DNA from: an uncultured Chitinophagaceae bacterium
GTDB taxonomy: Bacteria; Bacteroidota; Bacteroidia; Chitinophagales; Chitinophagaceae
Assembly: GCA_903895845.1 (NCBI GenBank)
Contig: CAITVK010000053.1
Coordinates: 62,001-126,000, forward strand
Length of the DNA stretch: 64,000 nucleotides
Reading direction: 5' to 3'
Part shown: piece after piece, positions 1-64,000 of the stretch
How positions within the stretch are numbered: the stretch's first letter is position 1
Layout: the number at the start of each line of letters is the position of its first letter
Position numbers and translations under genes: made by a program
Notes under the pieces: model-generated
Databases searched by the model: none
Told to the model about the DNA's origin: nothing
Seen by the model: only the letters and a program-made list of their open reading frames with translations

Positions 1-60
1 GTTTCGGCTGAACAACCTCATCAAGCCTTTCAAGTAATTTTTCAATCAATATTGCTTATA

Positions 61-100
61 AACAAAGTGCAGCTAATTCTATTATTAGCTGCACTTTGTT
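61..100. terminator. Strong hairpin, likely bidirectional terminator
   Basis: A perfect 17-bp stem (61-77 with 84-100) and a 6-nt loop lie directly downstream of the reverse-strand hydrolase that ends at 119. Bases 2-37 can be read on the + strand as FRLNNLIKPFK followed by a stop, possibly the 3' end of a gene entering from the left, in which case the hairpin would serve two convergent genes. That partial gene is too short to call. Confidence 0.75.
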
Positions 101-118
101 ATTGCATCTATCCCTTTA

Positions 119-997
119 TTACATCCTTGCCTTCAAGAAAGCAATTGCTTTGGTATGGGCATCCTCTGTTGCTTGTTTGTTGTACACAGGATTACTTGGG
201 TTGGCAAAACCATGATTGGCATCATAACGATATACAGACAACGTTCTTCCTGCTTCCTTCATATCTTTCTCAAACTGGTCTACTACCTTTGGTGAAATAT
301 AAGCATCGAGGTTACCAAAGAACCCAATTACATCGCAGTTGATGGTTTTCAAACGAGATATATCAGTCTCTGGTCTGCCATAATACATTACACAACCTGC
401 TGCTTGCTTTCCTGCCAGGATGGTGGACTGCAAACTCCATCCTCCTCCAAAGCACCATCCAACGGTGTATATTTTTGCTTTGTCGCCAGCATATACAATA
501 GCGCCCTTTATAATGTTTTCCAAACGCTCGCTCTTGGCACTCTTCATGTATGCCATGGCACTATCGGCCGTAGTGGCTACCTTGCCGTCGTACATGTCTA
601 CTGCAATCACGTTTATGTCGCCCAGTTCAGTCGCAAATGTCTCTGCTTCGCGCTTGATGTTGTCATTCAGTCCCCACCATTCTTGTATTACAATCAGCCA
701 TTTATTTGTTTTCTTTTTAGATTTAATTAAATAGGCCTGTGCCTCAGTCCCATCGGGTGCAGGATACTTAATCATGCTTCCGGTTGCATTTGTGAGCTTA
801 TAATAAGCCGGAAAATGATGCGCTTTGGCAAAGCCGGGTAAGTTGGCATCCAGCTCTATCTGATCCTTTATTGCATGGTTATAACAGGCTATGTAACCTT
901 CGGGAGCCAGAAATGCGGGTGCCTTAGGTTTAAAGGTGTAACTGAGTAATGCGGCAGACGCAATAGCTGCAAACAGAAATAGTAAAGCTTTTTTCAT
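119..997 (-). CDS. Secreted dienelactone hydrolase family protein
   Basis: A 292-residue alpha/beta-hydrolase. The N-terminus (about 1-22) is a lysine pair followed by a hydrophobic stretch, an export signal, so the enzyme is probably periplasmic or membrane-attached. The body matches the dienelactone hydrolase family: an early IQEWWGLND segment, the nucleophile elbow GWCFGGGW with cysteine instead of serine as is normal in this family, and a late NHGFANP segment carrying the catalytic histidine. Family members hydrolyse lactones or esters; the substrate cannot be told from sequence. It is a single gene, divergent from pyrG, with its own hairpin downstream. Confidence 0.88.
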   Translation of the reverse strand: MKKALLFLFAAIASAALLSYTFKPKAPAFLAPEGYIACYNHAIKDQIELDANLPGFAKAHHFPAYYKLTNATGSMIKYPAPDGTEAQAYLIKSKKKTNKWLIVIQEWWGLNDNIKREAETFATELGDINVIAVDMYDGKVATTADSAMAYMKSAKSERLENIIKGAIVYAGDKAKIYTVGWCFGGGWSLQSTILAGKQAAGCVMYYGRPETDISRLKTINCDVIGFFGNLDAYISPKVVDQFEKDMKEAGRTLSVYRYDANHGFANPSNPVYNKQATEDAHTKAIAFLKARM

Positions 998-1094
998 TGT
1001 TATTTATTTTATTTTGAGTATTATTTTTATTAACATTGTCACCCCTGCTATGTTCAAAATTTACATCCCATTTTTATAAACAGTTTTTTTGCAT

Positions 1095-1102
1095 TAGGTT
1101 TG
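1095..1102 (+). promoter_or_regulatory. Candidate -7 element upstream of pyrG
   Basis: TAGGTTTG matches the Bacteroidota TAnnTTTG -7 consensus. It would give pyrG a long leader of about 160 nt, and I see no well-placed -33 TTG, so this is weak. Confidence 0.3.
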
Positions 1103-1263
1103 CACGACTTCAATAGGTGTATTTCCCATCAATTTATTTTAGTCAGGTAGTTCTCAATCGTTCTAGTTACGAAACAGGTAAGGCATAATCTGTTGAGCCG
1201 TTTCCATGGTTAGTCGGTTTGTTACAGGCATTAATTGAAAGATATTTTAATATACAATCATAA

Positions 1264-2916
<1,653 letters not shown>

Positions 2917-2933
2917 ATATAAGCAATTGATGT

Positions 2934-2970
2934 AAAAGCTGGTTGACTATTTTGTTAACCAGCTTTTTTA
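2934..2970 (+). terminator. Rho-independent terminator of pyrG
   Basis: An 11-bp stem (2937-2947 with 2954-2964, one G-T pair), loop TATTTT, followed by a run of six T. It lies 20 bp after the pyrG stop and just before the convergent gene at 2996. Confidence 0.85.
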
Positions 2971-2995
2971 TATGTTACTAGAACCAATTTTCCCT

Positions 2996-4009
2996 TTACA
3001 ACATTCCATTATTTTTGTACCAGTCAATTGTATGCTGCATGCCACTCTTTAAGTCATATTGAGGTTTTTTGCCAAGTACATTCCAGACTTCATCGGCATC
3101 GCAACTCCAGTTAGCACTACTAATTTCATTTATTTTCTCCCGTGTCAACAACGGCATTTTCTTTGGAGCGAATATTTGATAGGCCAATTCTACAATCCGG
3201 GCAATCCCTAAAACTGGCGTTACTGGAATAAACAGTTTGAAAGTTTTTTTCTTGAGAATATCTTTTACTATAGTACCCAACTCCTTTTTATCATAATTCT
3301 TTGTATCACTGATAATGTATTGTCCACCAACTCTACCTTTTTGAAGGAGTCCAACAATAGCAGTAGACAAATCCCTCACATGAACCATCGACAATAGCTG
3401 ACGATAAAGGCCGAGGTAGGGTTCTATTCCTTTGTTGATGAGTTTTACAAATTCTATAAAATCCTTGTCTCTAGGACCATAAACGGCAGTAGGATAAACA
3501 ATGATAAATGGCAATGGGGACTGGTTTAAGAAATAAGTTGAAACTGCCTTTTTACTTTCTCCATAATGGCTGATTGGATTCATCTGCTGCTGTACATGAA
3601 TTGGTTCCATAGACTTTTGATCCCCTGGTCCAAATGCTGCCATTGAACTTACCAAAAGAAACTTCTCGGGGATATTTTGCGACTCAACCAAAGCATTAGC
3701 AAGTCGTTGAGGAAGCAAGTTGTTTACTTCATTAAATTCGTCCACATTGTTTGCCCTTGTGATGCCAGCATTATGAATTACATAATCAAAATGACCATAT
3801 TGTTGTTTCAGCGAATTTAGTTGCTCGATGAGTGTGCTAGAGTCGTTATAATCTAGTTGAACAATAGTAACATGGCTATGCTCAGGTAAAATAACCTTAC
3901 TGCTTTTCCTGACAGCTGCAAAAACATTGTATTCCTGAAGCATAGCTTCTTCAATCAGATGACTACCTATAAAGCCACTTGCACCAGTAATCAGCAGATT
4001 AGGTTTCAT
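2996..4009 (-). CDS. NAD(P)-dependent epimerase/dehydratase, probable ceramide-pathway reductase
   Basis: An extended short-chain dehydrogenase of 337 residues with the Rossmann glycine motif ITGASGFIGSHL at the start and the catalytic YxxxK in HYGESKKAV, preceded by LLVSSMAAFG. It is third in an operon with serine palmitoyltransferase and a GNAT-type protein. In bacteria with characterised ceramide synthesis (Caulobacter), an epimerase-like CerR reduces the 3-keto group of the acylated sphingoid base. The neighbourhood makes that the best proposal here, but the fold alone would also fit nucleotide-sugar or other substrates. The step from family to reaction is inference. Confidence 0.75.
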   Translation of the reverse strand: MKPNLLITGASGFIGSHLIEEAMLQEYNVFAAVRKSSKVILPEHSHVTIVQLDYNDSSTLIEQLNSLKQQYGHFDYVIHNAGITRANNVDEFNEVNNLLPQRLANALVESQNIPEKFLLVSSMAAFGPGDQKSMEPIHVQQQMNPISHYGESKKAVSTYFLNQSPLPFIIVYPTAVYGPRDKDFIEFVKLINKGIEPYLGLYRQLLSMVHVRDLSTAIVGLLQKGRVGGQYIISDTKNYDKKELGTIVKDILKKKTFKLFIPVTPVLGIARIVELAYQIFAPKKMPLLTREKINEISSANWSCDADEVWNVLGKKPQYDLKSGMQHTIDWYKNNGML

Positions 4010-4106
4010 TCGCTATTTGTGCTTGCGTTTGATTAAAAAAATAATGGTTAGTAATCCTGGGCAAATAAAACGCACCCACAATTACTAACCATCTTTAACT
4101 ATTATC

Positions 4107-5228
4107 TTAAAACTTCTTAATAAAACATCTACGACGTTTGTGTTGAACGGCTGTGAAATCATCCCACATAGACTGAACCTTTGTGTTGTCTTCCAACTCA
4201 TGATTAGATTCAACAATCTCAACTCCATGTTTTACATAAGACTCATAGGTCTCCTTCATCAACATAGCATTTACTCCTTTTCCTTGCAAGTCTTTCCGGA
4301 TAGCCACCATCAACAGATCTGCCATGTTATTCTTCTTCATGGCTTTTAGGATTGGGATAAACCCAAAAGGAAGAAGCTTGCCCTTATTTTTCTGCAAAGC
4401 CTTAGACAAAGAAGGCATTGTAATACCAAACGCAGCAAGTTTACCTTCACTATCAACGATGATAGTAACGAACTCCACTTTCATAAAAGAAAAATACATC
4501 TTGGTATAATAATCCATCTGACGCTGAGTCAAAGGCGTTACACCATATAAGTGTGAATATGCATCATTAATCAATTCGAATATGGCTGTACCATAAGGGA
4601 GAATTTCTTTAGGCTTTTTTGCTTTTATGACCTTAAGCTTCAACCTGCGCTCAACAATCGAAGCTATACGGATGAATTTTTCTGGAACTTGCTTCTCGAT
4701 AGTTATTTTATATTCTACCCAATCCGTATCTTTTTTGAAGCCTAGCTTTTCAAAGTGCCTTTGATAATAAGGATAGTTATAGATAGAAGCAAGCGTGCCT
4801 AGCTGATCAAATCCTTCAATCAGGGTTCCTTCATGATCCAAATCAGTAAATCCTAGTGGCCCATGTATAGCCTCAAGTCCTTTTTCCTTAGCCCAGTTTT
4901 GTACTTGTTCTAACAACAAGCGACTTATATCTTCATCATCTTCAAAATCTATCCAACCGAAACGGATATATTTATTTTTCCACTTGTCAATGTAGGCATT
5001 ATTTATTATCCCAGCCACCCGTCCTACAACTCTGTTGCCCTTGTAGGCAAGCCAGTAACGAGCTTCGCAGTAGTCAAATGCAGGGTTCTTTTTCTTATCT
5101 AAAGTAGCAGCCTCATCAAAACTTAAAGGGGGAACGAAATACGGATGGTTTTTATACAAAGTGTCCGTAAAATGAATAAAAGCTTTCATGTCGGCCTTTG
5201 TTGTGACCTCTTTAATTTGAATACTCAT
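4107..5228 (-). CDS. GNAT-superfamily acyltransferase, probable bacterial ceramide synthase
   Basis: A 373-residue protein of the long GNAT-like family found beside serine palmitoyltransferase. The N-terminal half (YKNHPYFVPPL, then RYWLAYKGNRVVGRVAGIIN) is an acetyltransferase-like beta core, with a conserved GPLGFTDLDHEGTLIEGFD segment in the middle. The C-terminal part (LLMVAIRKDLQGKGVNAMLM) holds the acyl-CoA pyrophosphate loop (QGKG). The family includes bCerS, which N-acylates the sphingoid base. It lies 29 bp after the spt gene and 97 bp before the reductase gene, same strand. The operon role is inferred; no activity can be read from sequence. Confidence 0.72.
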   Translation of the reverse strand: MSIQIKEVTTKADMKAFIHFTDTLYKNHPYFVPPLSFDEAATLDKKKNPAFDYCEARYWLAYKGNRVVGRVAGIINNAYIDKWKNKYIRFGWIDFEDDEDISRLLLEQVQNWAKEKGLEAIHGPLGFTDLDHEGTLIEGFDQLGTLASIYNYPYYQRHFEKLGFKKDTDWVEYKITIEKQVPEKFIRIASIVERRLKLKVIKAKKPKEILPYGTAIFELINDAYSHLYGVTPLTQRQMDYYTKMYFSFMKVEFVTIIVDSEGKLAAFGITMPSLSKALQKNKGKLLPFGFIPILKAMKKNNMADLLMVAIRKDLQGKGVNAMLMKETYESYVKHGVEIVESNHELEDNTKVQSMWDDFTAVQHKRRRCFIKKF

Positions 5229-5257
5229 AAATGTTTTTTTGTTGTTATTGTTGTTTA

Positions 5258-6553
<1,296 letters not shown>

Positions 6554-6728
6554 TCATGTATTCTTTGTCGGTTTTTTCTATAGCTATTTTTGGGCGAGAC
6601 AATTTATGTTGCCTTAAAAAACTGATAGGTGTCTTGCAATGACTCGATTTGGGATAGTTTAAGAAGAGGTGTATCTAGTCATAATCTGTTCAAACACAAC
6701 AGTACTCTGCCATTGGACTGTCATGAAT

Positions 6729-6938
6729 CAGGTAAATGGAAGAAAGATTCACGTGGGGCGGCACTTTTCGCACTTGAGTGAGACACTGCCGCACGTGAAT
6801 AAATCATTTTCTCACGTGGGTGAACGCCCGACCCACGTGAGTTAGTCGCTCACCCACGTGCAAGAATCGCTCACTCACCTGCGTGACCGCCTGCCTCACC
6901 TGCGGGAGACTCCGACTCAGGTGCGGAAATTGGGCTCA
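6729..6938. repeat. 21-bp phased palindrome array A (CACGTG type)
   Basis: CACNTG-type hexamers begin at 6750, 6771, 6792, 6813, 6834, 6855, 6876, 6897 and 6918, every step exactly 21 bp; a degenerate CAGGTA at 6729 is also in phase. Five are perfect CACGTG, the others CACTTG, CACCTG (twice) and CAGGTG. Many are flanked by CTCAC on the left and GTGAG-like bases on the right, so each unit is a larger imperfect palindrome. The stretch is clearly GC-richer than its surroundings. Between units the sequence varies, stops occur in the frames checked, and no gene is evident. It sits between the 3' end of the GH28 gene and the 5' end of spt. Bases 6545-6728 show nothing recognisable. Confidence 0.93.
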
Positions 6939-7032
6939 AACCACAGAAAAGACTCCGCTAAATAGGGGGGCTTATTATTTTACGAGGAAGTTCAGTCCAT
7001 ACGTTTTAAAGTATTTAGACGCATAACTAAGG

Positions 7033-8535
7033 TTATTCATTGATGTGGATTCCCTTGCAGCCATTGGTTTTGAAGGGATTTGCCTCCCCCGAATTGATTT
7101 TTACACCCTTTAGAAAAATGTCTTCCGACTCCTTGCACTCAAAGCCACTGCCAGAAGAGATAGATATTTTTTCGAAATAAAGGTGATTAATCTTTTTCTC
7201 TGGAAGTCCGGACAAAACAAATGCTTTACTTGCCCCATCACAGGTAATGTTTTTGCAAAAGAAGTTGGTAAACTCAGGCACTTTATCAGATTCTGTGGGC
7301 ATAGCAGCACTTTTGTCCTTACCCGATTCCAGATTTAAATAATCAGTTGTAAAAGAAAATGCCTCACCAGCAATATCTTTCATTTTTACATCTTGGATAT
7401 AGATGTTGTGTACCAAACCACCCACTCCCGAATTACTTTTCACCCTCACCCCAATGTCACTTCCATTGAACAAGCAGTTTGTTACAAAAATATTGTTCAT
7501 TCCACCATCCGTATTGCTTCCAATCACAAAACCACCATGCGCACGAAGTACTGTACACTCGGCAATCACTATGTTTTCTAGGTTTGCCGAAGTAGGGGTC
7601 TCCGTTTTTCCACTAGATTTCATACAGATACCATCATCGCCAACACTCACGGTACTCTGGTAAATCACCACATTTTTACAGGCACTAATGTCTATTCCGT
7701 CGCCATTTTGTGCATTCCAGTCATTGTAAACATTTATTTTATTCAGCGTAAGATCAGTACAATTATTAGGATAAAAAACAAACTTAGGAGAGTTTTTAAA
7801 AGTAACACCCTCCAGCAATATGTTTTTGCACCTGATAAAATAGACCATATATGGCCTGAGAAAATCGCGGGCAGGAATAAAATCCGCTGCTGTAAGATCC
7901 GATTTGTTTTTTAGTGTTTTCAGGTATGAATCCCCTTGAGAAGCTTCGAAGCTAGGCCACCATATTTTTCCATCATTGGCAACAACACCACCGCTCGCTT
8001 TCAGTGCTTCCCATTGGTTTTTATCAACCTTACTCTTTTTTACTTCCCTCCAACTATCACCGCCCCCATCAAAAACACCCTCACCGGTAATTGCAAAGTT
8101 CTTGGCTTCATACGCATAGATAGGCGACTGAGTAACAAATTTATTGCCTTTGTCGCCGGGGCGTATCATCGGGTATTGTGAGTGGTCTTTGGTAAAAAAT
8201 ATTTCAGCCCCCTTTGCAGCATACAAGTTAACGTCACTTTTCATTTCAATTGGCCCCGTCAACCAGATTCCTTGCGGAATTACCACGGTTCCACCGCCCG
8301 CAGCCGAGCAGGCCTCAATTGCACTATTGATAGCTTTTGTATTTAAGAAATTATTTTTTGCCTTTGCCCCAAAATCTACAATCGATAACTTCTTATCAGG
8401 AAAAGTAGTAGCCGTTATTGGCTCCATCTTAAATGGTGCATTGGCAACGTAATAAGGAATGCCCCTGTTCTGTGAAAACAAATGGCTAGACGCTAACAAA
8501 GAGAGAGCAACAAAAAGAAATACACTATTTTTCAT
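7033..8535 (-). CDS. Secreted glycoside hydrolase family 28 (polygalacturonase-like)
   Basis: A 500-residue parallel beta-helix enzyme with an N-terminal signal peptide (about 1-21). It keeps the GH28 signature motifs in order: NGDGID (NTD motif), GDDGICMKS with the catalytic aspartate pair, AHGGFVIGS (the GHG-type motif) and RVKSN (RIK-type motif). The N-terminal DFGAKAKNNFLNTKAINSAI segment is the usual pectate-lyase-superfamily entry. It should hydrolyse galacturonan or a related pectic linkage in the periplasm or outside the cell. The divergent neighbour at 8805 and the PIG-L and symporter genes suggest a small sugar-use locus, though no SusC/SusD pair is visible. Confidence 0.93.
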   Translation of the reverse strand: MKNSVFLFVALSLLASSHLFSQNRGIPYYVANAPFKMEPITATTFPDKKLSIVDFGAKAKNNFLNTKAINSAIEACSAAGGGTVVIPQGIWLTGPIEMKSDVNLYAAKGAEIFFTKDHSQYPMIRPGDKGNKFVTQSPIYAYEAKNFAITGEGVFDGGGDSWREVKKSKVDKNQWEALKASGGVVANDGKIWWPSFEASQGDSYLKTLKNKSDLTAADFIPARDFLRPYMVYFIRCKNILLEGVTFKNSPKFVFYPNNCTDLTLNKINVYNDWNAQNGDGIDISACKNVVIYQSTVSVGDDGICMKSSGKTETPTSANLENIVIAECTVLRAHGGFVIGSNTDGGMNNIFVTNCLFNGSDIGVRVKSNSGVGGLVHNIYIQDVKMKDIAGEAFSFTTDYLNLESGKDKSAAMPTESDKVPEFTNFFCKNITCDGASKAFVLSGLPEKKINHLYFEKISISSGSGFECKESEDIFLKGVKINSGEANPFKTNGCKGIHINE

Positions 8536-8555
8536 GTTTATTATTTAAATGACAC

Positions 8556-8563
8556 CAAAAATA
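8556..8563 (-). promoter_or_regulatory. Candidate -7 element for the GH28 gene
   Basis: Reverse-strand TATTTTTG fits TAnnTTTG and lies 20 bp upstream of the start codon. No convincing -33 TTTG at the usual distance. Confidence 0.35.
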
Positions 8564-8804
8564 GGGTACAACATAATTGAAGGTTAAAAACACTACGCAA
8601 ACGATTGAATAGTTCACCTGCAAAATTTTCTGGTCTTTTCCTTTTTATGGAGCTCTTCTCCCGATTAGTTTTTGGAGTAAGAACATGAAAAATAAAGGGA
8701 TTCGGGGGCAGCATCTACTAATTGCTTCATTGGGCAAAGGTTTTTGCACAACAGACTAATTATATGAAACTGATGAGCTTTACTTTTACAGATATTTAAA
8801 AAAG

Positions 8805-10505
8805 ATGAGACTACATAGATTGTTTATTGCCACTACAGCTTGCTTATTAATGGGAAATATTTATTCCCAGAATACTAAAACAAGTATTGCGGAATCTACT
8901 TCCGAGTATTTACGTTCCCCAGAGAATCAGGTATTTCAGTTTATGCAGAGCGGAACCTGCACTGCTTGGGCAGACAGTTCCAAAACAAATGCAACTCTAT
9001 ATCTATGGGTGCCAGAAACTTGTAAGCAACTACGTGGACTTTTAATTATGGGAACCAATGTTCCCGAACACATGCTTGTAGGACATCCTGCCATAAGAAA
9101 AGTTTGTGAGGCCAACAATTTGGGCATTATCTGGAGCACGCCTAGTTTTATGAACTACAGAAAGAGTGTCACTAAAGACAACAAGCAGTTGAATATGGCG
9201 CTTGAATATAAAACTGAAGTCAACTTTTTGCAACAGATGTTAAACGGACTAGCCGAAACTTCTGGCTATCCCGAAGTTGCTACTGTTCCTTGGTTGCCAA
9301 TGGGAGAATCTGGACATTTAATAATGGTTGATGCACTGATGGAGTATAGCCCCGAACGTTGTATTGCCGGAATCTTTATTAAAAACAATCACTTACCGCC
9401 TCACAACAGGCAAGTACCCACACTGACCGCTTTTGGAACATCGCAAGAATGGGGGCAAGACAAAGTAGACATGCGAAAAAGGTGGAATGACGTAACGGAT
9501 GCGTATGAAAGCGTACGAAATCAACGTAGACTCAACCCGCAATGGCCTTTTAGTTATGTAATTGATGGAACAAGTGGGCATTTTGATTGCTCGGAAAGGT
9601 TGGTAAACTACTTTGCTCACTATATAGACGCAGTTTCAAAGGCGCGCCTTTCCGATGATGGTACAGCAAAGCTGAAAGTAATCGATTTAGAAAGAGGTTA
9701 CTCTGCCGAAATGCCTGTTCCCGGGTATGAAAACAAATTAGTGAAGCCTTATAAATCATCAGATACTAGCAACATACCTGCTCCATGGTTTTTAGACAAG
9801 GCATTGGCGATTGAGTCACAATCTATCGCAAATATTAACTGGAGAGCAGCTACCCAACTACCTGGATTTCTTACTGATAGTGGCAAGATTGCACCTTTTA
9901 TTTTTAATGGAATTTCCAAATATACACCATCTGACATGGGCGAAGATGGTATTACCTTCAGCGTAAAGGGCGTAATGCTGGATAAATTACCTGAGAACTT
10001 TGTTGGTGCAGGCGAAAAGTTACCTAAAGTAGACGCTGAACCAAAACTAGAGTGGGTTTGCGGACAATTCAAACCACTAGGTAACAACAGATTCAGAATA
10101 GCATTAAACCGTACATGGCCCAATACCGCAAACTATTTAGGTGTGAGGCAAATTGGCTCAGATACCATACGGGCTATATTTCAACCGTGTGGCCTAACAC
10201 TTCCAAAGAACAATACTGGTTTAACACAAAAGATTACATTTGATAAAATACCCGATGTAAATGTTGAAACTAAATCAATATCCCTTTCCGCCAAATCGGA
10301 TGCAGGCTTACCTGTCGAATTTTACGTAGTTGCGGGTCCAGCAATTATTAAGGATGGAAAAATTATATTTACAAAGATTCCTCCCAAAACCAAGTTCCCT
10401 GTAGCCGTCACTATAGCCGCATGGCAATGGGGAAGGAACAAAGAGCCTAAGGTTAGGATGGCAGAGATAGTCAAACAAACATTTTTTATCAACAAAGAAC
10501 AATAG
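8805..10505 (+). CDS. Secreted alpha/beta-hydrolase-like protein of unknown substrate
   Basis: A 566-residue protein with a signal peptide (about 1-21). The middle region resembles an alpha/beta-hydrolase: a nucleophile-elbow-like PMGESGHL, a following IAGIFIKNN strand and a late GTSGHFDCSERLVNYF that could bring the histidine. The C-terminal 250 residues look beta-rich with repeated PEN and PKVDAEPKLEW segments, perhaps a carbohydrate-recognition or immunoglobulin-like part. No exact family recognised. Head-to-head position with a GH28 gene suggests an esterase acting on pectic or acetylated sugars; this is inference. Confidence 0.6.
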   Translation: MRLHRLFIATTACLLMGNIYSQNTKTSIAESTSEYLRSPENQVFQFMQSGTCTAWADSSKTNATLYLWVPETCKQLRGLLIMGTNVPEHMLVGHPAIRKVCEANNLGIIWSTPSFMNYRKSVTKDNKQLNMALEYKTEVNFLQQMLNGLAETSGYPEVATVPWLPMGESGHLIMVDALMEYSPERCIAGIFIKNNHLPPHNRQVPTLTAFGTSQEWGQDKVDMRKRWNDVTDAYESVRNQRRLNPQWPFSYVIDGTSGHFDCSERLVNYFAHYIDAVSKARLSDDGTAKLKVIDLERGYSAEMPVPGYENKLVKPYKSSDTSNIPAPWFLDKALAIESQSIANINWRAATQLPGFLTDSGKIAPFIFNGISKYTPSDMGEDGITFSVKGVMLDKLPENFVGAGEKLPKVDAEPKLEWVCGQFKPLGNNRFRIALNRTWPNTANYLGVRQIGSDTIRAIFQPCGLTLPKNNTGLTQKITFDKIPDVNVETKSISLSAKSDAGLPVEFYVVAGPAIIKDGKIIFTKIPPKTKFPVAVTIAAWQWGRNKEPKVRMAEIVKQTFFINKEQ

Positions 10506-10803
10506 ATAATTATAGGTGTCTAATTATCAGTATTCCCTCAGTTAAAATAGTAGAATTACAGACTCCTTGTAAAGACATATTTACTATCTACTATTTTTCG
10601 ATAATTAACTCAAACAGCTTCTAATTAGATCTATCCCCTTGCATATATCACAGAACTTTTCTGATAGCCTAGTAATGTTCTGTTTGATGTTGTTTTCAAT
10701 TTCATTTTGTGAGAAACCCCTACTTGTTTCTTAATATTGCAGCGTTATTAATTACAATCGATTCTTAATAGCCAACACTATTTTTTAACTACTAGTCTAT
10801 TTT

Positions 10804-13272
10804 ATGATGAAAAGAACATTTTTGATTTCTCTACTTACAATATTTCTTTTTACTACTTACTCTCAACTCCCTTCTGCTAGCAGCACAGAAATTTTTACTC
10901 AGCTAAAAAAACTGAAAGTGCTAGGAAGCGTGTTATATATAGCTGCCCATCCTGATGATGAAAATAATACTTTGTTGCCTTGGTTTGCTAAGGAGAAGCT
11001 ATATCGAACTGCATACTTGAGTCTTACTCGTGGAGATGGTGGACAGAACCTTTTGGGTAGTGAACAAGGGGTAGAATTAGGGATGATTCGTACACAAGAA
11101 TTATTAGCTGCACGAAGGATTGATGGTAGTGAGCAATATTTTAGTCGAGCTTTTGAATTTGGTTTCTGCAAGAATGCCCAAGAGGCGTTGAGAATTTGGG
11201 GTAAGGATAAGATATTGAGTGATGTTGTTTGGATAATCCGTAAATATCAACCCGACATAATAATTACACGCTTTCCAGGAGATGCGAGGGCGGGGCACGG
11301 TCATCATGCTGCCTCTTCTTTGTTGGCTAACGAAGCTTTTAATGCTGCTGCCGACCCCACAAAGTTTCCCGAGCAGTTTAAATATGGTGTTGCACCTTGG
11401 CAGGCGAAAAGAATACTATGGAATACTTTCAACTTTGGTGGTAACAATACAACCGCCGAAGACCAATTGAAAATAGATGTTGGTGGTTATAATCCTTTGC
11501 TAGGTGAAAGCTATGGAGAAATAGGAGGGGAGGCGAGGAGTATGCATAAAAGTCAGGGTGAAGGCCGCCCTAGAAGACGTGGTGAGTTTATTGAATACTT
11601 TAAAACTACCGGAGGTGATGCCCCTACAGGGGATTTGATGGATGGCATAGATATTAGCTGGAAAAGAATGGCCGGTGGAGAAGCAATACAATCCAAAATA
11701 AATGGTATCATCAGTGAATACAATATTGAGAATCCTGCTTTAAGTGTGCCGGCTTTGGTGGATTTATATAAGACTATCAAAGCTTTGCCTGAAAGTAATT
11801 GGCGTAATAAGAAACTACAGGAAGTACAAGATATTATAGAAGCTTGCAGTGGGTTATTTACAGAAGCTACAACTAGCCAACAAACAGTTGCACAAGGAGA
11901 TAACTTAAAAGTAAATTTCTTCTTGAACAATCGTTCTTCTACCAATGCAATACTGCAACACATCAATATAGATGGATGGGATACCTCTGTGAATATTCCT
12001 TTGGGCATTAACAAAAACGTTCCTGTCAATCACACAATTGCTGTGGCTAGCAATAAAAAGATATCTCAGCCTTACTGGTTAGAGTATCCGTTGGATGGCG
12101 GCAGCTTCGATGTGCGTGACCAGAACCTGATTGGTAAGGCAGAAAATGAGCCAGCCTATCAAGTTACTTATTCGGTACTAATCAATGGTGAACCCTTTAC
12201 CATCAAAAGACCTGTGCAATACAAGGTTGTTGACCCAGCAAAAGGAGAAATCTATCAGCCCATTGCTATCCTTCCTAAGATGGAATTGAATTATACCAAA
12301 GACAATTATGTTTCAATAAATGGTACACCTGTTAAGGCTGATGTACATTTTAAATCCAATGTGAAAGATAGCGTTCTATACATTGTTAAACAACAATACA
12401 CCGACAACTGGACATATAGCGATAAGATAATCAAATATGGAACTTACAATAACACTGAAAATAGTTGGAATGGCATATTCACTCCAAAGAATAAGAACGC
12501 TAACTCTACAGAGGTGACAAGCCTCACTGCTAATGATGGTTTATATGATAGCTATACCAAGACCATCGCTTACGATCATATCCCGACCATTACCTATTTC
12601 CCGAAGGCAAAAGCCAATCTGGTGAATGTAGATTGTAAGATAATGGGCAAAAAGATTGGTTACATCGTTGGTGCTGGCGATAAAATACCCGATGCTTTGT
12701 TGAATATGGGCTATGAAGTAAAGTTTCTTACCGAAGTTGATATTAATACCGCTACATTAAAACAATATGATGCCATTATCACGGGAATCAGGGCGTATAA
12801 CTTGTTAGAATGGCTCACAAATAAGAACGATATTCTGATGGATTATGTAAAGAATGGAGGCAACCTAATCGTTCAATATGCCAAAAGCAATACTGTTGGT
12901 AGCAAGAATATCAAGATGGGACCTTATCCTTTTATGGTCAATAGTTTATCCCGAGTTACCGAAGAAGATGCGGCAGTTCATTTCTTATTACCCAACAATC
13001 CTTTACTTAACTATCCAAACAAAATAACCGATAAAGATTTTGAAGGATGGACACAAGAACGCAGCACTTATCAAGCGGAACAAATAGACCCACACTATGA
13101 ATGTGTATTAGGAATGAAGGATAGTGGCGATAAAGCAGATGGCAATGGCAGCCTGATTACCACTAAATATGGCAAAGGTCGATTTACTTATGTAAGCCTG
13201 GTATTATTCCGTCAATTACCTGCTGGAGTGCCGGGTGCATATCGATTAATGGCAAACTTAATCGCCCACTAA
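10804..13272 (+). CDS. PIG-L family deacetylase, secreted, long form
   Basis: An 822-residue protein with a signal peptide. The N-terminal domain is PIG-L/LmbE: the zinc-binding AAHPDDE near residue 52, RGDGGQN, and the second metal histidines in GHGHHAAS near 165. Family members remove N-acetyl or similar groups from sugars or small thiols. The remainder has beta-sandwich-like segments and a C-terminal domain of the glutamine-amidotransferase-like fold (MGYEVKFLTEVD, YDAIITGIRAYN, GNLIVQY), the architecture seen in long Bacteroidota PIG-L proteins. Followed closely by a 48-residue membrane protein and a sodium symporter, probably one transcription unit. Confidence 0.87.
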   Translation: MMKRTFLISLLTIFLFTTYSQLPSASSTEIFTQLKKLKVLGSVLYIAAHPDDENNTLLPWFAKEKLYRTAYLSLTRGDGGQNLLGSEQGVELGMIRTQELLAARRIDGSEQYFSRAFEFGFCKNAQEALRIWGKDKILSDVVWIIRKYQPDIIITRFPGDARAGHGHHAASSLLANEAFNAAADPTKFPEQFKYGVAPWQAKRILWNTFNFGGNNTTAEDQLKIDVGGYNPLLGESYGEIGGEARSMHKSQGEGRPRRRGEFIEYFKTTGGDAPTGDLMDGIDISWKRMAGGEAIQSKINGIISEYNIENPALSVPALVDLYKTIKALPESNWRNKKLQEVQDIIEACSGLFTEATTSQQTVAQGDNLKVNFFLNNRSSTNAILQHINIDGWDTSVNIPLGINKNVPVNHTIAVASNKKISQPYWLEYPLDGGSFDVRDQNLIGKAENEPAYQVTYSVLINGEPFTIKRPVQYKVVDPAKGEIYQPIAILPKMELNYTKDNYVSINGTPVKADVHFKSNVKDSVLYIVKQQYTDNWTYSDKIIKYGTYNNTENSWNGIFTPKNKNANSTEVTSLTANDGLYDSYTKTIAYDHIPTITYFPKAKANLVNVDCKIMGKKIGYIVGAGDKIPDALLNMGYEVKFLTEVDINTATLKQYDAIITGIRAYNLLEWLTNKNDILMDYVKNGGNLIVQYAKSNTVGSKNIKMGPYPFMVNSLSRVTEEDAAVHFLLPNNPLLNYPNKITDKDFEGWTQERSTYQAEQIDPHYECVLGMKDSGDKADGNGSLITTKYGKGRFTYVSLVLFRQLPAGVPGAYRLMANLIAH

Positions 13273-13278
13273 AACAAC

Positions 13279-13425
13279 ATGAACACAAGAAGAGGGATCG
13301 GCGTATTTGGAATCGTACTAATAGGACTAATCATTGGGGAGTTCCTAAAGAATGTAAAGATTGGGTTAATCATCGGGTTAGCTCTCGGATTATTAGCAAG
13401 TGGAATGCTACGACGTAATTCCTAA
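13279..13425 (+). CDS. 48-residue hydrophobic membrane protein
   Basis: ATG at 13279, stop at 13423-13425. The product begins MNTRRGIGVFGIVLIGLIIG and ends LASGMLRRNS: two short glycine-rich hydrophobic helices joined by EFLKNVKI, with a positively charged start. It begins 6 bp after the PIG-L stop and lies 26 bp before the symporter start on the same strand, so co-expression is likely. Not recognised; the spacing and composition support a real gene, perhaps a symporter partner. Confidence 0.6.
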   Translation: MNTRRGIGVFGIVLIGLIIGEFLKNVKIGLIIGLALGLLASGMLRRNS

Positions 13426-13451
13426 TTCTTAATTCCTAATTGACATCATTC

Positions 13452-15176
13452 ATGAGTCATCTCGATTGGATAGTCCTGATATGTACACTCGCCTGCATCG
13501 TTGCGTATGGGCTGTACAAAAGCCGTACTTCCAAGAATCTAGAAGGTTATTTCCTCAGTAATCGCAGTCTCCCTTGGTACTTAGTGTTACTCAGTATCAT
13601 GGGAACACAAGCGAGTGCCATCACTTTTCTCTCCGCACCGGGACAAGCTTTCACCGATGGAATGCGCTTTGTACAATACTATTTCGGACTGCCATTGGCA
13701 ATGATTATCCTCTGCATCACCTTCGTTCCGTTATACAGTAAACTAAAAGTTTTCACTGCCTACGAATATCTCGAAAAGCGTTTCGATTCTAAAACCCGCA
13801 CCTTCACCTCCTTACTTTTCCTCGTATCTCGCGGACTTTCCACTGGCGTTAGCATCTATGCCCCGTCTATCATATTGTCTTCTTTATTGGGTTGGGATAT
13901 CTTCTGGACCAACATCGTAATGGGAGGCTTTCTTATCATCTATACCGTAAGTGGTGGCGCAAAAGCAGTTGCTTATACACAGAAGATACAAATGGTTATC
14001 ATCTTATTTGGGATGGTAGCTGCCGGATATTGCATGATACATTACCTCCCTCAAGGTGTAGGATTCAAGCAGGCATTGCAACTTAGTGGGGTAGGAGGGA
14101 AGATGAATGTGATAACCACTGGCTTCACCTCAAAGGGGTTCGATTGGAAGGACAAGTACAACATCATTAGTGGTGTCATTGGAGGATTCTTCCTGGCACT
14201 TTCTTATTTCGGCACCGATCAGTCACAAGTTGGACGTTACCTTACTGCCAAAAACAATACACAAAGTAGGATTGGTTTGCTCATGAATGGATTGGTAAAA
14301 GTGCCCATGCAGTTCTTTATCCTATTGTTGGGGGCTATGTTGTTTGCCTTTTATCAGTTCAATGCAGCTCCTGTTTTCTTCAATAAAGCCCTTGTCGATA
14401 AAGGCAAGCAAACTGCTTATGCCCCGCAGTTATCTTCCCTCGAAAATGCTTATTACAACCAGCAATTGCAGCAGCAAGCCAATAGTAAATTGTACCTAGC
14501 ACATACTACCGACACCACTTTTACCCACAACATCAAGCAAGGTGCTACCAAATTGGCAACTATTCAACAGCAATATAAAACCACCCTCAAGCAAGCCCTT
14601 CCCGATGCCGATACCAACGATACCAACTATATCTTTCTCCGTTTTGTAATAGATTTCTTGCCCAAAGGCTTAGTCGGATTGCTAATAGCCATCATCTTTA
14701 TGAGTGCGTGGGGTTCCATTGCCGCCGCCCTCAATGCCCTCGCATCCTGCACAATGATCGACTTCCATCGTACCATAAAAAAGGATTATTCCCGTTTTGC
14801 CAACGATGCCGCAGTGTGCCATTACGAGTATAAAACCGCCCGTTACTACACCCTCGCTTGGGGCATTTTCAGCATCATCACTGCCGAATTCTCCACTGGC
14901 ATCGGCAGCCTCATCGAAGCGGTAAACGTGTTAGGCTCCCTGTTTTATGGCGTCATCCTCGGCATCTTCCTCGTCGGGTTCTACCTCAAATCCATTGGTG
15001 CCAACGCCGTTTTCTATGCCGCCATCATCAGCGAATTGTTCGTCATCACCCTCTTCACCCTCGACAAATACAACATCATCGGCCTCGGCTTCCTCTGGCT
15101 CAACGTCTTCGGCGCATTGGCGGTAGTGATGATCAGTGCACTAATTCATCTAGTTATCAAAAAAGATGACAAATAG
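13452..15176 (+). CDS. Sodium:solute symporter (SSS family)
   Basis: A 574-residue inner-membrane transporter with about 13-14 helices. SSS features: an early GYFLSNRSLPWYLVLLSIMGTQASAITFLSAPG segment (sodium-binding TM1 region) and SYFGTDQSQVGRYL. An inserted soluble loop (about 320-395) is typical of the Bacteroidota branch. I start at ATG 13452; a TTG at 13440 would add four residues. The paired PIG-L deacetylase suggests the substrate is a sugar or amino-sugar product. The last 600 bp use many C-ending codons compared with the first half. Confidence 0.9.
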   Translation: MSHLDWIVLICTLACIVAYGLYKSRTSKNLEGYFLSNRSLPWYLVLLSIMGTQASAITFLSAPGQAFTDGMRFVQYYFGLPLAMIILCITFVPLYSKLKVFTAYEYLEKRFDSKTRTFTSLLFLVSRGLSTGVSIYAPSIILSSLLGWDIFWTNIVMGGFLIIYTVSGGAKAVAYTQKIQMVIILFGMVAAGYCMIHYLPQGVGFKQALQLSGVGGKMNVITTGFTSKGFDWKDKYNIISGVIGGFFLALSYFGTDQSQVGRYLTAKNNTQSRIGLLMNGLVKVPMQFFILLLGAMLFAFYQFNAAPVFFNKALVDKGKQTAYAPQLSSLENAYYNQQLQQQANSKLYLAHTTDTTFTHNIKQGATKLATIQQQYKTTLKQALPDADTNDTNYIFLRFVIDFLPKGLVGLLIAIIFMSAWGSIAAALNALASCTMIDFHRTIKKDYSRFANDAAVCHYEYKTARYYTLAWGIFSIITAEFSTGIGSLIEAVNVLGSLFYGVILGIFLVGFYLKSIGANAVFYAAIISELFVITLFTLDKYNIIGLGFLWLNVFGALAVVMISALIHLVIKKDDK

Positions 15177-15334
15177 GATTGTAAAATTTTTTCAACTACT
15201 ATCAATTTAATCTTTTTTTCAATCAAGTCAAAAAAATGTTAGAAGGGTAATTATCTGCTGCTATTATTCATACTTACTCAAGAAAGTTCTCCACTACCCT
15301 TATCTTCACTTCTCATCTTCAATAAAAAAGAATT

Positions 15335-15748
15335 ATGTGGTACATCTTTGCTTTACTCTCAGCCTTATTTGCTGCGCTCACTGCCATCTTTGCTAAAGTG
15401 GGCATTAAAGGGGTAAACCCTGATGTGGCAACAGCCATCCGTTCTGTCATCATACTTATCATCGTCTGGATGATTGTGTTGGTGAGGGGAGGGGCAGGAA
15501 CAATTGGTTCTCTGAGTAAAACCAATTGGATATTCATTACTTTGTCGGGGGTGGCAACTGGTCTGTCGTGGGTGTTTTACTTCAAGGCTTTACAACTAGG
15601 GAAGGTATCGCAAGTAGCACCTGTTGATAAGTTGAGTGTGGCGTTGGTAATCATACTATCTGCCGTTTTCTTGAAAGAAGCATTGACCATCAAAACAGCA
15701 ATTGGAGCCTTGTTAATCATCGCCGGTACATTAGTATTGATATTTTAA
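15335..15748 (+). CDS. Half-size EamA/DMT family transporter
   Basis: A 137-residue protein with about five hydrophobic helices and one EamA domain (WYIFALLSALFAALTAIFAKVG at the N-terminus, FLKEALTIKTAIGALLIIAG at the C-terminus). Full-size drug/metabolite transporters have two such domains; single-domain versions act as homo-oligomers. Substrate unknown. The 158-bp spacer before it is AT-rich with no clear element. Confidence 0.85.
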   Translation: MWYIFALLSALFAALTAIFAKVGIKGVNPDVATAIRSVIILIIVWMIVLVRGGAGTIGSLSKTNWIFITLSGVATGLSWVFYFKALQLGKVSQVAPVDKLSVALVIILSAVFLKEALTIKTAIGALLIIAGTLVLIF

Positions 15749-15832
15749 AAAGTAAAGAAGTATTAGTTAACACTAATTTTACGGCCTGAATAAGTGACGA
15801 TTGGTTAATTAAAGGATTGAAATAGAGTAGCA

Positions 15833-17092
15833 ATGAAAGTATTTAAGTTTGGAGGTGCAAGTGTGCAGGATGTAGACAGGATAAAGAATGTGGGAAAGAT
15901 AATAGGGGAGTATGCGGGTGAGCAATTGATGATAATTATATCGGCAATGGGAAAAACCACCAATGCCTTGGAGAAAGTAGCTGAAGCCTTTTTTGCTGGA
16001 AACAAAGAGCAGGCATTGCAGTTGTTTCATGTGGTTAAGAACCAACACCTCACGATGGCTAAATATTTATTGGTGACCAATTACAACCCTTGCTATGATC
16101 AGTTGAATGACTTTTTTACAGAAGTTGAATGGTTGTTGCACGATAAGCCTGTGCGTGAATACGACTATTACTACGATCAGATTGTATGTGTAGGCGAGTT
16201 GCTGAGTACTTCTATTGTTAGCTTTTATTTAAACGAAATAGGCCTCAGAAACACCTGGAATGATGTGCGTGACATTGTACGCACAGACAATAATTTTCGT
16301 GACGCCACCATAGACTGGAAACGAAGTGCTGAAGCTGCTAAGAACTTGATAGATTTCACTAAATCTGACATCTATATCACACAAGGATTTATTGGGGCCA
16401 CTGATGATAATGAAAGCACTACCTTGGGAAGAGAGGGAAGCGACTTCTCGGCAGCAATATTTGCAAACATATTCGATGCTGAAAGTCAGACCATATGGAA
16501 AGACGTGGAAGGGGTGATGAATGCTGATCCAAAAGCGTTTCCTGAAGCGCAGATACTTTCAGAACTAAGCTTTGATGAAGTGATAGAAATGGCGTATTAT
16601 GGTGCACAGGTTATTCACCCCAAAACAATAAAACCGCTAGAGAATAAAGGCATCCCTCTGTATGTTAAATGCTTTCTGGACAGTAGTTTGCCGGGGACTA
16701 TCATTACAAAAAAACACCCGAAGAGCCTGCCACCTATTTACGTGGTGAAAGACAAACAGGTGTTGGTATACTTGCATAGTCAGGACTTTTCCTTTGTGGG
16801 AGATGAACCCATCATTGCCTTATATCAGATATTCAAAGACATCAAGATTAAACCCAATCTGATACAGACTGGTGCCATCAGCGTGCAGTTGTGTGTGGAT
16901 GATCGCCCTGAAAAAGTTGAACAACTTGCAGCCGCAGCTGCAGCTGTATTTGATGTTCAGATAGAAAAGGGACTGTCGTTGTTGAGCATCAGGCATTATA
17001 ATTCAGACATTATAGCTAGACTAACCGATGGGAAACAGATTCTGCTGGAGCAAAAGACAACAGATACTTTACAGATTGTTTACAGAGGGTAG
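15833..17092 (+). CDS. Aspartate kinase
   Basis: Phosphorylates aspartate, the entry to lysine, threonine and methionine synthesis. 419 residues: the kinase domain starts MKVFKFGGASVQD and has TTLGREGSDFSAA with the substrate-binding serine/aspartate, then two ACT-like regulatory segments from about 300 (VYLHSQDFSFVGDEPI and ISVQLCVDD). It is monofunctional, with no homoserine dehydrogenase domain. Isolated on the + strand, facing a reverse gene 5 bp beyond its stop. Which end product controls it cannot be told. Confidence 0.93.
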   Translation: MKVFKFGGASVQDVDRIKNVGKIIGEYAGEQLMIIISAMGKTTNALEKVAEAFFAGNKEQALQLFHVVKNQHLTMAKYLLVTNYNPCYDQLNDFFTEVEWLLHDKPVREYDYYYDQIVCVGELLSTSIVSFYLNEIGLRNTWNDVRDIVRTDNNFRDATIDWKRSAEAAKNLIDFTKSDIYITQGFIGATDDNESTTLGREGSDFSAAIFANIFDAESQTIWKDVEGVMNADPKAFPEAQILSELSFDEVIEMAYYGAQVIHPKTIKPLENKGIPLYVKCFLDSSLPGTIITKKHPKSLPPIYVVKDKQVLVYLHSQDFSFVGDEPIIALYQIFKDIKIKPNLIQTGAISVQLCVDDRPEKVEQLAAAAAAVFDVQIEKGLSLLSIRHYNSDIIARLTDGKQILLEQKTTDTLQIVYRG

Positions 17093-17097
17093 GGAGG

Positions 17098-17997
17098 CTA
17101 CAATTTATTCATGGTAATATCGAAAATATTGGCTGTTGAAGCCTTTATTTTTATAATAGTCACATTCTCTTCGTAACCAGCTTTTGAAAAGGAGGCTATT
17201 CCTCTTCCGGCTTTTGTCTTTTTATAAATCAACTTGCCATCGCTATTGCTGATTGGGGTCTCTTCTGATTTGTCTAATGTCCCGGCCACATTTTTTAACG
17301 GTAATCCTGTGTTACTATCTGTTATTTTAACAGTTAAGGTTGTAGGCGTTTTTTCTTCCTCCTCTGGGCGGTCACACAAGGCTATTAAATCGGCATAAAA
17401 ATCAACATGTGTGTCTTTGTAACGGTCAGCGGCTTCGAAAATGTAGAGGATGTCTGTTTCAGTGCGCTTTAAATCAGCTTTGAATTCGAATGTTAATTCG
17501 GGTGATATCCTATCTTTTTGCAATGAAGAACCTGGCATATTTGCAAAAGTGTTGATGAGTTTGCCAAGTTCATCTAATTGCTTTTTACTGATATTTTTGG
17601 GAAATAAGTCCTTGCTTTTTTCGGTAAGAAGGTTGTAAGCATTTCTCAATCGTTGCTCGGTAACTAAATCATTGGCTTTAGAAAAGTGTAAATACCAAAC
17701 TTTTACGTCTGAATACCACCCCTCTTTGCCCAATGATGTCAGTGTTTTTGTTGCAATTTCACAAAGTGTGCTAGCTAATGTGCAAACCTCTTTTTTTAGT
17801 CGGGCTTTGTCATGATTTTGTATCACATTATTCTTCAATATTTCGTCAAGTGTTTCTGAAGCTGTTTGCAGGTCTTTTTTTAGTTTCTCATAAAAGTGGA
17901 ATAATGATGCGTCTTTCTCAATTATTTTAATGTTGGATTCCAAAAAATCAATCACGGCAATATTGCGCTTCATTTTTGCCTTCTGCAAGTCAGTCAT
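17098..17997 (-). CDS. Hypothetical protein with C-terminal carboxypeptidase-regulatory-like domain
   Basis: A 299-residue protein without a signal peptide. Residues 1-200 are helical and lysine-rich (DFLESNIKIIEKDASLFHFY and following). The last 75 residues read as a small beta-sandwich of the carboxypeptidase-regulatory type: TVKITDSNTGLPLKNVAGTL, then a GRGIASFSKAGYEE turn. The N-terminal part is unrecognised. Converges on aspartate kinase with only 5 bp between stops. Confidence 0.6.
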   Translation of the reverse strand: MTDLQKAKMKRNIAVIDFLESNIKIIEKDASLFHFYEKLKKDLQTASETLDEILKNNVIQNHDKARLKKEVCTLASTLCEIATKTLTSLGKEGWYSDVKVWYLHFSKANDLVTEQRLRNAYNLLTEKSKDLFPKNISKKQLDELGKLINTFANMPGSSLQKDRISPELTFEFKADLKRTETDILYIFEAADRYKDTHVDFYADLIALCDRPEEEEKTPTTLTVKITDSNTGLPLKNVAGTLDKSEETPISNSDGKLIYKKTKAGRGIASFSKAGYEENVTIIKIKASTANIFDITMNKL

Positions 17998-18219
17998 TCT
18001 AAAATTTTTATAAATTTAAAGGGTTTTATTCTTAATGCTTTATCTATTATTGGAAATGTTTTGAATTATCATTAAATATGTTTTCCTTCTATCAACTGCT
18101 TTAGATATTTCGAGGTTTAAGATTCTTTCAAAGTGTGCTTGATTATGTATACTTGCTAAGATACTGTGTTGTAAATAGTTTCTTGGGTTAAATGCGTCTG
18201 CCAACCCCTTTGTTTTCCT

Positions 18220-18227
18220 TACTTTTG
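18220..18227 (+). promoter_or_regulatory. Candidate -7 element for valS
   Basis: TACTTTTG fits TAnnTTTG and lies about 55 bp before the valS ATG. There is no well-placed -33 TTG. The rest of 17998-18282 shows no structure I can name. Confidence 0.35.
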
Positions 18228-18282
18228 ACGCCTTGATAGGAATTATTATTTATAAAAAAGACTGTTTTAGTACAGATAAGCA

Positions 18283-21009
18283 ATGGAATTAAGCAAGAAT
18301 TTTGAACCGTCAATAGTAGATAGTAAGTGGTATGAGCATTGGTTGCAGAAAGATTATTTCAGCAGTAAACCCGATGGTAGGGAGTCGTTCACTGTAGTGA
18401 TTCCTCCTCCAAATGTTACAGGGGTGCTGCACATGGGGCATTGTTTGAACAATACTATCCAAGACATACTGGTGCGTAGGGCAAGGATGCAAGGCAAGAA
18501 TGCTTGTTGGGTACCAGGTACTGACCACGCTTCCATAGCCACCGAAGCCAAAGTGGTAGGTATGTTGCGCGAAAGAGGAATTGCTAAGTCTTCCTTGTCG
18601 CGAGACGAATTTCTAGGCTACGCATGGGAATGGAAAGAGAAGTATGGTGGAATCATTCTACAGCAGTTGAAGAAGATTGGCTGTAGTCTCGATTGGAAGC
18701 GGACTTCTTTTACAATGGATGCCGACTATTACAAATCGGTCATTGATATTTTCATCAATCTACACGAAAAAGGAATCATTTATCGTGGATTGAGAATGGT
18801 GAATTGGGATCCTGTTGGAAAGACCGCCCTTAGTGATGAGGAAGTAATCTTTAAGGATATTGACAGCAAATTATACTACGTTAAATATCCTTTGGCAGAC
18901 ACCCCTTCAGGGGATGGGGGCTACATGATGGTTGCCACCACACGTCCCGAAACTATCTTGGGGGATGTGGCTATTTGCGTGAATCCAAATGACGAACGTT
19001 ATAAAGCATGGATTGGAAAGGAAGTGATTGTGCCTCTCATCAACCGTAAAATTCCAATCATCGCAGATGAATACGTGGACGCTGAGTTTGGTACGGGTGC
19101 ATTGAAAATTACACCTGCACACGACAAGAATGATAATGAAATTGGACGTAAGCATCACCTCAAAACAATAGATACCCTCGATGCGGAAGGTAAGTTTGTA
19201 GCAGATGGGTTGATGGAAGAGAACCCTTCTGATTTAGTGCTTTCCTACATTGGTGTGGATCGATTTGTTTTGAGAAAAAAGATTGTAGAAGACATTGCGG
19301 CATTAGGTCAGATAGAAAAAATTGAAGACTATAAAGGGCAGGTTGGTACAAGTGAAAGAACGGGGGCGGTAATAGAATCGAGATTGAGTCTTCAATGGTT
19401 TATGGATATGAAAGGGTTTATCAATAAGAACCCCGAAGTATTGTCTGCTGTGATGAGCGATGAAATAACCTTTCATCCTGCCAAAACAAAGAATACCTAC
19501 AAACATTGGTTGGAGAATATCAAAGATTGGTGTATCAGCCGTCAGTTGTGGTGGGGCCAAAGGATACCTGCTTGGTATGATGCAAAAGGCAATGTGTTTG
19601 TTGCTAAAACTGCAGCGGAAGCATTGGCTAAAGCACAATCGAGTAATCCAGATTTGACCATTAATGACTTGTTTCAAGACGAAGATGTATTGGATACCTG
19701 GTTCTCTTCTTGGTTGTGGCCGATAGAAGTATTTAAGGGTATCAGTAACCCTGATAATGAAGAAATCAACTACTATTATCCAACGACTACCTTGGTAACA
19801 GGTCAGGATATCATTTTCTTTTGGGTGGCTAGAATGATAATGGCTGGATACGAATTCAAGCATCAGCTGCCATTTAAAGATGTGTATTTCACCGGAATGG
19901 TGCGCGACAAGCAAGGCAGGAAGATGAGTAAACAATTGGGTAACTCTCCCGATTTGTTAGGTTTGATAGAACAATATGGTGCCGATGCAGTGCGCTTTGG
20001 AATTATGATTGCATCGCCTGCTGGTAATGATTTATTATTTGATGAATCTTCCTTGGAACAAGGAAGAAATTTTAATAACAAACTTTGGAATGCCCTGAAG
20101 TTGGTGAAGATGTGGGAAGGAAGGCAAGAAGAAGGTAATAAGTTGGAAGCGATAAGTAATAAGTCAGAAAAAGATTCTTTACCTACAACTTATAACTTAC
20201 AACTTGCGACTCCTTTTCCTATTGACTGGTTCTCTTCTCGCCTTAATCAAGTGAAAACTGAAGTGGAGGTTTTGATGGGACAATACAAGTTGAGCGAAGC
20301 GTTGAAGACCATCTATTCGTTGGTTTGGGATGATTTCTGTAGTTGGTATCTGGAATGGGTAAAGCCTGGCTTCGAACAACCAATCAGTAAGGAGGTCTAT
20401 GAAAAGACAGTTGGCTTCTTCGAAGAATTAATGCAACTGATTCATCCTTTTGTGCCGTTTGTTTCTGAAGAGATTTATCATCTTTTAAAAGAACAAACCG
20501 ATGATTTGTGTGTGAAAATTAATCAGCCGATTGGCGAAATTGATGCTGACACTCTACAACAAGGTGAATTATTAAAACAAGTAATTACTGCGCTTCGTGA
20601 TGCACGTGTTAAGAACCAGATTAAACCGAAGGAGACTATCAAATTGCATATTCAAACGGCGGAGACTGCTAATTACAAAGCAATTGAATCTATTCTTTCA
20701 AAGCAAGTAAATGCGGATACCATCACCTTCACAGATGCTACTGTTGCCAACACCATTGTAGTGGCTGTTGAGCGGGATAAATTCTACATTGAAAGTGAAA
20801 AGGAACTGGATACAACCGCTTTGAAGCAGGAGTTGTTGAAAGATCTGGCACATCAAAAAGGGTTCCTTGAGTCTGTATTAAAGAAGTTGGGTAACGAACG
20901 TTTTGTGCAAAATGCCCGACCAGAAGTAATTGAACTAGAACGTAAAAAACAAGCAGATGCTGAAGCAAGAATCAAGACGATTGAAGAGAGTCTCGCAAAT
21001 ATTAAATAG
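18283..21009 (+). CDS. valS: Valyl-tRNA synthetase
   Basis: Charges tRNA-Val. 908 residues, class Ia: the HIGH-type motif in PPPNVTGVLHMGH near residue 46, the editing domain in the middle, WWGQRIPAW, the KMSKS motif as GRKMSKQLGNS near 548, an anticodon-binding domain and a C-terminal coiled coil (TALKQELLKDLAHQKGFLESV onwards). A linker between LVKMWE and PIDWF (bases 20116-20223) looks about 20 residues longer than in relatives I remember and is encoded by TAAGT-rich, self-complementary DNA like the intergenic spacers. Confidence 0.97.
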   Translation: MELSKNFEPSIVDSKWYEHWLQKDYFSSKPDGRESFTVVIPPPNVTGVLHMGHCLNNTIQDILVRRARMQGKNACWVPGTDHASIATEAKVVGMLRERGIAKSSLSRDEFLGYAWEWKEKYGGIILQQLKKIGCSLDWKRTSFTMDADYYKSVIDIFINLHEKGIIYRGLRMVNWDPVGKTALSDEEVIFKDIDSKLYYVKYPLADTPSGDGGYMMVATTRPETILGDVAICVNPNDERYKAWIGKEVIVPLINRKIPIIADEYVDAEFGTGALKITPAHDKNDNEIGRKHHLKTIDTLDAEGKFVADGLMEENPSDLVLSYIGVDRFVLRKKIVEDIAALGQIEKIEDYKGQVGTSERTGAVIESRLSLQWFMDMKGFINKNPEVLSAVMSDEITFHPAKTKNTYKHWLENIKDWCISRQLWWGQRIPAWYDAKGNVFVAKTAAEALAKAQSSNPDLTINDLFQDEDVLDTWFSSWLWPIEVFKGISNPDNEEINYYYPTTTLVTGQDIIFFWVARMIMAGYEFKHQLPFKDVYFTGMVRDKQGRKMSKQLGNSPDLLGLIEQYGADAVRFGIMIASPAGNDLLFDESSLEQGRNFNNKLWNALKLVKMWEGRQEEGNKLEAISNKSEKDSLPTTYNLQLATPFPIDWFSSRLNQVKTEVEVLMGQYKLSEALKTIYSLVWDDFCSWYLEWVKPGFEQPISKEVYEKTVGFFEELMQLIHPFVPFVSEEIYHLLKEQTDDLCVKINQPIGEIDADTLQQGELLKQVITALRDARVKNQIKPKETIKLHIQTAETANYKAIESILSKQVNADTITFTDATVANTIVVAVERDKFYIESEKELDTTALKQELLKDLAHQKGFLESVLKKLGNERFVQNARPEVIELERKKQADAEARIKTIEESLANIK
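20133..20214. repeat. Spacer-like palindromic segment inside valS
   Basis: The + strand left part contains repeated TAAGT words (20139-20164) and the right part (20184-20208) contains ACTTATAACTTACAACTTG, whose complement is again TAAGT words. The arms are separated by about 20 bases. The same vocabulary is used by AT-rich intergenic spacers elsewhere. Here it is translated in frame (roughly NKLEAISNKSEKDSL then PTTYNLQLAT). Confidence 0.55.
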
Positions 21010-21619
21010 CCCCTCCGCCCCTAAAGGAGGACTAGTAGGTGCAACTCTTGCAGTTATCCTCATATTGATAAATGCAAATCTATTTGCCCAATCGGGCGAA
21101 GTAAATCTGTTGCAGCACATCAATCCAACAAATCCATCCTCAAAGGTTTGGCAGTTGGCTACCTCTTCTGCCTATCCTGTTGCGGTGGGTGTTCCCGCAG
21201 GGATATTGGTGGCTGGGTATCTACAACATGACAAGGATTTGAAATTGAAAGGATGGAAGATAGTGGGAGCTTTGGCTATTAACACCGTTATTGCAGAAGG
21301 GTTGAAAATTACAGTAAATAGGGAGCGACCCTATCAGCAATATCCGTTGTTGATTCATCCTTACGATGCGAGCGAAAAGGGGCAATCTTTCCCATCGGGA
21401 CATACTTCTGAAGTGTTTGCAATGGCAGCGTCCTTATCTATCGAGTGTAAGAAATGGTATGTGGTGCTACCTGCGTATGGCTATGCAACTGCCGTTGGAT
21501 ATTCACGGTTGTATTTGGGCGAACATTATCCAACAGATGTATTGGCAGGTGCGGCGATTGGTGTGGGAAGTGCCTACTTGAGTAATTGGCTTCAACGCAA
21601 GTTTTTTAAAGTTAAATAA
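20957..21619 (+). CDS. PAP2 family phosphatase
   Basis: A 220-residue membrane phosphatase of the phosphatidic acid phosphatase type 2 family. Motifs: KITVNRERPYQ (KxxxxxxRP), FPSGHTSEVFA (PSGH) and SRLYLGEHYPTDVLAG (SRxxxxxHxxxD), all intact. Likely substrate is undecaprenyl pyrophosphate or a lipid phosphate. The only ATG in frame is inside the end of valS (53-bp overlap), giving a basic start then a GC-rich hairpin-derived SPSAPKGGLVG stretch before the hydrophobic ILILINANLFAQ signal. The true start may therefore be non-ATG near 21040. Confidence 0.82.
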   Translation: MLKQESRRLKRVSQILNSPSAPKGGLVGATLAVILILINANLFAQSGEVNLLQHINPTNPSSKVWQLATSSAYPVAVGVPAGILVAGYLQHDKDLKLKGWKIVGALAINTVIAEGLKITVNRERPYQQYPLLIHPYDASEKGQSFPSGHTSEVFAMAASLSIECKKWYVVLPAYGYATAVGYSRLYLGEHYPTDVLAGAAIGVGSAYLSNWLQRKFFKVK

Positions 21620-21628
21620 TATAGCTCG

Positions 21629-22141
21629 ATGAAAACCCCTCAATCTGCCATCGAAATAAGAAAAGCTGTTCACGCAGACATCCCTTCCATTCAGGACATC
21701 GCTGAAGTTACCTGGCCTGTTGCTTATGGTACTATCATTACCCCAAAGCAAATTCGGTACATGCTGGACAACAGGTATAACAATGATGTTATTGAGAAAG
21801 AGATGTTTTTGGGCGATACCTACCTGATGGCTGAAATGGAGGGTGTTGCCATTGGCTATGCCTGTGTGAAAGCCAGAGAAAATGGGGTGTATAAACTGGA
21901 TAAACTCTACGTGAATCCTGACAAACAAAAAACAGGTGCTGGAAAAGCCCTTTTGCAAGCGGTGATAAAACTAATTATCGACTCGAGGGGCAGAGAATTG
22001 ATTTTGCAAGTGAACAGAAAGAATCCTGCTGTTGGCTTTTATACTAAGATGGGCTTCGTTATTGCCAGAGAGGAAGATTTTAGTATTGGTAACGGCTATT
22101 ATATGAAGGATTATGTGATGTCATTACTTTTGAATAATTAA
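21629..22141 (+). CDS. GNAT family N-acetyltransferase
   Basis: A 170-residue GNAT protein. Core seen as AIGYACVKARENGVYKLDKLYVNPDKQKTGAGKALLQAVI, with the acetyl-CoA loop QKTGAG, and LQVNRKNPAVGFYTKMGFV at the C-terminal end, resembling RimI-like or small-molecule acetyltransferases. Starts 10 bp after the PAP2 stop, so perhaps co-transcribed. Substrate unknown. Confidence 0.85.
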   Translation: MKTPQSAIEIRKAVHADIPSIQDIAEVTWPVAYGTIITPKQIRYMLDNRYNNDVIEKEMFLGDTYLMAEMEGVAIGYACVKARENGVYKLDKLYVNPDKQKTGAGKALLQAVIKLIIDSRGRELILQVNRKNPAVGFYTKMGFVIAREEDFSIGNGYYMKDYVMSLLLNN

Positions 22142-22241
22142 TTGGAATCAACAATTTGGAAAGGGTAGAGAAGTATCTTTGTGCCTCTTAAAAGTGAAAA
22201 ACTTATATCCTTCTTCTAGACTAGTAAATAACATACAAATT

Positions 22242-22874
22242 TTACGAATCGGGCGAAACCAATTTCACTTCTGACAGCCCACTGAATGAGTAACGACGAC
22301 CTGTCTTTAATTCCACACACTCATAGCGCTTACGTCTTTTGCCGACCTTCAGAAATTGTCGACCATTGTCTGTAATAAAATGGGCACCATCAGGTACTTT
22401 ATCTACAATAGTATATCCCGGGCGCAACTGTTGGCTATAATTGCGTAGCACCATCAATAGTTCTGTTTCACCATTGGCAGTTGCAGAAGGATTTTTGATA
22501 GACTTCTGTAACGCCTTCTCTATATCAGCAGGAAAAACTTTCTTGCTCACAAAATCCTGTAGTAACAAGCTGTAATAGTTTTTCCACTCGATGCCGTGTG
22601 GTTCTACCCTGTTTTTGTATTGTTCAAATGTGAAAAGATGTGCCAGTTCATGCAGAAAAGTAATCAGGAACTCGTACTTATTCAGGTTGCCATTGATGCT
22701 GATCTTGTGGTTGTCCCATCCTGCTGCATGACGATAATCTCCCAAAACACTCCTTCGTTTGCGGGTGACAGTGAGGTGTATTTTGTATTGATGAATATAG
22801 TTAACTACAGGCTCAAACGTATTGTCTGGCAAGTAGGCAGCAAGTGCATGCATGGGATGTTCTGTAATGGGCAT
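22242..22874 (-). CDS. SprT-like zinc metalloprotease-domain protein
   Basis: A 210-residue protein with the zincin motif HELAHLFTFEQ near residue 70, followed by the third ligand region EPHGIEWKNYY, as in SprT/Spartan-like proteins. The C-terminal part (GAHFITDNGRQFLKVGKRRKRYECVE) is a small beta domain. The role may be protease-like, but bacterial SprT members are poorly characterised. Its start codon overlaps the stop of the upstream membrane gene (TAATG), indicating translational coupling. Confidence 0.78.
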   Translation of the reverse strand: MPITEHPMHALAAYLPDNTFEPVVNYIHQYKIHLTVTRKRRSVLGDYRHAAGWDNHKISINGNLNKYEFLITFLHELAHLFTFEQYKNRVEPHGIEWKNYYSLLLQDFVSKKVFPADIEKALQKSIKNPSATANGETELLMVLRNYSQQLRPGYTIVDKVPDGAHFITDNGRQFLKVGKRRKRYECVELKTGRRYSFSGLSEVKLVSPDS

Positions 22875-23269
22875 TACTGTTTTTTATTCAATAACAAAGC
22901 GGTCTTTACATCCAAAATAGTATAAATGATATAAAGAAACATCGTGGTGAATATAGCAAGTACGCTTTTGTCTTTACCTACAATCACTAAATAAATGGCA
23001 GTAGCAATGCCCAATACAACCAGTTTTAGAACTGTGCTTCCCATTACGCTATTTGTAAAAACATAAGGGCTAGGGCTTTTAATTGCTTTCAGGTGCATCC
23101 AGGTAGTTAGGGCGGAAAGCGCATAGAGCAGCGCGTTTCCAACTACAACAACCCGATGACTGATGCCTAAGTTGTCCCAAAAACGAGGTGCAGCCATGAA
23201 GATGACCGTGACGGATGCAAAGACAAAAAGTGTGGGAAATAATAGTTTGCCGTAGTCGTGTTTAATCAT
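22874..23269 (-). CDS. Four-helix membrane protein of the ATP-synthase-leader type
   Basis: A 131-residue protein with about four transmembrane helices and no charged catalytic motif. In many Bacteroidota a protein of this size follows an AtpZ-type gene and precedes atpB, and the same order up to this gene is seen here, 9 bp after the AtpZ-like gene. Here the ATP synthase genes do not follow; a SprT-like gene does. Function unknown; an assembly or ion-related role with F-ATPase is conjecture. Confidence 0.6.
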   Translation of the reverse strand: MIKHDYGKLLFPTLFVFASVTVIFMAAPRFWDNLGISHRVVVVGNALLYALSALTTWMHLKAIKSPSPYVFTNSVMGSTVLKLVVLGIATAIYLVIVGKDKSVLAIFTTMFLYIIYTILDVKTALLLNKKQ

Positions 23270-23278
23270 TAATTTAAA

Positions 23279-23452
23279 TTATTTCGAAGTGTCTTTTATT
23301 ATCTTGATGATTGTGCCTGTCAATATAAACAAGGGTAATACCCAAACAAATATGGGGGTGGATTTAATCAGATGTTTGTCTAACCACAAGCCCGCATACA
23401 CCGATAGCCCTAAGCTAACCAATAATTGTGATGTAAGACCAGCGTACTTCAT
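23279..23452 (-). CDS. AtpZ/AtpI-like small membrane protein
   Basis: A 57-residue protein found by direct translation: MKYAGLTSQLLVSLGLSVYA at the start, then a WLDKHL turn, a second helix IFVWVLPLFILTGTIIKIIK and a lysine-rich end. This is the two-helix AtpZ pattern (hydrophobic helix, GxWLDKxL-type turn, helix). AtpZ homologues sit before the F0 genes and are linked to divalent cation transport or c-ring assembly. Here it is separated from any visible ATP synthase gene. Confidence 0.72.
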   Translation of the reverse strand: MKYAGLTSQLLVSLGLSVYAGLWLDKHLIKSTPIFVWVLPLFILTGTIIKIIKDTSK

Positions 23453-23460
23453 GTTTTTTT

Positions 23461-23577
23461 ACAATTGATAATTATTAATTGATAATGGATAATTGACAGT
23501 TGATAATGATACTCTCTGAATGTCTTTACTTCAATACCTATCTTAATTATCAATTATTAAGTATCAATTAATCATTA
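23461..23577. repeat. AT-rich self-complementary spacer
   Basis: Words such as TTGATAATTATTAATTGATAA on one side and TTAATTATCAATTATTAAG on the other form an interrupted inverted repeat. The stop codon of the upstream gene (23568) lies inside it. Confidence 0.6.
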
Positions 23578-23963
23578 GTAACTTCTGCGTTAGGAATCTT
23601 GATAGCCACAGTATCAAGATTACCAGGTGAAGTGCCATTCAATACTTTCTTAACACCATCAATGTATTGATTGTTGTAATGAATTACTTGTTCTAATGAG
23701 TCTGTTCTAATCTTCAATATCTTAAATTCAGTTTCACTATTGCGGCTACCATATCCGGGAATGTAATATTTCATGGGGGTAAATACAATCAATGCCACGG
23801 TGAGGCTAACCAAAATAACGAATATTGAACTCATCGCAATGTAAACAGATAGTCTATCAAGCTTGAAAGTGATTAGTTCCTCGTAAGTGTCATCATTCAT
23901 TACTACCAATCTGTAGCGATTGCGCAATCTTTTGAATGTTTCAGATGTGTTTAATATTGACAT
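23568..23963 (-). CDS. Short membrane protein resembling the leader of an M23 peptidase
   Basis: 131 residues: a cytoplasmic start (ETFKRLRNRYRLVVMNDDTYEE), one transmembrane helix (about 43-65) and a short periplasmic coiled stretch. The start closely resembles Bacteroidota M23-family peptidases that precede bactofilin and AtpZ, but there is no LytM domain: the frame ends inside an AT-rich repeat. It may be a truncated gene or a naturally short version. The bactofilin gene I would expect next is absent (only 115 bp to the AtpZ-like gene). Confidence 0.6.
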   Translation of the reverse strand: MSILNTSETFKRLRNRYRLVVMNDDTYEELITFKLDRLSVYIAMSSIFVILVSLTVALIVFTPMKYYIPGYGSRNSETEFKILKIRTDSLEQVIHYNNQYIDGVKKVLNGTSPGNLDTVAIKIPNAEVTND

Positions 23964-24322
23964 ACGCTGTAAAATTAACCTTTACAAACCAAATGAAAAA
24001 GATTAATGTGATTTTGAGGTAAACTAATTGTGATTATTTTTTGACAAATTAAATATTCTGTATCACAGGAGCAAGATGCTGTATGACCTGTGCAAAACGG
24101 TAAGTGTATTCTTTGAATACTATCATTTATTAAATATTTACAAGCGTTAATTGTAATTCTCATCGAATTTATTTTACTTTTTAAATCAATATTTGGTCTT
24201 TTCACAGGGATTTATGTACTTCTAATTTTGTTTATCGTACTGTTGGAATGGAAACGGATAGTTCATACTTGTTTATGGAGCTTTCTTGTTTCTCTTTAAA
24301 ACATTTATACGGGTTTCAAATT
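23964..24322. other. Gene-free stretch
   Basis: AT-rich spacer between the divergently oriented ends; it should hold the promoter of the 23963 gene. I see no hairpin or repeat worth naming before the ahcY terminator. Confidence 0.5.
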
Positions 24323-24323
24323 A

Positions 24324-24361
24324 AAATACCCACTGCGAGCTTAATCGCAGTGGGTATTTAT
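24324..24361 (-). terminator. Terminator of ahcY
   Basis: A perfect 15-bp stem (24324-24338 with 24345-24359), 6-nt loop, GC-rich core CCCACTGCGA, with A/T tails on both sides. 32 bp beyond the ahcY stop. Confidence 0.85.
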
Positions 24362-24392
24362 TGTTATTAATTTATCAATCATAATTGATAAA

Positions 24393-25718
24393 TTAATAAC
24401 GGTAAGCGTCAGACTTGAATGGTCCATTCTGAGGGATACCTAGGTAAGCAGCTTGTTCAGGCGTTAATTCATCCAATTCAACACCAATCTTTGCCAAGTG
24501 CAAGCGCGCTACTTTTTCATCCAAATGCTTTGGCAATACATAAACTTTATTTTCGTAAGCCGCACTGTTAGTCCACAATTCAATCTGAGCCAAAGTTTGG
24601 TTACTGAATGAGTTACTCATCACAAAACTTGGGTGACCAGTGGCGCAACCAAGGTTTACTAAACGGCCTTCTGCCAAGATGATTACATCTTTACCTTCAA
24701 TGTTGTATAAATCAACTTGTGGCTTGATGGTATCCTTTGTATGACCATAGTTTGTATTTAACCAAGCCATATCAATTTCTATATCAAAGTGACCGATGTT
24801 ACAAACAATCGCCTTGTCTTTCATTGCACGGAAATGTTTTTCTGTAATCAAATCGCGGCAACCAGAAGCAGTAACAATAATGTCTGCTTCTGCAACAGCT
24901 TTTATCATTGGCTTTACCTCAAAACCATCCATTGCAGCTTGTAAAGCACAAATGGGGTCGATTTCAGTAACGATAACACGGCAACCGGCACCAGCTAAAG
25001 AAGCAGCAGAACCTTTACCAACGTCACCATAACTACCCACAACAGCCACTTTACCAGCCATCATCACATCGGTTGCACGACGGATAGAATCTACCAAGCT
25101 TTCCTTACAACCGTATTTGTTATCGAATTTAGATTTGGTAACTGAATCATTTACATTGATTGCAGGGATGGGCAAGGTGCCATGCGCCATACGCTCATAC
25201 AAACGGTGTACACCAGTAGTAGTTTCTTCGCTGAGACCTTTGATGTTAGCAATCAACTCTGGGTAAGTATCAAAAACCATATTGGTCAAATCGCCACCAT
25301 CATCTAAAATCATGTTCAAGGGACGGTCTGCACCACCAAAAAACAAAGTTTGTTCGATACACCAATCAGCTTCAGCTTGAGATTGACCTTTCCAAGCGAA
25401 AACACCAATGCCAGCAGCAGCAATAGCAGCAGCAGCTTGATCTTGAGTTGAGAAAATGTTGCAAGAACTCCACTTAACTTCAGCACCTAAAGCAACCAAA
25501 GTTTCGATTAATACTGCGGTTTGGATAGTCATGTGCAGACAACCAGCGATTCTTGCACCTTTTAATGGTTGACTAGGACCATATTCGGCACGGATAGCCA
25601 TTAAACCAGGCATTTCGGCTTCTGCCAAACGTATTTCTTTTCTTCCCCACTCAGCAAGGCTGATGTCTGCTACCTTATAAGGCAACGCAAAATTGATAGA
25701 CGATGTTAATGTTGACAT
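24393..25718 (-). CDS. ahcY: Adenosylhomocysteinase
   Basis: Reversibly splits S-adenosylhomocysteine to adenosine and homocysteine, keeping methylation reactions running. 441 residues, normal length. The start has [18 protein letters not shown], substrate residues in [13 protein letters not shown], the NAD site [16 protein letters not shown] and the conserved C-terminal [24 protein letters not shown] ending. Divergent from an Lrp-type regulator, with overlapping promoter matches, so shared control is plausible. Confidence 0.98.
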
Positions 25719-25738
25719 ATTTATTATTATTTAGAATG

Positions 25739-25752
25739 CAAATGTATATTTG
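25739..25752. promoter_or_regulatory. Overlapping divergent -7 elements between ahcY and the Lrp regulator
   Basis: CAAATGTATATTTG: read on the reverse strand it gives TACATTTG (25746-25739), 20 bp before the ahcY start; read forward it gives TATATTTG (25745-25752). The two share the central TA, and the 14-mer is nearly palindromic. Around it lie four related TATTT(G)TAGAAT words (about 25730, 25747, 25780, 25810) that could be regulator sites. Confidence 0.45.
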
Positions 25753-25836
25753 TAGAACAAAATAATATGTTATTGTTATTATTTAGAATAAAATTATACT
25801 ATTTTTCTTATTTGTAGAATATAAATACATTATTAG

Positions 25837-26334
25837 ATGGCAAAAGCACTTGCAAAAGAACAAACAACTACGGAGAATATAAGCATCGATGATAAAGACC
25901 TGGCAATATTGAGTCTATTGCAGCGGAATGCAAAGATGACGGTAAAGGAAATTGCGGATTCGGTGCATCTAAGCACGACTCCGGTGCATGAACGCATTAA
26001 AAGGATGGAGCAAAATGGGGTAATTAAACAATATGCCACCCTTGTTGACCATGCAAAAGTTAAAAAAGGATTAATGGTTATCTGTTATGTGTCTTTGAGG
26101 CAACATGATAAGGTGGAAGGAGCAAAATTTATTCAGCGGATACAGGAAATGAGTGAAGTAATTGAGTGTTATAACATCTCTGGAGAGTTCGATTTTATGC
26201 TAAAAGTAGTTGCCGCAGATATGGACGACTATTATCACTTTCATGTAAATAAATTGAGTCAAGCAGAAAACATAGGGCACGTGCAAAGCGTATTCGTGAT
26301 GGGAATAATCAAGCAGACGCACGTGGTCATTTAA
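25837..26334 (+). CDS. Lrp/AsnC family transcriptional regulator
   Basis: 165 residues: N-terminal winged helix (DKDLAILSLLQRNAKMTVKEIADSVHLSTTPVHERIKRMEQNGVIKQY) and C-terminal ligand-binding RAM domain (VICYVSLRQ, then ECYNISGEFDFMLKV). The family senses amino acids or related metabolites. Its divergent partner ahcY suggests a methionine/homocysteine link, which is inference. Confidence 0.93.
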   Translation: MAKALAKEQTTTENISIDDKDLAILSLLQRNAKMTVKEIADSVHLSTTPVHERIKRMEQNGVIKQYATLVDHAKVKKGLMVICYVSLRQHDKVEGAKFIQRIQEMSEVIECYNISGEFDFMLKVVAADMDDYYHFHVNKLSQAENIGHVQSVFVMGIIKQTHVVI

Positions 26335-26337
26335 AAT

Positions 26338-26442
26338 ATGAACTATGAAATATAAAATATGAATTAAAAAGAAAGCCCATAAACAATCTGTTTATGGGCT
26401 TTAATCTTTTACCAACTAATGAACTCTTATTTCATAGTTCAT
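26338..26442. terminator. Nested bidirectional terminator hairpin
   Basis: Inner perfect 14-bp stem (26372-26385 with 26389-26402, AAAGCCCATAAACA) with a 3-nt loop and T-run; outer perfect 15-bp inverted repeat ATGAACTATGAAATA (26338-26352 with 26428-26442). Lies between the convergent Lrp and phosphorylase genes. Confidence 0.8.
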
Positions 26443-26452
26443 ACTCCTATTT

Positions 26453-28105
26453 CTACTTGTACATTATCTCATAATATTCGTCTGCCATTCTATTGCTGTC
26501 AAACGCATAACGAACATCATCCATACCTGTCTTTACAATAGAACGCCACTTATCCTTGTTGTCATAATAAGTAGGAACTATTTCATTTTCAAGTATTTCA
26601 TAGAGTTTATTTAAATCATACTCGTCTTGATCGTGTACATTCATGTTCTCATAATCTGCTTTTGGAACCACAAAGCCATTGATGCCATGCTTTACAAACT
26701 CAGGTATCCAACCATCATCGGTACTAAAGTTGACTGCACCATTCATTGCGGCAGTCATACCACTTGTTCCACTAGCTTCACGAGGCACACGAGGGTTGTT
26801 TAACCAAATATCTGCACCTTGCTTTAACCGGCGGCTCAAGTACAGTTCATAGCCTATCAATACAGCAACATTCTTGTATTTCTTGCTCAGATGCACCAAG
26901 TTATTGAAGGTTCCGATAGCAGGATAATCGAATGGATAAGGTTTTCCTGCCCAAATTACCTGTACAGGGTATTTAGGGTTGCTCAACAGACGTTCAAAAC
27001 GTTCCAAATCATAGGTCAGCATATCGGCACGTTTGTAACCTGCAAAGCGTCTTGACCAAACAATGGTTAAAACGTTAGGATCAAATAGCTTACCTGTCTG
27101 ATCTGCCACTATTTCAAAAGCACGTTTCTTCAGATACCACTTTCTATCGTCAATACCGGCATCTTCTCCCGTTTCATTGAAGTGATACAGTCTCTCATCG
27201 GCCCAATAAGTATAGTTTTGCGCATTGGTGATGGCTGTAATTTCACAAATTCCTTCATATTTCCCCCACATTTCCCTAGATACCACACCATGTAACTGAG
27301 ATACCCCATTTGCCTTGCGAGCAAAGCGAAGTGCTGCGAGAGAATGATTGAACTGATCATCAAAGATTCCAGTAAGCCTTCTTACTTCGTCAATATTCAA
27401 TCCACAGAAGTACCCCATTTTATGACACAGGTAAATATCGTGCTTTTCATTACCAGCTTCTTCGGGCGTATGTGTAGTAAATACTAATTTTTCTTTCAAA
27501 GCATGTACGCTTCTGAATTTATTCAATAAATAAAATGCAGATGAAATACCGTGTGCTTCATTTAAATGATAAACATCCGGGTTGAAGCCAATTTCATCCA
27601 TCAATTTTGCACCACCAATACCTAAAAGCATGAATTGAGCAATCTTAGTTGCTGTATTAGCATCGTATAAACGGTGTGTAATGGTCTGTGAAACGTAATC
27701 ATTCTCAGGCGTATCGGTACTTAACAGGAACATTGGAGCCGTATTAAAAACTTCTGGAGCCAGATAGTACACTTTCACCCAAACAGGTGCATCATGTACT
27801 AGAATTTGAAACTTAAAACCTATATCTTCTAGAAAAGAATAGCTTTTTTCCATCCAAGCAGGTTGTAAAGTCTGGTCTTGGTTGCGGGTTTGGTCATAAT
27901 AACCATATTTCCAAAGAATACCAATACCAACCAGGTTTTGTTTCAACTCATAAGCACTCCTCATGTGCGAACCTGAAAGGAATCCTAGCCCACCACTGTA
28001 GATTTTTAGGGGTTGATGAATTGCAAACTCCATAGAAAAGTAAGCAGCTTTCTTTTTGTACTTCTCATTGATCTCGTAAGGGACCTCAAATTGTCTAAAG
28101 TTCAT
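26453..28105 (-). CDS. Alpha-glucan phosphorylase family protein (GT35) lacking the PLP lysine
   Basis: 550 residues from the ATG at 28105 (the frame runs to a TTG at 28135, unlikely to be used). GT35 features: SMEFAI, IYSGGLGFLSGS, YHLNEAHG, RRFAGYKRADMLTYD and NNPRVPREASGTSGM. In active phosphorylases the motif continues with lysine (GTGNMK or GTSGMK), which carries pyridoxal phosphate. Here the codon is ACT, threonine (SGMTAAMNG), read directly from the DNA. So either the enzyme is not a phosphorylase, or this branch works otherwise. The rest of the fold is intact, with no frameshift. Confidence 0.85.
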   Translation of the reverse strand: MNFRQFEVPYEINEKYKKKAAYFSMEFAIHQPLKIYSGGLGFLSGSHMRSAYELKQNLVGIGILWKYGYYDQTRNQDQTLQPAWMEKSYSFLEDIGFKFQILVHDAPVWVKVYYLAPEVFNTAPMFLLSTDTPENDYVSQTITHRLYDANTATKIAQFMLLGIGGAKLMDEIGFNPDVYHLNEAHGISSAFYLLNKFRSVHALKEKLVFTTHTPEEAGNEKHDIYLCHKMGYFCGLNIDEVRRLTGIFDDQFNHSLAALRFARKANGVSQLHGVVSREMWGKYEGICEITAITNAQNYTYWADERLYHFNETGEDAGIDDRKWYLKKRAFEIVADQTGKLFDPNVLTIVWSRRFAGYKRADMLTYDLERFERLLSNPKYPVQVIWAGKPYPFDYPAIGTFNNLVHLSKKYKNVAVLIGYELYLSRRLKQGADIWLNNPRVPREASGTSGMTAAMNGAVNFSTDDGWIPEFVKHGINGFVVPKADYENMNVHDQDEYDLNKLYEILENEIVPTYYDNKDKWRSIVKTGMDDVRYAFDSNRMADEYYEIMYK

Positions 28106-28381
28106 AATTGTTTTTTTAATTAAGTGCGGGTGCAAATTAAAGCTTATTAATGAATATGTATTTTTTACACATTAAATTAATTTATTGCTATATTATTTTC
28201 AAGATGCCTCCCTATTTTTTACTTGTTTTTTAATAACGTTGCAAAGGGATGCCTAATTGCCTCCTTCAATAGTAACATAAGTCATTTACCAGCCTGATTA
28301 TGATACAATTTAAGTTAAAATGTCATCATATTTTGCTAAAAGTAGGGGTTTTAGTTATAACTGAACAAGGTTTTTTGTTCT

Positions 28382-28879
28382 TTATTGTCTGCAAAGCCGC
28401 CGTATCAATGTTTTATGCGCTGGATAGTCCTCAGTTAACTCAGTAGCTTTTGCCAACTCGAAGTCTTTAAAATCAAATCCTTGTGAGACAGTGCATCCAA
28501 CAAAACAAAAGTTACTTTCTGGGGCGGGTTCACTAGCAAACCAGCAATCAGCAGGTACAACAGCCTGAAAAACTTCACCATTATTGCTATTATTGCCCAA
28601 CTTAATCAGGTCTAATTGACCATTTTTGTCAATTACATAGATTAATAGTGCCTGTCCTGTATAAAAGTGCCAGCATTCATCGCTTTTTATCCTGTGAAAA
28701 GCCGAAAAATTGCCTTTTTCCAACAAAAAATAGATGGCAGTGCTGCTATTTCTGTCCCCATCAAAACCAATTGGCAATGATTGCTTGTTTATTATTAAAT
28801 TACTCCTGTAATTCTCTTTATAAAATCCGCCTTCGGGGTGGGGGAGTAGCTGAAATTGGGCAACTAAGTCACTAATCAT
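28382..28879 (-). CDS. Cupin domain protein (DUF985 type)
   Basis: 165 residues: starts with FQLLPHPEGGFYKENYRS and continues with a cupin barrel: TAIYFLLEKGNFSAFHRIKSDECWHFYTG has the metal-ligand-like histidines and glutamate, and VPADCWFASEPAPESNFCFVGCTVSQGF is the second cupin half. This family is widespread and uncharacterised; an isomerase or metal-binding role is possible. The spacer after it (28880-29030) contains short inverted AT words. Confidence 0.85.
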   Translation of the reverse strand: MISDLVAQFQLLPHPEGGFYKENYRSNLIINKQSLPIGFDGDRNSSTAIYFLLEKGNFSAFHRIKSDECWHFYTGQALLIYVIDKNGQLDLIKLGNNSNNGEVFQAVVPADCWFASEPAPESNFCFVGCTVSQGFDFKDFELAKATELTEDYPAHKTLIRRLCRQ

Positions 28880-29030
28880 GAATTATCAATTATGAATTGT
28901 CAGTTATGCATGCTGAGATATGAAAAATAATGGAGTCATAATGAGAGATAGGTTTTAAACTGATAATAATTTATTGCGTTTGGGAATACTTTTATCCTTT
29001 ATAACTCATCATTCATAACTCACAACCATA

Positions 29031-29996
29031 TTAAAGCACCAAAGCGCTTGCTCCTAATATCGCCGCGTCCGATTCTTTTAGGTTACTGAATACCAATTGT
29101 ACCTTATTTTTAAACACTTGATACAAATTCTTTTCCATTGCTTCCTTCGTGGGGTTCATGATGTAGCTTCCGGCTTTGGTTAATCCTCCAAAAAGAATGA
29201 TTGCTTGAGGCGATGAGAACATTACGAAGTTGGCCAATGCTTCTCCTAGTATTTCTCCTGTAAAATCAAATACTTTTTTAGCAATTTCATCTCCTTTCAA
29301 GGCACAATCATACACTGTTTCGCTAGTAATTTCGTCTGCATGAAAATTCCGTAACAAACTTTCCTTTTCCGGATGATTTTCTAAAAACTCTATTGCAGTT
29401 TGCCTCACACCAGTTGCAGAAGCATACACTTCCAGGCAACCTCTGCTACCAGTAAGCTTGTGAAGGCGACCATTGTGCCGAACAATGGTATGTCCTAGTT
29501 CACCTGCAAAACCATCATTGCCAACAACCATCTTTCCGTCAATCACAATGCCACTTCCCACGCCTGTTCCAAGAGTGATTGTAATAAAATGCTTCATTCC
29601 TTTTGCTGCACCATACATCATTTCGCCCATTGCGGCTGCATTTGCATCGTTTGTGAGCAATGCTTTAAGCCCAAACTTCTCCGTTAACAGGTGTGCAATC
29701 GGTACAATCCCTTTCCAATGCAAGTTTGCTGCATATTCAATGTTTCCGGTGTACACATTACCATTTGGCGCCCCCATTCCAATACCAATAAACTCTTTTA
29801 CACCCCCAACTTTATCAATCATAGGCTGTAACTTACTGTGTAGTTCCTCAATAAAGAAGTCAACAGGCTTTTCGCTCGCAGTTGGTATCCTATCCTGAAA
29901 AAGTATATTGCCTTCTCTGTCAACGATGCCAAATTTTGTGCTGGTGCCGCCCAAATCTATTCCAACGGCAAATTTAGGGATTGAATTATTACTCAT
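29031..29996 (-). CDS. ROK family sugar kinase (glucokinase-like)
   Basis: 321 residues from ATG 29996; the longer frame to 30086 lacks similarity. ATP-grasping GIDLGGTSTKFGIVD, sugar-site LTNDANAAAMGEMMYG and LGTGVGSGIVIDG are intact, so it should phosphorylate glucose or a related hexose. The usual zinc signature CxCGxxGCxE is partly lost: the sequence reads LHKLTGSRGCLEV, retaining only the last cysteine and the GELGH histidine. Confidence 0.88.
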   Translation of the reverse strand: MSNNSIPKFAVGIDLGGTSTKFGIVDREGNILFQDRIPTASEKPVDFFIEELHSKLQPMIDKVGGVKEFIGIGMGAPNGNVYTGNIEYAANLHWKGIVPIAHLLTEKFGLKALLTNDANAAAMGEMMYGAAKGMKHFITITLGTGVGSGIVIDGKMVVGNDGFAGELGHTIVRHNGRLHKLTGSRGCLEVYASATGVRQTAIEFLENHPEKESLLRNFHADEITSETVYDCALKGDEIAKKVFDFTGEILGEALANFVMFSSPQAIILFGGLTKAGSYIMNPTKEAMEKNLYQVFKNKVQLVFSNLKESDAAILGASALVL

Positions 29997-30186
29997 TATA
30001 TTGTTTTTAGCTGTCAAATATAAATAGGTAATAGTAGTATAATAACAATTTGTTTGAGAATAAATGAATGTGTATATGACACACACTCGATAGCAAGTAA
30101 ATTAGTTGCTATTAAGGAGTTTATATGCCTACAAAGAGCTTAAAAGAGAGGAATAATGGCTTGATTTAATGTATAATAAGAGAATT

Positions 30187-30375
30187 CTTTTCCCCAAAAA
30201 AGCCAATTTCTATCCAGAATAAAGCTTATTTCATCCGTAAGTAAGTCTTTTTCATCCATAAGTAAGCGTTTTTCACGTGAAAAAGAGTAGCTTTCGGATG
30301 AAAAAGACAAACTTTTGGAAAGATAATTCCCATTTTAATCCTTAATAGAATTCCTTTTTAATGGATTAAGGGAAT
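30187..30375. repeat. 21-bp phased array D (TTTC/ATCC type, centred on CACGTG)
   Basis: T-rich unit starts at 30187, 30208, 30229, 30250, 30271, 30292, 30313, 30334 and 30355, all steps 21 bp. The best units are 30229 and 30250 (TTTCATCCRTAAGTAAG). The array has a dyad: TTTTTCACGTGAAAAA (30269-30284) at its middle, and CTTTTTCATCC (30247-30257) mirrored by GGATGAAAAAG (30296-30306), all with the same centre at 30276.5. The outer units are degenerate. It lies between the ROK gene and the tRNA; stop codons interrupt the frames checked. Confidence 0.8.
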
Positions 30376-30540
30376 AGTTAGAATGAAATTATATGCTTTT
30401 ATATTGATTAATCCCGAATTGATAAATTATAAAAATGAATTTGTGCTGATTCCTCTTGAAACAATAAAAATACAAGAGGGTAGGGATACGATTAAAGGAA
30501 AAATAGATATAAATAACGATGAAAAGGATATAAAAAGAGA

Positions 30541-30612
30541 GCGGAAAACGGGGCTCGAACCCGCCACCTCCAGTTTGGGAAACTGGTGCTCTACCAAATG
30601 AGCTATTTCCGC
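30541..30612 (-). tRNA. tRNA-Gly (CCC anticodon)
   Basis: Reverse-strand cloverleaf: acceptor GCGGAAA/TTTCCGC, D-arm GCTC-GAGC, anticodon stem CCAGT/ACTGG with loop TTCCCAA (anticodon CCC, reads GGG), T-arm with GGTTCGAGCCC. 72 nt, no encoded CCA. A false forward ORF overlaps it. Confidence 0.95.
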
Positions 30613-30744
30613 TAGAAATGCGGAGATAAAAGTAATATTTTTTTTTTAAGATAGAGGATTTTGGATGAAAGTTACAGGTTACTAGTTGCAAGTTAACGAT
30701 TCTGGCAACCACTAACCTTAAACTGGTAACTAGTGCCGCCTTCC

Positions 30745-31323
30745 TTACTTCAATTCTGTCCCTTTGTTAAAACATTTTCTGCAACGTGGTTCATAAATGT
30801 CTTTTTCACCTAATAAAACCTGTCTATCAGCCTCCGTTTTACGATAAGAAATGTTGGCTATGTTACCACATTGCACACAAATGGCATGCAGTTTTGTAAT
30901 GTAATCGGCTACGGCAAGCAGATGGGGCATTGCACCAAAGGGTTTGCCAAGATAATCCATGTCTAAGCCCGCAACAATCACCCGGATGCCTCGCGAAGCA
31001 AGCACCTGACATACATTAACAATCTCTACGTCAAAAAACTGCGCCTCATCTATACCTACCACATCAACATCGTTTGCTAATAACAATATCGTCTGTGGAT
31101 TGTCGATAGGAGTAGACAAAATAGCATTTGCGTCGTGGCTCACAACCTGGACTTCGTCATAACGGATGTCGATTGATGGTTTAAAAATCTCCACCTTCAG
31201 GTTAGCAATCTTCACACGTTTCAATCTACGGATCAGTTCCTCCGTTTTTCCACTAAACATGCTGCCACAAATAACTTCTATCCATCCAATTCTCTCGCCA
31301 CTTAAATTTGGTTCAATAAACAT
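30745..31323 (-). CDS. tdk: Thymidine kinase
   Basis: Salvages thymidine to dTMP. 192 residues from ATG 31323 ([20 protein letters not shown]); 20 more codons upstream look non-native. P-loop [17 protein letters not shown], catalytic region GIDEAQFFD, a structural zinc site with CVQCG and a late CRKC, normal for type II thymidine kinases. Divergent from 31399. Between it and the tRNA lies a spacer with GGTTACTAGTTGC-type repeated words. Confidence 0.96.
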
Positions 31324-31398
31324 GCTGTATAATATTTTATCTCTTAATCCGTTATGTAAATATCCGTTCAGTTTAGCGGTCAAAAGTATCTATATATA

Positions 31399-32274
31399 AT
31401 GGAAAGAGCATCATTAATTATTAAGAAATTACAACAATTGCTAGATGACAATGCAAGTGCCGATGTTATGCTAGCGATAGCGCAGATGTTGGTAGCCGAA
31501 TTGCAAGAACTACAATCATCCGACCCTTTGGGTAGAAATATTGCAGTCACAGTACCCAAAAAGAGTTTGGTTGTAGAGGAAGTTGCTCCAAAAGAAGAAG
31601 CTTTTGTGGCTATTGAACCCATTGTTGAAGGAGAAATACCTGCAATTGTAGCTGAGGAACCAGAAAAGCTGCCAGAACCGTCAATTGAAGCCATGGTGGA
31701 AGTGCAAGAAGCCAGGATTTGGGATGTTCCCACTACGGAAACGCCTGTGGTTGAAAGCCCGATAGAAGAATATATTTTGGATACGGTAGAAGAGGAGCCC
31801 GAAGAAATTGTGGAAGCCCCTGTTCAACCGATTATTGCACCTGTAGACTATCCAAAACCATTGGAAACATCTCCTAATGCGTTTTTATTTCAGACAAACA
31901 TTCATTCTTTGCCTACTTTAACTGCAACAGAAGATAATAAAACAGAGTTGAATGAACGATTGGCAAAGGAAGAGACAGAGTTGAATAGTATTTTGAATGA
32001 GAATAAAATAGAAGTGTCACATCTACATGAAAATACACATATAAAAGACTTAAAAAGGGCAATAAGCATCAATGAAAAGTATTTGTTTATCAATAACTTG
32101 TTTGGAAGAAATGAAGAGCTGTATGATAAAACAATCAAACATATCCAAAACTTCAGCATCTTGCCAGAAGCAACTTTTTGGATACAAAAAGAATTAAAGA
32201 CCAAGCTGAAATGGTCAGAAGAAGACGAGGTTGTTCAACTGTTTGATCAGTTTGTCAAAAGACGCTTTTCGTAA
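31399..32274 (+). CDS. Conserved Bacteroidota hypothetical protein, acidic
   Basis: 291 residues. The N-terminus (1-40) is helical; 60-150 is a low-complexity Glu/Pro/Val-rich linker; the C-terminal 75 residues (KRAISINEKYLFINNLFGRNEELYDKTIKHIQNF) is a domain I recognise as recurring in Bacteroidota hypothetical proteins, without a known role. Its 3' end overlaps the convergent kdtA by 28 bp. No signal peptide. Confidence 0.75.
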   Translation: MERASLIIKKLQQLLDDNASADVMLAIAQMLVAELQELQSSDPLGRNIAVTVPKKSLVVEEVAPKEEAFVAIEPIVEGEIPAIVAEEPEKLPEPSIEAMVEVQEARIWDVPTTETPVVESPIEEYILDTVEEEPEEIVEAPVQPIIAPVDYPKPLETSPNAFLFQTNIHSLPTLTATEDNKTELNERLAKEETELNSILNENKIEVSHLHENTHIKDLKRAISINEKYLFINNLFGRNEELYDKTIKHIQNFSILPEATFWIQKELKTKLKWSEEDEVVQLFDQFVKRRFS

Positions 32275-33521
32275 ATATATCGGGTTATCACAGAAGTGGC
32301 ACCTGCATGTTCAAAAACGTACTTTTGGGCATTTAAACAGGTAGTATCATATTGCTTTTTATCAGAAAATAATTGATTAAATGTTTTTTCTAGCTCCAAA
32401 GTGTTTTCTACAGAGAATGCACCGTTGGCATCTATCAAACCTATTGCCTCAAAATACTTACTAAACTCAGGTCCGTATATCACAGGCTTTCCATACACTG
32501 CGGCCTCAAGCACATTATGCACGCCATCCTCCCCAAAAGCACCTCCAACAAAGCAAATTGTGGCATAATTGTACAATTTACTTAGCATTCCTATATTATC
32601 GATGATTAGTATGTTCTCCGTTGACCGTATTCCGCTTTCTGGCTGTCGCTTACCTGTATTCCAATGGCTATAAGTTATAGCATTTGGATATAATTTCAAA
32701 CATTCCTCAATTCTACTGTGCTGAATATCGTGTGGGGCAATGATAAATTTGACCTGTGGATGTGTTTTTGTGTAATGATAAAGAATTTCGTCATCTTCCA
32801 GCCAGGTACTTCCAGCAATAATTACCTGTTTGCTATCACCAATAAATGATTCGATAGAGGCAATGGGAGTAAATTGCTTGGAAATGGCAATAACCCTATC
32901 AAAACGCGTATCTCCACTCTTTATTACATTCTGATCGATACCAATACTTTTTAATAATGAAACCGATTCCTCATTTTGTAAAAAGAACGCCGAAAAATAA
33001 CTAAGCATTTGCCTGTTAAAGCCCCCATACCACTTAAAAAATGGCTGATTATGCCGAAATATACCAGAAACAAGAAATAAGGGGATATTCCGGCGCTTTG
33101 CTTGTTGCAGATAGTAATACCAGAACTCATATTTTACGAAGATTACAATGCTAGGATTTACAATGTCGTAAAATTTAGTGGCGTTAGAGAAGGAATCTAT
33201 TGGAAGATAGAAAATCCAGTCGGCTAACTCATAATTTTTGCGTACCTCATAGCCAGAAGGAGAGAAGAACGTGAGTAAAACTTTAATTTCCGGACTCTTA
33301 GACTTTAGTTCTTCTATAATCGGTCGCCCTTGTTCAAATTCTCCTAAAGAAGCACAATGTATCCAAATGATTTTGTCTGTATTTTTAGCAAATGCAGTGC
33401 TTAACTTGTCAAAAATGTTGTCTCTACCATTCACCCACAATTTTGCCTTCTCATTTCTGGTACTAATTACCCGAGCAATGAGTGGATAAAGTGAAATAAA
33501 TAGTTGATAGATAAACTTCAT
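32247..33521 (-). CDS. kdtA: 3-deoxy-D-manno-octulosonic acid (Kdo) transferase
   Basis: Adds Kdo to lipid A precursor at the inner membrane during LPS synthesis. 424 residues: an N-terminal membrane anchor (FIYQLFISLYPLIARVI), the donor/acceptor-site IHCASLGEFEQGRPII with the conserved glutamate, a long GT-B fold, IIAPHDIQHSRIEE and the C-terminal FVGGAFGEDGVHNVLEAAVYGKPVIYGP nucleotide-sugar motif. The overlap with the convergent gene at 32247-32274 is antisense. Confidence 0.95.
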   Translation of the reverse strand: MKFIYQLFISLYPLIARVISTRNEKAKLWVNGRDNIFDKLSTAFAKNTDKIIWIHCASLGEFEQGRPIIEELKSKSPEIKVLLTFFSPSGYEVRKNYELADWIFYLPIDSFSNATKFYDIVNPSIVIFVKYEFWYYYLQQAKRRNIPLFLVSGIFRHNQPFFKWYGGFNRQMLSYFSAFFLQNEESVSLLKSIGIDQNVIKSGDTRFDRVIAISKQFTPIASIESFIGDSKQVIIAGSTWLEDDEILYHYTKTHPQVKFIIAPHDIQHSRIEECLKLYPNAITYSHWNTGKRQPESGIRSTENILIIDNIGMLSKLYNYATICFVGGAFGEDGVHNVLEAAVYGKPVIYGPEFSKYFEAIGLIDANGAFSVENTLELEKTFNQLFSDKKQYDTTCLNAQKYVFEHAGATSVITRYIYEKRLLTN

Positions 33522-33581
33522 GTTGTGAATAATTAGTGAAATATGAACTAATTTAGAATAGTTGAATAAATTGATTTACAA

Positions 33582-34745
33582 TTATTTATTAAGAATAATT
33601 CTAAATGTAGTTCCTTTTCCTAATTCGCTATTAAAAACATAAATAAGTCCTTTATGATACTGCTCAATAATACGTTTTGTAAGGGTAAGCCCCAATCCCC
33701 AACCTCTTTTTTTAGTGGAAAACCCAGGATTGAATACTTTGCCTATATTTTGTTTGGCAATGCCTTTTCCCGAGTCACTAACGTCTATTATAATCTGAGA
33801 AGCAGTGTCTTTTATAGCAATTCTGATCTTTCCTTTGCCTTCCATCGCATCTAAAGCATTCTTTAGAAGGTTCTCAATCACCCAATCAAACAGTGGAGGA
33901 CAAATAAAAGATAGGATTATGCTTTCTCCGTAGGTATCTACCTCAAAATTCACATTTCCACCTGCTCTTTTTTTGATGTAATCTACCATATTCTCGATCA
34001 ATTCGATAATATTTTTTTCTTCTAGGCTAGGCATACTACCAATTTTCCCAAAACGATCAGTTATCAAGAGTAGTCTATTGATGTCCTTCTCCATTTCGGG
34101 CGTAATTGCTTCGTTTCCCTTGATTTCTTTCATCATTTCCAGCCATCCTTGCAGACTACTCACCGGTGTTCCTAACTGATGGGCTGTTTCTTTGGCCATT
34201 CCTGCCCAAACTTGGTTCTGACGGCTATTGTAGTTGGCTCGTTGAGCAAGCATTACGATGACTATAAAAAGAAATACAATAATTAGCTGGACAATTGGGT
34301 AGTATCTAACCTGTTTTAAAAGTTCACTTGGGCCGTAGTAGTATTTATTGGCTATATAAGGCTTTTTATTGATGACCAAGACTATTGGCGGTGCGTAGTC
34401 CTTGAAAGATTCTAAGGTTTCGGAAAGATAGTTTTTGTTTGATTTGACTTCAAAGGTATCTAGGTTTAAATAATTGTTTGAGATGCTGTCTTTTTCATCC
34501 GTCTCAATAATGGGAATATTAATATTGCCACTAGAAATTTTAGTGGCAAGATTTAAACTGGCAGTATCAGAGGAATTTAGAATTGTTTTTTGGGCTTCAA
34601 CCCAGATAGAAACATTATTTCTTTCTTGAGCAGCAATTTTTTGGGAAAGGGATTCACTATAAAAAATGGTTCCGGAAACAATTAGTACGGCAATTAAACC
34701 TAAAAAGCTTCTCCAATTGAACCATTGTTTAATTGCCATTGCCAA
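33582..34745 (-). CDS. Membrane sensor histidine kinase
   Basis: 387 residues: TM helices near 13-30 and 147-163 enclosing a periplasmic region of about 115 residues, then the phosphoacceptor H-box AKETAHQLGTPVSSLQGWLEMM near 189, an N-box ENLLKNALDAMEGKG, and ATP-lid motifs DVSDSGKGIA and KRGWGLGLTLTKRIIEQ. No response regulator is adjacent, so it is an orphan kinase here. The short H-box (HQLGTP) is the form frequently seen in Bacteroidota NtrY-like kinases. Confidence 0.93.
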   Translation of the reverse strand: MAMAIKQWFNWRSFLGLIAVLIVSGTIFYSESLSQKIAAQERNNVSIWVEAQKTILNSSDTASLNLATKISSGNINIPIIETDEKDSISNNYLNLDTFEVKSNKNYLSETLESFKDYAPPIVLVINKKPYIANKYYYGPSELLKQVRYYPIVQLIIVFLFIVIVMLAQRANYNSRQNQVWAGMAKETAHQLGTPVSSLQGWLEMMKEIKGNEAITPEMEKDINRLLLITDRFGKIGSMPSLEEKNIIELIENMVDYIKKRAGGNVNFEVDTYGESIILSFICPPLFDWVIENLLKNALDAMEGKGKIRIAIKDTASQIIIDVSDSGKGIAKQNIGKVFNPGFSTKKRGWGLGLTLTKRIIEQYHKGLIYVFNSELGKGTTFRIILNK

Positions 34746-34859
34746 AAATGCTGGTGTTTAAAAGAAACAAACCAATTCTCCAATATTTGTCCTATAATTT
34801 ATATTATGTTAAATAAGGTTGTGGGTCAAATAACCCACAACCATTATAAATTATCTCAT

Positions 34860-36248
34860 CTATTTGAAGGAATCATGAAGATTATCATACAGTTTAAACT
34901 TCTCGTCATACAAGTCGTATGCTTTTAAGTCCTTCCCTCTTGCCTTTTCTCTTTTGTAAGAAAAAATATTTGCTAAATAGTCAACAGATTTATTTAAACA
35001 GTTTTTTTCTTCTCTTACTTTATCAGCTTTCCCCTTCAAAAGTGCAATTTCAGTTTCTAACCATACAATACTTGAATCACCTGCATCGTTCATTGGTTTT
35101 TCTAAGGCAATTCTTGAACTCTTTACAGAATCGGCAGTTGCTTTGTATTTTGCATCCGCAATAACTTTTTTCTTAGGATCTTTTTCTATAACCCTGTTGG
35201 TGTTTAATTCCTGCAAAGCCCTTCTGTATTGGCTTACTCTATCATCATATAGATTGAAAATGTTGTAGTAAATAACACCCGCATTAAATGCAGTGATTCC
35301 ATCTGTTGGATTCTTGTAAAAAGCTTTTTTAAAAGCACTAGCTGCTTTCTGCAAGTATTCACTTTGCTTAGAACTATCTAAATTTTCTTTGTCCTCTTTG
35401 GATACATTAGCAAATACTTCTCCGTATTGAAGATACTTTTTGGCCGACATATTACCAGTTGCATCTTCTTTGTCATACATAGCTGATTTTTCGGCCAATG
35501 TGTAGTTTTTGCTAAAATAATTTAGCTCATAGTCTTCCCAATCTTCTTGGGGGTACATCGCTTTGCTAGCATTTAGGTACTTTTTGAATGAAGTTTCATC
35601 CTTTGCATTAATGGAATTGATTAAGCAATATTTATAAATGTCAATATAATTTTTGCCACCTACATTGCTGTTAATCAGTCTGTCATAGCATTTTGCAGCT
35701 TCGGCATTTTTTTGTGCATTCTGAGCAGCATAACCAGCATATAAGATGGAAGTTGTGTCAAAAGCCTGGTTAGGGTTTTTACTAAACTTATTTTGGAATA
35801 TAACATCACTGTATTTTACTGCAAATGAGAAATAATAGAATGCAGAATCCCAATTCTTTGCATTAAAGGCGCCTATTCCACTGTTGAATGATGGTGCATA
35901 GAGGTTGAATAATAACTCTTGCCCAATGTTTTCAGGTATTTTTAGAATCTTTAGTGAGGGATCTAGTGAAACATATTTTTGATATGCTTCATCCGCAATC
36001 GTTTGTGATTGGGGATATTTGGCACCTAACGAAGGGTTGCTGTAAAAGTATGCATATATCTTAGCTTTCCAAAACCATCCATCAGGTTTAGCCTGTGCTT
36101 TTGGGTCTACCATTAACTTATCCAACTCTGTCTTGGCAAATTCAATCTGATTTAACAAAACTGGATTAGATACTTTCTTAAAATCTTGCGCACTTAGGGA
36201 ATTTGTTATGCCGGCAACCATAATTGCACCGAATAAAATCTTTTTCAT
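34860..36248 (-). CDS. Secreted TPR-like protein
   Basis: 462 residues with a signal peptide (about 1-20, ending LSAQ). The rest is alpha-helical repeats of the tetratricopeptide kind (AFYYFSFAVKYSDVIFQNKF; GYAAQNAQKNAEAAKCYDRLI; AASAFKKAFYKNPTDGITAFNAGVIYY). No enzymatic motif. It follows gyrA by 40 bp on the same strand. Function unknown; periplasmic scaffold is the usual guess. Confidence 0.7.
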   Translation of the reverse strand: MKKILFGAIMVAGITNSLSAQDFKKVSNPVLLNQIEFAKTELDKLMVDPKAQAKPDGWFWKAKIYAYFYSNPSLGAKYPQSQTIADEAYQKYVSLDPSLKILKIPENIGQELLFNLYAPSFNSGIGAFNAKNWDSAFYYFSFAVKYSDVIFQNKFSKNPNQAFDTTSILYAGYAAQNAQKNAEAAKCYDRLINSNVGGKNYIDIYKYCLINSINAKDETSFKKYLNASKAMYPQEDWEDYELNYFSKNYTLAEKSAMYDKEDATGNMSAKKYLQYGEVFANVSKEDKENLDSSKQSEYLQKAASAFKKAFYKNPTDGITAFNAGVIYYNIFNLYDDRVSQYRRALQELNTNRVIEKDPKKKVIADAKYKATADSVKSSRIALEKPMNDAGDSSIVWLETEIALLKGKADKVREEKNCLNKSVDYLANIFSYKREKARGKDLKAYDLYDEKFKLYDNLHDSFK

Positions 36249-36288
36249 GAAAGAAGTTTTTTATTTATCTGTTTATTCTAAATTATCA

Positions 36289-38982
36289 CTAACTATTTTC
36301 ATCAGTTTCAGGCTCATCTTCAGTTGTTTCTTGTTCAGTAGTAGCCTCATCTGTTACATCTGCGTCTGTTTCTGATTCTGCCGCCACAATACCTTCTGTA
36401 TTAAAATCCCCTTCTGGTATTATTTCGTCTTGTTCTTCAATTTTAGAGATAGCTGCTATTGAGTCTTTTTCACTGATACGAATCAATTTTACGCCTTGCG
36501 TAGCTCTGCCGGACTCTTTTATTAAAGCAAGAGAAGTTCTTAAAGTAACGCCCGATTTACATGTGATAATCAGATCTTCTGTTTCACTTACATCCATGAT
36601 ACCGACTAGACTACCTGTTTTCTCCGTTATATTAATCGTTTTAACGCCCTTACCACCCCTATTAGTAATCCTATATTCGTCTACAGCTGTCCTTTTTCCA
36701 TAACCATTCTCACTTACCACCAATACATTTCGTGATTTATCATCGGCATGTACGCATATCATACCAACCACTTCATCTTTGGTATCATCTACTTCAATAC
36801 CTGTTACACCAATAGCCCCACGACCCGTAGGACGCACTTTCGCTTCTGGGAATCGGATAGCACGACCACTCTTTAAGGCCATCATTATCTCATTGTTGCC
36901 ATCTGTAAGTTTAGCTTCCAACAACTCATCCCCTTCAGTGATGGTAATCGCATTGACTCCATTAGCTCTCGGGCGACTAAAGTCGAACAAATGCGTCTTT
37001 TTGATGGTACCTTGCTTCGTACACAAAACGATGTAATGACTATCTACAAACTCTTTGTCATCAAGCTTCCTTACGTCAATAATTGCTTTTACTTTATCAT
37101 CTTGCGGTATCTGCATCAGGTTCTGTAGTGCCCTTCCCATGGAGTTCTTTTCACCCTCTGGAATTTCGTAGACCTTTAACCAAAAACATCTTCCTTTTTC
37201 TGTGAAGAAACACATTGTGTGATGGGTAGATGCCACAAACAAATGCTCAACATAGTCTTCATTACGAGTCTTAGTTCCGAGCGCTCCTCTTCCTCCACGT
37301 TTTTGTTGTCTGTAGTCAGCAGCTGTTGTTCTTTTTATGTATCCCAAATGCGATATGGTGATTACAACATCTTCGTCTTTTATGAAATCTTCCATTCTCA
37401 TTTCACTAGAGAGGAATTGAATTTCACTCTTACGGGCATCACCGAACTTAGCTTTGATTTCTAGCAACTCAGTTTTAATTAACTCGTATCTCAATTTCTC
37501 ACTAGCCAATAACTCTTTTAATCCTTTAATGGTTTGAAGCAAGCTGTTGAATTCATCAACAATCTTATCTCTTTCCATTCCTGTTAAACGTTGTAAACGT
37601 AATTCGAGGATTGCTTTTGCTTGTATTTCGGAAAGGCCTTGTTCTTGACGATACAATTCATCTGTTAATTCTTCAAAAACAGATTGATTGATATACCAGT
37701 TTTCTTCTTTACTCTTTTCTATCAATAAGGCTTTTGCATCATCTGGGGTTCTACTTCCTCTGATCAATTTGATTACTTCATCTAAATGATCCAAAGCTTT
37801 CAAATATCCTTCAAGGATATGTGCCCTTTCTTCCGCTTTTCTTAATTCAAATTTAGCCCTTCTGATAATTACATCCATCCTGAACTCGATAAACTCAACA
37901 ATCAAGTCTCTCAGATTCATTGTTTTTGGACGTCCTTTACTGATAGCAACATTGTTTATTCCGTAGCTGGATTGTAGTTCAGTAAACTTGTATAACTGAT
38001 TGATAATCACTTGTGCAACGGCATCTCTTTTAAGATCTATTACAATTCTATTTCCTTCACGTTGGTTACTTTCGTTGTTAACGTGCGCAATACCATCAAT
38101 CGTTTTATCATTTACTAATTGACCAATCTTATTAGTCAATGCATCTAGACCTACCTGATATGGAACCTCTGTAATTACAATCTGCTCTCTTCCACTTGGC
38201 TTGGTATCAACATGGCATTTACCTCTAACCACTACCCTTCCGCGTCCTGTTAGAAAAGCATTCTTTACATCTTCCATACCATAGATAACTCCGCCAGTAG
38301 GAAAATCAGGTGCTTTGACGTATTCTATCAGTTCCTCGCAAGTAATCTCATTATTATCTATGTAGGCAACACAACCATCCACCACTTCACTTAAATTGTG
38401 AGGCATCATGTTGGTAGCCATCCCCACTGCAATACCAGACGAACCATTTACCAACAACTGTGGTATCCTAGTAGGCAATACTGTAGGCTCTTGCAGACTA
38501 TCATCAAAGTTTAATTGATAATCTACGGTTTCCTTTTCAAGATCTTCCAGCATCGCTTCAGCAAAGCGCTCAAGCCTTACCTCAGTATAACGCATAGCTG
38601 CCGGAGGATCACCATCCTGGTTACCAAAGTTACCTTGGCTATCCACCATTTTGTAACGCATGGTCCATGATTGAGCCATACGAACGAGGGTATCATAGAT
38701 GGAGGCGTCCCCGTGCGGGTGATACTTACCCATTACTTCCCCAACAATACGGGCAGATTTCTTATATGGTTTATTACTGTTGTTTCCTAGTTCATACATC
38801 CCGAATAAAACACGGCGGTGAACAGGCTTGAATCCATCTCTTGCATCTGGCAATGCACGACCCACTATAACAGACATTGAATAGTCAATGTAGGCAGTTT
38901 TCATCTGCTCTTCTATATTCACTAGGATTATGCGATCGTTGTCGGTTGTTTGTTCGGGCAATTCTTGTGGTGTCTCTTCCAT
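36289..38982 (-). CDS. gyrA: DNA gyrase subunit A
   Basis: 897 residues. N-terminal breakage-reunion domain with [20 protein letters not shown], the quinolone-resistance region [17 protein letters not shown] and catalytic tyrosine in [10 protein letters not shown]; then the GyrA C-terminal beta-pinwheel with a glutamine/lysine-rich GyrA box ([11 protein letters not shown]). The final 60 residues are a strongly acidic tail (Glu/Asp/Thr rich), typical of the group. Quinolone positions read serine in GDAS and aspartate in YDTL, the wild-type pattern. Confidence 0.98.
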
Positions 38983-39224
38983 TTCAGCGATTCAAAAAAT
39001 TTTTAATTTATCCCGTGTATCCTAAGACCCAAATGAATTATTTCAAGTCTTGTTTCAATCATCGGAGCTAATTTTTTTTAGCAAGCGAAGATAGTTTTTT
39101 AATCCTGTAAACAATAATTAATATACGCTTTTTAAATTCGTTTTATCCACAGTTGTGGGTTGTTTGCTGTCGGAAGTGAAAAAAAGGCGTTTTAGGTGCA
39201 GTTTTGCCCCTAATAAAGGGTATT

Positions 39225-40130
39225 TTAGAGGCTTTCCAAGGAAGAAACTACGCCTATAGTTCTGAGAAGAATCTGAAGCTCTAGCCGTATTGATAGATTG
39301 TTGATGTAAAAAAGGTCATATTCAAGCTTTTCAATTGTCTCTTCGGGGGTTGCAGTTGGGTTGTTTACTTGCGCCCATCCGGTGATGCCAGGCTTGATGA
39401 TATGCCTCATTCTATAAAAGTTATTTTGAATGGCATATTGTTCAACAATGTCTTCTCTTTCTGGTCTTGGACCAATTAGACTCATCTCCCCTTTCAATAC
39501 ATTCCATAATTGAGGTAATTCATCAATTTTTGTCTTACGGAAGAACTTACCAAGCTTTGTGATCCGCTTATCTCCTCTAACTGTGTGTTCCTGATGTCCC
39601 TCGGGGTTATAAATCATTGTTCTTAACTTATAAATCGTAAAGATTTTACCGTTCAAGCCAATTCTTTGTTGCGTAAAAATTGCGGGACCCTTTGATGTAA
39701 GTCTGGTTATGAGGGAGGAAATAAAAATAATAGGGAGAACGATGGGAAGTAACAGGAAAGAAATCAACAAATCCATTGTTCGTTTGATGATCATTATTTT
39801 CTTGGAGGGTCTTTCTACCATAGTGATAGCAGCAGTTTCACTCACTTCACTATGTATCATCGAACAGCAAAAAGTTGTTTTCTCGTAGAATTCAACTATG
39901 TTGATTATTTTTTTCGTAGGGATATCGTAAAACTGTGCAAGACCCAAAAACTGGTTTAATATCTTCTCTCCCACCCATTTATCTATCACAACAAAGTCGT
40001 AATAGTTCTGGCGCAAGTATTTAATTAGTCTGATGTCCACCGGACCGCTCCAAAAATTGTAGGAATAACTTTTGCTGAATAATGGTTTCTTTATGAGTTG
40101 TTTGGCAAGTACATCCGGATTGACAATCAA
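39225..40130 (-). CDS. Bacterial sugar transferase (WcaJ/PglC-type)
   Basis: 301 residues. The C-terminal 190 are the monotopic phosphoglycosyl transferase domain: basic KRTMDLLISFLLLPIVLPII membrane-entering helix, then GPAIFTQQRIGLNGKIFTIYKLRTM, KIDELPQLWNVLKGEMSLIGPRPE and GITGWAQVNNP. It starts exopolysaccharide or O-antigen synthesis by loading a sugar phosphate on undecaprenyl phosphate. The only available start is TTG at 40130, although the frame stays open with a coding-like, lysine-rich stretch for 43 more codons up to 40259, so the true start is uncertain. Confidence 0.88.
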   Translation of the reverse strand: MIVNPDVLAKQLIKKPLFSKSYSYNFWSGPVDIRLIKYLRQNYYDFVVIDKWVGEKILNQFLGLAQFYDIPTKKIINIVEFYEKTTFCCSMIHSEVSETAAITMVERPSKKIMIIKRTMDLLISFLLLPIVLPIIFISSLITRLTSKGPAIFTQQRIGLNGKIFTIYKLRTMIYNPEGHQEHTVRGDKRITKLGKFFRKTKIDELPQLWNVLKGEMSLIGPRPEREDIVEQYAIQNNFYRMRHIIKPGITGWAQVNNPTATPEETIEKLEYDLFYINNLSIRLELQILLRTIGVVSSLESL

Positions 40131-40499
40131 GCAGGTTTTCTTTTTAGAATCCCTCTGTTGCTTCTTCTTTTTTCCATACCAACTGCCTTCGTAAATAATT
40201 GTACGTAGGTTGCTTAAGTTGTTATTCGATTTCTTTAGCGTTTCCAGAATTGATAAATTTTAACTATCTTAAAATATTAGTGCCTGATACCCATTAAAAA
40301 TAAAAAAAAAGTAAAATTTATCTAATACGCTAATCTTTTTAGAGGTTTATAGATTCTTTTCAAAGTGTTTAACATTACAAAAATATACAAATTCTATATA
40401 CAGGATTATTCTTTGTTTAATTTTGTTGCCTTAATGCAAAAATATTTTTTCATTTTCCTTAACAAAGTCTGTTTCTAAAGCTTCCTCCTCCTATTCTGT
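40131..40499. other. Gene-free stretch with an open upstream extension
   Basis: 40131-40259 is in frame with the sugar transferase and reads like coding sequence (ILETLKKSNNNLSNL, IIYEGSWYGKKKK) but has no ATG, GTG or TTG. The rest is AT-rich with nothing recognised. Confidence 0.4.
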
Positions 40500-41414
40500 T
40501 TACAACTTGTTTAGAATCAGCTGATAAGTTTCTTCATCGGTAATCTTTTGTGGTACAAATGCCTCCCCTATCACATTTTCATACAATTCTATGTATCGTT
40601 TGCTGATGGTATCTGTCCATTCATCGGTCATTTCGGGTACCGTTTGCCCCTCTTTGCCCATAAAACCATTATTAATCAGCCATTCACGCACAAATTCTTT
40701 GCTCAACTGCTTCTGACGTTCCCCTGTTTGCTGACGTTCGTTAAACCCATCTGCATAAAAGTATCTGGAACTATCTGGTGTATGTATTTCATCCATCAGA
40801 TAGATGGTATCGCCAATCTTTCCGAACTCATATTTAGTATCTGCCAAAATCAACCCTCTCTTTGCGGCAAGGCTCCTCCCCTTCTCAAACAAAGCCAGCG
40901 TATATTTTTCTAGTGTATCCCAGTCGTCTTTTGTAACCAATCCTTGTGCAATTATTTCTTCTTTGCTAATGTCTTCATCATGTCCTTCTGAGGCTTTAGT
41001 AGTTGGCGTGATGATGGGTGTAGGGAAAAAATCGTTCTCCTTCATCCCTTCTGGCATTGTTACCCCACACAATATCCTGCTACCACTATTATAGGTACGC
41101 CACGAATGACCAGTGAGGTTGCCTCTTACCACCATTTCGACCTTGAACGGGGTACAATATTTACCTATCGAAACATTTGGGGCTGGTGTACTAGTAAGCC
41201 AATTGGGACAAATTGAGGTTGTTTCTGCGAGCATATAGGCCGCAATCTGATTGAGCACTTGACCTTTGAAGGGAATCGGTCTTGGAAGAATCACGTCGAA
41301 AGCCGAAATCCGGTCGCTTGCAATCATTACCAACGTGTCGGTACCAATGGTGTAAACGTCTCTTACTTTTCCGCTGTAAAAAGCAGTTTGGCGAGGAAAT
41401 GTGAATGTTGCCAT
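40500..41414 (-). CDS. purC: SAICAR synthase
   Basis: Adds aspartate to CAIR in purine synthesis. 304 residues from ATG 41414 ([21 protein letters not shown]); a longer frame to 41435 is unlikely. [47 protein letters not shown] and [17 protein letters not shown] are the expected ATP and substrate motifs. Single gene at this locus. Confidence 0.97.
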
Positions 41415-41770
41415 GCTGCAAATGTAAAGATGCACCGATTGATTGCCGCAAAAAGAAGCGAATGTTTATAAAAAAAATTAGCAAGAGAGAGTTTTAAAGA
41501 TTGTTCATTTGGTTAGGGGCAATAAGCTTTAAAATTGGATTTATAAATAATCATATCTTACTGATTTTCAAATATTAATGGGCTATTTTTTCTTGTTAAG
41601 GGTCTTTCAGTATTCAATTATGCAACTAAACATTTCAGTTATGGTTCTTGACGCAAATATTTTGCCCCTTCTCTCTCAGCTATTTATTTTTCTTTGTTTT
41701 GGGATGATGATGGATGCTTTACCCTTCATCAAGTGATGATACTTTGCTGTTTTAAATAGAAGGCTACGGG

Positions 41771-41927
41771 CGATGTCATTAAGTTAAGGAATGACTGTCA
41801 GGTTGAGCTTGTCGAAACCGGGTATAATACAAATACTTTCATTAATGAAACGCCTTCGGCAAGCTCAGGCTGACACCCTGATTGCCGTCAAGTAGCATAG
41901 ATGAAAAACCTTAACTTAAAAACATTG
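41771..41927. repeat. MITE-like nested inverted repeat element
   Basis: An outer terminal inverted repeat (41771-41789, CGATGTCATTAAGTTAAGG, versus 41909-41927, with a few mismatches) encloses an inner 21-bp inverted repeat: GTCAGGTTGAGCTTGTCGAA (41797-41816) with TTCGGCAAGCTCAGGCTGAC (41855-41874). The inner word family is a common dispersed repeat. No coding sequence. The left side 41415-41770 shows nothing else. Confidence 0.6.
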
Positions 41928-42099
41928 GGCTGCACGGGACTAATTAGAAACCAATTTCAACCATTTGCACCTCATTTCTATTCTGTTTTCATCAGAATAG
42001 ACTTTAGTATGTTCCTGTTTTATCCATTTATCCACTGTTCGAGCATTAATGTGTGCCTTTAAGGTCTTATTGCAACCTCAATTTATCCTTTTATGACCA

Positions 42100-42297
42100 A
42101 TTTTAACCCAAAAGAGGACCATGAACAACCCCGAACGGACCATGAACAACTCCGAGAGGACAATGAACAACCCCAAACGGGCAATGAACACCTCCGAGAG
42201 GGCAATGAATAACCCCGAACGAACAATGAACAACCCCGAGAGGATAATGAACAACCAAAGACGGACAATGAACAACCTTTTACGGGCATCAGACAAC
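42100..42297. repeat. 21-bp phased array B (ATGAACAAC type)
   Basis: ATGAACAAC-like words start at 42121, 42142, 42163, 42184, 42205, 42226, 42247 and 42268, all exactly 21 bp apart; degenerate units follow the same phase at 42100 and 42289. The remaining 12 bases alternate between CCGAACGG and CCGAGAGG forms, so the array also has a 42-bp rhythm. The first form is a near-palindrome; the second has TCC/GGA arms around a GAGA loop. Overlapping ORFs on both strands (7-residue peptides) are by-products of the period. Lies 93 bp before mutL. Confidence 0.92.
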
Positions 42298-42389
42298 TTT
42301 TATTGAAAACCAAAAGATAATATGAACGAATAGTAAGCTAATAACCCAATGAGGTTCTTATTTTCGCAGACTTAATAAAGAGGAACAGC

Positions 42390-44279
42390 GTGGCAGATAT
42401 TATACATTTATTACCCGATAACATAGCAAATCAGATAGCGGCTGGTGAGGTAATTCAACGACCAGCGAGTGCGGTGAAAGAACTATTGGAAAACGCAGTG
42501 GATGCAGGCGCCACAAATATTAAACTAATCATTTCGGACGCAGGAAAGGCCTTGGTGCAAGTGATAGATAACGGCAAGGGAATGAGTGAAACCGATGCCC
42601 GCATGAGCTTTGAGCGACATGCAACCAGCAAAATAAAAAATATTGACGACCTGTTCAGCATCAAAACAATGGGTTTTAGAGGGGAAGCTTTGGCTAGTAT
42701 TGCGGCTGTGGCACAGGTGGAATTGAAAACAAAAAGAGCAGAAGATGAACTAGGAACCTTTATTACCGTAGAAAATAGTGTGGTTACCAAACAAGAACCC
42801 TGCGCTTGTGCCGATGGAACCACCATCAGCATGAAGAATTTGTTCTTTAACGTGCCTGCACGACGCAATTTCCTGAAAACAAATGCCGTTGAAACCAAGC
42901 ATATCATTGATGAATTTATCAGGGTGGCAATGGCATATCCACAATTGTTCTTCTCACTTACCATTAATGGGATGGAGCAGTTTCATCTGGAAACTGGAAG
43001 CATCAAACAACGGATTGTACAGATTCTAGGCAATAATTACAACACTAAACTGGTGAGTGTAAAGGAAGAAATGGACTATATGAATGTGTATGGCTTTGTG
43101 GGCAAGCCCGAAACAGCCAAGAAAACACGGGGAGACCAATACTTTTTTGTCAATAATAGATTTATCAGGAGCGCTTACCTCAATCATGCCGTCAGTAGTG
43201 CTTTCAGCGATATGATTGCAAAGGATAGCTTTGCGAGTTATGTGTTATTTATAGATTTAGACCCTTCACAGGTTGATATAAACGTGCATCCTACCAAACA
43301 AGAAATAAAATTTGAGGATGAACGCATCGTATATGCTTTTGTACAAGCCGCCGTAAAGCATGCACTGGCACAATTTAGTATTGCTCCCTCTTTAGACTTC
43401 ACTTTAAACCCAGAAATACAAGGATTGGATGCGGTGAGCAAGCCTTTTACCGATAGGGAGCGGGAAGAAACATCTTCGTCGAACCTTTTTAAAACATTTA
43501 CCCAAAAAGGACAGGCGCACTTTGTGGAACCTACCAACCAAAGCGAGTTAAAACATTGGAAAAGCTTTTTTAATCCGAGTGAATTAAGCAAAGAGGAGCA
43601 AAATTTTGACCAAGAAAGACCCAAACCCATTCCGACTATGGGCTTACAGGCCTCGTTGGATGAAGATTCGCCATTTGTGGTAACAAATTCTCCCCTGAAC
43701 ACCCATAGCGAAACAAAATGTATTCAATTACATAACACTTATATCCTAGCGAGTGCACAAAGTGGGTTTATATTGGTGCATCAGCAACTGGCACACGAGC
43801 GGATATTGTACGAAAAGTACAGTGACGCATCGCACGGAACGCAGATGATTACCCAACAAAGTTTATTTCCCGTAACACTGGAACTTTCTGCCCCCGATGC
43901 TGCATTATTGCAAGATTTATTGCCATCTATTCAGGTAATTGGCTACGCGATAGAGCCTTTTGGTAACAATACTTTCATCATTCAAGGCGTTCCTGCCGAT
44001 ATATTAAAGGGCAACGAAAAGCATAGCATCGAGTTGTTGCTGGAACAGTTTAAACACTTTAACAGCGATGTGAAATTTAGTAACAGAGAGAAATTAGTGA
44101 GGTGTATGGCCAGGCAACAGTCCATAAAAGCAGGGCAACAGTTAACAGAAGTTGAGATGAGCACCCTGATTGAAGCCTTGTTTGCCTGTAACACGCCCAA
44201 CGTTACCCCAACAGGCAGTCCAACGTATGTGGCTTATAAGGAAGATCAGTTGGATCGGATGTTTCAGAGGTTGTTGTAG
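42390..44279 (+). CDS. mutL: DNA mismatch repair protein MutL
   Basis: 629 residues, GTG start at 42390 (preceded by GAGGAAC). GHKL ATPase motifs: ELLENAVDAGATNIK, VIDNGKGMSE, TMGFRGEALASI. Then the transducer DINVHPTKQEIKFE, a linker of low complexity and a C-terminal dimer domain (RMFQRLL end). I see no DQHAxxE endonuclease motif in the C-terminal half; LVHQQLAHERILYE occupies the place, with QQLAHE resembling a degenerate form. No mutS in the window. Confidence 0.95.
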   Translation: MADIIHLLPDNIANQIAAGEVIQRPASAVKELLENAVDAGATNIKLIISDAGKALVQVIDNGKGMSETDARMSFERHATSKIKNIDDLFSIKTMGFRGEALASIAAVAQVELKTKRAEDELGTFITVENSVVTKQEPCACADGTTISMKNLFFNVPARRNFLKTNAVETKHIIDEFIRVAMAYPQLFFSLTINGMEQFHLETGSIKQRIVQILGNNYNTKLVSVKEEMDYMNVYGFVGKPETAKKTRGDQYFFVNNRFIRSAYLNHAVSSAFSDMIAKDSFASYVLFIDLDPSQVDINVHPTKQEIKFEDERIVYAFVQAAVKHALAQFSIAPSLDFTLNPEIQGLDAVSKPFTDREREETSSSNLFKTFTQKGQAHFVEPTNQSELKHWKSFFNPSELSKEEQNFDQERPKPIPTMGLQASLDEDSPFVVTNSPLNTHSETKCIQLHNTYILASAQSGFILVHQQLAHERILYEKYSDASHGTQMITQQSLFPVTLELSAPDAALLQDLLPSIQVIGYAIEPFGNNTFIIQGVPADILKGNEKHSIELLLEQFKHFNSDVKFSNREKLVRCMARQQSIKAGQQLTEVEMSTLIEALFACNTPNVTPTGSPTYVAYKEDQLDRMFQRLL

Positions 44280-44303
44280 GGAGAAAAGACCACAAAATAA
44301 ATA

Positions 44304-44315
44304 GTCCAATTGGAC
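44304..44315. promoter_or_regulatory. Palindrome before the toxin-antitoxin pair
   Basis: GTCCAATTGGAC is a perfect 12-bp palindrome 20 bp before the toxin start, a plausible operator for the antitoxin. TATCTTCG (44325-44332) would be a one-mismatch -7 element. Confidence 0.5.
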
Positions 44316-44335
44316 AACTAACGCTATCTTCGCTC

Positions 44336-44689
44336 GTGAACAATAAACGAGCACTCTTTTTCTTTAAAGATTATTTCAAGGATTTTTATCGTGAGCAACC
44401 TTGGAAAGTTCAAAAGAAAATTCTTTGGACTTTGGCTTTGGTGGAGACACTAGAACAAATTCCCGAAATTTATTTCAAGCATTTAGAAGGAACTGATGGA
44501 CTATATGAAATAAGGATTTCTGTTGGCGGTAATATCTTTAGAATATTTTGTTTCTTCGATAAAAACAACCTGGTTGTTATTGGCAATGGATTTCAAAAGA
44601 AAACACAAAAGACACCTCTTGAACAACTAGAAAGAGCATCAAAAATTAAAAAAGAGTATTATGAACAACAAGAATCTGACAAGTCTTAA
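44336..44689 (+). CDS. RelE/HigB-like toxin
   Basis: 117 residues, GTG start. A ParE/RelE-superfamily fold in its phage-derived Gp49-like (HigB) form: IPEIYFKHLEGTDGLYEIRISVGGNIFRIFCFFDKNNLVVIGNGFQKK. Such toxins cut mRNA at the ribosome. The toxin comes before the antitoxin, the normal higBA order, and they overlap by 29 bp. The pair is inserted 56 bp after mutL. Confidence 0.88.
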   Translation: MNNKRALFFFKDYFKDFYREQPWKVQKKILWTLALVETLEQIPEIYFKHLEGTDGLYEIRISVGGNIFRIFCFFDKNNLVVIGNGFQKKTQKTPLEQLERASKIKKEYYEQQESDKS

Positions 44690-44960
44690 TGAATTTATTG
44701 ATAAAGAAGTGGGGCTAAAAGGCACTTCGAAAAGAGAGGAGTTTGATAAAGGTTATGAAGCTTTTAAGCTTGGTGCTATCATTCAACAGGCTAGACAAGC
44801 CAAGGGATTAACACAAGAACAAGTGGCAATGCTTGCAGGAACTAATAAATCTTACATCTCTAAGCTTGAAAAAGATCTGAAAGATGTACGTTTTTCAACC
44901 CTACAAAGAATTATTAAAGATGGACTTGGTGCAGAGTTACAAATTACTATCAAATATTAG
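44661..44960 (+). CDS. HigA-like Xre-type antitoxin
   Basis: 99 residues with an Xre helix-turn-helix at 30-85 (IIQQARQAKGLTQEQVAMLAGTNKSYISKLEKDLKDV). The N-terminal EFIDKEVGLKGTSKREEFD is the toxin-binding part. It should neutralise the upstream toxin and repress the operon, perhaps through the palindrome at 44304. Confidence 0.88.
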   Translation: MNNKNLTSLNEFIDKEVGLKGTSKREEFDKGYEAFKLGAIIQQARQAKGLTQEQVAMLAGTNKSYISKLEKDLKDVRFSTLQRIIKDGLGAELQITIKY

Positions 44961-44966
44961 TCTCCC

Positions 44967-46160
44967 CTACCCTACCACACTTGCCCCTAACCAAGCCATC
45001 ATACCAATGCCTGTTTCGATGGCTTGTTCATCTATATCAAATTTGGGCGTATGTACGTTGTGAATGATGCCTTTTGCTTCGTTACGAACACCTAACCGAT
45101 AAAAACAGCCCGGAATTACTTGTGTATAGTACCCAAAGTCTTCTGCCCCCATGCGGATTTCGGTCTCTTCCACATTTTCTTTGCCCATATAAATATTGGC
45201 TTGCTGCCAAGCAGTTTCCGTAAAGGCAGGATCATTATCTACCGTGGGATAACCGACATCTATCTTCAAATCAATCTCCGCTCCCATCGCTTCTACCAAC
45301 CCGATGGCCTGTTTTGTAATCAGTTCGTGTGCTTTAAAACGCCATGATTCATCCATAGCCCTAAAAGTTCCCATCAATTTAACCTCACTAGGAATAACAT
45401 TGGTAGTATGTCCGCCCTGAATGCTACAAATACTCAAGACAGAGGGCGAAAGTGGATTGCAGTTGCGACTAATTATCTGCTGAAGGCTCACAATCAATTG
45501 AGAAGCAATCAAAATAGTATCTGCTGTGAGATGAGGAGCGGCCGCATGACCACCCTTACTACGAATGGTAATATAAATTTCGTCGGCACTAGCCATTACC
45601 CTCCCCTTTCTAAAGCTTACTTTACCCACATTTAACCCAGGGTGAACGTGAAGGGCTATAATTCCCTGTGGACGAGGGTTATCCAATACACCTTCATTAA
45701 TCATATAACTAGCACCTCCCGGATTACGTTCTTCACCCGGTTGAAAGATGAGTTTTACAGTTCCATCGAAGCTATCTTTTACTTCATTTAGTATTTTAGC
45801 AGCCCCCAACAAGATACTTGTATGCACATCGTGACCGCAAGCGTGCATAACCCCTTGATTGAGCGATTTGTACGGTACTTCATTCTCTTCTTCGATAGGC
45901 AAAGCATCCATATCACCACGCAAAGCAATCACTCGGCTAGCTGGATTGTTCCCTTTTATTAATGCCACAATACCTGTTGTTGCTTTAATTTCAAATGGAA
46001 TACCCATTTCAGTCAACTTTTCTTGCAGAAAGAGACTTGTATTAAATTCTTTGTAGCTTAACTCGGGATTAGCATGCAAATGCCTTCTCACAGCAACAAA
46101 TTCTGCCGCATATTGCGTAGCCAATGATTGTATTTTTTCTAGTAGCATCTTGTTATTCAT
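44967..46160 (-). CDS. M20D family amidohydrolase
   Basis: 397 residues: ALRGDMDALPIEEENEVPYKS, the zinc motif HACGHDVHTSILLGAA, FQPGEERNPGGASYMI with the catalytic glutamate pair, and a dimerisation domain. Related enzymes hydrolyse N-acyl amino acids, hippurate or IAA conjugates; substrate not determinable. Cytoplasmic. The stop lies 7 bp from the converging antitoxin. Confidence 0.92.
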   Translation of the reverse strand: MNNKMLLEKIQSLATQYAAEFVAVRRHLHANPELSYKEFNTSLFLQEKLTEMGIPFEIKATTGIVALIKGNNPASRVIALRGDMDALPIEEENEVPYKSLNQGVMHACGHDVHTSILLGAAKILNEVKDSFDGTVKLIFQPGEERNPGGASYMINEGVLDNPRPQGIIALHVHPGLNVGKVSFRKGRVMASADEIYITIRSKGGHAAAPHLTADTILIASQLIVSLQQIISRNCNPLSPSVLSICSIQGGHTTNVIPSEVKLMGTFRAMDESWRFKAHELITKQAIGLVEAMGAEIDLKIDVGYPTVDNDPAFTETAWQQANIYMGKENVEETEIRMGAEDFGYYTQVIPGCFYRLGVRNEAKGIIHNVHTPKFDIDEQAIETGIGMMAWLGASVVG

Positions 46161-46229
46161 TTTTAGTTACTGGTCATTGGCTACAAGTGTTAGTGTTGGT
46201 ACCTTATATCCTGTAACCTGTAAGTTCTT

Positions 46230-46655
46230 TTACTGTGGTACTTCGCCTGGATTGAGTGTATATTCTATTGCATCCTCTACTACATAAACTCCTTGTGGAT
46301 AGTATTTATTGAGTTGTTGCCTAAACTTTTCTGCGTCTTCTTTCTTCAGGAAATTTCCTACCCTTACTTTAAAATAAGGAGAATGATAAGTAAGATATGC
46401 CTTCTGATCGGTAAATTTTGCAAGCACATCACCCTTTATCTTGTTGGCATCATCCCTGTTTGTGGTGCTTATCAATTGTATTCGATAGCCTTTGTAGAGA
46501 CCCGAACTCGTCATCATTCCTGTTCTTTTGTTTATCTCGGCCTGCTTTTGAGTAAGCACATCCAACCTTGGGTCTTTGCTCACAATAATGGTGTCATTTG
46601 CCAATAAATAACTGGAAGTGAACATGAATGAAAGAAGTATTGCTATTATTTTCAT
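46230..46655 (-). CDS. Secreted SPOR-domain protein
   Basis: 141 residues with a signal peptide (ending YLLAN). The C-terminal 75 residues are an SPOR domain (YKGYRIQLISTTNRDDANKIK, then PYFKVRVGNFLKKEDAEKF), which binds denuded septal peptidoglycan glycan. No other domain. Terminal spacer contains TTACTGGTCATTGGC-type spacer words. Confidence 0.85.
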   Translation of the reverse strand: MKIIAILLSFMFTSSYLLANDTIIVSKDPRLDVLTQKQAEINKRTGMMTSSGLYKGYRIQLISTTNRDDANKIKGDVLAKFTDQKAYLTYHSPYFKVRVGNFLKKEDAEKFRQQLNKYYPQGVYVVEDAIEYTLNPGEVPQ

Positions 46656-46836
46656 TGTAATTTATTTTACTGATGCAAAGTAAGTGGGTTTGCTAAGATA
46701 TAGGCAATTAAGAATTAAAATTAAGTGAGGGATGTACACGATAAAATAATCAAAAAAATTAAACTCTTCCATCCTTATTGTTTCTTGACTTATTAAAGTT
46801 ATATAGCTTGATGCTCAAAACAGAGTTAGGCTTCTA

Positions 46837-48732
46837 CTAACTCACAGTTGCATACACATTAATAATCAGGATGGCTATGTCTAGGTCGTGCCTTACCGAA
46901 TCAATGGTTTCGCCAAACAAATAGTCTTTCAGGCCCCTGTGTCTGTGTGCGCCTACTATCAGCAAGTCGGCATTGGCTTCTTTTACCAATCGTACAATCT
47001 CCTTTACCCGGTTTCTATAGCCCAGTTGCGTAGTTACTTTATAGCCTAGTTCTGACAGTTGTTGGGCATAAACATCTAGTCGATACCTGTCTTTTTGGGT
47101 CTCAGCATCATCACTCGACGCACCCAGATAGTTGGCGGAAACACTTTCTATAATGTGTAGTAGGGTATAATTGGCCTCTTTCTTTCCTTGTGCAAGTGCT
47201 TCCGAAATCAACCTGCCATCATTATTACTAAAGTCAAGCGCAACAACAATATTGTTTATAGGGCGGGTTGCAAGGTTGTCCAATGGCAAAGCTTCTGGGT
47301 GCATGTCTGTGGAGTGTCTTTGCCTTCTTTTTTGTAGAACAGGCAGCAAGGACATTGTTGCAAAGAGCCAAATGATAAATAGTGCTACGATGCTTATTCC
47401 TATCTTCCCAAAGGGATTGCCTTGACTACTGTACACATCCATCATTTTTTCAGTAACCAGTTGTGCATTCAGAAATACCAGTACAATTGCTATCAGCCAT
47501 GCTACAATCTTCATCCGCAGGTTGATGGCAAATTCGCCCATTGTGGCTTTGTCACTCACAAAATGTATCAATGGAACAATGGCAAACCCTAGCTGAAGGC
47601 TTAATATTACCTGACTGAATATCAATAAATCATCCACTTTACTATCCCCATACAACAGAATCACAATCACAGCAGGCGTTATGGCTATCATCCTGGTAAT
47701 CAATCTCCTCAACAAGGGGTCAATCCGCAAACTCAGGTATCCTTCCATCACTATCTGCCCTGCCAACGTTCCGGTAATGGTAGAACTCTGCCCTGATGCG
47801 ATTAATGCAATTGCAAATAAAGTAGGGGCAATCTTGTTTCCCAACAATGGACTCAACAAACGATATGCATCTTCAATCTTGGCAATACCTGTGTTCCCGG
47901 TGGTATAAAACACACTCGCAGCCAATATCAGTATGGCTGCATTTACAAAGAAGGCACCATTTAGGGCAATAAAACTATCAATGAAATTATACTTCAAGGC
48001 GCGCCGTACACCCGCCCATCCTGTTTTGATTTTCCTTGTTTGCACCAATGCCGAATGGAGATAGAGATTATGTGGCATCACCGTGGCGCCAATAATGCCT
48101 ACGGCAATATAAAGTGAGTTGCGGTCTAGCTTGGTCGGAAGAAAGCCAATGGCCACCTGACCGAAGTTGGGTTTGGCAAATACCAGCTCCAGAAAAAAGG
48201 AAAAGGCAATGATTAATACCAATGAAATGATGAAAGCCTCTAGCTTTCTGATGCCTAGCTTTTGTAACCACATCAGCAGAAACGTATCCAGGATCGTAAA
48301 ACAAACGCCCCAGATTAGTGGAAGCCCTGTTAATAAATGAATCCCGATTGCCATCCCCAACACCTCTGCCAGATCGCAGGCGGCAATGGCCAGTTCTGCC
48401 AAGATGTACAAACAAAAGTTGACAGTAGGAGGGTAGGCTTCCCGGTTTGCCTGTGCCAGGTCTTTGCGTCGCACAATGCCCAATCTGGCACTTAGGTTTT
48501 GTAGTATCAGGGCTATCAGGTTGCTCATCAGCAATACCCATATCAGACGGTAGCCAAATTGAGCTCCACCTTGTAGGTCGGTCGCCCAGTTGCCGGGATC
48601 CATATAGCCCACACTAATCAGATAGGCAGGACCAAAATAGGCCAGTATCCGTTTGAACCCCCTTCTGTTGAGAGTGGTGTCTACCGATGAATTTGCTTCA
48701 CCCAATGAAGTATCTTTTTCGTGCGTCATCAT
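46837..48732 (-). CDS. mntH: Nramp manganese/iron transporter fused to a universal stress protein domain
   Basis: 631 residues. The first 450 are an Nramp transporter: TM1 DPGNWATDLQGG metal motif, TM6 MPHNLYLHSALVQ with the MPH motif, about 11 helices. From about 490 a Usp domain follows (NNIVVALDFSNNDGRLISEA, LIVGAHRHRGLKDYLFGETIDSVRHDLDIAILII), with an ATP-binding-like GAHRHRG...GETIDSV loop. The fusion would place a nucleotide-binding sensor on the transporter tail. Transcribed 10 bp after mntR. Confidence 0.95.
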   Translation of the reverse strand: MMTHEKDTSLGEANSSVDTTLNRRGFKRILAYFGPAYLISVGYMDPGNWATDLQGGAQFGYRLIWVLLMSNLIALILQNLSARLGIVRRKDLAQANREAYPPTVNFCLYILAELAIAACDLAEVLGMAIGIHLLTGLPLIWGVCFTILDTFLLMWLQKLGIRKLEAFIISLVLIIAFSFFLELVFAKPNFGQVAIGFLPTKLDRNSLYIAVGIIGATVMPHNLYLHSALVQTRKIKTGWAGVRRALKYNFIDSFIALNGAFFVNAAILILAASVFYTTGNTGIAKIEDAYRLLSPLLGNKIAPTLFAIALIASGQSSTITGTLAGQIVMEGYLSLRIDPLLRRLITRMIAITPAVIVILLYGDSKVDDLLIFSQVILSLQLGFAIVPLIHFVSDKATMGEFAINLRMKIVAWLIAIVLVFLNAQLVTEKMMDVYSSQGNPFGKIGISIVALFIIWLFATMSLLPVLQKRRQRHSTDMHPEALPLDNLATRPINNIVVALDFSNNDGRLISEALAQGKKEANYTLLHIIESVSANYLGASSDDAETQKDRYRLDVYAQQLSELGYKVTTQLGYRNRVKEIVRLVKEANADLLIVGAHRHRGLKDYLFGETIDSVRHDLDIAILIINVYATVS

Positions 48733-48742
48733 AGTAGCGGAT

Positions 48743-49411
48743 TTACAGCTGTTGTTTAGTTACAAATAAGGCCAGTGCAAGTTCACGGCTGATGGTGAAT
48801 CTTTGGTCGGAGTAGGTCTCTATCTCCAATGAGTTATCAAAGGAAAACTTCTTTTTGATGGTGATAGGCGTGCCTATTGCAATTTTTTTATGGGTCAATA
48901 GTTCCAGCAACTCTGTCGACTGACTCCCTACTGCACTCACTTTGGCTGTTTCGCCAATCGGCATGTCTACCAGGTTTATCTGCGGTAGTGTCTGTATTTT
49001 GCCATTACTGTCTGGTATCGGATCTCCATGAGGGTCAAACTTTGGGTTACCCAAAAAGTTATCTAGTCGTTCTATTAGTACTTTGCTGGTTATATGTTCA
49101 AGTTCTTCAGCAATGGCATGAACTTCATCCCACCCAAACTGAAGCTTTTCTACCAGAAAAAACTCCCATAGGCGGTGCTTACGTACAATGCCCAATGCCA
49201 CTCTTTCACCTTCATCGCTCAGGGAGAAGCCCCTGTATTTTTCATAATTAAGGACTTGCTTGGTGTTTAGCCGCTTCAACATATCTGTAACAGAGGCTGC
49301 TTTCGTGTTTAATTTAGCCGCTACATCATTGGTACTAACGGTGGAATCTGCTTGTTGAAGGTGGTAGATAGCCTTTATGTAGTTCTCTTCGGTAGTAGAT
49401 AAGTTGTCCAT
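48743..49411 (-). CDS. mntR: MntR/DtxR family metal-dependent regulator
   Basis: 222 residues: winged-helix DNA-binding domain (EENYIKAIYHLQQADSTVSTNDVAAKLNTKAASVTDMLKRL), dimerisation/metal-binding domain with EFFLVEKLQFGWDEVHAIAEELEHI (metal-ligand-like His/Glu) and a C-terminal FeoA-like domain. With manganese or iron bound it should repress itself and the downstream transporter. The operator at 49414-49451 covers the probable promoter. Confidence 0.93.
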   Translation of the reverse strand: MDNLSTTEENYIKAIYHLQQADSTVSTNDVAAKLNTKAASVTDMLKRLNTKQVLNYEKYRGFSLSDEGERVALGIVRKHRLWEFFLVEKLQFGWDEVHAIAEELEHITSKVLIERLDNFLGNPKFDPHGDPIPDSNGKIQTLPQINLVDMPIGETAKVSAVGSQSTELLELLTHKKIAIGTPITIKKKFSFDNSLEIETYSDQRFTISRELALALFVTKQQL

Positions 49412-49413
49412 GC

Positions 49414-49451
49414 TGAATAAATATTTTAGGCAAATCTAAATTATTTATTCA
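49414..49451. promoter_or_regulatory. MntR/DtxR-type operator, concentric palindrome
   Basis: Inner TTTAGGCAAATCTAAA (49425-49440) and outer TGAATAAAT (49414-49422) with ATTTATTCA (49443-49451) share the centre 49432.5. The inner half-site matches the TTTAGG core expected for DtxR/MntR boxes. On the reverse strand it contains TAGATTTG (49438-49431), a TAnnTTTG -7 element, so binding would block the mntR promoter. It ends 3 bp before the mntR start codon. Confidence 0.8.
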
Positions 49452-49639
49452 GTTGTGCTAATAAAATATTGTTGATTGATTTAAGGCATACATAATCAGC
49501 CAATACCAGGAGCGAACAGTTAACAATAATAGACCTCATCTGAAATTTAACTTACCTCAACGCGCGTCATACCAAATTGCATATCAGGCAAGCTTGAAAT
49601 AAATTGGGATGACTTGACTTTTATCTTAGCTATTCACAA

Positions 49640-49740
49640 CTACTGTAAGCGTCATGTCAAGGCACGAGATATCTCACAAAAAATAGTCCATGTGATTTTA
49701 ACGCACGAGACATCTATCGAAAATAGTCCAAGTAACAATG
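49640..49740. repeat. Imperfect 41-bp direct repeat
   Basis: GCACGAG at 49662 and again at 49703 (41 bp), ATAGTCCA at 49683 and 49723 (40 bp), CATGT at 49653 and 49689. Two degenerate units of about 41 bp, not exactly 42. The rest of 49452-49838 has no gene or hairpin I can name. Confidence 0.55.
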
Positions 49741-49838
49741 AGTAATAAAAGGGGGCTTTAAGAAACAATAGGGTATTAAACGAAGTATCCACTTCATCAA
49801 GTAAACAACAACTTCAATTTACAAATGCTGAATGATGC

Positions 49839-50678
49839 CTAAGAACTCACCTTGCCCAACACATAAAGTTGTGTCAAATCAGGAGATGGACTGCCGCCTT
49901 TCTTCTCAAGGGTAATGGCAAATATATCTGCCTGTTGGGTATTCTTTAGCTTGCAGACACCGTTGCAGTCGTTCAACATCCCGGCATCAATTGGCTTACC
50001 TTTCACCAATGCCCATAGCTGGTATTGCTTGCCTTCTGGCGCTTTGGGTAGTTTGTTTGCCAACACATACACATCCTTCGATTTGCTGTTCCAGAAAACA
50101 GTTGCCAGATTGCCTTCCTTGCCAGCTATGCCTTTCATGGCCACCTTTATTACGTTGGTGTCGCTCATCAGTTGTAGGCTGTTGGTAATCTCCTGATATT
50201 TGGCTTGTATGTTATTATTATCTGTGAATAAGGCATTCTTTTCGTTTAATAAGGCAACCACCTGCTTGTTGGCTGCAGTATATTCTCTGAAGAAATAGAC
50301 ATTCAAAGTGGCACTCACCACAAAAAGAATGATAGAAGCTGCTGCTATGTATTGAAACATCTTGGCAGACTTGGCAGGGATGGGTTTCAGGGGCATGGTT
50401 ACTACCTTGGCCTCTTTTGTTTGCTGATTAGGGATATTTGTCTGGTCTACAAATTCGTCTTGCAAGGCCAGCATCAATTTGTCTTTTGTATCGGCTGCGG
50501 GAGTTATTGTATTGGCAAAAGCCGCTGTTTCAAGTGAGGCTTCAAATGAATCTATAGCAGCCTGTATTTCGGGATGAGCGCCTTTCAGTTGCTCTAGTTC
50601 AGCAACTTCTTGCGCATCAGCTAGTCCCAGAACGTAGCTTTCTATAATGCCGCTTGATATGTATTCTTCGATATTCAC
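49839..50678 (-). CDS. Anti-sigma factor (RskA-like)
   Basis: 279 residues: N-terminal cytoplasmic sigma-binding region (YISSGIIESYVLGLADAQEVAELEQLKGAHPEIQAAI, an anti-sigma ZAS-like fold without clear zinc cysteines), one TM helix (about 107-127), a coiled segment and a periplasmic RskA domain (ATVFWNSKSKDVYVLANKLPKAPEGKQYQLWALVKGKPIDAG). Its start codon directly follows the sigma factor stop. It should hold the ECF sigma factor inactive until a periplasmic signal. Confidence 0.92.
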   Translation of the reverse strand: MNIEEYISSGIIESYVLGLADAQEVAELEQLKGAHPEIQAAIDSFEASLETAAFANTITPAADTKDKLMLALQDEFVDQTNIPNQQTKEAKVVTMPLKPIPAKSAKMFQYIAAASIILFVVSATLNVYFFREYTAANKQVVALLNEKNALFTDNNNIQAKYQEITNSLQLMSDTNVIKVAMKGIAGKEGNLATVFWNSKSKDVYVLANKLPKAPEGKQYQLWALVKGKPIDAGMLNDCNGVCKLKNTQQADIFAITLEKKGGSPSPDLTQLYVLGKVSS

Positions 50679-51251
50679 TTATTCTTTTATTACTGTTCTT
50701 AACTGAATTAATGCATTTCGCAATCGCGTTTTTACTGTTCCAAGTGGGATTCCTAACATATTGGCAATCTCATCTTGGGTATATCCTTGAAAATAAGCCA
50801 ACTCTACCAGCACCCGATATTCTTCTTTTAATTGATGCACCACCTTTCGTAATCCAATCTGATCAATAGGTAGTTGTGTACTTCCTGCTGCCTCCTGTTT
50901 TACTTCCGTCAGTTCCTGATTCTGCTGGCTATTTTGATAGCCTTTACTCCTCACTGTATCTATTGAGGCATTTCTGGAAATATTCAGCATCCATGTAAAT
51001 AACCTTCCTTTGGTATCATCGTAGCTTTCTATCTGTCGCCATATCTTTATAAAAACCTCTTGCAACACATCATTGGCTAATTCTACTTCAGCTACAATAT
51101 TATGAATTACTGATAACAAAGCACCGCTGTAGTTATCGTACAGGTAACTATATGCCGTCTGATCTCGCTGCTTTAGCAATAAAACCAGCTCTGCCTCGCT
51201 ATATTTCTTTACGGCCTCCAAACTATACTGATATGTTAAGTGATGCCGCAA
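50679..51251 (-). CDS. ECF RNA polymerase sigma factor
   Basis: 190 residues: sigma-2 region (AYSYLYDNYSGALLSVIHNIVAEVELANDVLQEVFIKIWRQI) and sigma-4 (EYRVLVELAYFQGYTQDEIANMLGIPLGTVKTRLRNAL). The frame begins at a TTG (51251); no ATG lies nearby, and an upstream in-frame stretch to a TAG adds no clear start. Paired with the RskA-like gene. The target regulon may include the globin-like lipoprotein upstream. Confidence 0.93.
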   Translation of the reverse strand: MRHHLTYQYSLEAVKKYSEAELVLLLKQRDQTAYSYLYDNYSGALLSVIHNIVAEVELANDVLQEVFIKIWRQIESYDDTKGRLFTWMLNISRNASIDTVRSKGYQNSQQNQELTEVKQEAAGSTQLPIDQIGLRKVVHQLKEEYRVLVELAYFQGYTQDEIANMLGIPLGTVKTRLRNALIQLRTVIKE

Positions 51252-51399
51252 GTAACTGTTTTTTTTAACACGAACGGTAAATTCAATTTCCTAATTAAGA
51301 TAAAACTGTATTACAACTTCCTCTTTTTTCCTTTTCATCTCAATCAACCATGATTGAGGCTTTCATAATCTCAGGTTGTCCTTGAGTACCAAGGTTATT

Positions 51400-51432
51400 G
51401 GATTATACAACTTTTCTAAGGTTGTATAATCC
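51400..51432. other. Perfect hairpin without T-run
   Basis: GGATTATACAAC (51400-51411) pairs exactly with 51421-51432 around a 9-nt loop. It lies in the spacer between the globin terminator and the sigma gene. No T-run on either side; could be an operator or RNA structure. Confidence 0.45.
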
Positions 51433-51448
51433 AGCCCCTTAGTAAAGC

Positions 51449-51481
51449 AAAAAAGGCTAGCTAAATATAGATAGCCTTTTT
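51449..51481 (-). terminator. Terminator of the truncated globin gene
   Basis: AAAAGGCTA (51451-51459) with TAGCCTTTT (51472-51480), 12-nt loop, A/T tails on both sides. Just downstream of the stop at 51505. Confidence 0.75.
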
Positions 51482-51504
51482 AGGATGCTGCATTGTAAAG
51501 CTCA

Positions 51505-52086
51505 TTATTTCTGTACTACCTGACCTTCTAGTGTGTAGACTAGCTTGCCTACACTTCCAATCAAGTTGTTCGAAACACCATTCTTTTGTGCGCCTTTCAC
51601 AAGGTCACCCACAAATTGATCGAAGTCGGCAGAACTTGCTTTAGCACCCATCCGCGAGTTGGTGGCGGGGTTGTGTGCTGAAGCCATACTCATGCCTGTG
51701 TAAGTGTAATCTTTTGCACCAGTTGCAACGCTAAAGAAGTCAGTCAAGTTCTTACTTAACTCAGTAAAGCCACTGAAATTATTGTTGCCTACTTCTCCCA
51801 ACAAAACCGAGAAGAATTTCTTGTTCAGCGCCGTGTCGGCAGCAATCACAAATATGGTACTGTCCACCACATAGTGCAGGTTCAGTCTGCCTTGTTCAAT
51901 CATGGCACCCGATACAGTACTGGTGGGGTCTTTCACCATTGTTGTTCCACCTAGGCTGTCATACAAAGTGGGCGCAGCTGCCGAACTAGTGCTTTTGTTG
52001 CACGATGTCATTGTTGTACTTAGGACAACTGTTGTTGCCACGATAGCCAATATGGCCATTACAGTGTTGAATGTTAACTTTTTCAT
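51505..52086 (-). CDS. Group 1 truncated hemoglobin-like lipoprotein
   Basis: 193 residues. A lipobox cysteine at position 29 (TTMTSC) makes it a lipoprotein. The remainder resembles truncated globins: LYDSLGGTT at the start, LNKKFFSVLLGE, and YTGMSMASAHNP with a histidine where the proximal ligand is expected. Compared with cytosolic truncated globins it has an inserted loop and exported location. A heme role is inferred, because the distal residues are not obvious. A single gene in the sigma/anti-sigma neighbourhood. Confidence 0.68.
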   Translation of the reverse strand: MKKLTFNTVMAILAIVATTVVLSTTMTSCNKSTSSAAAPTLYDSLGGTTMVKDPTSTVSGAMIEQGRLNLHYVVDSTIFVIAADTALNKKFFSVLLGEVGNNNFSGFTELSKNLTDFFSVATGAKDYTYTGMSMASAHNPATNSRMGAKASSADFDQFVGDLVKGAQKNGVSNNLIGSVGKLVYTLEGQVVQK

Positions 52087-52107
52087 CTTTTTGTTTTTTG
52101 AATTAAA

Positions 52108-52536
52108 TTAAAATAAGTGATTAAAAAAATGGTATGCCTTGTAAGTAAAAGAGGTTGCTGCAACAGGGCAGCCACTTGCCATCTGTTCTTTGCTTGGCAG
52201 AAAGCGTGAACCATTGTAAGGCAAGTTGAGATTGAGATTGCCAATAATCTGCTCAGCGGAAGTCTTAGCTGGATAAAAAGTAAATACAACGAGCTTTCCA
52301 GCAGGATTGCACAATACATGATCTATACCTTTTTGCTGATACAGAAAAGTAGTAATTTTTGCAGCATCATCCTTGTTCAAGTCCTTCTTCAAGTCTACTC
52401 TTGCCATTATCCGCATATCGGTAGGTATCGGTTTGGGTCTTGTAACAATGTAAATATGTACACAAAGTACCACTACCAATAAACCGAATGTGAGGCCTGC
52501 TCCCGCTAGAACCTTTTTCAATAATCCTTTTTTCAT
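52108..52536 (-). CDS. Membrane-anchored hypothetical with heavy-metal-associated-like fold
   Basis: 142 residues: a basic start and one TM helix (LAGAGLTFGLLVVVLCVHIYIV), then a soluble region (ITTFLYQQKGIDHVLCNPAGKLVVFTFYPAKTSAEQIIGNL) whose beta-alpha-beta order and length look like a ferredoxin-like or HMA fold. No CxxC metal motif. It lies 21 bp before the globin-like gene, so they may be a unit. Not recognised. Confidence 0.6.
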   Translation of the reverse strand: MKKGLLKKVLAGAGLTFGLLVVVLCVHIYIVTRPKPIPTDMRIMARVDLKKDLNKDDAAKITTFLYQQKGIDHVLCNPAGKLVVFTFYPAKTSAEQIIGNLNLNLPYNGSRFLPSKEQMASGCPVAATSFTYKAYHFFNHLF

Positions 52537-52869
52537 GACTCTCTTTTTAGATTAAATAAATGTTTGTACCGAATTAATCTGGTTGCGCAACCTTTAAAAT
52601 TTTACAGTACAATGACAATTACGAGAAATGAAGAAGGTTGGATTTAATTAACCGAAAAAAGATTTGAATTGTGTTATTTGAACTTTTTTTTAGATTAGCT
52701 AACGTGATGTAAAAGTTTTCCTAATGGTTCCGAAGCGTATTAAAACAGCTTGTCAGTAGCGGTTGAGGGGGAGGAATTAGATGAGATAAAGGCTTTTACG
52801 AAGGATTTTTGACAGAGAGAAGCCTGATAGAAATGATTAATTATCACGAGAAATACCCTGTGTAACGCG
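52537..52869. other. Gene-free stretch preceding array C
   Basis: AT-rich; holds the promoter of the reverse gene at 52536. Nothing else recognised. Confidence 0.5.
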
Positions 52870-53058
52870 TTTATATACCTCCGTCTAAGATTTATATATC
52901 TTTTCCCAACTTTTATATATAAATCTCTGGCTTTTATATATCTCCGTCCAAGATTTATATATGTTTTCTCAACTTTTATATATAAATCTCCAGCTTTTAT
53001 ATATCTCCGTCTAAGATTTATATATGTTTATCCAACTTTTATATATAAACGTGAAACT
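52870..53058. repeat. 21-bp phased array C (TTTATATAT type, 63-bp super-period)
   Basis: TTTATATA begins at 52870, 52891, 52912, 52933, 52954, 52975, 52996, 53017 and 53038, always exactly 21 bp apart: nine units in 189 bp. The other 12 bases rotate among three types, CTCCGTCYAAGA, (C/G)TTTTCYCAACT-like and AAATCTCYRGCT, in the order 1-2-3 three times, so it is also a 63-bp repeat in three copies. The third type joins TTTATATATAAA into a perfect palindrome. Frame FIYxxxx stays open across the array but lacks an ATG. Confidence 0.95.
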
Positions 53059-53163
53059 TTTTGGTATTAATGTAGATAAGCTGCTTGGGTGCAGATTGTT
53101 GCATAGCCATCGACATTAAAATGAGACATTCAATCCAACTTAAACTCGCAGCTCAATCCCAAC

Positions 53164-53559
53164 TCACGTTAAACTATTTTCCTTTATTCCTAAGGCCAAG
53201 CATACCCAGCCTGCAATAAACAACAAACCGCCTATTGGTGTGAGGAAGACAATCCAGTTGAGTCCCGCAACGGCATAAATAGTTTTGAAGGTATAGATAT
53301 ACAACGACCCACTGAATAACCCAATGCCGAGTAAAAACAAGACTCCTGTTGCTCGGATAAGTTTGTTGGGATAGGTCTTGAAGAGCACTGCCGCCAATGC
53401 CAATGCAAAAACATGATAAAACTGATACTGTACCCCCTTGTTGAAAATGGTAATCGTTTGCTCGTCGGCAATGTTTTTCAATCCATGGGCAGCAAATGCG
53501 CCAAGCATTACCGACAATGCACCCAAGAAAGCCGCTGTTTTAAGATAAATTTTATGCAC
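53164..53559 (-). CDS. DUF423 family membrane protein
   Basis: 131 residues, about four TM helices with the signature start FLGALSVMLGAFAAHGLKN and a later GLFSGSLYIY. This small, widespread family has no established role. A short AT-rich spacer (53560-53643, AAATTTGAG/TTAAAACTTAAA words) precedes it. Confidence 0.9.
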   Translation of the reverse strand: MHKIYLKTAAFLGALSVMLGAFAAHGLKNIADEQTITIFNKGVQYQFYHVFALALAAVLFKTYPNKLIRATGVLFLLGIGLFSGSLYIYTFKTIYAVAGLNWIVFLTPIGGLLFIAGWVCLALGIKENSLT

Positions 53560-53643
53560 GAATTGTTACTTTGAATTATGAATTTTAAAATTTGAGTTAT
53601 GTCTTATAATATAACATTCAACATTTAAAACTTAAAATATTGC

Positions 53644-54150
53644 CTATGCCTTTTCTTCTAATAGCTTAATAAAATCCTTCTCTTTCATAGCCGAATACGC
53701 AACTGCATGTTTTGCCTGACTATAAAATGGCGCACGCTCTGTTAATTTTTTAGCGAGGAAAACACCTAGATTATCATCGGAGAGTTCGCTTATTAGTGGA
53801 CGATGTGCTTTTTCCGGTTTCAATCTTTCTACCAATACATCAATCGGTTCATTCAGCCAAACGGTGATGCCATTTTCATTCATCCATTCTATGTTGTTAT
53901 GAAAACAAGGCGTACCACCACCTGTTGCCAACACAAAATCTTTCTTCTCGCCAAACCAACGCAATATTGTAGCTTCCAACTTACGGAAATACGCCTCTCC
54001 CTCTTCCTCAAATATTTCAGAGATAGTTAAATCTTCCGTCATTTCAATCAGATTGTCCAGATCATACGCTCGCAACTTCAACTTCTTTGCAATCTTTTTG
54101 GCGCAATAACTTTTTCCGCTGCCCATCATCCCAATTAAGAATATCTTCAT
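53644..54150 (-). CDS. aroK: Shikimate kinase
   Basis: Phosphorylates shikimate in aromatic amino acid synthesis. 168 residues: P-loop GMMGSGKSYCAKKIA, DLDNLIEMTEDLTISEIFEEEGEAYFRKLE (substrate DxD and arginine), ATGGGTPCF and RPLISE. Normal length. Not grouped with other aro genes. Confidence 0.95.
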   Translation of the reverse strand: MKIFLIGMMGSGKSYCAKKIAKKLKLRAYDLDNLIEMTEDLTISEIFEEEGEAYFRKLEATILRWFGEKKDFVLATGGGTPCFHNNIEWMNENGITVWLNEPIDVLVERLKPEKAHRPLISELSDDNLGVFLAKKLTERAPFYSQAKHAVAYSAMKEKDFIKLLEEKA

Positions 54151-54297
54151 TTATTAACGTTTAATAATTAACTTTTAGTGATTAATGTTTAGATTTCATT
54201 AATCCTAACAACTAATAACTACCCTGTGTTTTGTGTCAACCAAATGTAGGAGAAATGAGGTAAGGAATTTATTACAGATGGGTAGACACTTAGTTAC

Positions 54298-55128
54298 TTA
54301 TTTACAATATTTTTCTATGTAACTCTTCGCCGTCGGTTCACCAAGTTCTTTTGCCTTTTTAAAGTCTTTACAAGCATCTTCTTTTTGGTTTAACGAATAT
54401 TCATAAATTCCTCGATAAATATATGCTTTCTTAAAATCAGTATTTAATTCTATTGCCTTATTCATATCGTTAATGGCATTTTCATACTCTTTAATTTCAC
54501 CGTAAGCTACTCCTCTGTAATAATAACCATCTATATTGTCTTTATCTAATTCAAGCACCTTTGTATAGTCTTTTATTGCACCATTCACATCGCCAACATT
54601 ATTTTTGAATGTTCCTCTATTAAAATATGCATAATATAAATTTGGCTGTAGCTTAATTGCATTTGTCATATATTCAATTGCTTTTTGATGATTCCCTAAT
54701 TCGGCTTCTAGGCTACCTGCTTGGATAAGTGCATAAACAAAATCAGGTTTAAGTTCAATGGCTTTATCGTAATCTATAAGAGCATCCTTGCTCCTCCCAG
54801 ACATTTTTTTCGCTCCTCCCCTTGCATAATAAGCCAAGGTGAACTTGGAATCAATTTTAATAGCCGAAGTAAAGTTTTCAATGGCTTTTTGGTATTCACC
54901 TTTAAATAAATAAATATTTCCTTTTCCATAAAATGCATTAGCATTTTGAGCGTCTAATTTAATTGCCGTGTCAAACTCAAGCAATGAGTTGTCAAAATCA
55001 GTTGATATCAAATAATTATTCCCTTTAATAAAATGATCATCACATGGTTGTTCAGTTCTATGTCCACAAGAATAGAAAATTAAAACCAAACTAAAAAGAA
55101 TAGGATAAATCAAATTTTTCATCGTCAC
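54298..55128 (-). CDS. TPR-repeat lipoprotein
   Basis: 276 residues. A lipobox (LIFYSC, cysteine 21) is followed by about six tetratricopeptide repeats at 34-residue spacing (for example ANAFYGKGNIYLFKGEYQKAIENF; VYALIQAGSLEAELGNHQKAIEYM). Ends DFKKAKELGEPTAKSYIEKYCK. Protein-interaction lipoprotein, partner unknown. Region 55129-55394 shows no gene. Confidence 0.85.
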   Translation of the reverse strand: MTMKNLIYPILFSLVLIFYSCGHRTEQPCDDHFIKGNNYLISTDFDNSLLEFDTAIKLDAQNANAFYGKGNIYLFKGEYQKAIENFTSAIKIDSKFTLAYYARGGAKKMSGRSKDALIDYDKAIELKPDFVYALIQAGSLEAELGNHQKAIEYMTNAIKLQPNLYYAYFNRGTFKNNVGDVNGAIKDYTKVLELDKDNIDGYYYRGVAYGEIKEYENAINDMNKAIELNTDFKKAYIYRGIYEYSLNQKEDACKDFKKAKELGEPTAKSYIEKYCK

Positions 55129-55394
55129 TTATTTTGACATTATTAATATTTCAGCCAACCCCTCAGAATCTAGATTCCTATCTTACAAATATATCACTTT
55201 ACCACTTTATAGTTGTTGGTCCAAAAGACATAACAACAGTGAACATCCCACCTGAAATCCTTTGCTTTTATCGCTACCTACCCTAGTACACTATCACTGT
55301 AATCTGTAAAATTTTACCCAGTAACAATCGTCTCGTATTGATTACAGTCAAGGCAATAACTATTCACCCAAACAAATCCCTTTGTCATTAATCC

Positions 55395-56426
55395 CTAAAT
55401 AATATTCACTTCCCGTTCCAACTCTATCCCGAATTTTTCTTTTACTGAATTGATAATTTCGGTAGATAAGTCCAGTATCTCTTTTCCAGTGGCATTGCCA
55501 TAGTTCACCAATACCAAGGCTTGCTTGGCGTGGCAGCCAGCATCACCCCTGCGTATTCCCTTCCAGCCACACTTTTCTATCAGCCATCCCGCAGCGAGTT
55601 TATACGTTAAACTGTTCACTTCATACGCCACCACATCGGGATAATCATCCCATATCACGTGTAATTTAAACTTAGATACCTGTGGGTTCTTGAAGAAGCT
55701 GCCTGCATTGCCAATCTCTTTGGGGTTAGGCAATTTACTAGTACGAATATTAATAATGGCTTGCGAGATGTTTTTTATCGTCAACTCCTTATCTCCCATC
55801 AGTTCCAACTGCTCCCTGATTGCACCATAAGAGGTATTTAGTACCGGATGCTTCTGCAATCTATACGTTACATTGAGGATTATGAATTGTCCCTTCAGTT
55901 TATTCTTAAAGATACTTTCGCGATAGCCAAATTCGCAATCCGTATTACTAAATGTTTGCACGGTGCCTTCATTGATATTCAATGCTTCTAACTCGTGAAA
56001 CACATCTTTTATCTCCACCCCATACGCACCAATATTCTGCATCGGGCTTGCACCCACATTACCCGGAATAAGGCTTAGGTTTTCTAGTCCAGCATAGTTG
56101 TGGGCAATGCAATATTCTACCAACTCATGCCACACTTCGCCCGCGGCCGCCTTCACGTAATAGTGGTCGGCATCTTCGCCCACCAACTCAATTCCCTTCA
56201 ATTCATTCTTCAAAACCAACCCATTAAAGTCTTGGGTCAACAGTATATTACTACCACCACCCAAAATCATTAAGGGTACATTTTTATGGGTAGAAGATAG
56301 TTCTTTGTGGAACGCTAAAAGCGATTTTAAGTCCTCTAGATGACTGAAACTGGCAAAGAATTGTGCCTTTGCATCTATTCCAAAGGTATTGTATGGCAAT
56401 AAAGATGTACTTTGCTGAACTTGCAT
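55395..56426 (-). CDS. murB: UDP-N-acetylenolpyruvoylglucosamine reductase
   Basis: FAD enzyme that makes UDP-MurNAc for peptidoglycan. 343 residues from ATG 56426 (MQVQQSTSLLPYNTFGI); the 10 codons further upstream overlap the divergent gene promoter. FAD motifs GGGSNILL and PGNVGASPMQNIGAYG, substrate region YRESIFK and C-terminal GNAGSFFKNP with the catalytic serine. Long, type-I-like layout. Confidence 0.96.
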   Translation of the reverse strand: MQVQQSTSLLPYNTFGIDAKAQFFASFSHLEDLKSLLAFHKELSSTHKNVPLMILGGGSNILLTQDFNGLVLKNELKGIELVGEDADHYYVKAAAGEVWHELVEYCIAHNYAGLENLSLIPGNVGASPMQNIGAYGVEIKDVFHELEALNINEGTVQTFSNTDCEFGYRESIFKNKLKGQFIILNVTYRLQKHPVLNTSYGAIREQLELMGDKELTIKNISQAIINIRTSKLPNPKEIGNAGSFFKNPQVSKFKLHVIWDDYPDVVAYEVNSLTYKLAAGWLIEKCGWKGIRRGDAGCHAKQALVLVNYGNATGKEILDLSTEIINSVKEKFGIELEREVNII

Positions 56427-56444
56427 GGGGCAAAATAAAGTAAT

Positions 56445-57107
56445 ATGGACAAACAAACGGCAGTAATAATTGGCGCAACAGGATTAATTGGAAGTTTATT
56501 GGTAGAAACCCTTCTGAACGACGACGCATTTGAGAAAGTGAGGGTATTGGTGCGACGACCGTACGCCAAACAGCATCCCAAATTAGAAGTATGTGTGGTT
56601 GATTTTGGTAATTTGGAGGATTACAAAAATAAACTAGGCAAGGGCGACAGTATTTTTAGTTGCATTGGCACTACACAGAAGAAAGTGAATGGCGATAAGG
56701 AAGCTTACCGTAAAATAGATTATGACATTGCCGTAAATGCCGCACTGTTGGGAAAAGAAGCAGGCTTTACCGAGTATTTATTGGTTTCTTCTTTGGGGGC
56801 GGATGAAAAAGCTAGTGGCTTCTATTTGAAGCTAAAGGGAGAGATAGAAACAAAGATTGCCTCAATAGGGTTTGTAGGGTTTCACATTTTCAGACCTTCC
56901 TTTTTGTTAGGCAACAGAAATGAAACAAGGATTGGAGAAAGCATTATGAAAGTGGTATTCAAAGGATTATCCAGTTTATTCTTCGACTCCATGACCAAAT
57001 ACAAAGCCATTGAAGCCCAAACAGTTGCAACAGCTATGGCAACCGCTGCAAAAGAAGCATTTGTAGGAAAAAAGATATATTATTATGATGACATGAAGGA
57101 GAGATAG
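56445..57107 (+). CDS. NAD(P)-binding SDR-like protein
   Basis: 220 residues. Atypical SDR with the glycine motif VIIGATGLIGSLLVETLL, RRPYAKQHPK, a SIFSCIGTTQKKVNGDKEAYRKIDYDIAVNAA segment and LVSSLGADEKASGFYLKLKGEIE. It resembles HTATIP2-like oxidoreductases; catalytic YxxxK is replaced by YLKLKGE. Divergent from murB with only 18 bp between start codons. Confidence 0.82.
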   Translation: MDKQTAVIIGATGLIGSLLVETLLNDDAFEKVRVLVRRPYAKQHPKLEVCVVDFGNLEDYKNKLGKGDSIFSCIGTTQKKVNGDKEAYRKIDYDIAVNAALLGKEAGFTEYLLVSSLGADEKASGFYLKLKGEIETKIASIGFVGFHIFRPSFLLGNRNETRIGESIMKVVFKGLSSLFFDSMTKYKAIEAQTVATAMATAAKEAFVGKKIYYYDDMKER

Positions 57108-57213
57108 TAGATAGCAGTTATTAGATATTAGATAGTAGATAGTAGTAACTCACCAAGCTGCTGATTGATATTGCATATTTCTTCACTAATATCTAATAAC
57201 TGCTATCTAATAT
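57108..57213. repeat. Self-complementary AT-rich spacer
   Basis: AGATAGCAGTTATTAGATATTAGATAG on the left and CTAATATCTAATAACTGCTATCTAATATCT on the right are nearly perfect reverse complements around a 40-base centre. Between two convergent genes; a candidate bidirectional terminator and RNA hairpin. Confidence 0.75.
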
Positions 57214-58143
57214 CTATACTTCCACTAAGTCTTTCAAAGCCGTTTCTATTGTTGGGAAGTTAAACTGGAAGCCTAACGCCTTTATCTTGTGGTTGTTTAC
57301 GGTAGCACTCTTTAAGACCTCGATACTCATTTCTCCCAGCATAATCTTTAATATAAAACTAGGCACATGTGCAGAGATGTAAGATTTACCTTTTACTATT
57401 TTAGCTAGGGTAAGCGTTAGTTCTTTATTGGTTACAGGCACAGAAGACACGGCGTTATATGCCCCAGCCATTACTTTATTTTCTATGGCATACGCAAATA
57501 ACCTGCAGAGGTCTTCCACGTGTATCCAACTGATAATTTGTTTGCCATTACCCAATATCGAAGCCAATCCCCACTTCAATGGTTTTAGAAACTCTACCAA
57601 CGCGCCACCGTTATTACTCAATACGATACCAATCCGAAGCTTCACCAATCGTATGCCTAGCTTAGTAACAGGTTCAATGCTTTCCTCCCATTGTTTGCAG
57701 GTATCACCCAGAAACTCCGTATCAGCAACTGCGTCTTCTGTGAATCCCTTTTGCAAACTCTCCTTCGTATCTGCACCATACCAACCGATAGCAGAGGCGT
57801 TTACTACACATTTTACTTTATTAGGGATAGTCTCTAATGCCTTTACAATGGTGGCACCAGCCTTGGTACGACTTTCTACAATCTCTTTTTTACGTTCAAC
57901 ACTCCATCGTTTATCAGCTACCCCCGCACCAGCAAGATTAATGATGTAATCTGCCTTTTGGATAGCCTCCACATCTATGGTTTGTGCCTCCACATCCCAC
58001 AAAGCATAACTGATGCTTGCATGACGCCTTGCCATTACCTTTTTGCGACTAACTATCAATACATTATATCCTTTCACCACCAATAACTCTGTCAGATGCT
58101 TCCCAACCATGCCTGTACCGCCCGTAATCAAAACTGTTTCCAT
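57214..58143 (-). CDS. TIGR01777-type SDR protein (YfcH-like)
   Basis: 309 residues: VLITGGTGMVGKHLTELL start, ADYIINLAGAGVADKRWSVERKKEIVESR and a NASAIGWYGA segment, KLRIGIVLSNNGGALVEFLKPLKWGLASILGNGKQIISWIHVEDLCRL. Atypical SDR family of unknown substrate, related to SulA-like YfcH. The unusual NAGAGVADKRW-like segment is the family mark. Confidence 0.88.
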   Translation of the reverse strand: METVLITGGTGMVGKHLTELLVVKGYNVLIVSRKKVMARRHASISYALWDVEAQTIDVEAIQKADYIINLAGAGVADKRWSVERKKEIVESRTKAGATIVKALETIPNKVKCVVNASAIGWYGADTKESLQKGFTEDAVADTEFLGDTCKQWEESIEPVTKLGIRLVKLRIGIVLSNNGGALVEFLKPLKWGLASILGNGKQIISWIHVEDLCRLFAYAIENKVMAGAYNAVSSVPVTNKELTLTLAKIVKGKSYISAHVPSFILKIMLGEMSIEVLKSATVNNHKIKALGFQFNFPTIETALKDLVEV

Positions 58144-58313
58144 AAAGTAAAAATAAGTAAACGAATCTATCCTAGTGTAACAGCAAGTAAATTGATTTGT
58201 TAATACGTATTAGGACAATAACAAGAAAATAACTTTGATTAAGTAATAAATCAGTAACAGAAAGTTGATTTATATTCTACACATTCCAATAAATTTGTAC
58301 TAAATAACAAAAA

Positions 58314-58766
58314 ATGAAACAGTTTAAGACAATAATCGCGGGTGCTATCCTTTTACTTACTGCCTGCAAAACAACAAAAGCAATTGTTGCACCGACTACT
58401 CCAGACAAGAGTGTGGTATTGCAGACAGAAATGGATTTTGAGAAGATGGCTGCCCAGAAAGGCATTGCCGCTGCCTTCTTTTATTATGCAGATAGTAGTG
58501 CAGTAATAAACAGGGGAAACGATTCGCTGATTTATGGCAAGCAAGGGGTTTTTAACTATTACAACACCCCTGCCTTAAAAAGTGCAACACTTACCTGGCA
58601 TCCAGACTTTATTGACGTTTCCTCAAAAGGGGACCTTGCTTATACGTATGGTAAATATCAATACCAAAATACGGATGCAAATGGGAAGTTAGTCGTTTTG
58701 AGTGGCGTTTTCCATACTGTTTGGAAGAAGAAAGCAGATGGCACATGGCGTTTTGTCTGGGATTAA
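58314..58766 (+). CDS. NTF2-like lipoprotein
   Basis: 150 residues: lipobox LLTAC (cysteine 18) and a SnoaL/DUF4440-like domain (DFEKMAAQKGIAAAFFYYADSSAVINR, then ALKSATLTWHPDFIDVSSKGDLAYTYGKYQY and a final VWKKKADGTWRFVWD). Such proteins are small-molecule binding or isomerase-like; function unknown. Confidence 0.82.
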   Translation: MKQFKTIIAGAILLLTACKTTKAIVAPTTPDKSVVLQTEMDFEKMAAQKGIAAAFFYYADSSAVINRGNDSLIYGKQGVFNYYNTPALKSATLTWHPDFIDVSSKGDLAYTYGKYQYQNTDANGKLVVLSGVFHTVWKKKADGTWRFVWD

Positions 58767-58786
58767 TCAGATGAATGAAACAAATA

Positions 58787-58816
58787 CGGTCTGAATGAAA
58801 CGATTCATTCAGACCG
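58787..58816. terminator. Bidirectional terminator
   Basis: Perfect 13-bp stem CGGTCTGAATGAA (58787-58799 with 58804-58816), 4-nt loop ACGA. Between convergent genes. Confidence 0.85.
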
Positions 58817-58854
58817 CATTTAAATATTAGCTGACAAATAAAACCCAGACTAAA

Positions 58855-60090
58855 CTATCGTTTTAATATCTCCAATATAGAACCATACAATACTTCAGTT
58901 CCTAATGCCAAATCTTCGTAAGAGGAGTATTCTAATGGATTGTGGCTGATGCCATCCTTTGAACGGATGAAGATCATGCCGTAATCGCAGGCATAAGAGA
59001 GTGCCAAGGCATCATGAAAGGGTCCACTCATCAGTTCTGGCGCATCTACACCTAGTATTTTGAACTGATTGCGATAAATATCTTTAATCCAGTCGGCACA
59101 ATAGCATGGTTCGCTATTGGTATCCTCAGAGATGGTGTAAGTAAGTTGGTGCTTTTTAGTAATGGCCTTTATTTTATCCATCAATTGCTTTTCGTAACGA
59201 TGGCGACGGTCTAAATCGATGTCTCTAAGGTCAACCGTGAAGCTAACTTCCTCTGGAATGATATTGCGCGAAGCCGGAAACACATTAATTGTACCCACCG
59301 TGCCAACAGTAGGCGTGGATGGGTCTTGAGTGGCAATCTCGTTGAGGGCAACAATGATTTCGGCCGCACCTAACAAAGCATCTTTACGCATAGGCATCGG
59401 CACCGAACCCGCATGTCCCGCCATTCCTTTCAGTTTAACCGTTAACCATAACGGACCAGAGATGCCCGTAACAATTCCTAACGGTTTATTGGCAACATCA
59501 AGCACAGGACCTTGCTCAATATGCAGCTCCAAGAAGCAAAAAATGCTGCCGGGCTTATATTCAGACTCTTTAAACTTGGTAACATCGCAACCAAACTCTT
59601 TTAAAGCTTGCTCTCTGGTGATGCCATCCTTATCCGCACGTTGCAATTCACCTTCTTCCAGCTTTCCAAGTATGCCCCGTGAGCCAAAAAGGCCTTTATT
59701 GAAGCGCCATCCTTCTTCATCAGCAAAAGAAATGACTTCTATTGGGCGTTCTGGCTTAATACCATTCTCCGTTAAAGTAGTAACGACTTCTATGGCGCAA
59801 AGTACGCCCGCCACACCATCAAAACGACCACCATAAGGTTGAGAATCGAGGTGAGAACCCATCATCAATACTGGTAAAGAAGGATTTTTTCCTTCCAATC
59901 TGCCAATTAGGTTACCAAAATTATCTATGCGGGTAGTCATGCCGGCCTTGCGCATCCAATGACGGGCAAGATTGAAGGCTTCTTTTTCCAAAGTGGAGTG
60001 TGCGGGGCGGCAAGTACCTGTTTCCCCAATTTTTCCAATTAAACTCATTTCTTCAAAGTGCCTTTGAAGACGAGAAGGGTTAATATTCAT
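58855..60090 (-). CDS. Zn-dependent amidase/carbamoylase (M20, AllC/HyuC-like)
   Basis: 411 residues: MMGSHLDSQPYGGRFDGVAGVLCAIEV (metal site), SFADEEGWRFNKGLFGSRG, LELHIEQGPVLD and a late GPFHDALALSYACD with the remaining metal histidine. Family members hydrolyse N-carbamoyl amino acids, allantoate or ureidopropionate. With PreA/PreT beside it, N-carbamoyl-beta-alanine hydrolysis is likely, although a nitrilase in the same cluster could do that step. Confidence 0.9.
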   Translation of the reverse strand: MNINPSRLQRHFEEMSLIGKIGETGTCRPAHSTLEKEAFNLARHWMRKAGMTTRIDNFGNLIGRLEGKNPSLPVLMMGSHLDSQPYGGRFDGVAGVLCAIEVVTTLTENGIKPERPIEVISFADEEGWRFNKGLFGSRGILGKLEEGELQRADKDGITREQALKEFGCDVTKFKESEYKPGSIFCFLELHIEQGPVLDVANKPLGIVTGISGPLWLTVKLKGMAGHAGSVPMPMRKDALLGAAEIIVALNEIATQDPSTPTVGTVGTINVFPASRNIIPEEVSFTVDLRDIDLDRRHRYEKQLMDKIKAITKKHQLTYTISEDTNSEPCYCADWIKDIYRNQFKILGVDAPELMSGPFHDALALSYACDYGMIFIRSKDGISHNPLEYSSYEDLALGTEVLYGSILEILKR

Positions 60091-60196
60091 TATTTTTCTA
60101 TTTTAAATTTTGAGTTTTAAGTTTTAAATTGATCAAGGAGCAAATCTAATGGTAAGCTCTTATCCAAAATTTAAAACTTAAAATTCAAAATAACTC
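60091..60196. repeat. Self-complementary AT-rich spacer
   Basis: TTTTAAATTTTGAGTTTTAAG on one side and AAATTTAAAACTTAAAATTC on the other pair across a 45-base centre. Same vocabulary as the spacers at 53560 and 63401. Confidence 0.65.
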
Positions 60197-61465
60197 TTAA
60201 TGGTCATTCAATGGTAAACCTTGTGCTTGCCATTGCTTCCAGTTGATGTATTCCGGAGCAACACGGTGCTCTTCCATAGTAATACACTGGTCTACAGGAC
60301 AAACTAGCTTGCAAAGATTGCAACCTACACAATCATCTTCCTTAATAGTATAGTTATTGTAAGGGTTGCCATAGTCGAGGTTGATTGCTTGGTGCGAAGT
60401 ATCCTCGCAAGCAATATAACACAAGCCACAATGGATGCATTTATCCTGATTGATCTTGGCGGTGATGTGATAATTGATGTCTAAATCTTCCCAATGCGTG
60501 ATTTTATCAACTGATTTGCCAATAAAATCCTCTATTTTGGCATAACCTTTCTCATCCATCCAGTTATTCAAACCTTCGCACATATCTTCTACAATTCGGA
60601 AGCCGTGTTTCATGGCAGCCGTACAAACTTGCACTGTACTTGCACCCAATAACATGAATTCGACAGCATCTTTCCAGGTACTTACGCCGCCAATACCAGA
60701 AACAGGCACTTTAGAAGTTGTTTCATTCTGAGAAATGGTAGTCAGGAACTTTAAGGCTATCGGCTTAACCGCAGGACCGCAATAACCGCCAAAAACAGAC
60801 TTGCCAGCCACGTAAGGATTAGGAACCAAGGTATCTAAATCGATACCAGTAACTGATTGAATGGTATTGATTAATGACAAGGCATTGGTACCTGCCTCAA
60901 CAACCGCTTTACCGGTAGGAACAACAGAATGTACGTTTGGCGTAAGCTTGGTGATAACAGGAATAGTTGCCTTTTCCATCACCCACTCAACAACCATGCG
61001 TGCAATTTCTGGATCTTGCCCCACAGCAGCTCCCATACCACGTTCAGTCATACCGTGAGGACAACCAAAGTTTAGTTCGAAGCCCATTGCACCCGCATCT
61101 TCACACTTTTTAATAAGTTCATGCCACGATTCACGGTTATTGTCAGCCATCAAGGAAACAATCATGGCTCTATCGGGGAATAACTTAACGCACTCAGTAA
61201 TTTCCTTAAGGTTAATTGCCAAAGGACGGTCGCTGATAAGCTCAATATTATTAAAACCCATCACCCTGCTGCCACCATAATCTACAGCGGAGTAGCGAGA
61301 GGAGACATTCTTTACCTGACTGCCCAATGTTTTCCATACAACACCGCCCCAACCAGCTTCGAAAGCACGGAGTACATTTATTTTTTTATCGGTAGGCGGC
61401 GCACTTGCCAACCAAAAGGGATTGGGTGATTTGATGCCGAGGAAATTTGAACTAATGTTAGCCAT
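60197..61465 (-). CDS. preA: NAD-dependent dihydropyrimidine dehydrogenase, PreA subunit
   Basis: 422 residues: FMN TIM barrel (FLGIKSPNPFWLASAPPTDK; FELNFGCPHGM; KLTPNVHSVVPTGKAVVEAG; SGIGGVSTWKDAVEFML) and a C-terminal two-cluster ferredoxin domain, with CIHCGLCYIACEDTSHQ and CVGCNLCKLVCPVDQCI. Reduces uracil and thymine to dihydro forms together with PreT. In the standard arrangement PreT and PreA are adjacent; here an inserted gene separates them. Confidence 0.95.
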   Translation of the reverse strand: MANISSNFLGIKSPNPFWLASAPPTDKKINVLRAFEAGWGGVVWKTLGSQVKNVSSRYSAVDYGGSRVMGFNNIELISDRPLAINLKEITECVKLFPDRAMIVSLMADNNRESWHELIKKCEDAGAMGFELNFGCPHGMTERGMGAAVGQDPEIARMVVEWVMEKATIPVITKLTPNVHSVVPTGKAVVEAGTNALSLINTIQSVTGIDLDTLVPNPYVAGKSVFGGYCGPAVKPIALKFLTTISQNETTSKVPVSGIGGVSTWKDAVEFMLLGASTVQVCTAAMKHGFRIVEDMCEGLNNWMDEKGYAKIEDFIGKSVDKITHWEDLDINYHITAKINQDKCIHCGLCYIACEDTSHQAINLDYGNPYNNYTIKEDDCVGCNLCKLVCPVDQCITMEEHRVAPEYINWKQWQAQGLPLNDH

Positions 61466-61473
61466 TTCTTTTT

Positions 61474-61613
61474 AATTTTTTGCCACTAATGTCACTAATG
61501 AACACGAGTAGCATTTTTAATAATAATATTTTGTCCAGCCACGAATCACACTAATTATCACTAATATTCATTTTTGTTATTAGTGTAAATTAGTGTTATT
61601 CGTGGCTAGAGAT
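61474..61613. repeat. Repeat flank of the GxxExxY gene, preA side
   Basis: TTTTTGCCACTAATGTCACT (61474-61493) followed by AATGAACACGAG; further on CCACGAATCACACTAATTAT and its near complement ATTAGTGTTATTCGTGGC (61591-61608). Its first part closely resembles the flank on the other side (61998-62030), in the same direction. Confidence 0.7.
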
Positions 61614-61988
61614 TTAATACACTAATCTTTTATACTCTAATTTATTTCGTGAAAAGTTTACCAGTAATCCTAATTTGTTTCCAGAAACTTTCAAGTAATT
61701 AATTACCTGCGAAGTATGTTCGTCTGTCAACTCTTTAACACATTTTAATTCTAAAATTATCTTGCCAAATACAACAAAGTCTGCATAGTATTTTCTTTTT
61801 AAAATATGACCCTTGTAGTGTACTTCGTATTCTAGTTCTCTTTGGTGAAACATATTTGCCTCATTAAACTCTATTTCTAATGCGTCTTTATAAATTACTT
61901 CAGCAAAACCGTGACCTAATTCATTGTGTACATTCATGCACTTGCCAATAATTGCATAGCCGTCTTCTTTGTAAATTAACTCTGTCAT
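61614..61988 (-). CDS. GxxExxY family protein
   Basis: 124 residues: NELGHGFAEVIYKDAL is the GxxExxY signature, then HYKGHILKRKYYADFVVFGKIILELKCVKELTDEHTSQVINYLKVSG, a nuclease-like core with ADFVV and ELK residues resembling a PD-(D/E)XK arrangement. These proteins of unknown function occur inside intergenic repeats in many genomes, as here between preA and preT. Probably a small mobile cassette. Confidence 0.85.
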   Translation of the reverse strand: MTELIYKEDGYAIIGKCMNVHNELGHGFAEVIYKDALEIEFNEANMFHQRELEYEVHYKGHILKRKYYADFVVFGKIILELKCVKELTDEHTSQVINYLKVSGNKLGLLVNFSRNKLEYKRLVY

Positions 61989-62064
61989 AATTGTTTGTTT
62001 TTGCCACCAATAAAACTAATGAACACGAATATTATTCTCAATTATTAGTGTTCATTGGTGGTAT
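61989..62064. repeat. Repeat flank of the GxxExxY gene, preT side
   Basis: TTTTTGCCACCAATAAAACT then AATGAACACGAAT (61998-62030) matches the preA-side flank, and ATTAGTGTTCATTGGTGG (62043-62060) is its inverted complement. The last ten residues of PreT are encoded here. Confidence 0.7.
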
Positions 62065-63400
62065 TCGTGGCAATAAAATTCAAAATAGAAGCTGCTCCAT
62101 CTTTACCTGCTTGCACGGCATCAACTACTTCCCTACCGCCATTTACACAATCACCACCGGCATAAACACCATTTATGCTGGTAACAGATTTACCTTCTAC
62201 AGATACTTTTCCGCTTTTGTTGTTAAGGTTATTGTCTTTCACCAAAGCCTCAAAAGGCATCTGCCCTGCTGCTTTAATAACCATATCCACCTCCAATGTG
62301 AAAGTTTCATCGGTTTCTATTGGGCTTCTTCTACCACTTGCATCTGGTTCTCCCAGTTTCATTTTAGTACAAACCAAATGAGTTGCTTTTCCATCAGAAC
62401 CAAGTACTTCTTTAGGCGCAGCCAACCAACTAAGTTTACAACCATCAAGCATGGCAATGTCTAATTCCACCTGAGTGCAAGGCATTTCATCCTGCGTTCT
62501 CCTATAAACGATGGTAACTTCTTTTGCGCCTAAACGTTTTGCTTGGGTGGCAGCATCAATTGCCGTCATACCCAAACCAATTACAGCCACTTTATCACCA
62601 ACTGGAACGGAAGAAAATCCTTTAGATCTCAATTCATAAATAAAACTAATGGCATCTACAACACCCGCTAAGTTTTCGCCTGGAACACTTAATTGTCTTG
62701 CCAAACCAACACCAAACGCCAAATAAACAGCATCATATTGGGATTGCAATTCTGCAATCGTGATGTCTTTGCCCAAGGCTGTATTGTATTTAATCTCTAT
62801 TCCACCAATAGAAAGAATATAATTTACCTCATCTTCACAAAACTCAGGCGTTACTTTATAAGCCGCAATACCGTACGTCATTAAGCCACCCGCCTTACTT
62901 TCTTTTTCGTAGATAGTTACGTCAACACCTTCTTTACTAAGATTGAAAGCACAACTTAATCCGGCAGGACCAGCACCAACGATAGCTACCTTCTTACCTG
63001 TAGAAGGTTTGCGCGTAAAGAGTTTCCACTTTTGCTCAATAGCTCTTTCGGTGGAATAGCGTTGCAGTTTCGCAATGGGAATGGGTGCTTCATCCAACAG
63101 ATTATACACACAACTACCCTCACAAAGTTTCTCTACCGGGCAAACTTTGCTACAGCCGGCACCTAAAATGTTTGAACTAAAGATGGTATGCGCCGAGCCC
63201 TTAATGTTGGCAGTAGTTATCTGTTTAATAAATTTAGGCACATCAATACTTGTAGGGCAACTCTTTGTGCAGGGAGCATCATAGCAAAATAAGCAACGAT
63301 TGGCATCAACCAAAGCCGCATTCACATTGGTATATGGGGGATGAATATCACTGAAATTTACTTTATACTCAGCTTCTGTCAATCTATTATTCTGTAACAT
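62045..63400 (-). CDS. preT: NAD-dependent dihydropyrimidine dehydrogenase, PreT subunit
   Basis: 451 residues: N-terminal cysteine region for iron-sulfur clusters (CLFCYDAPCTKSCPTSID, then GAGCSKVCPVEKLCEGSCV), FAD site VAIVGAGPAGLSCAFNLS, NAD(P) site VAVIGLGMTAIDAATQAKRLG and C-terminal NGVYAGGDCVNGG. Related to the glutamate synthase small subunit. Electron input for PreA. The stop codon and the last residues (FIATNTTNEH) lie in the repeat flanking the GxxExxY gene. Confidence 0.93.
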   Translation of the reverse strand: MLQNNRLTEAEYKVNFSDIHPPYTNVNAALVDANRCLFCYDAPCTKSCPTSIDVPKFIKQITTANIKGSAHTIFSSNILGAGCSKVCPVEKLCEGSCVYNLLDEAPIPIAKLQRYSTERAIEQKWKLFTRKPSTGKKVAIVGAGPAGLSCAFNLSKEGVDVTIYEKESKAGGLMTYGIAAYKVTPEFCEDEVNYILSIGGIEIKYNTALGKDITIAELQSQYDAVYLAFGVGLARQLSVPGENLAGVVDAISFIYELRSKGFSSVPVGDKVAVIGLGMTAIDAATQAKRLGAKEVTIVYRRTQDEMPCTQVELDIAMLDGCKLSWLAAPKEVLGSDGKATHLVCTKMKLGEPDASGRRSPIETDETFTLEVDMVIKAAGQMPFEALVKDNNLNNKSGKVSVEGKSVTSINGVYAGGDCVNGGREVVDAVQAGKDGAASILNFIATNTTNEH

Positions 63401-63490
63401 CTATATTATTTTAAATTTTAAGTTTTGAATTTTGAATTAAGACTGTGTGTAATTAATTCAAAATTTAGAATACAAAATTCAACACAAACA
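63401..63490. repeat. Self-complementary AT-rich spacer
   Basis: TTTTAAGTTTTGAATTTTGAATTAA on the left and TTAATTCAAAATTTAGAATACAAAATTC on the right are near reverse complements. Probable terminator-like hairpin between nitrilase and preT. Confidence 0.65.
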
Positions 63491-64000
63491 CTAGGGTTTT
63501 ACAATCTCTCCATAAGTCTCTGGGCGTCTATCCCGATAAAATTGCCAAGTACTGCGAACTTCATCTATCATATCCAAATCAAATTCTGCAATCAACAATT
63601 CATCTTTGTCTTCACTTGCTTCGGCAATGATTTGTCCGCGTGGATTAACGAAATAAGAGGTACCGTAAAACTTACCCAAGTTCCAAGGTTTCTCTTCTCC
63701 CACTCGATTAATGCAACCCATAAAATATCCATTGGCAACGGCATGTGCAGGCTGCTCTAGCTTCCATAAATATTGCGATTGCCCAACAGTTGTAGCGGAT
63801 GGATTATAAACTATCTCTGCACCATTCAATCCTAAACACCTTGCGCCATCAGGAAAGTGACGATCATAACAAATATAAACGCCCACTTTAGCATACTTAG
63901 TTTGAAAAACAGGGTAGCCTAAATTACCAGGCTTAAAGAAGAACTTCTCCCAGAAACCACCTGTATGTGGGATATGGTTTTTGCGGTATTTACCCAAATA
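63491..64000 (-). CDS. Carbon-nitrogen hydrolase (nitrilase family), 5' end outside the window
   Basis: The 3' 170 or so codons are present; the frame runs past the window edge. KYRKNHIPHT with the catalytic lysine region, VGVYICYDRHFPDGARCLGLNGAEI with the nucleophilic cysteine, and RDRRPETYGEI at the end. Next to preT and preA, a beta-ureidopropionase that opens N-carbamoyl-beta-alanine is the most likely role; N-carbamoylputrescine amidase is a close relative. A dihydropyrimidinase, needed between, is not in the window. Confidence 0.88.
   Translation of the reverse strand, partial: YLGKYRKNHIPHTGGFWEKFFFKPGNLGYPVFQTKYAKVGVYICYDRHFPDGARCLGLNGAEIVYNPSATTVGQSQYLWKLEQPAHAVANGYFMGCINRVGEEKPWNLGKFYGTSYFVNPRGQIIAEASEDKDELLIAEFDLDMIDEVRSTWQFYRDRRPETYGEIVKP

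Follow-up and report, generated by a model that had tools for sequence, protein, structure and literature searches.

An array of CACGTG-type palindromes that recur every 21 bp lies between two genes of an uncultured Chitinophagaceae bacterium, and it raises the question whether such a run of sites serves one of its neighbours or belongs to something more widespread on the chromosome. The window, i.e. the whole stretch of 64,000 nucleotides that was analysed, sits in contig C53 of the source genome (G000), a 4.0-Mb draft in 138 contigs. The array, here called array A, and its flanking genes are arranged as follows:

5258-6538, minus strand: PLP-dependent aminotransferase (Aminotran_1_2), named spt in the sequence-only reading; flanks array A
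6722-6931, no strand: array A, ten 21-bp units with the core CANNTG; family consensus TCA-NN-TGA
6729: degenerate tenth hexamer of array A, CAGGTA
6750-6923, no strand: nine core hexamers of array A in 21-bp steps, at 6750, 6771, 6792, 6813, 6834, 6855, 6876, 6897 and 6918
7033-8535, minus strand: glycosyl hydrolase family 28 (GH28) gene; flanks array A

Among the matches listed, the closest named records to the spt protein were uncultured Chitinophagaceae MAGs.

Array A and the genes beside it

Read from 6750 + 21n (n = 0 to 8), the hexamers of array A are CACGTG, CACTTG, CACGTG, CACGTG, CACGTG, CACGTG, CACCTG, CACCTG and CAGGTG. Nine hexamers in phase deviate from CACGTG by no more than one base, versus three at most in 2000 dinucleotide shuffles, and the best-lag score of the region (9.0) compares with a maximum of 3.5 in 1000 shuffles. 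The CACGTG-type array at 21-bp steps that the sequence-only reading had described is thus confirmed, with ten units, far above shuffles. Its tally was right for the five perfect hexamers, but the other four are all one base off and none is two off, a distance seen at the tenth hexamer at 6729. The GC-richness that it had noted was also observed, as the 210 bp of array A have a GC content of 55% versus 36% and 41% in the two flanks. The claimed palindromes of about 18 bp, however, are a property of the consensus only: the longest contiguous perfect palindrome around the core dyad of any unit is 6 bp, and extra symmetric matches occur at positions ±5 and ±8 of the dyad, each in 6 of the 9 CANNTG units. 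That the array is no plain tandem duplication and that its spacers vary held true, but the spacers also partly repeat. Self-identity was 103/189 at lag 21, 90/168 at lag 42 and reached its top value, 87/147, at lag 63, so that duplication of a higher order is present as well.

The sequence-only reading implied a CACGTG-type operator array for a dedicated regulator of spt or its neighbour, at a position that relatives would share. The phased palindromes indeed sit upstream of spt, and the core is more conserved than the spacers (see below). However, no array was found at any of the ten loci of relatives (L004-L013, out of 80 matches listed) in up to 700 bp inspected upstream of spt. This comparison includes five close relatives in which spt is at least 84% identical, and two loci (L006 and L010) that gave only 465 and 214 bp; the gene order upstream of spt has also changed in those relatives. 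Where the 21-bp spacing is present in relatives, it occurs without a preference for CACGTG, and what was found is largely what that reading had itself named as speaking against it.

CANNTG arrays related to array A are located on four other contigs of the source genome (C102, locus L234; C48, L235; C55, L236; C11, L237) and in the related genome G001 (L239), with flanks that differ as judged by eye. The central two bases are free in this family (TCA-NN-TGA), and the central CG is not conserved. The genes beside the family are the spt aminotransferase and those for GH28, a diacylglycerol kinase, GH88, a heparinase-like and a HemN-like protein, with four of ten having no Pfam match. Since these genes are mutually unrelated, the family was rejected as a regulon, and an operator dedicated to spt or its neighbour is considered a very remote prospect. 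The arrays warn against taking CACGTG-like motifs for regulons in this genus.

A genus-wide class of 21-bp intergenic arrays

Self-comparison of the window revealed three further intergenic arrays of period 21, with motifs unlike that of array A:

30211-30315, no strand: second array with a 21-bp step, upstream of the gene at 29031-30086; core TTTTTCATCC, present in either orientation, and a central TTTTTCACGTGAAAAA
42106-42273, no strand: third array with a 21-bp step; unit GGACAATGAACAACCCCGAAC, not palindromic
52879-53058, no strand: fourth array with a 21-bp step; core TTTATATAT

AT-rich heptamer (7-bp) arrays were also observed in the window, at 23463-23570, 26334-26363, 28874-28908, 57102-57216, 60100-60191 and 63408-63438, together with an AT-rich 31-bp tandem repeat between genes at 25720-25834, which stands outside the 21-bp class. 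Heptamer arrays elsewhere in G000 often consist of direct and then inverted copies. At lag 7, G000 gave 19 arrays over 699 kb, G006 gave 11 over 466 kb and G007 gave 5 over 100 kb, whereas other genera of the family gave 4 (367 kb) and other families 1 (262 kb).

A scan of lags 12-89 over 370,633 bp of G000 (the window and 17 further stretches; L119-L121, contigs that are masked throughout and read all N, were excluded there and later) identified 31 arrays. Their smallest lag was 21 in 19, 42 in four, 41 in four, and 20, 22, 14 and 36 in one each, so that 29 of the 31 had a smallest period of 20, 21, 22, 41 or 42. In 697 kb of known G000 sequence, 59 arrays were found at 13 lags of the 21-family versus 2 at 13 control lags (16-48), and in 386 kb of G006 the corresponding numbers were 37 and 2. 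The G000 count over the same 697 kb varies with the coding filter, from 59 in total to 53 non-coding arrays by the first filter and 56 by the revised one, which required at least 240 nt of ORF outside the array and removed 3 of the 59. Extrapolated from these 56, this freshwater bacterium would carry ~320 intergenic arrays per genome; that the period returns across the genome with other motifs was no part of the sequence-only reading. The 697 kb are ~17% of G000, and the other genomes of the genus were sampled in parts only. Of the larger contigs in the G000 sample, C53 holds the window and C48, C55, C102, C11 and C93 were taken for array A relatives; the density may be slightly high because contigs were picked for such matches.

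The 21-bp class was also identified in samples from six more species of the genus (G004, G006, G007, G010, G011 and, with 22- and 41-bp types, G012) and at loci of G001, G002 and G003. Outside the genus, five genera of the same family (13 stretches, 260 kb) yielded none and a single 15-bp repeat, and a further 20 genera (369 kb) gave two hits only, a heptamer repeat and a repeat that falls within an ORF; a clear 21-bp-class array was thus absent from the 629 kb of these 25 genera. Array A is therefore one of a genus-wide class of 21-bp intergenic satellites, many of them with dyads. Minisatellites of the intergenic kind are head-to-tail units of some 10-60 bp between genes, and the arrays are of this kind. 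A coding repeat was judged unlikely, as periods of 20, 22 and 41 occur and the ORFs over the arrays are short. Period-41 arrays were observed at L104:2725-2890, L105:15016-15185, L107:13245-13628 and L108:11698-11871; in the one at L107 two different palindromes alternate, with their centres 20.5 bp apart. Several contigs of the genus (L132, L135, L140, L144, L146 and L150) end in a 21-bp array or a few hundred bases from one. Assemblies may therefore break at arrays, which may account for some contig breaks in these metagenome genomes.

The step is shared, and the sequences are largely private. When 92 arrays resolved at 21 bp (44 from G000, 32 from G006 and 16 from five other genomes) were compared at a similarity threshold of 0.62, they formed 61 core clusters, of which 48 have a single member. 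Array A belongs to the largest one, with 12 arrays from G000 and G006; this cluster was built by single linkage, and one or two members may be chance joins. Averaged over 88 arrays, with four of heptamer type set aside, the autocorrelation was about zero at lags 1-65 save 21, 42 and 63, with no sub-period of 7 or 10.5 bp. A heptamer ancestry of the step (3 x 7) is not supported, since a 7- or 14-bp signal is absent inside the 21-bp arrays. The arrays have a median of 9 units, a mode of 10 (26 of 92) and a range of 5-30.

A column permutation test found 42 of the 92 arrays to be palindromic at P ≤ 0.05, and 27 of them also at P ≤ 0.01 (16 and 8 of 54 in a smaller first set); the remaining 50 were not significantly so. 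The 26 arrays with an even dyad vary at their two central bases (0.57), are conserved at positions 2-6 (0.76-0.85) and have lower values in the spacer, and in the 16 with an odd dyad it is the three central bases that vary. About half of the arrays thus have a geometry in which two conserved half-sites of ~5 bp enclose a free centre of 2-3 bases. A phased dimer-binding array is defined by palindromic sites that are set whole helical turns apart, and such sites were found in array A and in the 42 palindromic arrays. Dyads that recur at 10.5 bp were discounted as a trivial consequence of period plus dyad. Of 1239 spacer pairs, 167 were similar in direct orientation only and 13 as reverse complements only, the latter against ~2.4 expected from cross-array pairs; this is only a weak signal for a site-specific recombinase that would act on the free central bases and invert spacers.

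Turnover, mobile copies and placement

The fate of arrays at orthologous sites was followed in relatives. proC was found in all 13 genomes of the genus, and in seven of them the fetched locus contained both proC and dut. In five of these (G000, G001, G004, G006 and G007) the proC-dut gap holds a 21-bp array, in four different sequences; in G010 and G011 the gap is empty and short (78 and 86 bp). The arrays of G004 and G006 have a similarity of 0.98, and the remaining pairs (0.32-0.53) are all below the 99.9% point of shuffled comparisons (0.57), with G006/G007, G004/G007 and G000/G004 exceeding the 95% point. At the L110 site, both genes were present in 11 loci, with 21-bp arrays in six, a heptamer array in G007 and none in four, whose gaps of 48-126 bp (126 bp in G001) are too short for an array. 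Similarities there were 0.91 for G000/G010, 0.89 for G002/G003, which carry CANNTG-type arrays, and borderline for G010/G006 (0.57) and G004/G006 (0.56). At the L107 site, with both genes in six of eight loci, four had arrays, three of them clearly alike (0.69-0.85) and that of G000 drifted (0.43-0.53), and two did not (G007, 504-bp gap; G008, 37 bp). The gap between the 29031 gene and tdk has an array in both readable genomes, G000 and G001, whose similarity of 0.50 (P about 0.007) indicates that they are perhaps distantly related. Upstream of the 42390 gene, the arrays of G000 and G006 are unrelated (0.18) and the neighbourhood has changed.

The samples had 58 orthologous pairs of adjacent genes in common; ten of these had gaps of at least 150 bp in both genomes, and a single gap, proC-dut, had an array in either genome, and there in both. 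The L110, L107 and other followed sites give no site-sharing rate because they were picked for an array in G000. At the few sites examined, arrays come and go, are replaced and drift in concert at a constant step. Some are absent from close relatives (proC-dut in G010; L110 in G001), and therefore no single array is essential. That places can be kept and letters changed in close relatives suggests that layout outweighs motif. The proC-dut gap amounts to a natural experiment (one gap, one period, four arrays) on what a repeated binding platform needs.

The relatives of array A in G006 are informative on the core. Pairs of CTCANNTGAG, searched with a repeat within 1-31 bp, i.e. with steps of 11-41 permitted, are present in 5 of 13 genus genomes, with 83 forward pairs, 69 of them in G006; among the matches listed the step was 21 bp in all but one (24 bp, G010). 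The G006 copies ride on a MITE-like element of ~707 bp, with terminal inverted repeats of ~24 bp like TTAATTCTACTTTGACAGATTA and an internal 21-bp array:

L218:1912-2618: example of the MITE-like element in G006, among loci L200-L219

Of the 20 loci fetched, 12 contained the two ends of the element, with lengths of 602-728 that differ mostly by steps of ~21; the remaining eight had diverged, ran into a contig end or belonged to another subtype. In these copies (L210 excluded from the column identities and, on the tail side only, L217), the TCA..TGA columns have an identity of 0.974 on the leader side (13 copies) and 0.988 on the tail side (14 copies), versus 0.807 and 0.730 in the spacer columns and 0.872 in the 200-bp leader flank (14 copies). 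The identity of the tail flank was 0.775, and some pairs were near 0.4, so that the tail is missing from some copies. The higher identity of the core columns (97-99%, against 73-81% in spacers and 87% in the leader flank) supports the claim of the sequence-only reading that constraint lies on the palindromic core, for which it is the chief evidence.

The G006 element, with its inverted-repeat ends, and the related arrays at several unlinked G000 loci would fit arrays that are cargo spread by a mobile element (a MITE or RAYT system). However, a clear inverted-repeat pair was found at only 1 of 44 arrays tested (350 bp per side); the test works, as this single positive is a G006 MITE copy. No terminal inverted repeats were found in the 350 bp on each side of array A, and BLAST matches of its gap to other G000 loci fall inside the array, save two of 17-20 bp. 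G000 has two matches to Y1 transposases (Y1_Tnp, the RAYT domain), and the ~1.5 kb of flank fetched around them contained no 21-bp array in either case. Carriage as mobile cargo is considered highly unlikely as an account of the class.

Among gaps of at least 250 bp, those between codirectional genes had arrays in 50 of 138 cases, those between divergent genes in 24 of 73 and those between convergent genes in 8 of 24, about a third irrespective of orientation. In codirectional gaps, 39 of 55 arrays are closer to the stop of the upstream gene and 16 to the next start (P = 0.003). Compared with a random choice of gaps, the arrays were more evenly spaced on C53 (CV 0.40 versus 0.80, P = 0.0015), on C114 (0.43 versus 0.87, P = 0.002) and on contig C1 of G006 (0.56 versus 0.98, P = 0.003). 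Even spacing was unclear on C2 (P = 0.08) and C6 (P = 0.19) of G006 and absent on C48 (P = 0.37) and C55 (P = 0.51); over the seven contigs the combined P was 9e-6. The first coding filter gave weaker P values (C53 0.015, C114 0.047, C48 0.35, C55 0.26, C1 0.0045, C2 0.088, C6 0.18), and the even spacing is regarded as suggestive. Mean spacing was 8-14 kb per contig, which recalls the supercoiling domains of E. coli.

Candidate roles of the arrays

Several known systems resemble the arrays in part. Plasmid iterons and centromere arrays such as sopC and parC are helix-phased direct repeats that load protein dimers or oligomers, with one sequence per replicon beside its protein gene; the arrays, in contrast, are hundreds of chromosomal sites with differing sequences. 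CRISPR arrays have repeats of ~23-50 bp with non-repeated spacers of similar length, whereas here the whole unit is 21 bp and the spacers of ~9 bp are partly repeated (the 167 direct-only pairs). TIGR-Tas arrays go with a Nop-domain Tas protein in the genome, and this assignment was rejected since G000 gave no match to PF01798, for which 4 of 14 control genomes were positive.

BrickBuilt is a 23-nt minisatellite within a MITE of Porphyromonas gingivalis, one family with 19 copies of 1 to 22.8 units (PMC4596501). The arrays share with it the Bacteroidota host, the intergenic location, predicted long stem-loops and a tandem unit of about two turns in which some columns are conserved and others are not, and BrickBuilt, with its leader and tail that have inverted-repeat ends, is very like the 707-bp element of G006; by contrast, the arrays form dozens of core clusters, have nearly all a 21-bp step, occur in several species and lie mostly outside any detected MITE. 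A minisatellite in a MITE of this type was found in the G006 relatives and not at array A. REP/BIME elements are likewise intergenic, clustered palindromes, species-specific and present at more than 100 per genome, and gyrase and IHF are among the proteins that they reportedly bind (PMC2817692). The REPs of a genome share the sequence of their RAYT transposase and vary in inter-REP length (PMC2817692), whereas the arrays have mostly private cores, a fixed period and, in G000, no RAYT association. One or a few shared palindromes, the mark of REP/BIME, were not found among the 92 arrays. The repeats of Borgs are also many per genome, of independent origin and of fast turnover, with an intergenic array that only one of two related genomes carries; Borg units, however, are perfect, of varied lengths, A-enriched and in 43-65% of arrays inside ORFs (PMC9879509), unlike the diverging units of fixed length and common dyad found here. 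In the open-licence literature, mostly the openings of abstracts, no report was found of sequence-unrelated arrays that share one period in a bacterial genus. A shared period with private sequence is possibly a categorically new principle.

If the arrays acted as folded strands, they might be transcribed 3' UTR stem-loops (REP/BIME-like) or cruciforms that affect termination or mRNA stability. Predicted folds were strong (z ≤ -4.4) in 31 of 59 arrays, or 26 of 54 without five CANNTG loci added by hand, versus 1 of 40 control gaps, and the arrays lie closer to the 3' end of the upstream gene; however, repeated palindromic cores alone can produce such energies, z was above -1 in 15 of the 59 arrays, and convergent gaps are not preferred. 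Two turns of B-DNA are 21 bp and those of A-form RNA about 22, so the period suits DNA. Within units of 19 palindromic arrays no covariation was detected, as the match to the unit's own reverse complement (0.529) compares with 0.547 for that of other units, and a hairpin-like unit order was seen in 2 of 50 arrays at P ≤ 0.05. By base-pair covariation the arrays are thus not structured RNA or hairpin elements, and intra-unit hairpins or one long designed hairpin were rejected despite the strong folds. The lack of covariation and of unit ordering is what a putative dimer-binding DNA site, not an RNA or cruciform element, would predict. A function of this folded kind, with which BIMEs (PMC2817692) and BrickBuilt (PMC4596501) are credited, is distinctly unlikely here.

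The main and serious rival to a series of dimer sites is a neutral or selfish minisatellite, in which a mutational process (slippage or template switching over two helical turns) makes and remakes 21-bp arrays that have no cellular role and that tend to stand behind stop codons since promoters exclude them. The filling of about a third of the longer gaps whatever the gene orientation, the bias of codirectional arrays towards the upstream stop, gain or loss between very close species, higher-order 42/63-bp duplications and sequences mostly private to each locus all speak for it. On the other hand, a core conserved above flank level in dispersed copies, a dyad geometry common to unrelated cores, spacing more even than that of random gaps in all contigs combined and the narrow unit number with its mode of 10 argue against it, and it is taken to be somewhat unlikely.

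The explanation that we prefer, tentatively, is that array A is a member of a genus-specific class of fast-evolving intergenic satellites, each with about ten helix-phased putative dimer-binding sites. The fixed 21-bp step, the dyad geometry, the core constraint without covariation and the unit number of about ten point to it; 61 core clusters in 92 arrays fit one sequence-specific protein badly, and 50 of the 92 are not significantly palindromic. Each 21-bp unit would be the binding site of a protein dimer, and successive dimers, placed on one face of the helix by a step of two turns, would bind cooperatively. A chain of about ten dimers could form a local nucleoprotein structure that acts as a boundary, a roadblock or a supercoil sink. 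With binding shared among ~20 half-sites in each array, the core could drift by concerted evolution provided that the step and dyad stayed. Cores that are private to their arrays speak against a single regulator of the ordinary sequence-specific kind; a candidate binder might read phased dyads with a relaxed sequence demand or be a set of paralogues of different specificity, or selection may act within each array only.

A bolder form of this proposal, which is rather doubtful, is a chromosome-wide satellite system selected for architecture and not for sequence, in which ~300 dyad arrays of about ten units, phased at two turns, tend to even spacing, have their cores rewritten by concerted evolution and keep place and period as landmarks for a dyad-reading protein. 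If true, the arrays would be domain boundaries or supercoil sinks and a bacterial counterpart of the fast-evolving centromere satellites of eukaryotes. The combination of shared architecture and private sequence is unusual, in that selection for spacing and symmetry can here be told apart from selection for letters. If functional, the arrays would offer a way into the question how the domain boundaries of bacterial chromosomes are set; if they are neutral, they would expose a mutational process that measures two helical turns.
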